From Thermincola carboxydiphila (lineage in GTDB: Bacteria; Bacillota; Thermincolia; Thermincolales; UBA2595): DNA of 32,705 bases. A program made the translations under genes and the position numbers. Where the stretch lies: NCBI GenBank assembly GCA_016841325.1, contig JAENZJ010000033.1:1-32705 (forward strand). The letters are read 5' to 3'. The notes below the pieces were generated by a model. It did no database searches. It had not been told where the DNA came from and saw nothing but the letters and a program-made list of their open reading frames with translations. Position 1 is the stretch's first letter. Every line of letters starts with the position of its first letter. Shown here one piece after another: positions 1 to 32,705 of the stretch.

Positions 1-38
1 GCCGCCATAAAGCGTTCCCGGCTTGTCATTTCACTCAT
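1..38 (-). CDS. N-terminus of probable UroD/MtaA-family methyltransferase (partial)
   Basis: Only the first 12 codons and two bases lie in the window; the gene runs off the left edge. An AGGAGGAGA ribosome site at about 46-54 precedes an ATG at 38-36, and the visible peptide is MSEMTSRERFMAA. A start of the form M-T-x-R-E-R followed by hydrophobic and alanine residues is typical of uroporphyrinogen-decarboxylase-fold proteins, including corrinoid:CoM-type methyltransferases. It is read 41 bp after the QueG-like iron-sulfur gene on the same strand, probably in one operon. The family call rests on a dozen residues and is tentative. Confidence 0.45.
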   Translation of the reverse strand, partial: MSEMTSRERFMA

Positions 39-79
39 TCTCTAATCTCCTCCTTTTTATAAGTAAGTTTTCAATAGCC

Positions 80-811
80 TCAACGGTGCAGGGGGCATGC
101 CAGTACACACAACCCGCAAATATATGTCCCCAGGACACTGTGATTTTTCCTGAGCTGTTCTGCACATGCTGTCACGTTAATCTTGGGTCCACAGTTCCCG
201 CGCACCCACTCATCAGGAGTAATCGCTGCTGCCGGACAGATGTCCACACAACGGGTGCATTTATTACACTGTCCCCTGGTGTAAGGATTGTCGGAAGCAG
301 TCAGCGGCGCATCTGTCAATACTGTGGCCCAGCTTAACCTGGCTCCGTATTCCGGCGTTACCAGCAGTCCGTTCTTACCGATCCACCCCAATCCGGCACA
401 GGTAGCAGCGGTCTTATGGGGAAAAAGAGGGTAAAGACGGGCGGCAAAAGACGGATCATACCTGTCTGTATCCGGTGGAATGGCAAAAGCCTTCCAGCCC
501 AGAGAACGCAGATAGGAAACTGTTCTTTTCTGGACCTTTTCCAGTACTGCATCAACTGCAGGAAAGGAATTGGTATATGCGGTTACTGTTTTTTTACGGA
601 CAAGTCCCATGGCAATGGGAGGATGTGAAACCGCCAGTGATACAGCCAAAGGCAGGTGACGAAATTCATTGGCAAGGCCCTCCCGAACATCCCCGACTCC
701 TACCAGGGTAGCCCCCCAGAATTTCACCATCTTTTGAAAGGACTCTGTTTCCAGCCTGTAAACATAACTGTTGGATAAAACTTTGGTACATTGGGTATTG
801 GATAATGACAT
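80..811 (-). CDS. QueG-like double 4Fe-4S cluster protein
   Basis: A 243-residue protein related to the iron-sulfur part of epoxyqueuosine reductase QueG. The C-terminal third carries two cluster motifs: CNKCTRCVDICP near residue 180, then a later Cys followed by CGLCVLACP at the extreme C-terminus. The central GLGWIGKNGLLVTPEYG segment is also typical of QueG-like proteins. It is shorter than true QueG (about 300-380 residues), so it is probably one of the uncharacterised 4Fe-4S double-cluster proteins rather than the queuosine enzyme. The ATG at 811 has GAGGTGAG 8 nt upstream. The next gene downstream looks like a UroD-type methyltransferase, so a role as electron donor or reductive activator in corrinoid one-carbon chemistry is possible but inferred from context only. 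Confidence 0.8.
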   Translation of the reverse strand: MSLSNTQCTKVLSNSYVYRLETESFQKMVKFWGATLVGVGDVREGLANEFRHLPLAVSLAVSHPPIAMGLVRKKTVTAYTNSFPAVDAVLEKVQKRTVSYLRSLGWKAFAIPPDTDRYDPSFAARLYPLFPHKTAATCAGLGWIGKNGLLVTPEYGARLSWATVLTDAPLTASDNPYTRGQCNKCTRCVDICPAAAITPDEWVRGNCGPKINVTACAEQLRKNHSVLGTYICGLCVLACPLHR

Positions 812-923
812 GTTTTCATCTCACCTCAATTCACTGCAGGGTTACTTTTGCCGCGACAGGTTGTGCCTGAATATTATATATGCAATTTCAATGCCAATAC
901 GGTTTAATGGGAAAAAATTAATT

Positions 924-951
924 TTAAAACCCCATTTTCATGGGATTTTAA
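924..951 (-). terminator. Terminator-like hairpin with GAAA tetraloop
   Basis: On the minus strand TTAAAATCCCAT, loop GAAA, ATGGGGTTTTAA forms a 12-bp stem with one U-G wobble and a GNRA-type tetraloop, followed after a few bases by a run of six T. It lies 110 bp before the QueG-like gene and 220 bp after the terminator of the preceding gene. It could be a back-up terminator, a leader attenuator of the QueG gene, or the end of an unrecognised small transcript. Confidence 0.45.
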
Positions 952-1165
952 GGATTTATACAGCTTAGTTACTCTTTTACTCAGGAAATGCAGACAACGT
1001 ATTCCAGATTTGTTTTTGTTCCATCAAGGAACACTATAATAGGTTTTTCCCTGCTTTTTATGTAATTTAGATTGAAAAATTGTTATATCCCGATACAACA
1101 TGCCCTGTCTCCAATATGTTCTATTATGAAACAGTGTTCCATTACAGTTTTTTTCAAAATGATAC

Positions 1166-1207
1166 AATAAAAAAACCCCGTTCCACTTTCACAGCAGAAC
1201 GGGGTTT
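1166..1207 (-). terminator. Intrinsic terminator of the zinc-ribbon gene
   Basis: On the minus strand AAACCCCGTTC pairs with GAACGGGGTTT (11 bp, loop 13 nt) and runs into a stretch of seven T. It begins 3 bp after the stop codon of the gene at 1210-2166. Confidence 0.9.
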
Positions 1208-1209
1208 GA

Positions 1210-2166
1210 TTATCCGGTGCCCTCTTCATGTTCTATATATCGGTTATATGTGCCTAAGATATAGTTCACATGGCTCCCCACTTCCTCAAGGGATGTGTAG
1301 TCCCATACAGGGAAGGAGACATGCAGGTATGGAACTGTACCGGTACCACAGAACAATTTTGCATTATGTTCCCGGAGCAGTTCCAGGTCCCGTGAATTTA
1401 CATAGCGGGTATCGTAAACGGAAGGGAGAACCTTGTTACTCACATTGATACCTTCCGGCTTATTTAACACAATATTGAAACTGACCGGTTTAACCGGCGG
1501 CGTGACTGTATAAATACAACCGAGATAAATGGGAGGCTCGGCAACACAGGTAACATGTGTACAGAGATATTTGCTCCGGATGTTGATAAAATCCACCTTA
1601 CACAGGTGCATCTCCGGGTCCTTTCCATTGCTTGCCCTTAACGGCAAATAACTCGCTCTCTGGCTTTCAAAATACCGCCGCCCCCCGCCTTTATATGAGT
1701 AAGCCCCGCATTGCGGGCACTGCTGTTGTGCAGGCCTGATTTCACTTCTGCAGACCGGGCACTTCAGGGCTTGCTTCACTTCATCAAGAGCGACTGTTTT
1801 TTTTCCCGGGTAGCCGGTTACTGCCCTGTACTCAGGAATTAGCAGATAGCGGAACCTCATTTCTTCTTCATCACGACAGTCGGAAAAACTATATTCCCTA
1901 AAAATACCCGGCTGGTTCGTGGCCCTGGCATAACTCTGCAGGACCGTATAGGCCCGCTCTAACCCGGCTTCATTGAGGTCGCTAAATTTATACATCATAG
2001 CGCCCTTGTCGGTAGAAATCTTCATCTCAGCTTCCATCTGCTCATTCCGGGCAACTTTTGCAGCCAGTTCCAACTGCTGGAGTCCCATAAAACCAGGATT
2101 AATCTCACCAAAGGCTTTGCTGGCAATAATAACCTTAAATATTTTTTCGCCCCGGGCCAGGTCCAC
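1210..2166 (-). CDS. Unknown protein with internal zinc ribbon
   Basis: Not recognised as a named family. The chain is about 318 residues with no signal peptide or membrane segment. Near residues 136-155 it has CPVCRSEI...QQCPQCGAY, a two-CxxC zinc ribbon of the rubredoxin-knuckle type; the halves on either side look like mixed alpha/beta soluble domains. An ATG at 2175 directly abuts the GGGAG ribosome site (2176-2180), leaving no spacer, so the GTG at 2166, 9 nt away, is the more likely start. A TATAAT at 2200-2205 without a clear -35 box suggests its own promoter. It ends at a strong terminator, so it is probably monocistronic. Confidence 0.7.
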   Translation of the reverse strand: MDLARGEKIFKVIIASKAFGEINPGFMGLQQLELAAKVARNEQMEAEMKISTDKGAMMYKFSDLNEAGLERAYTVLQSYARATNQPGIFREYSFSDCRDEEEMRFRYLLIPEYRAVTGYPGKKTVALDEVKQALKCPVCRSEIRPAQQQCPQCGAYSYKGGGRRYFESQRASYLPLRASNGKDPEMHLCKVDFINIRSKYLCTHVTCVAEPPIYLGCIYTVTPPVKPVSFNIVLNKPEGINVSNKVLPSVYDTRYVNSRDLELLREHNAKLFCGTGTVPYLHVSFPVWDYTSLEEVGSHVNYILGTYNRYIEHEEGTG

Positions 2167-2243
2167 TGATACCATCTCCCATACAGGTAATTTCCCTGTA
2201 TTATACCCTGAATTTATTGCCAGTACACCCGAAGGTCAAAATT

Positions 2244-2263
2244 TAAGCATGTTTTTATGCTTA
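2244..2263 (-). terminator. Probable mnmA terminator
   Basis: TAAGCAT and ATGCTTA form a 7-bp stem with a 6-nt loop just beyond the mnmA stop; the minus strand continues into AATTTTG. Short stem and modest T-run. Confidence 0.5.
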
Positions 2264-2268
2264 GCGGC

Positions 2269-3363
2269 TTACAGTTTTTGTTCTATTGTACCTCCACCCA
2301 CAACATAATCTTCCTGATAATATACAACTGCCTGGCCAGGGGTAATAGCCCTCTGCAGCTCGCTGAATTTAAGCCTGATCCTGCCGTTTTTTTCAGGTGT
2401 GATTACTGCTTCGGCAGGTTGTGCAGTGTACCTTATTTTTGCATGCACAGTCATCGGGCCAGTTATTTCTTCATATAAAATGATATTATTATCACCGGCC
2501 AGCAATTCCGTACCAAAAACCTCATCATTTTTACCCAGGATAACAGCATTCCTGTCAGGGTCAAGGGCTACAACATACATGGGTTCTCCGAAGGTGATCC
2601 CCAGTCCTTTCCGCTGGCCTACGGTATAATATGCCATTCCCCGGTGTTGTCCGAGGACGTTTCCTTTGGTATCCAGAAACGGGCCCGGCTTTATCTCTTT
2701 TCCGGCCTTTTCACGCAGGAACCTGTGGTAATCATTATCTGTAACAAAACATATTTCCTGGCTTTCCGGTTTATGGGCAACCTTCAGTCCATAACTTTCC
2801 GCCATCCTGCGGACCTCTTTCTTAGTATATTCCCCGAGAGGCATCATTGTCCTTTCCAACTGCTGCTGGTCCATGTTGTAGAGTACATATGTCTGGTCCT
2901 TACGGCTGTCTCGTGCCCTGCATATGGTATAGCGGCCATGCTCTTTGCTGAACCCGATCCTTGCATAATGACCTGTCGCTATATAATCGGCACCCAGACC
3001 TATAGCCTTTGATAAAAATGCATCAAACTTAATGAACCTGTTACAGGCGATACACGGGTTAGGTGTCCTTCCGGACAAATACTCACCGATAAAGGGCTGA
3101 ATCACTTTCACCTCAAACAAATCCCGGAAGTTCATTACATAAAACGGAATGTCAAGGGTATCAGCTACCCTCCTGGCATCTTCAACTGCCGAAAGAGAAC
3201 AGCAGCCGCCCTGGTCCGACTCCTTGTCCGGGTCATCTGAAGGCCAAATCTGCATGGTTACCCCAATAACTTCATATCCGTCATCCCGCAGCAGGGCTGC
3301 TGTAAGTGAACTGTCGACCCCACCGCTCATGGCAACAACGATCTTTTTCCTTTTTTTGTACAT
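2269..3363 (-). CDS. mnmA: tRNA-specific 2-thiouridylase MnmA
   Basis: 364 residues, the usual length. MnmA activates U34 of Lys, Glu and Gln tRNAs by adenylation and replaces the 2-oxygen with sulfur delivered from a cysteine desulfurase. The ATP PP-loop SGGVDSS is at residues 13-19. The catalytic cysteine pair is visible as NPCIACNRFIKFD and SQEICFV, and GQRKGLGI marks the start of the C-terminal barrel. It follows iscU and iscS on the same strand, which fits their role as sulfur source. A hairpin between iscU and mnmA suggests partial uncoupling of transcription. The start is ATG with AGGTGA upstream. Confidence 0.97.
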   Translation of the reverse strand: MYKKRKKIVVAMSGGVDSSLTAALLRDDGYEVIGVTMQIWPSDDPDKESDQGGCCSLSAVEDARRVADTLDIPFYVMNFRDLFEVKVIQPFIGEYLSGRTPNPCIACNRFIKFDAFLSKAIGLGADYIATGHYARIGFSKEHGRYTICRARDSRKDQTYVLYNMDQQQLERTMMPLGEYTKKEVRRMAESYGLKVAHKPESQEICFVTDNDYHRFLREKAGKEIKPGPFLDTKGNVLGQHRGMAYYTVGQRKGLGITFGEPMYVVALDPDRNAVILGKNDEVFGTELLAGDNNIILYEEITGPMTVHAKIRYTAQPAEAVITPEKNGRIRLKFSELQRAITPGQAVVYYQEDYVVGGGTIEQKL

Positions 3364-3392
3364 AAAATCACCTTGCTTCTAATAATAAAACA

Positions 3393-3414
3393 TAACGGGG
3401 TAATAACCCCGTTA
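3393..3414 (-). terminator. Hairpin between iscU and mnmA
   Basis: TAACGGGG and CCCCGTTA form an 8-bp stem with a 6-nt loop, followed on the minus strand by ATGTTTTATTATT. It would end or attenuate the isc transcript ahead of mnmA. Confidence 0.6.
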
Positions 3415-3436
3415 GAAATACAGTTAATATTAATAT

Positions 3437-3814
3437 TTATTTTGCCTCCAGTTTATTTTTATAGTCCTCAATGGCCTTATGGAGGGCATCGGCAGCCAGG
3501 TTGGAACAGTGCATTTTGGCAGGCGGCAGTCCTCCCAGAGCCTCAGCAACAGCCTTATTGGTAATCTCAAGGGCTTCCTCAAGGGTTTTACCCCTTACCA
3601 TTTCCGTTACCATACTGCTAGTGGCTATGGCCGCCCCGCAGCCAAATGTCTTGAACTTGACGTCTTCTATAACCCCGCCATCATTTACTTTTATGGAAAT
3701 CCTCATGATATCTCCACAGGTCGGGTTACCAACTTCCCCGACTCCGGATGCATTCTCAACCTCACCCACATTTCGGGGATTGGTGAAATGATCCATTACT
3801 TTGTCATTGTACAT
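3437..3814 (-). CDS. iscU: Iron-sulfur cluster scaffold IscU/NifU N-terminal type
   Basis: A 125-residue scaffold on which IscS-derived sulfur and iron are assembled into 2Fe-2S clusters. The three ligand cysteines are visible in NPTCGDI, FGCGAAIA and MHCSNLA. Homologues start with MYND-K-V-x-D-H-F-x-N-P-R-N-V-G, and the ATG at 3814 gives exactly this, with AAGGAG 10 nt upstream. A longer reading upstream would lie inside iscS. The start overlaps the iscS stop by 11 bp, pointing to translational coupling. Confidence 0.96.
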   Translation of the reverse strand: MYNDKVMDHFTNPRNVGEVENASGVGEVGNPTCGDIMRISIKVNDGGVIEDVKFKTFGCGAAIATSSMVTEMVRGKTLEEALEITNKAVAEALGGLPPAKMHCSNLAADALHKAIEDYKNKLEAK

Positions 3815-5012
3815 TTGAACAGCACTCCTTACTTTGGTCTTTGGACTTATCCCTGTTGGCATACAGTGGTGACATGGCCCTCAATCTCTCTACAATTTCA
3901 GGTAATACCTCAATTACATAATCTATCTCTTCTTCGGTATTATCTTTTCCCAGGGTCATCCGCAGCGACCCGTGGGCAATTTCATGTGACAGTCCCAAGG
4001 CCAGCAGTACATGAGACGGGTCAAGGGAACCCGAAGTACAGGCCGACCCACTGGATGCGGCAATACCCTTCATATCAAGGCTTAACAGCAGAGACTCCCC
4101 TTCAATATACCGGAAACTCAGGTTTACGTTATTTGGCAGCCGTTCCGTTGGATGTCCGTTGAGTTTAACCTCATCTATCCCCGCAGTCAGTTCTTTTATC
4201 AGCTTATCGCGGAGACGTGTCTGGTAGGCCATCTGTTCATCAAGTGAGGCCACAGCCTTATCTATCGCCATGCCAAATCCCACGATCCCCGGTACATTAA
4301 GGGTCCCCGGACGGCGCTTTCTCTCCTGTGACCCACCGAAGGAAATGGGAAGCATGCGGACACCCTTTCTCATGTACAGGCATCCGATGCCCTTAGGGCC
4401 GTAGAACTTATGTGCTGAAATTGACAGCAGGTCAATATTCAGTTCATCAACATCTACCGGTATCTTGCCAACGGACTGTACCGTGTCACTATGGAAAAAG
4501 ACTCCCTTCTCCCGTGCCAGTGCCCCGATTTCCCTGATAGGCTGAATGGTGCCAACTTCGTTGTTGGCATGCATCACCGAAACAAGGACAGTCTGGTCAG
4601 TAATAGCATTCCTGACATCGTCAGGATTAACCCTGCCATATTCATCTACAGGCAGGTAGGTAACCTCAAAGCCTTCCCGTTCCAATGCCTTGCAGGTATC
4701 TAACACAGCATGGTGTTCAATTGAGGAAGTAATTATATGGTTACCCCTTTTCCGGTTGGCAAAGGCTACCCCCCTGATAGCCAGGTTATCTGCTTCAGTT
4801 CCGCCACTGGTAAAAATAATTTCATTAGGCTCTGCCCCGATTGCTTTTGCAACCTTCTCCCTGGCTTCCTCTACAGCCTTCCGGGCAGACCGGCCAAAGG
4901 AATGGACACTTGAAGGGTTTCCGTAATGGTCAGTCATGAATTCAAGCATTGCCCTGGCAACATCTTCATCTGTTCTTGTCGTAGCGCTGTGATCCAGGTA
5001 TATTTTATTCAC
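3804..5012 (-). CDS. iscS: Cysteine desulfurase IscS/NifS
   Basis: 402-residue PLP-dependent enzyme that converts cysteine to alanine and holds the sulfur as a persulfide for Fe-S assembly and tRNA thiolation. The PLP lysine is in SAHKFYGPKG and the persulfide cysteine in SSGSACTSGS, a mobile loop of the IscS (group I) type. It overlaps iscR by 8 bp upstream and iscU by 11 bp downstream, so the three are one tightly coupled operon. The C-terminus ends in KECCSNVQ; the extra Cys pair is not a common family feature and is partly dictated by overlap with the iscU ribosome site. Confidence 0.97.
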   Translation of the reverse strand: MNKIYLDHSATTRTDEDVARAMLEFMTDHYGNPSSVHSFGRSARKAVEEAREKVAKAIGAEPNEIIFTSGGTEADNLAIRGVAFANRKRGNHIITSSIEHHAVLDTCKALEREGFEVTYLPVDEYGRVNPDDVRNAITDQTVLVSVMHANNEVGTIQPIREIGALAREKGVFFHSDTVQSVGKIPVDVDELNIDLLSISAHKFYGPKGIGCLYMRKGVRMLPISFGGSQERKRRPGTLNVPGIVGFGMAIDKAVASLDEQMAYQTRLRDKLIKELTAGIDEVKLNGHPTERLPNNVNLSFRYIEGESLLLSLDMKGIAASSGSACTSGSLDPSHVLLALGLSHEIAHGSLRMTLGKDNTEEEIDYVIEVLPEIVERLRAMSPLYANRDKSKDQSKECCSNVQ

Positions 5013-5439
5013 ATTCCTTCATCTCCTTTTCGGCTTCCTTGCACATGTCTGCAAGAGATATAGAGTCCAATACATCCTCAATACTGTCCTTTACCTTTTC
5101 CCATACACCACGCGTAATACAGAACTCTGACCTCAGGCAGTGTTCTGTTTCGTTGTCATTAACACATTCTACGGGTGCAATAGGACCCTCCAGAACTCTT
5201 ACAATGTCCCCAACTTTAATATCTGCCGGATCTCTGGCGAGTATGTACCCTCCCTGGGCTCCCCTCACGCTTGAGACCAACCCGGCTTTACGGAGACCTG
5301 CAATCAACTGTTCCAAATAGTGTTCCGAAATCTCCTGACGTCCTGCAATTGTTTTCAAGGGCACCGGACCCATGCCATAGTGCCGGGCCAGTTCAAACAT
5401 TGCCTGAACTCCATAGTGACCCTTGGTCGATATCTTCAA
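5005..5439 (-). CDS. iscR: Rrf2-family Fe-S regulator IscR
   Basis: 144-residue winged-helix repressor. The N-terminal MKISTKGHYGVQAMFELA and the HYLEQLIAGLRKAGLV-RGAQGGY region are the Rrf2 DNA-binding signature. Cys92, Cys101 and Cys107 match, with slightly different spacing, the three cluster cysteines of Escherichia coli IscR (92, 98, 104). This favours a 2Fe-2S sensor over the cluster-less CymR found at the same locus in Bacillus. It leads the iscR-iscS-iscU operon, and two palindrome-like sites at its promoter suggest autoregulation. Confidence 0.9.
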   Translation of the reverse strand: MKISTKGHYGVQAMFELARHYGMGPVPLKTIAGRQEISEHYLEQLIAGLRKAGLVSSVRGAQGGYILARDPADIKVGDIVRVLEGPIAPVECVNDNETEHCLRSEFCITRGVWEKVKDSIEDVLDSISLADMCKEAEKEMKECE

Positions 5440-5465
5440 AGGCCTCCCTCCTCAAGTCCAATCCC

Positions 5466-5478
5466 TACTATTTTACTT
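5466..5478 (-). promoter_or_regulatory. Second, degenerate Rrf2/IscR operator in the isc leader
   Basis: TACTATTTTACTT shares CCTACTATTTTA with the perfect palindrome 69 bp upstream. It lies between the promoter and iscR, where binding would block transcription. Assignment to IscR is inferred from position. Confidence 0.5.
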
Positions 5479-5496
5479 GGGTATCGTCTAAGGATT

Positions 5497-5525
5497 ATGT
5501 TAGCATATGGCTTCTTTTATGTCAA
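5497..5525 (-). promoter_or_regulatory. Promoter of the iscRSU operon
   Basis: Minus-strand TTGACA (5520-5525), a 17-bp spacer and TAACAT (5497-5502): a full-consensus -35 box and a good -10 box, about 60 bp ahead of iscR. Confidence 0.8.
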
Positions 5526-5534
5526 ACAAATTCC

Positions 5535-5547
5535 TACTATTTTAGTA
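5535..5547 (-). promoter_or_regulatory. Perfect palindromic operator upstream of the isc promoter
   Basis: TACTATTTTAGTA is a 13-bp inverted repeat (TACTA-TTT-TAGTA) lying just upstream of the -35 box. A related copy lies downstream of the -10 box, so the two bracket the promoter. Confidence 0.6.
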
Positions 5548-5613
5548 TGATTTTTTTTTTAAATTTTTAACCATGATTTTTCTTGCAGGTTTGGTATGAA
5601 TCTGGGACTCGAA

Positions 5614-6456
5614 TCAAACTGGCCGTTTCCTTGCGGTCAGGTATGCCGTAACGACATAATCTCCCAGTGCCAGCCCGCTCTCCAGCATGTCAGCAATGGT
5701 ATTTTCCACAGAGTTCTCATTATCATTACTGCCATCGCCGGCTACAGGAAAACCAGGATACTTTCTAATATCCAGCCGAACATCCGTAAAACCTGCTCCG
5801 TCCACCAATTCGCGGTACTTTTCAACTAATACGGCCCCGGCAACACAACCAACATATGCCTCAATAGAACCTTTGGCTGCTTCCGGCAGTTCCCTCGTCA
5901 AAGCCATGTCTGAAACCGCAATCCTGCCGCCTGGCTTTAGTACCCGGTGGATTTCCCGGAAGACCCTTTCCTTATCCTGAGACAGGTTGATTACACAGTT
6001 GCTTATAACTACATCAACACAGTTATCAGCGACCGGGAGGTTTTCAATTTCTCCAAGCCGGAATTCGACATTGCTTATCTGGTCACGTTCTGCCAGGCTC
6101 CTGGCCTTTTCGATCATTTCAGGGGTCATATCGACTCCGATGACCTTGCCGGTTTTACCAACCCGCGATGCGGCAAGAAAACAGTCAAACCCAGCGCCGG
6201 AACCCAGGTCCAGGACAATTTCTCCCTCTTTTAAAGCAGCTATTGCCGTTGGGTTGCCGCAGCTTAAAGCAAGGTTAGCCTCAGCGGGAATAACACTTAA
6301 TTCATTACCTGAATAGCCCAGTAGTTGGGCAAATTCCCTGGAATCACCCGAACATGGGCAGCCACACCCGCATCCGGGCAGGTCTCCCCTGGCTATTTTT
6401 CCGTATGCCTCCCTGACAACTTTGGATATATTCCCGTTTGTTTCCTTTGTTTTCAT
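5614..6456 (-). CDS. arsM: Arsenite S-adenosylmethionine methyltransferase ArsM
   Basis: 280-residue class I methyltransferase predicted to methylate As(III). The SAM site is VLDLGSGAGFDCFLAA. Three cysteines that bind arsenite in this family are at 66 (LSCGNP), 154 (SNCVINL) and 204 (GCVAGA); the 50-residue gap between the last two equals that of characterised algal ArsM. The N-terminus adds a cysteine cluster, GCGCGCPCSG (29-35), common in anaerobe homologues. The ATG at 6456 has GAGGAGGAAA 5 nt upstream; a longer reading would overlap the regulator gene. It follows the MarR gene by 59 bp, which hold a copy of the putative operator. Confidence 0.9.
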   Translation of the reverse strand: MKTKETNGNISKVVREAYGKIARGDLPGCGCGCPCSGDSREFAQLLGYSGNELSVIPAEANLALSCGNPTAIAALKEGEIVLDLGSGAGFDCFLAASRVGKTGKVIGVDMTPEMIEKARSLAERDQISNVEFRLGEIENLPVADNCVDVVISNCVINLSQDKERVFREIHRVLKPGGRIAVSDMALTRELPEAAKGSIEAYVGCVAGAVLVEKYRELVDGAGFTDVRLDIRKYPGFPVAGDGSNDNENSVENTIADMLESGLALGDYVVTAYLTARKRPV

Positions 6457-6500
6457 TTCATTTCCTCCTCTTTCTATATTTTTTATTGTTTTACTTGACT

Positions 6501-6512
6501 TTTGCAAGTTTT
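6501..6512 (-). promoter_or_regulatory. Putative MarR site between marR and arsM
   Basis: TTTGCAAGTTTT is identical over 12 bp to the sequence on the -35 box of the marR promoter (7034-7045), in the same orientation. On the minus strand it is part of ACTTG-N7-CAAGT, an inverted repeat. It could give separate control of arsM. Confidence 0.5.
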
Positions 6513-6515
6513 TAT

Positions 6516-6977
6516 TCATCTCAGACAACATATGCCTGTTTTTTCCATGGCCCGGCTGAGCAGTCTCACGGAACGGACCACGGTATCACGCTCAAATTCA
6601 GTCAGCTCTGAAAACAGCAGCTCCAGATATTCCTTCATGCGATTGTTAATCTGTTGCTTTACCTGCACCCCCTCTGGAGTCAGTTTAAGTAAATTAATCC
6701 TTTTGTCACCCGGATCCTGGCACCTGGTCACCAGTCTCCTGCTTTCCAAAGTCTTAATCTGCCTGCTGAATGTGGTAATATCCATGCCCAGAGACCTGGC
6801 CACTTCCTGCATCGATGGGTTGGTCCGCCTGTCTATTTCAATGATTATGTGGCTTTGTACCAGCGAAACCTCTTCCCCGCAACAGGTATCGCAGCAGTTA
6901 GCGTTGAGAATACCGAACTGCCTTGCCAAAACCCTGATTATATCTCCGGTATCGTCCCAAAAGAATGTATCTCCCAC
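6516..6977 (-). CDS. Cysteine-rich MarR-family regulator of arsM
   Basis: 153 residues. The winged helix is visible as MQEVARSLGMDITTFSRQIKTLESRRLVTR followed by the DPGDKR wing. CCDTCC occupies residues 28-33, and the chain ends in GICCLR. Such cysteine pairs are absent from ordinary MarR proteins and suggest sensing of a thiophilic metalloid, presumably As(III). The GTG start at 6977 has GGAGGT 7 nt upstream. Directly downstream is arsM, and a shared 12-bp motif sits on its own -35 box and before arsM. Sensing of arsenic is inference; ArsR-type repressors are the usual regulators of ars genes. Confidence 0.85.
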   Translation of the reverse strand: MGDTFFWDDTGDIIRVLARQFGILNANCCDTCCGEEVSLVQSHIIIEIDRRTNPSMQEVARSLGMDITTFSRQIKTLESRRLVTRCQDPGDKRINLLKLTPEGVQVKQQINNRMKEYLELLFSELTEFERDTVVRSVRLLSRAMEKTGICCLR

Positions 6978-7011
6978 TGTATTTACCTCCGCTACCTAAT
7001 TTAATAAACTC

Positions 7012-7045
7012 ATTATAATACTTTTAATTGCAATTTGCAAGTTTT
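7012..7045 (-). promoter_or_regulatory. marR-arsM promoter with overlapping operator
   Basis: Minus-strand TTGCAA (7035-7040), a 17-bp spacer and TATAAT (7012-7017). The -35 box lies inside the motif shared with 6501-6512 and within the repeat TTGCAATTTGCAA, so a bound repressor would cover it. Confidence 0.7.
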
Positions 7046-7080
7046 ATGATGGTATAACTGTTATTTTTTCAATTTGTATA

Positions 7081-7110
7081 TTGACTCCGAACACCTGTTC
7101 GTGGTATTAT
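7081..7110 (+). promoter_or_regulatory. spoVG promoter with LexA-box-like operator
   Basis: TTGACT (7081-7086), an 18-bp spacer and TATTAT (7105-7110). Inside the spacer is CGAACACCTGTTCG (7088-7101), which contains GAAC-N4-GTTC, the core of Gram-positive LexA boxes, and is a palindrome except for the two central bases. Binding there would block the promoter. The match is to the known consensus; SOS control is inferred. Confidence 0.6.
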
Positions 7111-7125
7111 CTGGATAAGGAGGTG

Positions 7126-7227
7126 ATGCCTGGTAATCCGGCCGCTGTGAAGGATATCAACAGCATGTGTTTTTTGCGGGCCCGACACATGCAGATGAGC
7201 TGCCTTCCGGCAAAAAAATCAGATTAA
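7126..7227 (+). CDS. Possible 33-codon leader peptide upstream of spoVG
   Basis: An ATG at 7126 opens a 33-codon frame ending in TAA 15 bp before spoVG. It is preceded by TAAGGAGGTGAT (7116-7127), an exact complement of the 16S rRNA 3' tail, but the GGAGG core is only 2 nt from the ATG, shorter than usual. The peptide begins MPGNPAAVKDIN and has no membrane segment or known motif. The frame may be a regulatory leader peptide, a small SOS protein, or not translated. Confidence 0.35.
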   Translation: MPGNPAAVKDINSMCFLRARHMQMSCLPAKKSD

Positions 7228-7237
7228 GATACCAGGC
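7128..7237 (+). ncRNA. Structured spoVG leader
   Basis: GCCTGGTAATC (7128-7138) pairs with GATACCAGGC (7228-7237) in a 10-bp stem with one bulged A, closing a 90-nt loop. Inside is an 8-bp hairpin, GCATGTGT/ACACATGC (7163-7170/7185-7192). The 3' arm overlaps the weak AGGCGG ribosome site of spoVG (7234-7239), so the fold would mask it; translation of the upstream frame would melt the 5' arm. No known riboswitch class was recognised. Confidence 0.45.
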
Positions 7238-7242
7238 GGCAG

Positions 7243-7494
7243 ATGAATATTACAGAAGTAAGAATCAGGAGGTCAAACGGAGACAGTAAGATCAGGGCTT
7301 TTGCCTCAGTTACGATTGATGATGCATTAGTGGTTCATGATATCAAGGTCATCGAAGGCAAAAATGGCTTGTTTGTGGCTATGCCCAGCAAAAAGGTCGG
7401 AGAAAAATATATAGATATATCCCATCCGATTACAGGCGAGAGCCGTTCTGCACTTTTTGATGCGGTTCTGGGTGAGTACAGCCAGTTGGCTTAA
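7243..7494 (+). CDS. spoVG: Septation/sporulation protein SpoVG
   Basis: 83-residue SpoVG with its characteristic start MNITEVRIRR and the FVAMPSKK, DISHPIT and ALFDAVLGEY segments. SpoVG is a small nucleic-acid-binding regulator that affects asymmetric septation, sporulation and, in many Firmicutes, RNA-level control. Usual neighbours (purR, yabJ, glmU) are absent; here it is alone and divergent from marR-arsM. Its ribosome site AGGCGG is poor and 3 nt from the ATG, consistent with control by the leader. Confidence 0.96.
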   Translation: MNITEVRIRRSNGDSKIRAFASVTIDDALVVHDIKVIEGKNGLFVAMPSKKVGEKYIDISHPITGESRSALFDAVLGEYSQLA

Positions 7495-7520
7495 AAAGGT
7501 TTTTTCCCATGTGTAACATG

Positions 7521-7553
7521 CAGGCTGCCCTGTCAATTGATCAGGGCAGCCTG
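7521..7553 (+). terminator. Strong hairpin after spoVG
   Basis: CAGGCTGCCCTG and CAGGGCAGCCTG pair perfectly over 12 bp around a 9-nt loop, 26 bp after spoVG. No T-run follows on the plus strand, so it may act as a 3'-end stabiliser or Rho-type end rather than a classic terminator. The rest of 7554-7676 shows nothing recognisable. Confidence 0.55.
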
Positions 7554-7667
7554 TAGATTGAGCTATAATGCCACCAGAGTTTATTACAGAGTTTTATTGA
7601 TACCTATATGTAATGTGTTCCTTAACTTTCCTTGACAAACGTCATGTATTCAATAGAAATTATTCAA

Positions 7668-7708
7668 TTAAAAGTTTAAAGTGGTCGGCCGATATGTCGA
7701 CCACTTTA
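7668..7708 (-). terminator. Probable terminator of the GT39-like gene
   Basis: TAAAGTGGTCG and CGACCACTTTA form an 11-bp stem with a 10-nt loop; the minus strand continues AACTTTTAATT. It lies 75 bp beyond the stop of the glycosyltransferase gene. Confidence 0.6.
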
Positions 7709-7782
7709 CCAACCAGTTCATGTATTAGCAGGCGCGCAACGCCGCCATGAGCCATTTTCACCGGCATGAACATTAACTTCCA

Positions 7783-9189
7783 CTACTTTAGTTTGAACAC
7801 ATATATATCCCGCCCATTAAACCACGCCTTCCCCCGGTAAACAGTCCTCTTTTGCAGGAAGGCAATAAATTCATCCTCACTCCTGGTAAAGAGTCTCCAG
7901 CTTTGGCCCACCGTTGACGCCGGTTCAATAGCCAGGTAATCAGGTTCCAGCTCTGCCAGGACTTCTTCCATAGTTTTGTTTTCCAGGTCCATTTTCATCC
8001 TGACAACATGGAACCCGATAACCTCACCCGTCTGCAGCGGCACACCCAGTTCGGGAGGCCCCAGGATTCTAGACCCTGGCGGCAATAACCTGCTGATGGC
8101 AAACAAATCGGTAGGTTCATGATGAAATGAGGCTGCGGCCATACCGGACATTACCCCATTAGAAGCCAGGCTGACAACCAGGAGCGCAATAACAGGGATA
8201 CTGCGATGCCTGCTCACTGCCAGGGCCACATATAACAGCATATAAGGGAGTACTATGGCAGAATAATAATTTATGTACTTATTTGGTACAAACAGTACCA
8301 AACCGAGGAAATTTATTACTGTAATAAGTATCAGGATAACACTCAAGTCATTTTTTTTACGGCAAAGTCCCCATATGAACAAGATTAGTACCGGGACCTG
8401 CAGTTTTAGCCAGAGCCCTGCCCTGTCCATAAGAATCAGGAAGTTCTGCAGCTGGGTTTCCGGGCCACTGAGCAGCCCCCTGGCATCATAAAGGTATTTC
8501 TGGACAATAAAATATTGATTTGTAAACTCGCGCAGGTCAAAAAGGACAAAAGAGAATGCCAGTGCCAAAGGAAAAACCAGCCCTGCAGCATAACGAAAGT
8601 CAAACCTGCGGTGACACCAAAATACGACAAAGGTATTAAGTACTGTAAATAAACCTATCGGATGGGTCAGCAGCGCCAGGGAAGACATAACTCCGGCGGG
8701 CAGGTCCTTTTTCTGCATGGCATAGTAAAATGCAGCCAACGACAGGCACATGGTAAGAATCTCCATCCTGCCTATTTTGGCCAGAAAAACAAATAATACA
8801 TTAAAGGTCAGCATAGCCGGGTAAAGATAGGGTATTCCCAGCAATTTGCCTGTTTTATGAGCATAAATAAGTGCTATTAAGCCAATGATTACCGACATAA
8901 TCTTAATCGCCCAGAAACTGTAGCCAAATATCCTGATAGGGAAATACATCAGGGCCAGGTACAGGGGGTGCTGCCAGTATGTCTTCTGGGCAAACCCAAA
9001 TATCCCGCTCAGGGAAGTGGTCCCAAAATGCCCGTTTTTGATAAAGTTATATGCCGGTTCTGCAAACTGTACTTCATCTGTGGTAATAGGCATATTGTGC
9101 AAAAAAGGCACAGTTAACAGGATATAGATACAGGTTCCCCCAATCATAAGCAAGAGGGCCTTCCTGTTAAAAGAAACAAGCTGGTCCAT
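7783..9189 (-). CDS. GT39-like (GT-C) membrane glycosyltransferase
   Basis: 468-residue polytopic membrane protein of the dolichyl/undecaprenyl-phosphate-mannose glycosyltransferase superfamily. An N-terminal transmembrane helix is followed by a first outer loop with TTDEVQFAEPAYNFIK; the DE pair is the acidic catalytic motif of GT-C enzymes. About ten further hydrophobic helices span residues 80-350, and a soluble C-terminal domain lies outside. It would use a lipid-phosphate sugar to glycosylate a lipid or protein at the outer face. GGGGGGA precedes the ATG. No glycan gene neighbours are present, so the substrate is unknown. Confidence 0.75.
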   Translation of the reverse strand: MDQLVSFNRKALLLMIGGTCIYILLTVPFLHNMPITTDEVQFAEPAYNFIKNGHFGTTSLSGIFGFAQKTYWQHPLYLALMYFPIRIFGYSFWAIKIMSVIIGLIALIYAHKTGKLLGIPYLYPAMLTFNVLFVFLAKIGRMEILTMCLSLAAFYYAMQKKDLPAGVMSSLALLTHPIGLFTVLNTFVVFWCHRRFDFRYAAGLVFPLALAFSFVLFDLREFTNQYFIVQKYLYDARGLLSGPETQLQNFLILMDRAGLWLKLQVPVLILFIWGLCRKKNDLSVILILITVINFLGLVLFVPNKYINYYSAIVLPYMLLYVALAVSRHRSIPVIALLVVSLASNGVMSGMAAASFHHEPTDLFAISRLLPPGSRILGPPELGVPLQTGEVIGFHVVRMKMDLENKTMEEVLAELEPDYLAIEPASTVGQSWRLFTRSEDEFIAFLQKRTVYRGKAWFNGRDIYVFKLK

Positions 9190-9309
9190 GATTATCCCCC
9201 CAAGAAAATACCGGACTCAGCTTTTATTCGCCATTTCTTTATTTATTACCTTTAATTTGTGATATTTTGTACATATTCGATAAATTTTTGCTGCCTGTCT
9301 ACACTCAAA

Positions 9310-9325
9310 CCGGTTGACCAACCGG
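9310..9325 (-). terminator. Short hairpin after the glutaredoxin gene
   Basis: CCGGTT-GACC-AACCGG forms a 6-bp stem just past the stop, with no adjacent T-run. It may be a weak terminator. Confidence 0.3.
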
Positions 9326-9336
9326 ATTCAGACACT

Positions 9337-9549
9337 TCAGCCACCACCGTTAAAACCAACAGTAACTTTGCCATCTTCGACTATTACCGGAACTTTGCGA
9401 ACCCCCGCAACTTTAACGAGTTCGTCAATTTTTCCGGAATCCCGGGATACATTAACCTCATTATACCGGATATTTTGCTGCTGAAATTGTTCCATTGCAG
9501 CCTTGCAGTAAGGGCAGCCATCCTTCGTATAAATAGTAACACTCACCAC
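9337..9549 (-). CDS. Small glutaredoxin-family protein
   Basis: About 70 residues with a thioredoxin-like fold and the CPYC active site in TKDGCPYCKAAMEQF, plus the cis-proline motif KVPVIVEDG. It would reduce disulfides or deliver electrons like NrdH/glutaredoxin. A GTG at 9555 overlaps the AGGAGG ribosome site (9555-9560), so the start is the GTG at 9549 (spacing 5) or 9546 (spacing 8). The C-terminus stops at VGFNGGG, roughly 8-10 residues before the end of typical family members, so the last helix is missing. It follows rarA by about 29 bp. Confidence 0.88.
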   Translation of the reverse strand: MVSVTIYTKDGCPYCKAAMEQFQQQNIRYNEVNVSRDSGKIDELVKVAGVRKVPVIVEDGKVTVGFNGGG

Positions 9550-9578
9550 TGTCACCTCCTTCTCTTTAGCCTGTTTTT

Positions 9579-10922
9579 TTATCTTCTTTTTTCACCTCCT
9601 TTTTTACCTCCCTTTAATTCTGCAAGCCGTCTGCCAATCTCTTTCTCATACCCGCTGTCATACGGGTGATAATAAGTGGTACCCAACAGCTCATCAGGCA
9701 GATACTGCTGCTCCACATAGTTCCCTTCATATTGATGAGGATATTTGTAGTCCCTGCCATGCCCGAGTTTTGCTGCTCCTTTGTAATGAGCATCCCTCAG
9801 ATGAACAGGTACCGAACCAATCTTCTTATTCTCAATATCACCCAGGGCGTTGTCAATTGCTTTAATAACAGCATTACTTTTGGGAGCGGTCGCAATATAA
9901 ATGACAGCCTCGGCCAGGGGCAGCCTGGCCTCGGGCATCCCTATGTATTCAAGGGCATAGGCTGCAGACATGGCTACAACCAGGGCATTGGGGTCAGCTA
10001 TCCCCACATCTTCAGCGGCATGGACCAAAAGCCTGCGGGCTATGAACCTGGGGTCTTCACCGGCATATATCATCCTGGCCAGCCAGTGCAATGCCGCATC
10101 AGGGTCAGAACCCCTGAGGCTCTTAATAAATGCAGATATCACATCATAGTGCTGGTCTCCGGATTTATCATAAGTCACCGACCGTCTTTGGATAGATTCT
10201 TCGGCAACTTCCAGGGTTATCTCCCGTATCCCGTCCTCCCCGGGCGGGGTTGTCAGCACAGCAAGTTCAATGGCATTAAGGGCTGACCTGGCATCCCCAT
10301 TAGCAATATCCACGATATGGTTCAGGGCTGCTTCTTTTAATTCGATCCGGTAATGCCCCAAACCCCGTTCCTCATCTTTTAATGCCATTTGTACCAGCCG
10401 GACAATATCGGCATCGTTCAACCGGTTAAACCTGAATACCCTTGATCGTGACAGGAGGGGGGCATTTACTTCAAAATACGGGTTTTCTGTTGTAGCTCCT
10501 ATCAGAATAACAGTCCCATCCTCGACAAACGGCAGCAGGGCATCCTGTTGTGACTTATTAAACCTGTGGATTTCATCAATGAAAAGAATAGTTCTCTGAC
10601 CATACATTCCCAACCGGTCCCTGGCATTTTTAACCACCTGTTTTATATCAGCAACACCTGAAGTCACGGCATTAAGCTGTTCAAAAAAGGCCTTGGTGGT
10701 ATTGGCAATAACCCTGGCCAATGTTGTCTTCCCTGTACCCGGAGGCCCATAAAAAATAACTGAGGATAATTGATCTGCCTCAATCGCCCTCCGCAGCAGC
10801 TTGCCTTTGCCGACAATCTCTTCCTGGCCCACAAACTCGTCAAGGTTCCTGGCCCGCATCCTTACCGCAAGTGGTGCTTCTTTTTTCATTTGATTCTGCC
10901 TGCCGGCTTCAAACAGATCCAT
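9579..10922 (-). CDS. rarA: Replication-associated recombination protein RarA
   Basis: 447-residue AAA+ ATPase of the RarA/MgsA/WRNIP1 family, acting at stalled replication forks. Walker A is [12 protein letters not shown] (about 59-70) and Walker B is [16 protein letters not shown]; sensor 1 is [12 protein letters not shown]. The C-terminal half has the MgsA tetramerisation region ([28 protein letters not shown] as positions about 320-350). GGAGAT lies 6 nt before the ATG. It occupies the same backbone position as yrvN in Bacillus, between tcdA and the Rrf2 gene, but extra genes have been inserted on both sides. Confidence 0.96.
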
Positions 10923-10952
10923 ACTGTCATCTCCAGTTTTGGTTTGTCAGTT

Positions 10953-10991
10953 TTTTGGAAAAAAAGAGCCGGTCTGCCAACCAACTCTTTT
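10953..10991 (-). terminator. trxA terminator
   Basis: On the minus strand AAAAGAG, an inner GGT/ACC, and CTCTTTT form a hairpin that runs into TTTTTTCC. It separates csoR-trxA from rarA. Confidence 0.65.
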
Positions 10992-11039
10992 ATTACAAGC
11001 CTATTAAATAAGTACATCAAAAACACAGCTGCCCGGGCA

Positions 11040-11369
11040 TTATACGTGTTTGTCAAGCAGGGTCTGGAGGTCGTTCTTGGACTTAAAGCCAACAACCCGA
11101 TCAACAGCCTTTCCGTCCTTAAATACAATAAGGGTGGGAATGCTCATAACCCCATATTCAATGGCAATTTCACGGTTTTCATCAACATTTACCTTGCCAA
11201 CCTTAATTTTGCCTTCATATTCACCTGCCAGTTCATCTACAATAGGGCCTATCATCCGGCACGGGGAACACCACGGAGCCCAGTAGTCAACCAATACGGG
11301 TTGAGATGATTCCAATACCTCACCCTTAAAATTATCATTTGTCAGTGTAAGTACCTTATCACTTGCCAT
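11040..11369 (-). CDS. trxA: Thioredoxin
   Basis: 109-residue thioredoxin, the standard length. The active site is WCSPC rather than the common WCGPC, followed by RMIGPIVDELA, and the cis-proline loop is MSIPTLIVFKDG. It reduces protein disulfides with electrons from thioredoxin reductase. An upstream TTG would overlap the ribosome site, so the ATG at 11369, with AAGGGAG 9 nt before it, is the start. It is 29 bp after csoR and has its own terminator, so csoR-trxA is a two-gene operon under the csoR promoter. Confidence 0.96.
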   Translation of the reverse strand: MASDKVLTLTNDNFKGEVLESSQPVLVDYWAPWCSPCRMIGPIVDELAGEYEGKIKVGKVNVDENREIAIEYGVMSIPTLIVFKDGKAVDRVVGFKSKNDLQTLLDKHV

Positions 11370-11398
11370 ATTAACCAACTCCCTTCGTAATCTAAAAT

Positions 11399-11680
11399 TT
11401 AATCAGCAAACCTGGTTATGGTTTGGATAAGTTTCTGCAATTCCTCAAGTTTGGTCTTGTTATCCTCTGCCGAAATCGAATTACATAAACACTCGGCTGC
11501 ATAATGATTTAGCACCATATTCCCAACCATTTTAAGAGCCGAACGCGCTGCCGAAACCTGGGTCAGGATTTCCTGGCAGTTCTTGCCTTCATCAATCATC
11601 CTCCTGATACCCTTTACCTGCCCTTCAATTCTTTTTAATCTCTTATCAAGATTCTCCTTAATATCTTCTACTTCGTGCAA
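11399..11680 (-). CDS. CsoR/CstR-family transcriptional repressor
   Basis: 93-residue all-helical DUF156 repressor; the LDKRLKRIEGQVKGIRRMIDEGKNCQEILTQVSAARSAL core is diagnostic (given here only as residues 11-49). Copper-sensing CsoR uses Cys, His four residues before the second Cys, and that Cys. Here Cys35 and Cys64 are kept with the right spacing, but the His position (60) is Tyr, with His at 59. This resembles the persulfide sensor CstR, which lacks the His. Its operon partner is thioredoxin, not a copper pump, which also favours sulfur or thiol sensing. Start is TTG at 11680 with GGAGGGGG 6 nt upstream. Confidence 0.88.
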   Translation of the reverse strand: MHEVEDIKENLDKRLKRIEGQVKGIRRMIDEGKNCQEILTQVSAARSALKMVGNMVLNHYAAECLCNSISAEDNKTKLEELQKLIQTITRFAD

Positions 11681-11697
11681 TTTCTTCCCCCTCCAAC

Positions 11698-11755
11698 ATT
11701 ACCCTACCCGGGTATTCGGTAATTTCATTATAATACCGGTAAAATGTAATGTCAA
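11698..11755 (-). promoter_or_regulatory. csoR-trxA promoter and operator
   Basis: Minus-strand TTGACA (11750-11755), a 17-bp spacer and TATAAT (11727-11732), a perfect consensus promoter. Just downstream is TACCCGGGTA (11705-11714), flanked by ATTACC (11698-11703) and GGTAAT (11718-11723), a GC-centred pseudo-palindrome of the kind bound by CsoR-family tetramers. It would cover the transcription start, giving autorepression. Confidence 0.75.
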
Positions 11756-11773
11756 TTTATAAGTAAGCCTTAT

Positions 11774-12514
11774 CTACTTATTATCCAGAATATCCCTGAC
11801 CACAACCCCGGCAAGAATCATCCCCAAAACCGGCGGTACAAACGAAATACTGCCCGGAACCTGTTTCCTGCCAGTTTTTTCACCGGTATCCGCGCTTCCC
11901 GAAGTGTCCGGCGTCAGGGGCTGTTCCCTGGAATAGACGACCTTAACCCCCTTAAGGATACCGGCATTCCTCAGCTCTCTCCTGACCACGCGGGCCAGGG
12001 GACAGACCGAAGTCTCGGAAATATCGGCCACTTCAAAGCCGGCCGGGTCTAGCTTGTTACCCGCACCCATTGCAGATACAATTGGAATTCCTTTTTTAAC
12101 CGCATTCTTAATCAGGTCTATTTTCCCGGTCACATTATCAATAGCATCTATGATATAGTCAGATTGACCGTCTACCAGCAAGGGTCCCTTTTCGGGAGTA
12201 TAAAACTCCTGGATTGCTTCAACTCTGATTTCAGGGTTAATATCCAGGACACGGGCCTGCATAACCTGGACCTTGGGCTGACCCACAGTTGATGTCATTG
12301 CATGTATCTGCCGATTGATATTAGTCTCACAGATGAAGTCAAAATCCACCATTACCAGGCTGCCTATACCTGCCCGCACCAGGGCTTCCACGGCAAAAGA
12401 CCCCACCCCGCCGACTCCGAAAACAGATACCCTGCTTTGCTTTAATTTATCCAGGCCATCCCTGCCTATCAGCATTTCCGTGCGTGAAAACCTATGTGTC
12501 ATAATATTTTTCAT
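11774..12514 (-). CDS. tcdA: tRNA threonylcarbamoyladenosine dehydratase TcdA
   Basis: 246-residue ThiF/E1-like enzyme that cyclises t6A37 of ANN-decoding tRNAs to ct6A with ATP. The nucleotide site is VFGVGGVGSFAVEALVRAGIG, with DFDFICETNINRQ downstream and the DAIDNV motif of the family. It lacks the zinc cysteines of ThiF/MoeB. It corresponds to yrvM in Bacillus, also next to 6S RNA and aspS. Start is ATG at 12514 behind GAGGATGGG. An acidic/polar insert near residues 205-220 is variable in the family. Confidence 0.92.
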   Translation of the reverse strand: MKNIMTHRFSRTEMLIGRDGLDKLKQSRVSVFGVGGVGSFAVEALVRAGIGSLVMVDFDFICETNINRQIHAMTSTVGQPKVQVMQARVLDINPEIRVEAIQEFYTPEKGPLLVDGQSDYIIDAIDNVTGKIDLIKNAVKKGIPIVSAMGAGNKLDPAGFEVADISETSVCPLARVVRRELRNAGILKGVKVVYSREQPLTPDTSGSADTGEKTGRKQVPGSISFVPPVLGMILAGVVVRDILDNK

Positions 12515-12579
12515 CCCATCCTCGCGTATCCATGTATGTTACATTAATAATATTACCATATATCCTGGCAAACAGACTA

Positions 12580-12789
12580 GAAAAGCGCGCATATTTCAGT
12601 TCCCTATGCGCGCGCTTTCACCCGCAAGGGGTGGGCCGCATCCCTAAGAAGCTGCGCTTCAAGGGCTGCGCACTCTGTACTACATTCCTTAGCCTTTTCC
12701 ACACTGCTGAGCCGTAACCGCTTCAACGATTACGGCTCCGGGGTACCCCTTGCGGGTATATGTGGAAAAGATATGCTTTTCTGTAGTAC
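12580..12789 (-). ncRNA. Highly structured RNA of unknown class between 6S RNA and tcdA
   Basis: On the minus strand this stretch is almost entirely paired. GTACTACA/TGTAGTAC (12782-12789/12677-12684) encloses CTTTTCCACA/TGTGGAAAAG (12761-12770/12694-12703), inside which sits GAGCCGTAA/TTACGGCTC (12730-12738/12709-12717). A bulged-stem hairpin follows (12637-12670) with inner GAAGC/GCTTC. The 13-mers at 12745-12757 and 12620-12632 are exact reverse complements; each also forms its own 5-bp hairpin, with loops GCAAG and CTTGC that could kiss. The last hairpin, GCGCGCATA/TATGCGCGC (12585-12593/12605-12613), ends in TTTTC like a terminator. It matches no RNA family I recognise. It starts one base after the 6S T-run and ends 65 bp before tcdA. 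Confidence 0.55.
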
Positions 12790-12990
12790 AAAAAAAAATA
12801 CCCCACCTATGCCGTGAGGCCGTTGTACTTTGAACCTGTGCTCAACAGGTGGGTGTCTGCCCGGCTGCTTTATGTTTCCTCATCTATGGAGGCCTACATG
12901 CCACAGTCGGAGCCAAAACTCCCTTAGTATTGATGTTGGCTCAATACTAATCGGCTGCTCACGCGCATCGCAGGGTGTTTTCTTATTTCT
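12790..12990 (-). ncRNA. ssrS: Probable 6S RNA
   Basis: About 200 nt predicted to form one long irregular rod. The ends pair through CACC/GGTG, ATGC/GCAT, CGTGAG/CTCACG and CCG/CGG; side hairpins TTAGTATTGA/TCAATACTAA and ACCTGT/ACAGGT flank the middle; the tip is ATGT-CCTC/GAGG-ACAT. The minus strand ends in nine T right after the closing stem. A promoter stands at the 5' end. In Bacillus one 6S gene lies between aspS and the tcdA homologue, exactly this position. 6S RNA mimics an open promoter and sequesters housekeeping RNA polymerase. The call rests on size, fold and synteny, not on an alignment. Confidence 0.65.
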
Positions 12991-12996
12991 GTAATT

Positions 12997-13025
12997 AATA
13001 TATCATATAGGCTTAAAGGCTTCAA
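12997..13025 (-). promoter_or_regulatory. Promoter of the 6S RNA
   Basis: Minus-strand TTGAAG (13020-13025), a 17-bp spacer and TATATT (12997-13002). Transcription would start near 12990. An alternative pair, TTGTCA and TATATG with the same spacing, lies 7-8 bp upstream. Confidence 0.55.
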
Positions 13026-13115
13026 GTGACAATAAATGTAGTATTCCCACGCTAGTAATAGTATTGCTTCAGGCAAACACCTTTATACATGTATTTCAGG
13101 ATAACTAAACAGATT

Positions 13116-13155
13116 CCCGGTCTTGACACATTAAGACACGTTGGTTAATACCGGG
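13116..13155 (-). terminator. Possible aspS terminator
   Basis: CCCGGT/ACCGGG with an inner GTCTT/AAGAC forms an interrupted hairpin directly after the aspS stop. The T-content behind it is weak (AATCTGTTTAG). Confidence 0.4.
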
Positions 13156-13159
13156 GAGG

Positions 13160-14953
13160 CTATTTCTTAGCCTTGGCCACATTTAGCCTGATGTGCAGTT
13201 CCTGAAGCTGCCTTGGGGTTACCTCAGAAGGCGCCTGTGTCATCAGGTCAGTAGCACTCTGTGTTTTGGGGAATGGAATCACATCCCTGATAGTATTTTT
13301 CCCAGCCATTAACATAATCATCCGGTCAAGACCAAAGGCTATTCCGCCATGGGGAGGCGTCCCATATTCAAAAGCCTCCAGCATATAACCGAATTTGTCC
13401 CTGGCTTCCTCATCAGAGAGACCCAGCAGTGAGAACATCTTTTCCTGGATGTCACGCCGGTGGATTCTGATACTCCCGCCGCCAAGTTCCACCCCGTTGA
13501 GGACCATGTCATAGGCACGGGCCCTAACACTGCCGGGGTCAGTTTCCATAAGTTCATAATCTTCCTCAAACGGTGAAGTAAACGGGTGGTGAATTGCCAC
13601 CCAGCGCCGCTCCTCCTCATCATATTCAACAAGGGGGAACTCTACAACCCAGGCAAATTTAAACACACCGGGGTCAATGAGGTTTTTCTTCCGGGCCAGC
13701 TCTTCACGCAGGGCGCCCAATGAGGCCGCTACAACAGAAGGCTTGTCAGCCACGAAGAACAGCAAATCTCCCGGCTCTGCACCGAACTTGTCCAGGATGG
13801 CATTGATTTCATCTTCTTTGAAAAACTTCAGGATAGGTGACTTCAGGCCATCTTCAGTGACAACTATATATGCCAGCCCTTTGGCCCCGTAAATGCTTAC
13901 AAACCGGGTCAGGTCATCTATTTCCTTCCGGGTAAAATCAGCACAGCTTTTGGCATTGATTCCCCTGACCTGGCCCCCGGAGGCAGCCACACCGGAAAAT
14001 ACCTTAAAATCACTCGCTGCTGCCAGGTCTGTAAAATCCTTCAGTTCCAGGCCAAAGCGCAGGTCCGGTTTGTCTGACCCATATCTGTCCATAGCCTCCC
14101 GGTAGGTAAGCCTGGGGAATGGTGTCTCAATTTCAATACCGGCAGCTTCCTTAAACGTATGTGCTATCATTTCTTCCATCAGGTTAAGTACATCTTCCAC
14201 ATCCACAAATGACATTTCCAGATCAATCTGGGTAAATTCCGGCTGCCTGTCAGCCCGTAAATCCTCATCACGGAAACAGCGCACAATCTGGAAATACCTG
14301 TCCATTCCGGACACCATCAGGAGCTGCTTAAATATCTGTGGTGACTGGGGAAGGGCATAAAATTTCCCCGGATTAACCCTGCTGGGAACCAGGTAATCCC
14401 TGGCGCCTTCGGGAGAACTCTTGGTCAGCATTGGGGTTTCAATCTCCAAAAACCCTTTTTTATCCAGGAAGTCCCTGGCAGCCTTGGTAACCCTATGCCT
14501 AAGGATCATGTTCCGCTGCATGTCAGGCCGGCGCAGGTCCAAATAACGGTACTTCAGCCGGAGATTTTCATCAACATCGATATCTTCTTCAATATAGAAA
14601 GGCGGTGTCTTGGCTGCATTCAGAACCCTGAGTTCATTAACATAGACCTCAATCTGCCCGGTCTGCAGTTTGGGGTTTATGGTTTCATCACTGCGCCTGC
14701 GCACCTCCCCGATTGCTGCCAGGACATATTCACTGCGGATCTTCTCTGCCTTCAGAAATGATTCCTGGTCAACATCGGGGCTGAAAACCAACTGAATTAT
14801 TCCCGACCTGTCCCGCAGGTCCACAAAAATCAGGCCCCCATGGTCCCTCCGGCTATTTACCCAACCCATCAGGGATACCCTGTCCCCGACATTTTCAACT
14901 GAGAGTTCAGTTGCCATATGTGTCCTCTTGATTCCCTGTAGTGACTCCATCAT
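13160..14953 (-). CDS. aspS: Aspartyl-tRNA synthetase
   Basis: 597-residue bacterial-type class II synthetase. The OB-fold anticodon domain is at about 15-110 ([19 protein letters not shown]). Motif 2 is visible as [16 protein letters not shown] and motif 3 as [13 protein letters not shown]; the bacterial GAD-type insert lies between. It charges tRNA-Asp, and perhaps tRNA-Asn if the organism uses the amidation route; the window cannot decide this. It follows hisS by 53 bp and shares its T-box leader. ATG at 14953; AAAGG lies 7 nt upstream. Confidence 0.97.
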
Positions 14954-15006
14954 TTTTATGCCTTTCTCCTCTCCCTGGTCATCTTAGTTTTCTTAATGGT
15001 CATGGA

Positions 15007-16278
15007 TTATATTATTTCCCCAACTGCTTTTAGCAGGTAGTCCTTTATCCCGTCAAGGGGCACTTCCTGCTGCTCACCTGACTTCATATCTCTTACCACA
15101 GCAGCCCCCTTCTCAATTTCCTCCTCACCCAGGATCACAGTGTAAGACGTGTCAAATTTGTTGGCAAATTTCATCTGGGCCTTTAGGCTTCTTCCCATCA
15201 GGTCAATCTCTGCTGCCAGCCCGTCACGCCTCAGGTCATATACAAGTTTAAAGGCTTCCTGTCCCGCTTTATCGCCAAGGGAAGCAATAAACACATCAAG
15301 TCTTCCTTCTGCCGGAAATTCCAGGCCCTGCCGCTCCATGGTAGCTATAATCCGCTCTATACCCAAGGCATACCCTATACCGGGAGTTGCCGGACCACCA
15401 ACCTCTTCAATAAGGCCGTCATACCTGCCTCCTCCGCCAATGGAACTTTGGGCCCCGATATCACTGGCCATTATCTCAAATGCGGTATTGGTATAATAAT
15501 CCAGGCCGCGGACCAGTCTGTTATCAACAATGTAATTAACACCTACATCATCCAGGTATTTTTTAACCTTTTCAAAGTGAGCGGCACACTCCTCACACAG
15601 GCAGTCAGTAGTTGTGGGGGCTTCCCTGCTAAGTTCCCGGCATGTGTCTTCTTTACAGTCAAGAATCCGCATCGGGTTTCTGTCAAACCGGGACTGGCAG
15701 AGTTTACAGAGACTTTTAACCCTGGAGGCCAGGTAACTCTGCAGTTTTTCCCGGTGAACCGGCCTGCACTTGCGGCAGCCGACACTGTTGATATGTAGTT
15801 CAATATCCCTGAGTCCCAGCCGTTGATAAAAATCCATGGCCATGGTAATAACTTCTGCATCAACTGCAGGGTCTTTACTGCCCAGTACCTCTACACCAAA
15901 CTGGTGAAACTGCCGGTACCTGCCCGCCTGGACATTGGCATAGCGAAACATTGGTCCCGCATAATAAACCTTTACAGGCTGAGGCAGGGCATAGAGCTTG
16001 TTCTCCACATAAGCCCTGACCACACAGGCTGTCTGTTCCGGTCTCAGGCTGATACTCCTCCTGCCCTTGTCCTCAAATGTGTACATCTCCTTCTCAACCA
16101 CATCGGTTGTGTCCCCAACACCACGTAAAAACAACTCGGTATGTTCAAAGATCGGGGTCCTGACTTCACTGTAACCGTATTCCCGGCAGATTTCCCTGAT
16201 AACACCTTCCAGGTAATGCCATTTCCTGACCTCTCCCGGTAAGATATCATTAGTCCCCTTGGGCCTTGAAGTTAACAC
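15007..16278 (-). CDS. hisS: Histidyl-tRNA synthetase
   Basis: 423-residue class II synthetase charging tRNA-His. The N-terminal KGTNDILPGEVRKW, motif 2 SLRPEQTACVVRAY, the histidine-specific LVRGLDYYTNTAFE and IGGGGRYDGL, and the C-terminal anticodon domain are all present. A cysteine-rich patch near residues 165-235 (GCRKCRP, LCKLCQ, DCLCEECAAHF) is typical of many clostridial HisRS and may bind zinc. GTG start at 16278 with GAAGGAGGG 8 nt upstream. First gene of a T-box-controlled hisS-aspS operon. Confidence 0.97.
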   Translation of the reverse strand: MLTSRPKGTNDILPGEVRKWHYLEGVIREICREYGYSEVRTPIFEHTELFLRGVGDTTDVVEKEMYTFEDKGRRSISLRPEQTACVVRAYVENKLYALPQPVKVYYAGPMFRYANVQAGRYRQFHQFGVEVLGSKDPAVDAEVITMAMDFYQRLGLRDIELHINSVGCRKCRPVHREKLQSYLASRVKSLCKLCQSRFDRNPMRILDCKEDTCRELSREAPTTTDCLCEECAAHFEKVKKYLDDVGVNYIVDNRLVRGLDYYTNTAFEIMASDIGAQSSIGGGGRYDGLIEEVGGPATPGIGYALGIERIIATMERQGLEFPAEGRLDVFIASLGDKAGQEAFKLVYDLRRDGLAAEIDLMGRSLKAQMKFANKFDTSYTVILGEEEIEKGAAVVRDMKSGEQQEVPLDGIKDYLLKAVGEII

Positions 16279-16303
16279 CGTAAAATCCCTCCTTCACCTA
16301 TTA

Positions 16304-16640
16304 AATACAAAAACCCCTCGTCAAAATACAAAACCCCCCGTCTATGACAATGATAATTCATCGCCAGGGACGAGAGGATATTCCCGCGGTACCACCCTGT
16401 TTGAACAGCACTGGGCTGTCCCACTTCAAATCCGGCATAACGGCGCCTTCCGGGAAAACCTACCCACTGTTCAATGCGGCCTGCTCTCCTGCTCAGTGCC
16501 GGCCTGCTCACCTGTCCAGCTTCAGTCTTCCGGCTCCCGGGTGTCTTTCACCGTTCCATCCCTGGTGGCGCTTCCAGTCACGACGCCCCCTCCCTGTATA
16601 GCAGGTTGCGGTTACTTCTCCCGTTCAAAGCCTTTATCTT
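16304..16640 (-). promoter_or_regulatory. T-box riboswitch leader of hisS-aspS
   Basis: The T-box AGGGTGGTACCGCG (minus strand of 16385-16398) is exact. The terminator 5' arm CCTCTCGTC (16369-16377) can pair with GACGAGGGG (16314-16322) followed by TTTTTG, or with GACGGGGGG (16334-16342) followed by TTTTG: the 3' arm is duplicated. Stem I lies at about 16500-16630. Its likely specifier region reads GACAC (16541-16545), which holds both GAC (Asp) and CAC (His). Uncharged tRNA binding would stabilise the antiterminator. This leader fills the gap between hemZ and hisS. Confidence 0.95.
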
Positions 16641-16667
16641 ATGTATTTGCAACATTACTAGTATATT

Positions 16668-18155
16668 TTAGTCAAAACTCCTGAGCTTGTCAACCTTCAG
16701 GTCAACTATTTCGTCAATTCGTCTGATATAGGCCTCAGGGTCTTTGGGATTATAATGACTAGTGAGGTACCAGGTCCCCGGCTCAACAAATTTTGAACCG
16801 GCCCCGCCCCCCAGTCCGATAACAGTCTGGCGTTCCTCAATCATCTGGACATTATAGATGCAGTCATGCCCTTCAAGGGCATATCCGATATTCTCCAGCG
16901 GGCTGACCATGTTTTTCTGCCGGTAAAGGTAGTATGGCTTCATTCCCATTCTCCCGGCAGCTTCATGGGCAATGTGGAGCATTTTTTCGATCTCCTGTGC
17001 CGGGGAAATATCAAAATCATCTTTAGCTTCATTTATTCGCGAGGACCGCTTTACGGCCATTGTATGAACCGTGAGGTTTTCCGGTTTAAGGATTTCAATT
17101 CCGGCCAGGGTATCTGCCACATCAGCAGCATTTTCCCCGGGGAGGCCGATTATTACATCCATATTTATGGTCTGAAATCCCACCTGTCTGGCCATGGCAA
17201 AAGCTTCAGCTACCTGTTCCGGTGAGTGCCGGCGCCCGATAACCTCCAGGGTCTGGGGGTTCATTGTCTGTGGGTTAATACTCACCCTAGTAACACCCTG
17301 TTGTTTGGCTGTGGTAAGTTTCTCCATGGTTACCGTATCCGGCCTTCCTGCCTCCAGGGTAATCTCAACAGTTGCCCCTGACACCAGTGAATCGTTTATG
17401 GTATCCACCAGGTAACATATTTGTTCCTTATTAAGAACTGTAGGTGTCCCTCCGCCCACGTAGACTGTCTGCACCTGTAGTCCCAGTTCCCCGGCGGCCC
17501 TGCCAATTGCCCTGATCTCTTTTTCCAGTGCCAGCAAAAACGGCTCAACCAGTTTAGCGCTCTTTTCCACAGAATATGCAGGAAACGAACAGTAAGCACA
17601 TCTGGTCGGGCAAAATGGGATGCCGACATATATACTGATCAGTTTCCGGGCCTCTTCCGGCGACAGCAGGAAGGCCCTCTGCCTCCGGGCAATATCTGTC
17701 AGCAGGACAGCCTTGTCCGGTGAAACATTATATGCCTCACCCAGATACCGTCGTATGCTGTCCCACTGCCATCCCGTGTCCAGGAGCCTGTGGACAATCT
17801 TGGTTGGCCTGATCCCGGTAAGAATACCCCATGGTCCCGGGGGTCGTCCGGTATATCTGGTCAGCAACCTGAACAGGGCCAGCTTAACCAGTCGTTTCCG
17901 GTGATTGTTCAGGTCATCAGAAAAGGGGAGTACCCGTGGATCCCCTGAAACCTGTTCAGCAGCAGATTGATTACCCTCTTTTAAATGCGCAGTCCCAATG
18001 ATCACCGGCCCGTCTGAAAATGTGGCAACTTTCAGGGTAAGCTTACAATCCCCGCAATGCTCCAGCCTGATTTCCGCACCGGGGTAAAACAGGCGGACCA
18101 CATCCTGACCGGTAACAGCAAGTTCTCTTTGACTTGATAATAGTTCGATGATCAT
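16668..18155 (-). CDS. hemZ: Coproporphyrinogen dehydrogenase HemZ (radical SAM)
   Basis: 495-residue member of the oxygen-independent coproporphyrinogen oxidase group, HemZ subfamily. An N-terminal extension of about 170 residues precedes the radical SAM core, where VGIPFCPTRCAYCSFPAYS carries the CX3CX2C cluster site. YVGGGTPTVL and the MNPQTLEVIGRRHS segment follow. It would convert coproporphyrinogen to protoporphyrinogen or act in an anaerobic haem side pathway; HemZ activity is less certain than HemN. AAGGAG lies 4 nt before the ATG. It starts 8 bp after the lipoprotein gene, so both are one operon. Confidence 0.92.
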   Translation of the reverse strand: MIIELLSSQRELAVTGQDVVRLFYPGAEIRLEHCGDCKLTLKVATFSDGPVIIGTAHLKEGNQSAAEQVSGDPRVLPFSDDLNNHRKRLVKLALFRLLTRYTGRPPGPWGILTGIRPTKIVHRLLDTGWQWDSIRRYLGEAYNVSPDKAVLLTDIARRQRAFLLSPEEARKLISIYVGIPFCPTRCAYCSFPAYSVEKSAKLVEPFLLALEKEIRAIGRAAGELGLQVQTVYVGGGTPTVLNKEQICYLVDTINDSLVSGATVEITLEAGRPDTVTMEKLTTAKQQGVTRVSINPQTMNPQTLEVIGRRHSPEQVAEAFAMARQVGFQTINMDVIIGLPGENAADVADTLAGIEILKPENLTVHTMAVKRSSRINEAKDDFDISPAQEIEKMLHIAHEAAGRMGMKPYYLYRQKNMVSPLENIGYALEGHDCIYNVQMIEERQTVIGLGGGAGSKFVEPGTWYLTSHYNPKDPEAYIRRIDEIVDLKVDKLRSFD

Positions 18156-18163
18156 GTTTCTCC

Positions 18164-18631
18164 TTATGGAACCAGGTCCTGTTCAATAATCCAGTGCCCC
18201 TCCGGGTCCAATACCGCTGTCACCTCATGTTTCCTGTTGCTCCAGGCGTCTTCTTTGGTAAACTCCGTCCCGGCAACCTTGGAAGGGTCAATATAATCCC
18301 AGGTAACCACAACAGTTTCAAACACCTCCGCAGTAGCCCTTTTCCCATCTATTTTAAGGTCACTGATCCGCAGGGTTATCGAATATTTCATGTCTTTCAC
18401 ATTACTCCACTGGCCATTTGGGGACCAATCGAGGTATGCCCTGTTCTGCTCCATGGCATTAGGGCTGAAATACCGGGACAGGACTTCCTTGTCTTTATAC
18501 AAAAACACCACATCCGCACGGGTCTTGAAGGCTTCTTCTAAAAATAGCCTGACCTCTTCCTTATTGCTGCTTGTGCAGCCGGATATAATCAATAGTATAA
18601 GTAAAATATATACATAATATAATTTTTTCAT
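18164..18631 (-). CDS. Small lipoprotein of unknown function
   Basis: 155 residues. A lysine-start signal sequence of about 18 residues ends in the lipobox IISGC, so the protein is lipidated and held on the outer face of the membrane. The rest (EEVRLFLEEAFKTRAD, then beta-rich segments ending in DPEGHWIIEQDLVP) resembles NTF2/amidase-leader-like domains with alternating strands, but no family is assigned. GGAGGCGG lies 8 nt before the ATG. It is co-transcribed with hemZ; a functional link is not evident. Confidence 0.85.
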   Translation of the reverse strand: MKKLYYVYILLILLIISGCTSSNKEEVRLFLEEAFKTRADVVFLYKDKEVLSRYFSPNAMEQNRAYLDWSPNGQWSNVKDMKYSITLRISDLKIDGKRATAEVFETVVVTWDYIDPSKVAGTEFTKEDAWSNRKHEVTAVLDPEGHWIIEQDLVP

Positions 18632-18949
18632 CCGACCGCCTCCGCTTCCATTTTTATTGGAACCTGATAAAAATTCTTCTACTAATATTATACACTATTT
18701 ACCCTTGAAAACTAAGTTTTTTGGCAATTAGGAAAATATAATTGGCTTAGCGTTAATTCAAGCATGCTGCACCTCAGTTTTTCACAGACATTCATACTTA
18801 ACAATTTAGCATTATTTAACTTCAATGTTGTTCATAGTTTTCCTTGTTTTTTGTTCAGATAGCACTGTTCCTGCCATGCAAAAAGCATCCGCCAAACAGC
18901 CGGCAGATGCTTATTTATTACACCTATTATTTTTTAAAATCCCTCAGTT
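18632..18949. other. 318-bp intergenic region
   Basis: No gene seen. It holds a TATAAT (minus strand, 18687-18692) that probably serves the lipoprotein-hemZ operon, with only a weak TTAGTT at -35, and the terminator of the DUF1638 gene at its right end. The middle (18713-18880) is AT-rich and shows only a weak CAATTA/TAATTG repeat. Confidence 0.5.
18878..18912 (-). terminator. Terminator of the MTH865-DUF1638 operon
   Basis: Minus-strand AAGCATC/GATGCTT with an inner GCC/GGC pairing, ending in TTTTT. It begins about 38 bp after the DUF1638 stop. Confidence 0.8.
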
Positions 18950-19513
18950 TTAACCAATCAGGCTGCTTATTTCCCTTTTCAGGTTTTCCAGATTTCCCGG
19001 GTACATCTCCAGAGGAACTCCGGTATACTCATAGAATTCCAGGACCTCTTCATCATTTATTTCGTAAAGGCCTGTATCGATATAGACAATCCGGTCATAG
19101 TACCCGAAATTAATCCTGGCGTCAACTGAATCCCATTTCAGCTCCTCAACAAATATTTTTTTCCATTTTTTCAGCCACCCGTGAGAGACAAAGAAAGTTT
19201 TTGATTCAGCCTCCAGTTCCCTCATCTTTTTACCCAGGAGCATTTCAATACAGTTAATTCCTGTTACAATTTTTGCATGATACCTTTCAGTAATATCCCG
19301 GATTTCCGGATGGCACTTGGTACCCACCAGCACTGCGGGCTGCTCATCACGATCTGCCTCTTCCAGCCTGCTGACCAGAGCCCTCTCCAGCCTGTCAAAG
19401 TCTACGTGGAGCGCTGCATCAAAAAAGAGTATCCGGTTCTCTAAATTGAGTTCTTTCATAACCTTCTCGATTTCTGTTTTCAGCATGGAGCAGGCTATAA
19501 AAACTGTCCTCAT
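18950..19513 (-). CDS. DUF1638-family protein
   Basis: 187 residues, no signal or membrane segment. The start TVFIACSMLKTEIEKVM, the FFDAALHVDFDRLERAL segment, and GTKCHPEIRD and GINCIEMLLGKKM are consistent with DUF1638, a cysteine-containing family of unknown function found mainly in methanogens and anaerobes, often beside corrinoid methyltransferase genes. Three cysteines (in ACS, KCHPE and NCIE) could bind metal or cofactor. It starts 1 bp after the MTH865-like stop with no strong ribosome site, so it is translationally coupled. Both genes lie behind a Crp-type site. Family call from memory of motifs. Confidence 0.7.
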   Translation of the reverse strand: MRTVFIACSMLKTEIEKVMKELNLENRILFFDAALHVDFDRLERALVSRLEEADRDEQPAVLVGTKCHPEIRDITERYHAKIVTGINCIEMLLGKKMRELEAESKTFFVSHGWLKKWKKIFVEELKWDSVDARINFGYYDRIVYIDTGLYEINDEEVLEFYEYTGVPLEMYPGNLENLKREISSLIG

Positions 19514-19514
19514 A

Positions 19515-19757
19515 TTATTTCAGCCCGGCCCTGTTGAGAATAGTTTCTGCCACATCTTCAGGGCTTTTGAAGGGAAAATCTCCAGGGGTCAATAATTTTC
19601 CGGCTTCACCTGCCGTCATTTCAATCCCGTCAGCCCGGCATGTGGTTGCCGCTCCCTGGGGAAATGCCGCCAGGAGTCCTTCCGGTGATGTGATGGGAAA
19701 CTCCGCTCCCTCCAAGGCGCCCATAATCTGTTTCTTGATTGTCTCCCTTACTGACAT
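19515..19757 (-). CDS. MTH865-like small protein
   Basis: 80-residue protein strongly resembling the MTH865 family first seen in Methanothermobacter: [20 protein letters not shown], a TTC-containing stretch, TAGEAGKLL and [14 protein letters not shown]. These are small helical proteins of unknown function found in archaea and anaerobic bacteria. An upstream TTG would overlap the ribosome site; the ATG at 19757 (MSVRETIKK) has AAGGAG 10 nt before it. It is first in a two-gene operon with the DUF1638 gene, behind a promoter with a Crp-type site. Confidence 0.85.
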
Positions 19758-19804
19758 CGGTAAATCACTCCTTTTTCTCAATTTTTTTGTATCATCTGTC
19801 CCTT

Positions 19805-19846
19805 ATGTTACCGAATAATAAGACCAAATTCAGTAAAGTGGTTTAC
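19805..19846 (-). promoter_or_regulatory. Crp-type site and -10 box of the MTH865-DUF1638 operon
   Basis: The palindrome GTAAACCACTTTAC (minus strand, 19833-19846) is centred 32 bp before TAACAT (19805-19810). That places it at -41.5, the class II activator position of Crp/FNR proteins. The promoter has no -35 box, as expected for an activator-dependent one. The site matches the one at crp in 19 of 23 bases including flanks. Confidence 0.7.
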
Positions 19847-19864
19847 AAAACAGAAATTTATAGT

Positions 19865-20164
19865 TCAGTTGATTTTTCCAAAAAGCCTGTTAACTGCATC
19901 AGTGACAAGCAGACCGTCAAAACCGGCCTCGATCAGACTGCTTATCAGTCTTTTTTCATTGATAATGCCATTGTCCCCGGCCACCCCTCCACCTTCCCTT
20001 TCAATCATTAAAATGATACTCTTCAGGACTCTGCCTGTTTCAGAATCCTGCTTAATCTCATACAAAACCCAGCGTGCTGTTTCCAGATCCCTGACCAGCT
20101 TGCGAATTGCCGTCTCTGAACAATTAAATTTGTTGTAATCAAGCATTTTTAATCTGTTGTGCAT
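19865..20164 (-). CDS. Unknown 99-residue protein co-transcribed with crp
   Basis: Not recognised. The sequence is soluble and mainly helical by eye: an N-terminal part with one cysteine (FNCSETAIRKLVRDLE), a middle ILMIEREGGG turn and a C-terminal helix pair ending in VNRLFGKIN. The ATG at 20164 with AAGGA 10 nt upstream overlaps the end of crp by 26 bp; a second ATG at 20146 would overlap by 8 bp but has no ribosome site. Overlap with crp implies coupled expression, so it may modulate the regulator or belong to its response. Confidence 0.65.
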   Translation of the reverse strand: MHNRLKMLDYNKFNCSETAIRKLVRDLETARWVLYEIKQDSETGRVLKSIILMIEREGGGVAGDNGIINEKRLISSLIEAGFDGLLVTDAVNRLFGKIN

Positions 20165-20849
20165 TATTAATTTCTTCCTTTGTTGCTTTCCGGTCAGTCA
20201 GGTAGAACCGGCGCTCAAAAACAGCAATCCTGCCCTCACCCTTAAGGTCATTCAGAGTGTTGGTTACCATAACTCTGGAGGCATTGACCAGATTGGCCAG
20301 GTCCTGGTGATTTAACAAAATGTCAATCTTTACTCCTCTTGGAGTGTTCAGGCCATAATCACGTGCCAGGCGCTGCAGAACATCCATGACCCTGCCCTTC
20401 ACATCCCTGAATGCCAAATTAGCCATTTGTTCTGTATAGTTGTTCAGCTTGTCCGCCAATGTTTTAATTATTTTGAGGGAGGTCATCGGATTTTGCAGCA
20501 GGCGGGGAATATCCTCCCTGGCACAGGTACATACATAAGTATCCTCCATTGCCTTAGCATTCATAGTATGATCAACACTCTCAAAGATGGTGTTTTCCCC
20601 GAAAATGTCATCCTCCTGAAGAATATCCAGAATAATCTCCTTGCCATCTTCGGAAATCTTATAAAGAAGAACCCGTCCCGCCCGAACCAGATAGATGGTA
20701 TCCGCAGGGTCTCCTTCCGAGAAAATAGGGTCACCCTTCCGGTAAAAGAGGCCCCGGGCCAATTTGGTTACAGTCTGCTTTTCCTCTTCACTGAGGGCCT
20801 CAAATAATTCTAAGTCCTTCATGCACTTAATTTTGCCGGTCACTCTCAC
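20139..20849 (-). CDS. Crp/FNR-family transcriptional activator
   Basis: 236 residues from the GTG at 20849, which has AGAGG 5 nt upstream; the frame stays open far upstream but that part would cover the promoter and the divergent small gene. The cyclic-nucleotide-binding-like barrel is at about 10-125 (GDPIFSEGDPADTIYLVRAGRVLLYK, residues about 40-65), a long dimer helix follows, and the winged helix ends NHQDLANLVNASRVMVTNTL. Only scattered cysteines are present, not the FNR four-cysteine set, so the signal is not obviously an Fe-S cluster. A palindrome at -41.5 of its own promoter suggests autoactivation. Confidence 0.92.
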   Translation of the reverse strand: MRVTGKIKCMKDLELFEALSEEEKQTVTKLARGLFYRKGDPIFSEGDPADTIYLVRAGRVLLYKISEDGKEIILDILQEDDIFGENTIFESVDHTMNAKAMEDTYVCTCAREDIPRLLQNPMTSLKIIKTLADKLNNYTEQMANLAFRDVKGRVMDVLQRLARDYGLNTPRGVKIDILLNHQDLANLVNASRVMVTNTLNDLKGEGRIAVFERRFYLTDRKATKEEINNAQQIKNA

Positions 20850-20885
20850 AATCACCTCTTTAAAATAGGTCATAGATATATGTAA

Positions 20886-20927
20886 AGTATATAACAAATG
20901 TCCCTTTTTTTCAGTAAAGCACTTTAC
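20886..20927 (-). promoter_or_regulatory. Crp-type site and -10 box of the crp promoter
   Basis: GTAAAGCACTTTAC (20914-20927) is a perfect palindrome except its centre, 32 bp from the -10 box TATACT (minus strand, 20886-20891), hence at -41.5. The same site lies 31 bp upstream of the divergent small CxxCH gene and could influence it too. Confidence 0.7.
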
Positions 20928-20958
20928 AAAAGAATGAATGAAACCCTGTGTCCTTTTT

Positions 20959-21111
20959 ATGAAGAAAATGGCAGTCATTCTTACAACAGCTGCATTACTG
21001 GTCACTTTCATCAGCTCTGTACAGGCTACCCCGGACAAGGCAGAAAAAACAGGCAAGACCTGTGGTGAATGTCATTCCAAGATTAGTCACAAACAGTTTG
21101 GAAATAAGTAA
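20959..21111 (+). CDS. Tiny secreted mono-haem (CxxCH) protein
   Basis: 50 residues. Residues 1-23 are a textbook signal peptide: MKK start, hydrophobic core, and cleavage site SVQA. The 27-residue mature part carries TCGECHSKISH, a CxxCH c-type haem motif with a further His six residues later that could be a ligand. No strong ribosome site is seen; an in-frame ATG at 20938 would add seven residues. The gene is divergent from crp, lies just behind the Crp-type palindrome, and ends in a terminator hairpin, so it is a complete unit rather than a truncated one. Typical monohaem cytochromes are 80 residues or more. Confidence 0.65.
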   Translation: MKKMAVILTTAALLVTFISSVQATPDKAEKTGKTCGECHSKISHKQFGNK

Positions 21112-21138
21112 AGGAGGGCCACCATTCCGGTCCTCCTT
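21111..21138. terminator. Bidirectional terminator between the CxxCH gene and pdaA-like gene
   Basis: AAGGAGGGCC and GGTCCTCCTT form a 10-bp stem with one wobble and an 8-nt loop. It follows the plus-strand stop at once (ATCATTTC after it) and on the minus strand runs into TTTACTTATTT, 17 bp after the deacetylase stop. Confidence 0.7.
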
Positions 21139-21154
21139 ATCATTTCAGGCTTCC

Positions 21155-21991
21155 TCATATTTCATATATTGGCACAATCCTGTATCCCCGGCTCCTAATT
21201 TCCTTAATCATCCTGTCAAGTCCCCCGACCACATCCTCAGAATTACCATGCAGGAGGATAACAGCGCCGTTATGCAGTTGAGCGGTTATTCCCTTAATAG
21301 CTTCCTGGGGGCCGCCCATAGGCAGCCAGTCTTTGATGGCTACACTCCAAAATGCCGTCCGGTAACCCAGGTCCCTGGTCAGTTTAAGTGTCCGCTCACT
21401 ATATTCCCCCATAGGAGGCCTCATATACTTATACTTAATTTTATAACCGGCTACCTCTCTGGCTATCTTTTCCCAGCCCAGGATTTCCTGCTTCACTTCA
21501 CCGTCGGGCAGTGTCGGCAGGCTTTTATGCCTTACCGTATGATTTCCCAGGACATGACCTCCACTGATTATTTGCCTGGCCAGTTCCGGCTCTTTTTCAA
21601 TCCAATGAGTGGTAACAAAAAAGCTTGCTTTAACATTGTTTTCTTTCAAAGTCTCCAGTATCTTCGGGGTCAGGCCTTCTTTCTCATAGCCAAGGTCAAA
21701 GGTCAGGGTTACCTGTTTTTTACTGCTGTCCCCAACAAAAAGAGCATTGTATTTTTTTACCAGGTCACGCTGGTGTGCGGTAACTTCGGGAGGCTTACCC
21801 TGTTTTGACTTTACAAAACCCCAGCCTTCCTTCCGGTCGGAAACCCCTGCAGCGCCACCGCTGTTTTCCTGTCCCGGGATAAGGGAACTATGTTCCCGGG
21901 ACCCGGTGTTATCACCTGACAATATATTTAATCCGGTTATACTGATAACTGCCAGGATAATAAAGACCGCCAAAAATATCCTGTTGCGCAT
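21155..21991 (-). CDS. PdaA-like polysaccharide (muramic acid) deacetylase
   Basis: 278 residues with an N-terminal membrane anchor (about 5-23), a low-complexity linker and a NodB deacetylase domain. The pre-domain GWGFVKSKQGKPPEV and the motif 1 variant TFDLGYE (in place of TFDDG) mark the PdaA subfamily, which makes muramic delta-lactam in spore cortex. Metal ligands are in GNHTVRHKSLP; RPPMGEYS and VILLHGN are motifs 3 and 5. GGGGG lies 7 nt before the ATG. Together with SpoVG it indicates endospore formation. A vegetative wall role cannot be excluded. Confidence 0.85.
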   Translation of the reverse strand: MRNRIFLAVFIILAVISITGLNILSGDNTGSREHSSLIPGQENSGGAAGVSDRKEGWGFVKSKQGKPPEVTAHQRDLVKKYNALFVGDSSKKQVTLTFDLGYEKEGLTPKILETLKENNVKASFFVTTHWIEKEPELARQIISGGHVLGNHTVRHKSLPTLPDGEVKQEILGWEKIAREVAGYKIKYKYMRPPMGEYSERTLKLTRDLGYRTAFWSVAIKDWLPMGGPQEAIKGITAQLHNGAVILLHGNSEDVVGGLDRMIKEIRSRGYRIVPIYEI

Positions 21992-22195
21992 AACATAACC
22001 CCCTACAGTAAATTAGTCCGCAAAATTTGTTGATAGTGTTTGCTGACCGGGGAGAAGTTATGCCCAAACAGGTGCAGGAAAATATTTGACCTGTATGGTT
22101 TCCTGATAGGAATAAACAGTCACGGTATAGAACTAAACAACCATGAAGTGAAATCTTTATAAGCAGTTACAATTACTTTGTAAAGGAGAGCCAGC

Positions 22196-22639
22196 ATGAA
22201 TGTCAGGCCAAGTATCCTCATAGTTCAAGACAACAAAATACTATTACTTAAATATATTTACAGCGGGCATGAAGTTTTTGCCCTGCCAGGAGGCGGTCCG
22301 GAGGGTGACGAGACAATGGAGACCGCACTTGTCAGGGAATTAAAAGAAGAGCTTATGATTGACGTATCTGTTGACCGGCTGGTATTTACCGGAGAAGTTT
22401 TGGGCCCGGACAAAAAAAAATCCACCCTCCACTGTGTTTTCACCGGCAGAGTCACCGGCGGCATCCCTGAGGTGAATGCCGCAGAAACTTCAGCGCTTGG
22501 TTTTGAGTGGGTGAATGTAACGGTTCTTGATACACTGAACCTGTATCCAAATATAGGTGGGCATATCAAAGCCCTGATCAGTAATGGACAGCCATACGAA
22601 AATGCTTACCTGGGCAGAATCCGACAGCAATGGTTTTAA
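22196..22639 (+). CDS. NUDIX hydrolase
   Basis: 147 residues. The Nudix box is GGPEGDETMETALVRELKEE (about residues 32-51), with the final Gly of the consensus replaced by Met; all catalytic Glu residues are kept. It would hydrolyse a nucleoside diphosphate derivative; the substrate is unknown. AAGGAGAG precedes the ATG by 6 nt. It is one of the few plus-strand genes and converges on the metallo-hydrolase gene with only 17 bp between. A TTGACC at 22086 may be part of its promoter, without a clear -10 box. Confidence 0.92.
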   Translation: MNVRPSILIVQDNKILLLKYIYSGHEVFALPGGGPEGDETMETALVRELKEELMIDVSVDRLVFTGEVLGPDKKKSTLHCVFTGRVTGGIPEVNAAETSALGFEWVNVTVLDTLNLYPNIGGHIKALISNGQPYENAYLGRIRQQWF

Positions 22640-22656
22640 CTGTCGTGGTTGCCAGT

Positions 22657-23277
22657 CTATTTAAGAAACGGGTTATGCCGGCGTTCATTCCCTACCGTAG
22701 ATTGGCTCATATGCCCCGGATAGACCTCAGTATCGTCAGGGAGGGTCAATATTTTAGTCTTGATAGAGTTTATTATTGTATCAAAATCGCCTCCCGGAAA
22801 ATCTGTCCTCCCGATGGAACCATTAAACAGGGTATCACCAGTAAAGACCGCCCCTTCAGCCTTCAGGCTGATACCTCCTCTGGTATGACCGGGTGTGTGC
22901 AGGACTTCAAGTTTTTCTTCCCCGAATTCGATGGTATCTCCATCTGTTAACAGTTCATCAGCAGGATTAAATGTAACTGCGTAACCCATAAATGATGCCA
23001 GGTTCTGCTTGGCATCCCCCAGCATGGAAGCATCAGCCTCGTGGATTAAGAGCTTGGCACCTGTCACTTCTCGCAGTTCATCATTACCGGCAATATGGTC
23101 AACATGCCCATGGGTATTGATAATATACCTAAGTGTAAATCCCTGTTCATCAAGATATGCCCGAATCCTGCCCACATCTCCCCCTGGGTCTATGACCACG
23201 GCTTCTTTGGTTTTTTCACAACCTACAACATAACAGTTCGCCCCCATAAAGCCTACAGGGATACCTTTGATTATCAT
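22657..23277 (-). CDS. Metallo-beta-lactamase-fold hydrolase, glyoxalase II-like
   Basis: 206 residues with the complete metal-binding set: THGHVDH (HxHxDH), HTPGHTRGG, GDTLF and PGH near the C-terminus. Members hydrolyse thioesters such as hydroxyacyl-thiols or act as persulfide dioxygenase relatives; the short length fits the generic clostridial group. AGGAGGGG lies 9 nt upstream of the ATG. The gene follows the large palindrome that trails dtd. Confidence 0.92.
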   Translation of the reverse strand: MIIKGIPVGFMGANCYVVGCEKTKEAVVIDPGGDVGRIRAYLDEQGFTLRYIINTHGHVDHIAGNDELREVTGAKLLIHEADASMLGDAKQNLASFMGYAVTFNPADELLTDGDTIEFGEEKLEVLHTPGHTRGGISLKAEGAVFTGDTLFNGSIGRTDFPGGDFDTIINSIKTKILTLPDDTEVYPGHMSQSTVGNERRHNPFLK

Positions 23278-23343
23278 TTAACTGGCCCCTCCTTTTTTCC
23301 TTTACATCAATGCTTTCTTTTTTTCGTTCACCATATGCCTTTA

Positions 23344-23446
23344 AAATGATTCGCAGCTCCGGAAATGACCTTGAAATGTGGTGAGGTGTTGTACAATAGC
23401 TCACCACATGCTCCCATGGTCATTTTCGGGAGCATGCGAATCATTT
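23344..23446. repeat. 103-bp imperfect palindrome between dtd and the MBL gene
   Basis: AAATGATTCGCA (23344-23355) pairs with TGCGAATCATTT (23435-23446); GCTCCGGAAATGACC pairs with 23418-23433 with one insertion and one wobble; ATGTGGTGAG (23376-23385) pairs with CTCACCACAT (23400-23409). The loop is 14 nt. The left half of the 3' side has an alternative hairpin, ATGCTCCC/GGGAGCAT. The element begins 3 bp after the dtd stop. It could be a MITE-like insertion, a REP-type 3' element or an RNA switch. Confidence 0.75.
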
Positions 23447-23448
23447 CC

Positions 23449-23898
23449 TTAAAAAAGCTTCTTACTATCCAAAAGCATGGTTACCGGACCGTGGTTGTGG
23501 ATTTCTACCAGCATTGTGGTCTGAAACCGGCCGGTGTCTACCGGGACACCGATTTCTCTGAGGCTGGCTGTAAAATCCTCGTAAAGCCGTTGTGCCATCT
23601 CCGCAGCAGCCGCCTCCGAAAAGCTCGGCCTGCGCCCTTTACGGCAGTCACCCATCAGGGTGAACTGGGATACGGCCAGTACCGCTCCCCTGGTATCCAG
23701 TACCGATAAGTTCATTTTGCCTTCATCATCCTCAAATATCCGGAGATTGGCGATTTTTTCTGCCAGGTACCTGGCATCCTCCCGGGTGTCTTCATGCCCG
23801 ACTCCCAACAGGACAACCAGTCCCGGACCAATATCCCCAACAACCTCCTTTTCCACAGTGACCCTCCCTTTGGTCACCCGCTGTACAACAGCCCTCAC
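23449..23898 (-). CDS. dtd: D-aminoacyl-tRNA deacylase
   Basis: 149 residues, standard length. It removes D-amino acids (and Gly from tRNA-Ala) from charged t[20 protein letters not shown] and the cross-subunit [11 protein letters not shown] (usually NxGPVT) are the two active-site motifs. The GTG start at 23898 overlaps the stop of the acyltransferase gene in a GTGA, so it is translationally coupled to it. In most Firmicutes dtd directly follows relA; here one gene intervenes. Confidence 0.96.
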
Positions 23899-25076
23899 GT
23901 GGCCTTCCTCCCTGAGTAATATTGTTTATTTTCTGCTTTTTTAACCCTGCTTCCTGTTATCAAATATCCATATGGTATCCTATCCAGTATTTTTATGCAA
24001 ATAATTGAAATACTTATCGTAACCAAAAACAAAATAACGATAAATGAAGTCCTGTCGAAATTAAATATACCTGGCAGTATTCTGTTCATCAGATTGGAGA
24101 AAACCACAATTATCAGTAAGTGTACAAAATATATCCCAAAAGATGTGTTTCCGGCAATTTCAAGGATCCTGCGCACCAATGGCATCCTGTTCTTTATCAT
24201 CCTGCTGAGGTTAAAATAAAACGGAACAGCCATAATACTGTTACACAATACAGTTACCCGCAGAGATGTCAGCCTCCCGGTATCACCCGGCAAATATGCT
24301 AAGGCTTCCAGGATTACCATGGCAGCAGTAATCAGATAACCAACCAAAATCCATCCGGAAAACCTGGAGGCTGCCTGTTTGAAGGACTCAAACCGGAGCC
24401 CTGCCACCAAGCCGAAAATATAATAAAAATACCAGGCAATGAACATCTCCCAATAGTATTTCACAAATACATCAAATAAGGAATTTCCAGTCAGTTTACG
24501 AAAATAAAATATGTAAATCATCAAAAGTAAATATGAAACAAATGCCGTTATCAGAATCATTCCCTGATTAGCCGATTTGCTTAGCCTTCCTATTATAACC
24601 GGGTAAATCAAATAGAACTGAAATATTAACACCACAAAATATAAATGTACATAATTCCACCCAAATAAGGAGTTCCTGACAAATGTTAATATCAGCGAAA
24701 GCCAGCTTAAACTGGCAGTATCCAGGTCCAGCGCTCCGGACCCGCCCGGTATTTTCCCAAGAATAGTGAGATAAAAAATAAAATATATTAAAGACCAGAT
24801 TATGTATGGGATAAAAACGGCTCTGAACCGTTTTTTATAATACTCCCCAATTCTTATTCCGGCCCCGGGATTATAATTGTACGCCGAGCCAAGACCCGAG
24901 ATTACCAGAAAAGCCGGAAGGCTAAACCGGACAAACTGGTTAAGTATAAAACCTGTTTTATAAGACAAGTTCTGCACCTGGCCGGTCCCCATAAAAAACG
25001 CGGTAACATGCAGTAAAACTATGCTAAAAATGGCCAGACCGCGCATCAGGACTATTTCTTCAATTCTTTTTTTCAT
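23895..25076 (-). CDS. Acyltransferase 3 family membrane protein
   Basis: 393 residues, about ten transmembrane helices. The N-terminal [17 protein letters not shown] contains the family's R-x-x-A-x-x-x-V-x-x-x-H pattern with the catalytic His. Relatives O-acetylate peptidoglycan, exopolysaccharides or antibiotics. The gene is clearly more AT-rich than relA and dtd on either side and lies between two genes that are usually adjacent, which suggests acquisition. It overlaps dtd by 4 bp and follows relA by 36 bp. Confidence 0.88.
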
Positions 25077-25112
25077 CCCGGCTCTCCAAGCTGATTTGTA
25101 CCCCCGGACGCA

Positions 25113-27278
25113 TCATACCCGGGGAGTAACCCTCCAGATATCATAAACATCTTTGATCCGCCTGATCTTATTCATTATATAATCGAGCTGTTCCAGGCTG
25201 TTTACTTCCAGGACCAGGTCAATGGTCGCCATCCGGTTCTTGGTGCCCCTGGCGCTGACCCAGTCTGCGCTGATTTTCATTTCAGAAAGTACGGTCATCA
25301 CATCATTCAACAGCCCGGCCCTGTCCATGGCCGAAATTTCAAGGTGAACATGGTAAGACCCCTTATCAGTGTTATCCCAGGCCACCTCTATCATTCGTTC
25401 ATCTTCCCCCAGACCGTAGACCACCACATTGCGGCAGTCTTTACGGTGAACCGACACACCCCGCCCCCTGGTTATATATCCCACAATAGGGTCTCCCGGT
25501 ACAGGGTTGCAGCACCTGGCCAGGCGGACAAGGACATCCTCCTCACCCTTAACTATGACCCCGCTGCCTGCTCTCTGATTTCTCTTTTTGGGCTCTCTGT
25601 TAACAAAATCGTCAATATTGAGAACCTTTTCTTTTTTAGTATCATCCCTGACCCTTGTGATAATCTGCTGTGGTGTTACCACACCCATACCGACCGCACA
25701 ATACAGGTCATCAGTGGTCACAAAGTTCAGTTTCCGGGCTATTTTGTTCAACTGCTCAGCCTTGATAATTTCAGCCGGTTCGTCATAACCCAGCTTCCTG
25801 ACTTCCTTCTCCAGAATTTCTTTGCCTTTAATAATATTTTCATCCCTGTTTTCTTTCTTAAACCAGGACCTGATTTTGGTCCTGGCCTCTGAAGTCTGTA
25901 CCAGGTTCAGCCAGTCCCTGCTAGGCCCGTTAGCCTGTTTGGTAGTTACAATTTCAACAATATCACCGTTTTTAAGCTTATAGTCCAGGGGTACCAGTTT
26001 ACCGTTTACCTTGGCCCCCACACACCTGTGTCCAACCTGAGTGTGGATCCTGTAAGCAAAATCAATAGGCACTGCATCCCGCGGCAGCTCAACAACATCC
26101 CCTTTGGGAGTGAAAACAAAGACAGTGTCGGAAAACAGGTCAATCTTAAGGGTCTCCATAAATTCCCTGGCATCACCCATATCGGTCTGCCATTCCAGCA
26201 GCTGGCGCAGCCATGACAGTTTCTGCTCAAAATCCTCGTCCTTGCCGGTACCCTCTTTATAGCGCCAGTGAGCGGCAATACCATACTCAGAAGTCCGGTG
26301 CATTTCCCAGGTCCTGATCTGGATCTCCAGGGGTTCGCCCTGGGGTCCGATGACAGTGGTGTGCAGTGACTGGTACATATTTGACTTGGGCATAGCAATA
26401 TAATCCTTGAACCTGCCCGGTACCGGTTTCCAGAGGGTATGAATCATGCCAAGCGCACCATAGCAGTCCTTGACACTGTCGACCAGTACCCGGATAGCCA
26501 TCAGGTCATAGATCTGGCTCAATTCTTTATTCTGTTCCTGCATCTTTTTGTAGATGCTGTAGAAATTCTTGGGCCTGCCCTGAATCTCAGCCTCTATGCC
26601 TACTGCTTCCAGTTTTTCTTTTAACATCCTGATAACATTATTGATAAAAGCTTCCCTGGCAGCTCGTTTTTTGGCAATCCCCTCTACCAGGTCATAATAA
26701 TTTTCCGGGTTCAGGTAACGAAAAGAAAGGTCTTCCAGTTCCCACTTAAGCTTGTAGATTCCCAGGCGGTGTGCCAGGGGAGCAAATATTTCCAGAGTCT
26801 CAAAGGCTATTTCCTTCTGCTTGTCTTCTCTCATATACTTAAGTGTTCTCATGTTATGCAGCCTGTCAGCCAGTTTGATCATAATGACCCTGATGTCCTT
26901 GGCCATAGCCAGGAACATCTTGCGGAGGTTTTCCACCTGTTGCTCCATTTTACTCTTGTATTCGATACGGCTCAATTTGGTAACCCCGTCAACCAGGAGG
27001 GCAATCTCAGAGCCAAAATTGCCTTCAATGTCCTCCAGGGTAATCCCTGTGTCCTCTACCACATCGTGGAGCAGCCCAGCCGAAATCGTAACCACGTCAA
27101 GCTCAAGATTTGCCAGTATAAAGGCTACATTAAGGGGATGATTAATATAGGGCTCCCCGGAAATCCGGGTCTGCCCCTGGTGGGCATCCCTGGCAAAGGC
27201 ATAGGCCTTGCGGATAAGTTCTATATCGACATCCGGAGTATATTTTTGTATTTCTGCAATCAACTGGCGGAATTTCAC
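25113..27278 (-). CDS. relA: Bifunctional (p)ppGpp synthetase/hydrolase RelA/SpoT
   Basis: 721 residues with the full long-RSH layout. The HD hydrolase is at about 25-170 with HDVVEDT at 71-77, intact. The synthetase domain is at about 215-340 (YQSLHTTVIGPQG, then EIQIRTWEMH). TGS is at about 385-445, a zinc-finger-like region with RCCNPVPGDPIVGYITRGRG near 560, and ACT at the C-terminus. It makes and degrades the stringent-response alarmone. GTG start at 27278 with AAGGAAGGTG 5 nt before. It is 33 bp after the recJ fusion gene. Confidence 0.97.
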   Translation of the reverse strand: MKFRQLIAEIQKYTPDVDIELIRKAYAFARDAHQGQTRISGEPYINHPLNVAFILANLELDVVTISAGLLHDVVEDTGITLEDIEGNFGSEIALLVDGVTKLSRIEYKSKMEQQVENLRKMFLAMAKDIRVIMIKLADRLHNMRTLKYMREDKQKEIAFETLEIFAPLAHRLGIYKLKWELEDLSFRYLNPENYYDLVEGIAKKRAAREAFINNVIRMLKEKLEAVGIEAEIQGRPKNFYSIYKKMQEQNKELSQIYDLMAIRVLVDSVKDCYGALGMIHTLWKPVPGRFKDYIAMPKSNMYQSLHTTVIGPQGEPLEIQIRTWEMHRTSEYGIAAHWRYKEGTGKDEDFEQKLSWLRQLLEWQTDMGDAREFMETLKIDLFSDTVFVFTPKGDVVELPRDAVPIDFAYRIHTQVGHRCVGAKVNGKLVPLDYKLKNGDIVEIVTTKQANGPSRDWLNLVQTSEARTKIRSWFKKENRDENIIKGKEILEKEVRKLGYDEPAEIIKAEQLNKIARKLNFVTTDDLYCAVGMGVVTPQQIITRVRDDTKKEKVLNIDDFVNREPKKRNQRAGSGVIVKGEEDVLVRLARCCNPVPGDPIVGYITRGRGVSVHRKDCRNVVVYGLGEDERMIEVAWDNTDKGSYHVHLEISAMDRAGLLNDVMTVLSEMKISADWVSARGTKNRMATIDLVLEVNSLEQLDYIMNKIRRIKDVYDIWRVTPRV

Positions 27279-27311
27279 AAAAGCACCTTCCTTAAGTCAA
27301 TCCTCAACACC

Positions 27312-30300
27312 TTAGTTAAATATTATATCACATTTGTTCTCCTGTTGATAACGGGTCTCCAGGTATTTTTCCGAATAAATGGGCCTGTTAATCAAGTTCA
27401 GCAATTCATCGGTTGTGGCCCTGAAGAAATATTCCTCAAATTCCTGAAAAGCCTGTTTCTCTTCCTGTCCCTCCAGAAATCTGAGGGATGAATCCAAGTC
27501 GACTTTCTGATCGGGAACTGCTTCCAGGTAAATTTCCCTGGCCCTGCCCAGGGACTCCCTCCTGATAAGCCTTAGTTCCTCCAGGATCCCCAGGCACGCC
27601 GAAACCAAATTGGGCCTGGCATATTTTATGCCTGCATCTTTTAACATGGCGGCAATATCCTCATTTGTTGCACTTACCGGATGTAACTTTTCCGCCAGGT
27701 CCCTAAGCACTATAAACAGCTTGGCCAGGGTATCCCTGTCGGGTGAGGATGCATCCAGGATAAAATTGTTGATAGCCGCATCCCTTCTCCCGCAGAGCAG
27801 GTGGATCTGTGCCAGTTGACCGTCCCTGCCGCACCGGCCGCACTGCTGGTTGAACTCGGTAAAATTGAAATTAAGGTGAAACACCAGGACATGCCTGACA
27901 TCCGGAATATCAATCCCTTCCCCGAATGCTGAAGTGGATACCACAGCGGTAATCTCCCCTGTCCGGAACATCCGTTCAATGTTGTTCCTCTGGGTACTGG
28001 TCAGGCCTGCATGATAAAAAACAATTTTGTTATCCATTTCAGGCAGTGACTCCCGAAGCATCGCAGCCAGTTCCACAGTCTGCAGCCTGCTGTTGACATA
28101 TATTATACACTTGGCCCCTGTACTGACCACCTGTTTCAGATAATCGTTTTTGTTGTGACAGTCCCTTTTATCTACAAGCTGCAGGTTAGTCCGTACATGT
28201 GGGTCGATAACAACCCTGGCCACATCAAGGGTACTTATAATTTCACCGGCGACCTCATCATCAGCGGTGGCTGTAACCGCCAGGACCGGCGGACTGCCCA
28301 GGGATACAGCCAGATCACCGAGGCGCCTGTAGATTGGCCTGTGAGCCATAGATGACATCCCGATATGATGACATTCGTCAACCACAAAAAGCCCTGCCTT
28401 TCTGGTCATTCGCTGCAGCCTTTGCATGTGGTGCAGGACAAATTCCGGAGTTGTCAGCAGGACATCTATGTCCTCTTTTTCCAGAGCTGCAAAAAGTTCC
28501 GCCCGCTCCATTTCAGATATGGAGCCATTTCCTTTAAATACCCTCAGTCCCAGCTGTCCCAGTTTAACTGACATATTCTCAAACTGGTCATTGACCAGGG
28601 CCCGCAAAGGGTAAACGATTATTGTCATTTCCAGGCTGCGGATGGCTTTAAAGGCAGCTGCCGTCTGAAACACCGCCGACTTACCCCTTCCGGTGCCGAA
28701 AACAGCCAGGGTGTTATATCCCTGAAGCAGGTATCTTACTGCCTCTTTTTGTTTGTCCCTGTAGGGCCATTCCCCCAGCAGGGCCTGCCTGATCGTGTCC
28801 AGAAGTTTTTCGTCATCCAGGGCCGACAGTTCCTCCCGTATATGGGCAAGTTTTTCGGGCTGCTGTTCATCCGATGCTTCCCTGGCCTTGCGGAGTATGA
28901 TATTGATACCGTAATTCCTGTCAGCGCCGCCGGTTATCTGGGATACAAAGGTATCATACCGTTCCCCGCTGTCCAAAAGGGGAGCAAAGTGCCTGGCAAG
29001 CTTGGCATTCAGGTAACCCGCCTGGGTGCCGGAAATGGTTTCCACCCTGATGGCATTGGGATCGTGTGTGTTATCCGATTCCCTGACCAGGTTCAGGCGC
29101 TGCCCTTCCGAGAGGCCGGCTGCCACTTCCTGCCGGTTATCAAAAGTAACCCCGGCAACCTTGGTATAAAACTCCTCTTTAGCGCCGATATCCCTGTAAT
29201 AGTCATCCTGCAGATATGAGACCGCATTGTGAAACAACTCATCAACAAAACTGTTTTCCCCGGTTTGGCTTCCTTTACCTGAAGTCGGCACATCACCTTC
29301 GGCAGGCTGCAGAGCAGGCCTGATATCCTTAATATTAAGCTGTAGTGCGGTCCTGCCGTTCCATTCGTTTTTTTCCAGGGCAAATACCAAATCAACATAA
29401 TCGTCATTTTCCAGAATTGCACCTTGGGTGGCCAGGTTAAATCCGATAGCATCCATGACCACCCGGGTATCGGTAACCCTGAGCTTAAGGTGGGACCCGC
29501 CTGAGCCTACATTGCGGCAGTCCAGCACCCCTGCACTGCGGCAGGCCAGGACCGGGTCAGGGTTTTGACACCCGTAAGGAGCCAGCATCTCCAACTGGCG
29601 GAAGAGTTTATCATCAAGGTCAGAGATTTCCACTTCAGTGTCAATAAATACTTCTGGTACCAGGTCATCCTCTGTCAGTTCAACAGAAGCATACCTGTTA
29701 ACCGCCTCCCTGAATCCGGCAATGTTATCTGCCGGTATTGTCAGTCCTGCCGCCTGGCTGTGCCCGCCAAATCTGGTCAGGAACTCCTGGCAGGCACTGA
29801 AGGCCTCAAAGATATTAAATGAAGGAATGCTCCTGGCGGAGCCCTTGGCAGTTTCTCCGTCAATCCCAAGGAGGACTACAGGCCTGTAAAAGTCCTGGAC
29901 CAGTTTGGAAGCAACAATCCCAATAACCCCCAGGTGCCAGCCCTCCCTGGCCAGGACTATCACCCTCTCCCTTTGGAGGTCAATATCGCCGTCCTCTATT
30001 ATTTCCAGGGCCTCTGTGTAAATGGCGGCCTCAAGGCTCTGCCGCCTGCTGTTTAATGAACCCAGTTCCGCTGCCAGCTCCCTGGCTTCCTGCGCATCCT
30101 CACTGAGCAGAAGCCGGACACAGATACCGGCATCACCGAGTCTCCCGGCAGCATTAATCCTTGGCGCCATCTGGAAGGCAACCTGACGTGAATTCAACTT
30201 TCCGGGGTCTATCCCGCACTCATTCATCAGGGCCAGTAACCCGGCATTTGACGTCCTGCCCAGGTATTTCAACCCTTCCTTGACGAAGATCCTGTTCTCA

Positions 30301-31040
30301 CCCTTTAAAGGTACTATGTCTGCAATTGTACCCATACAGAGAAGCTCTGCCATTTCTCTCAATTCGGCAGGGTCTTTCTCATCCAGCAGGCTTTGCCCAA
30401 GTTTAAAGGCAACACCTACCCCGGCCAGGAATTTGAAGGGATAGGGGCAGTCCGCCTGCCTGGGATTAATTATCGCAACAGCTTCCGGCAATTCTGCCGG
30501 GGGTTCGTGATGGTCTGTAATAATCACATCTATGCCGAGAGTGCCAGCCAGCGTAACCTCTGCAACAGATGAAATTCCGCTGTCCACCGTAATAATCAGG
30601 CTGACTCCGTCCCTGGCAGCGGTCCTGACAGCATCCTGATTCATACCATAACCTTCAGTTAATCTCTCGGGTATGTAATAATCAGGGGCAGCGCCTATCC
30701 TCTGCAGCGCCTTAAGCAAAACAGCAGTACTGGTTACCCCGTCAACATCATAATCTCCGAAAATGCGGACCTTTTCCCTGTTGTCCACTGCCCGGCGAAT
30801 CCTGGCCACTGCCTTATCCATATCCTTCATCAGGTACGGGTCATGCAGCAGCTCTGTCTTAGTCGACAGAAAGTTCCTTGCTTCTTCAACTGTTGTAATA
30901 CCCCTGTTAATGAGGACTTGGGCAACCACCCCGGATACACCCAGCTTCAGAGTAAAAATGTCCCTAAGTGCCTGATTTGGCTTTGGGATACGCCAAACCC
31001 GGGGGTGTCCCGGACCGTGTTGTGAACTCCTTGTTGTCAT
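27312..31040 (-). CDS. recJ: RecJ exonuclease fused to HIRAN and RecQ-like helicase
   Basis: 1242 residues, about twice a normal RecJ. Residues 1-575 are RecJ: DYDVDG (96-101), DHH (176-178), GRLGDAG, GGHSQAAG (425-432) and the OB-like domain. A Gly/Ser-rich linker (585-597) leads to a HIRAN domain (about 622-718: FYTKVAGVTFDNRQ, HDPNAI, GYLNAKLA). Residues 760-1100 are a superfamily 2 helicase: GTGRGKS (782-788), DECH (888-891), VTATAD (922-927), STSAFGEGIDIPD and the RecQ-type QQCGRCGRDG (1065-1074). A helical tail of about 140 residues follows. It would unwind and degrade DNA 5'-3' in one chain. The apt gene usually between recJ and relA is absent. Confidence 0.93.
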   Translation of the reverse strand: MTTRSSQHGPGHPRVWRIPKPNQALRDIFTLKLGVSGVVAQVLINRGITTVEEARNFLSTKTELLHDPYLMKDMDKAVARIRRAVDNREKVRIFGDYDVDGVTSTAVLLKALQRIGAAPDYYIPERLTEGYGMNQDAVRTAARDGVSLIITVDSGISSVAEVTLAGTLGIDVIITDHHEPPAELPEAVAIINPRQADCPYPFKFLAGVGVAFKLGQSLLDEKDPAELREMAELLCMGTIADIVPLKGENRIFVKEGLKYLGRTSNAGLLALMNECGIDPGKLNSRQVAFQMAPRINAAGRLGDAGICVRLLLSEDAQEARELAAELGSLNSRRQSLEAAIYTEALEIIEDGDIDLQRERVIVLAREGWHLGVIGIVASKLVQDFYRPVVLLGIDGETAKGSARSIPSFNIFEAFSACQEFLTRFGGHSQAAGLTIPADNIAGFREAVNRYASVELTEDDLVPEVFIDTEVEISDLDDKLFRQLEMLAPYGCQNPDPVLACRSAGVLDCRNVGSGGSHLKLRVTDTRVVMDAIGFNLATQGAILENDDYVDLVFALEKNEWNGRTALQLNIKDIRPALQPAEGDVPTSGKGSQTGENSFVDELFHNAVSYLQDDYYRDIGAKEEFYTKVAGVTFDNRQEVAAGLSEGQRLNLVRESDNTHDPNAIRVETISGTQAGYLNAKLARHFAPLLDSGERYDTFVSQITGGADRNYGINIILRKAREASDEQQPEKLAHIREELSALDDEKLLDTIRQALLGEWPYRDKQKEAVRYLLQGYNTLAVFGTGRGKSAVFQTAAAFKAIRSLEMTIIVYPLRALVNDQFENMSVKLGQLGLRVFKGNGSISEMERAELFAALEKEDIDVLLTTPEFVLHHMQRLQRMTRKAGLFVVDECHHIGMSSMAHRPIYRRLGDLAVSLGSPPVLAVTATADDEVAGEIISTLDVARVVIDPHVRTNLQLVDKRDCHNKNDYLKQVVSTGAKCIIYVNSRLQTVELAAMLRESLPEMDNKIVFYHAGLTSTQRNNIERMFRTGEITAVVSTSAFGEGIDIPDVRHVLVFHLNFNFTEFNQQCGRCGRDGQLAQIHLLCGRRDAAINNFILDASSPDRDTLAKLFIVLRDLAEKLHPVSATNEDIAAMLKDAGIKYARPNLVSACLGILEELRLIRRESLGRAREIYLEAVPDQKVDLDSSLRFLEGQEEKQAFQEFEEYFFRATTDELLNLINRPIYSEKYLETRYQQENKCDIIFN

Positions 31041-31130
31041 TAACCTCAGCTCCGCCTGAAAATTTGTCGTTAATTTTTGTTAAAATGAAAAATGGCTTGA
31101 GAAACGGTTTCCCAGCCTTTTTCACAATTA

Positions 31131-31460
31131 CTATTGACTACCGGTTTCCTCTGGTTGCTGTCCCTGACCGGCACCCTGCAGGTCCTTCAGTTTTCGCTGC
31201 AGCAGTCCTACCTCCGTGTCCAGGGATTCTGCCTGTGTCCTGTATTGCTTCAGCATCTTCCTCAGTTTGAGTTGTTTCACCACTCCGAAAAAACCGGCCG
31301 CCAATGCCCCCAGCAGCGCTGAACCAAAGATAACCACAACCAGTGAGATATCCTTTAACTGCCAGAAAAACAGTGTAATCTCAACCCGGGAAGCGTTCTG
31401 CACTGCAAAAAGGGCTACACCGATCGAGAATAGCAGCGCCAGTACGAGATAAATTTGCAT
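31131..31460 (-). CDS. LapA-domain membrane protein
   Basis: 109 residues. Two transmembrane helices (about 1-19 and 40-62) surround VQNASRVEITLFFWQLKDISL, the signature of LapA/DUF1049 proteins (positions about 20-40), and a cytoplasmic coiled coil (KLRKMLKQYRTQAESLDTEV) ends in a Gln-rich tail. Role unknown in Firmicutes; in proteobacteria LapA belongs to lipopolysaccharide-assembly control. It lies between the secF terminator and recJ, 90 bp ahead of the latter. Confidence 0.88.
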   Translation of the reverse strand: MQIYLVLALLFSIGVALFAVQNASRVEITLFFWQLKDISLVVVIFGSALLGALAAGFFGVVKQLKLRKMLKQYRTQAESLDTEVGLLQRKLKDLQGAGQGQQPEETGSQ

Positions 31461-31539
31461 CAGGCAAACCCCCTAAACGGTTTTTTTTAATTATTCTACC
31501 TTTTCTCGGAATTTCCTTTTTAAATCAAAGAGCTCTGTT

Positions 31540-31574
31540 AAAACAAATGAGGGCCCAATTTATTGGACCCTCAT
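31540..31574 (-). terminator. secDF terminator
   Basis: Minus-strand ATGAGGGTCCAAT and ATTGGGCCCTCAT form a 13-bp stem with one mismatch and a tight loop, followed by TTGTTTTAAC. It lies 30 bp after the secF stop. Confidence 0.75.
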
Positions 31575-31603
31575 GCATTTTGATTTTCTACATTCTGTGA
31601 CCT

Positions 31604-32488
31604 CTAAGCGCGGCCCTTTTCCATCCCTTTCAGCACATACCAGATCGGGCTGGCATTAAAGATTGACGAATAGGCGCCGCTGACCACCCCTATAAGCAAT
31701 GCCAGAGTAAATATCTTGATGGTGGTCCCGCCAATAATCAGCAGGGCCACAAGTACAAAGACAACTGTCAATACGGTATTTATCGACCTGACCAGTGTCT
31801 GCCGGATACTGTTATTTACCAGCTGCTCCAGGTCCTCACCCTTTTTCCGTTTGTTAAGATTCTCCCTGATGCGGTCAAAAATAACAATGGTATCATTAAT
31901 GGAATAACCGATAATTGTCAGCACAGCCGCTACAAAGGTGCTGTCAACCTCCCACCAGAATATTGAAAAGATCCCCAAAGTGAGAAAAACATCATGAAGC
32001 AGCGCAATAATGGCCGATATCCCAAACTTGAATTCAAACCTGAAGGAAATATAAACAACCATCAGCACAGATGCGATGAGCAGCGCTAAAACAGCATTCC
32101 GGGTCAGTTCCTTGCCGATGACCGGTCCTATTTTACTAATACTGAGCTTGTCCTCGTCATAGGAACCGATTCTTTCTTTAAACAGGGACAGCAGATCAGC
32201 CTGTTTCTCATCATCAAGGACTACAGTCCGTATGATTGCTGACCGGTTGCCCGTCATCTGGATACTGCTTTTTTCCAGGCCCAGTTCTCCCAAGACATCC
32301 CTTAACTGGGTGACGGTAACATCATTACTCTTGAACTCAATATTAATCAGGTTACCACCGGTAAACTCAATTCCAAGGTTAAGGGGCGAACCCAGGGTAA
32401 CCCATTTATATGCCATACTTATCAGGCCCGGGATAATGACCAGGAGTGATATAGCGAACCAGATCCTGCGTCTTCCTACTATATTCAT
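31604..32488 (-). CDS. secF: Protein translocase subunit SecF
   Basis: 294 residues, six transmembrane helices. LGIEFTGG after the first helix opens the periplasmic-type domain; the later GYSINDTIVIFDRIREN is the SecF motif in helices 4-5. With SecD it uses the proton or sodium gradient to pull exported chains through SecYEG. The ATG at 32488 has AGGAGGTG 7 nt upstream; an upstream ATG at 32548 would lie within secD. The ribosome site overlaps the secD stop. Confidence 0.96.
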   Translation of the reverse strand: MNIVGRRRIWFAISLLVIIPGLISMAYKWVTLGSPLNLGIEFTGGNLINIEFKSNDVTVTQLRDVLGELGLEKSSIQMTGNRSAIIRTVVLDDEKQADLLSLFKERIGSYDEDKLSISKIGPVIGKELTRNAVLALLIASVLMVVYISFRFEFKFGISAIIALLHDVFLTLGIFSIFWWEVDSTFVAAVLTIIGYSINDTIVIFDRIRENLNKRKKGEDLEQLVNNSIRQTLVRSINTVLTVVFVLVALLIIGGTTIKIFTLALLIGVVSGAYSSIFNASPIWYVLKGMEKGRA

Positions 32489-32501
32489 TACAATACACCT
32501 C

Positions 32502-32705
32502 CTAGACCCCAAAGAGCTTGGTATTTTTAATTCCGGTGTTAACAGCAAGCCTGAGCAGCCACCTCGTAAAGGTAACCGCGGTAAACATACTGGCGAGGAT
32601 TCCGATACTCAGCGTAATGGCAAAACCCCTGATGGCTCCGGTACCCAGGAAATACAGAATTGCCGCTGCAATCAGCGTGGTAGTATTGGCATCACAAATG
32701 GTGGT
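32502..32705 (-). CDS. secD: Protein translocase subunit SecD, C-terminal part (partial)
   Basis: The last 67 codons; the gene continues beyond the right edge. The translated end contains [20 protein letters not shown] and then [17 protein letters not shown], the helices 4-5 region of SecD, and closes with KNTKLFGV and TAG at 32502-32504. In SecD the first motif is usually L-D-A-N-x-T-T; here it is C-D-A-N-T-T-T. It is co-transcribed with secF, as is usual. Confidence 0.92.

Follow-up and report, generated by a model that had tools for sequence, protein, structure and literature searches.

The canonical NtcA promoter of cyanobacteria carries a GTAN8TAC site at about -41.5 together with a -10 box of the form TAN3T (PMC3898017). 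The predicted sites of another Crp/Fnr-type regulator, HcpR2, are GTAACnnnnGTTAC, and HcpR proteins are said to lack the cysteines of the FNR type; in the same work, Rodionov et al. linked residue R180 of the recognition helix to G3 and residue E181 to A6 of the site (PMC1274295). With regard to the genes discussed below, the fitness of Phaeobacter mutants connected DUF1638 and a RamA-like protein with B12 reactivation, a link that is genetic only and for which no specific DUF1638 function was proposed (PMC5764234), and the function of MTH865 is not known (PMC9674854). MTH865 and DUF1638 are both poorly understood genes that Thermincola shares with methane-making archaea.

The window analyzed here, a stretch of 32,705 nucleotides of the thermophilic bacterium Thermincola carboxydiphila, contains on its minus strand, in this order, crp, a gene for a 99-aa protein, MTH865, and DUF1638 (Table 1). 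A sequence-only reading had described this locus as a two-promoter Crp-family mini-regulon, consisting of crp with its small partner and of MTH865-DUF1638, with identical class II geometry, and this description is backed by the conservation reported below. Both palindromes are present and exact, with the form GTAAA-N4-TTTAC, and the 23-mers that include their flanks are identical at 19 of 23 positions. As also stated in that reading, the palindrome centre lies 32 bp from the hexamer centre in both promoters, which places it at -41.5 of the predicted starts. Counted from the G of GTAAA, both -10 hexamers start at base 37, leaving 22 bp between the end of the palindrome and the -10. The view that neither promoter has a -35 box has to be given up for crp, which carries CTGAAA (4/6; spacer and total match in Table 1), a hexamer that shares one base, the operator's last, with GTAAAGTGCTTTAC. 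In the MTH865 promoter, the equivalent position is occupied by CTGAAT (3/6). Judged by sequence and relative to predicted start sites, the class II combination of an operator near -41.5, a -10 hexamer, and a weak or absent -35 is found at this locus. The ATG of MTH865 is preceded by a good ribosome-binding site. In addition, a gene divergent from crp, with an upstream region common to both, encodes a small secreted peptide whose CGECH sequence is a haem motif of the CxxCH type; the peptide is kept in genomes G004 and G005 and was not seen in G008, and on the plus strand toward it there is no -10 at class II distance from the site.

Table 1. Features of the crp and MTH865-DUF1638 locus (Thermincola genome G000, contig C27), in window positions
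Feature	Position	Strand	Remarks
CGECH peptide, 50 aa	20959-21112	+	secreted; CxxCH haem motif
Operator GTAAAGTGCTTTAC of crp promoter	20914..20927 (palindrome 20927-20914)	-	exact match; centre -41.5
Weak -35-like hexamer CTGAAA of crp	20909..20914	-	17 bp ahead of -10; 9/12 promoter match
-10 hexamer TATACT of crp	20886..20891	-	predicted start ~20879
crp, Crp/Fnr-family regulator	20139..20843	-	GTG start 20843 or 20849; start and Cys from relatives
99-aa partner	19865..20164	-	start overlaps crp end; helical
Operator GTAAACCACTTTAC of MTH865-DUF1638 promoter	19833..19846 (palindrome 19846-19833)	-	exact match; centre -41.5
-10 hexamer TAACAT of MTH865	19805..19810	-	predicted start ~19798
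MTH865-family protein, 80 aa	19515..19757	-	PF07747, 104 bits; ATG start at 19757, from relatives
DUF1638 protein, 187 aa	18950..19513	-	PF07796, 118 bits; 2 bases past MTH865

The regulator clade, its targets, and the sites co-occur in the phylum. Among 398 sampled genomes, with MTH865 counted above the family cut-off, MTH865 is present in 23 and the Crp clade in 24, with both in 20, MTH865 without the clade in 3, and the clade without MTH865 in 4 (Fisher P of 7e-27, a value that ignores shared ancestry). All 20 genomes with both have the site with at most one mismatch, either before MTH865 (17 genomes) or before an operon-leading DUF1638 (G047, G253, and G381). The exact site lies ahead of 17 of the 23 MTH865 genes, across ten families, a count that includes G122, in which the MTH865 site adjoins a Crp paralogue and the genome has no clade orthologue. 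No site was found in either G041 or G006, which carry MTH865 with neither a clade member nor an adjacent paralogue. The crp operator GTAAAGTGCTTTAC is kept in G004, G005, G008, G009, and G011, and both promoters carry the site in G005, G008, G009, and G011. In G004, MTH865 is reduced to a remnant, yet the site is kept, before DUF1638, and in a larger group with DUF1638 ahead of crp the site precedes DUF1638 instead. Among 31 distinct promoters, a -10 of the form TANNNT occurs at the 22-bp gap in 26, whereas any other gap is found in at most 5. A set of 30 genomes, the majority with the regulator, has 39 matches to the spaced pattern GTAAAN4TTTAC-N22-TANNNT, versus 6 for the control. Conservation of the palindrome upstream of the orthologues held when checked across the phylum, and the spaced pattern shows no excess in 28 phylum genomes without the Cys-bearing Crp clade (8 versus 12 for the control).

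The reading that best accounts for these data, to which we assign a probability of roughly 0.7, is that the crp product acts as a class II activator of the crp and MTH865-DUF1638 promoters. The crp-encoded dimer of the Crp/Fnr family would bind GTAAA-N4-TTTAC centred at -41.5 and would aid RNA polymerase at its own promoter, which serves crp and the 99-aa partner, and at that of MTH865-DUF1638. The helix R-V-M-V-T-N would read the GTA half-sites much like that of NtcA, the conserved Cys and CxC may hold an Fe-S cluster or act as a redox switch, and the likely role would be to match DUF1638, as a putative corrinoid/B12 reactivation helper, and MTH865 to a redox or one-carbon signal. We infer that the crp product itself would bind these sites and, from the geometry only, that it would activate both promoters. 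Activation is favored because the spacing is fixed over ten families, the -35 is weak, and so is the -10 of MTH865.

A much less probable reading is that the same regulator and sites serve mainly for repression or as a two-way switch, in which the dimer would cover the weak -35 and block sigma, and crp would keep both its own promoter and that of MTH865-DUF1638 repressed in the absence of a releasing signal. CTGAAA stands before TATACT with a 17-bp spacer, and 30 of the 31 distinct promoters have the G of the -35-like hexamer (base 16, at -33). Because this G is conserved and has no mirror on the opposite side of the palindrome, it looks like a -35 contact, namely, a base of TTG, rather than an operator base, and the weak crp -35, with its G conserved phylum-wide, leaves room for repression or dual control. 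However, an exact 22-bp spacing over ten families is the rule of a class II activator, which a repressor would not need, and the poor -35 matches (3 to 4 of 6) and the weak TAACAT of MTH865 make the promoters look activator-dependent. Activation is ranked well ahead of repression, albeit not beyond doubt.

The genome also contains a Crp paralogue on contig C26 (32050-32676), followed by a site (L158; G000:C26:31846-31887) and then by a PNPOx-like gene. This site brings the number with this form and spacing in the genome to three and is conserved in G004, G005, and G008, with a looser form in G009. The paralogue has the helix RVKVSQ and a Cys set (LCL, ICPG, LCA, and TDFC) that differs from that of crp. 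In view of the C26 site, the motif is probably common to crp and its paralogue, and the crp product cannot be credited with every site. It is improbable, on the other hand, that the main reader of the sites is a different Crp paralogue, such as the C26 LCLKEL/RVKVSQ protein, with crp as a bystander or co-user. The conserved site beside the C26 paralogue, the MTH865 site of G122 adjoining such a paralogue, and the sites that, in G253 and G342, separate a CooA-like Crp gene from a CO dehydrogenase gene are consistent with reading by paralogues, but adjacency and co-occurrence with the Cys/CxC clade in 20 of the 23 MTH865 genomes argue against it, as does the site upstream of crp itself, which fits autoregulation. 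The two loci with CooA-like genes, L147 (G342:C62:18440) and L148 (G253:C50:123780), have the same operator and spacing between the Crp gene and the CO dehydrogenase gene, and CO regulators of the phylum may use the same site. Of the sequence-only reading, the regulon and its geometry stand, while the missing -35 does not; the reading is further amended by the known type of the site and by a motif that the paralogue probably shares.

The palindrome by itself proves nothing, since the 3.43-Mb genome has 12 matches to GTAAAN4TTTAC and just as many to the reversed control; in a search allowing one mismatch, 3 were found in the window, compared with 1.1 expected. With the spacing included (GTAAAN4TTTAC-N22-TANNNT), this genome has 3 matches versus 0 for the control. 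Seven of the ten other exact palindromes of the genome lie inside long coding frames, and one, on C10, overlaps the end of such a frame; another, C7:23695, is intergenic with its TATACT 1 base too distant, and the remaining one is the site of the C26 paralogue. A conserved one-mismatch site, C36:371766 (L188), was set aside as belonging to another system, being one of the TTTACATTGGTAACAT-like repeats that form an array (L188, L180, and L186) upstream of a MarR-type gene and then hemE. The number of repeats in this genus-conserved array varies. Although palindrome counts at background are what chance palindromes with chance spacing would give, such an origin is ruled out, to near certainty, by the conservation of sequence, position, and spacing over ten families despite diverged flanks.

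The crp product belongs to the Crp/Fnr family, with matches above the cut-offs to PF00027 (cNMP_binding, 77.5 bits) and PF13545 (HTH_Crp_2, 44.9 bits). Its best NCBIfam family is NtcA (TIGR03697), at 90.5 bits versus a cut-off of 245, and its best PDB matches include structures of NtcA and CooA. When the recognition helix, R-V-M-V-T-N, is aligned with those of Escherichia coli CRP and FNR, R180 is kept, E181 is replaced by V, and R185 is mostly replaced by N; the retention of R180 with the loss of E181 fits a GTA-type site. The crp product has one Cys in KIKCMKDL and a CxC in VCTC, and the N-terminal Cys (in most cases in K/R-C-M-K-D/E-L) and the CxC are present in every full-length clade member read. 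The first Cys of the CxC aligns with Cys122 of FNR, and the Cys and CxC together suggest a redox or Fe-S sensor. When 47 sequences were placed in a tree, 19 of the members grouped as one clade with support of 98/95, and L071, L099, L101, and L102, which have the same three Cys, lie near it and are not firmly joined. A broader proposal, which we regard as tentative and rather doubtful, is that these proteins constitute an undescribed Crp-family sensor clade of the phylum, with the Cys and CxC as cofactor site, that is dedicated to corrinoid (B12) reactivation and MTH865 and senses redox, gas, or corrinoid state.

The MTH865 protein matches a solved structure (PDB 1iio; E value of 2.9e-26). A DUF1638 paralogue elsewhere in the genome follows genes read, from their sequences, as pterin-binding and corrinoid-binding methyltransferase parts. 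A site of this kind precedes PNPOx-family flavoprotein genes in G046 and G182 and, beside a paralogue, in G276. The simplest common theme of the targets would be corrinoid and redox upkeep. In addition, an Fe-S protein read as QueG-like adjoins crp or DUF1638 in G047, G158, and G046 (L099, L161, and L166). The 99-aa partner has no Pfam or NCBIfam match, and its AlphaFold2 model, which shows four helices with a pLDDT of 66, was built from two input sequences and is too weak for a fold search. Small genes with the YEIK core of the 99-aa partner follow crp in most relatives. Longer relatives of the partner (L095 and L093) have a C-terminal region with the look of a helix-turn-helix, in one of them with a weak HTH_Crp_2 match of 18.3 bits, below the cut-off. 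One possibility is that the 99-aa partner is a small protein that binds DNA or a regulator.

MTH865, whose structure is solved with no function known, and DUF1638 are orphan genes that gain a likely controller, and their link to vitamin B12 chemistry can be tested. Throughout a phylum of anaerobes, the two would form a single unit under a conserved, dedicated regulator. The crp product is worth purifying as a candidate Fe-S or redox sensor, and the promoters for its assay are named here. A literature search of partial coverage found no description of a crp/MTH865-DUF1638 regulon, which is no proof of novelty.

Of the described systems, the RamA-like corrinoid reactivation system (PMC5764234) involves the same DUF1638 family as the target gene here, but the companions of DUF1638 in Thermincola are MTH865 and a Crp regulator. 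FNR of E. coli and Fe-S Crp sensors resemble the crp product in family and, by sequence, in fold, and the Fe-S ligand Cys122 of FNR occupies the position of the first Cys of the clade's CxC. FNR has three N-terminal Cys, whereas the crp clade has one, so that the crp product lacks the full set of four FNR ligands (three N-terminal Cys and Cys122); the clade has an extra Cys two residues past the Cys122 position, and the FNR helix is different. The GTA-N8-TAC site does differ from the FNR site (TTGAT-N4-ATCAA versus GTAAA-N4-TTTAC), as the sequence-only reading had stated, but it is not unusual, being the canonical NtcA promoter form. HcpR2, of Clostridia and others, is likewise a Crp/Fnr regulator of anaerobes with a GTAA half-site, and E181 is replaced in both helices, by Pro in HcpR2 and by Val in the crp product. 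The core base of the site is A/T here in place of C/G, and the targets are not hcp; identity with HcpR2 was rejected on the basis of the site (GTAAAnnnnTTTAC versus GTAACnnnnGTTAC) and of the targets crp, MTH865, and DUF1638. NtcA promoters have the same half-sites, distance, and -10 form as those described here. That the crp product is NtcA is ruled out by its score (90.5 versus 244.95 bits), and it differs further in the Cys and CxC of its clade and in its targets, which are MTH865, DUF1638, and crp instead of nitrogen genes. The promoter design of the NtcA type is seen here outside cyanobacteria, with another target set.
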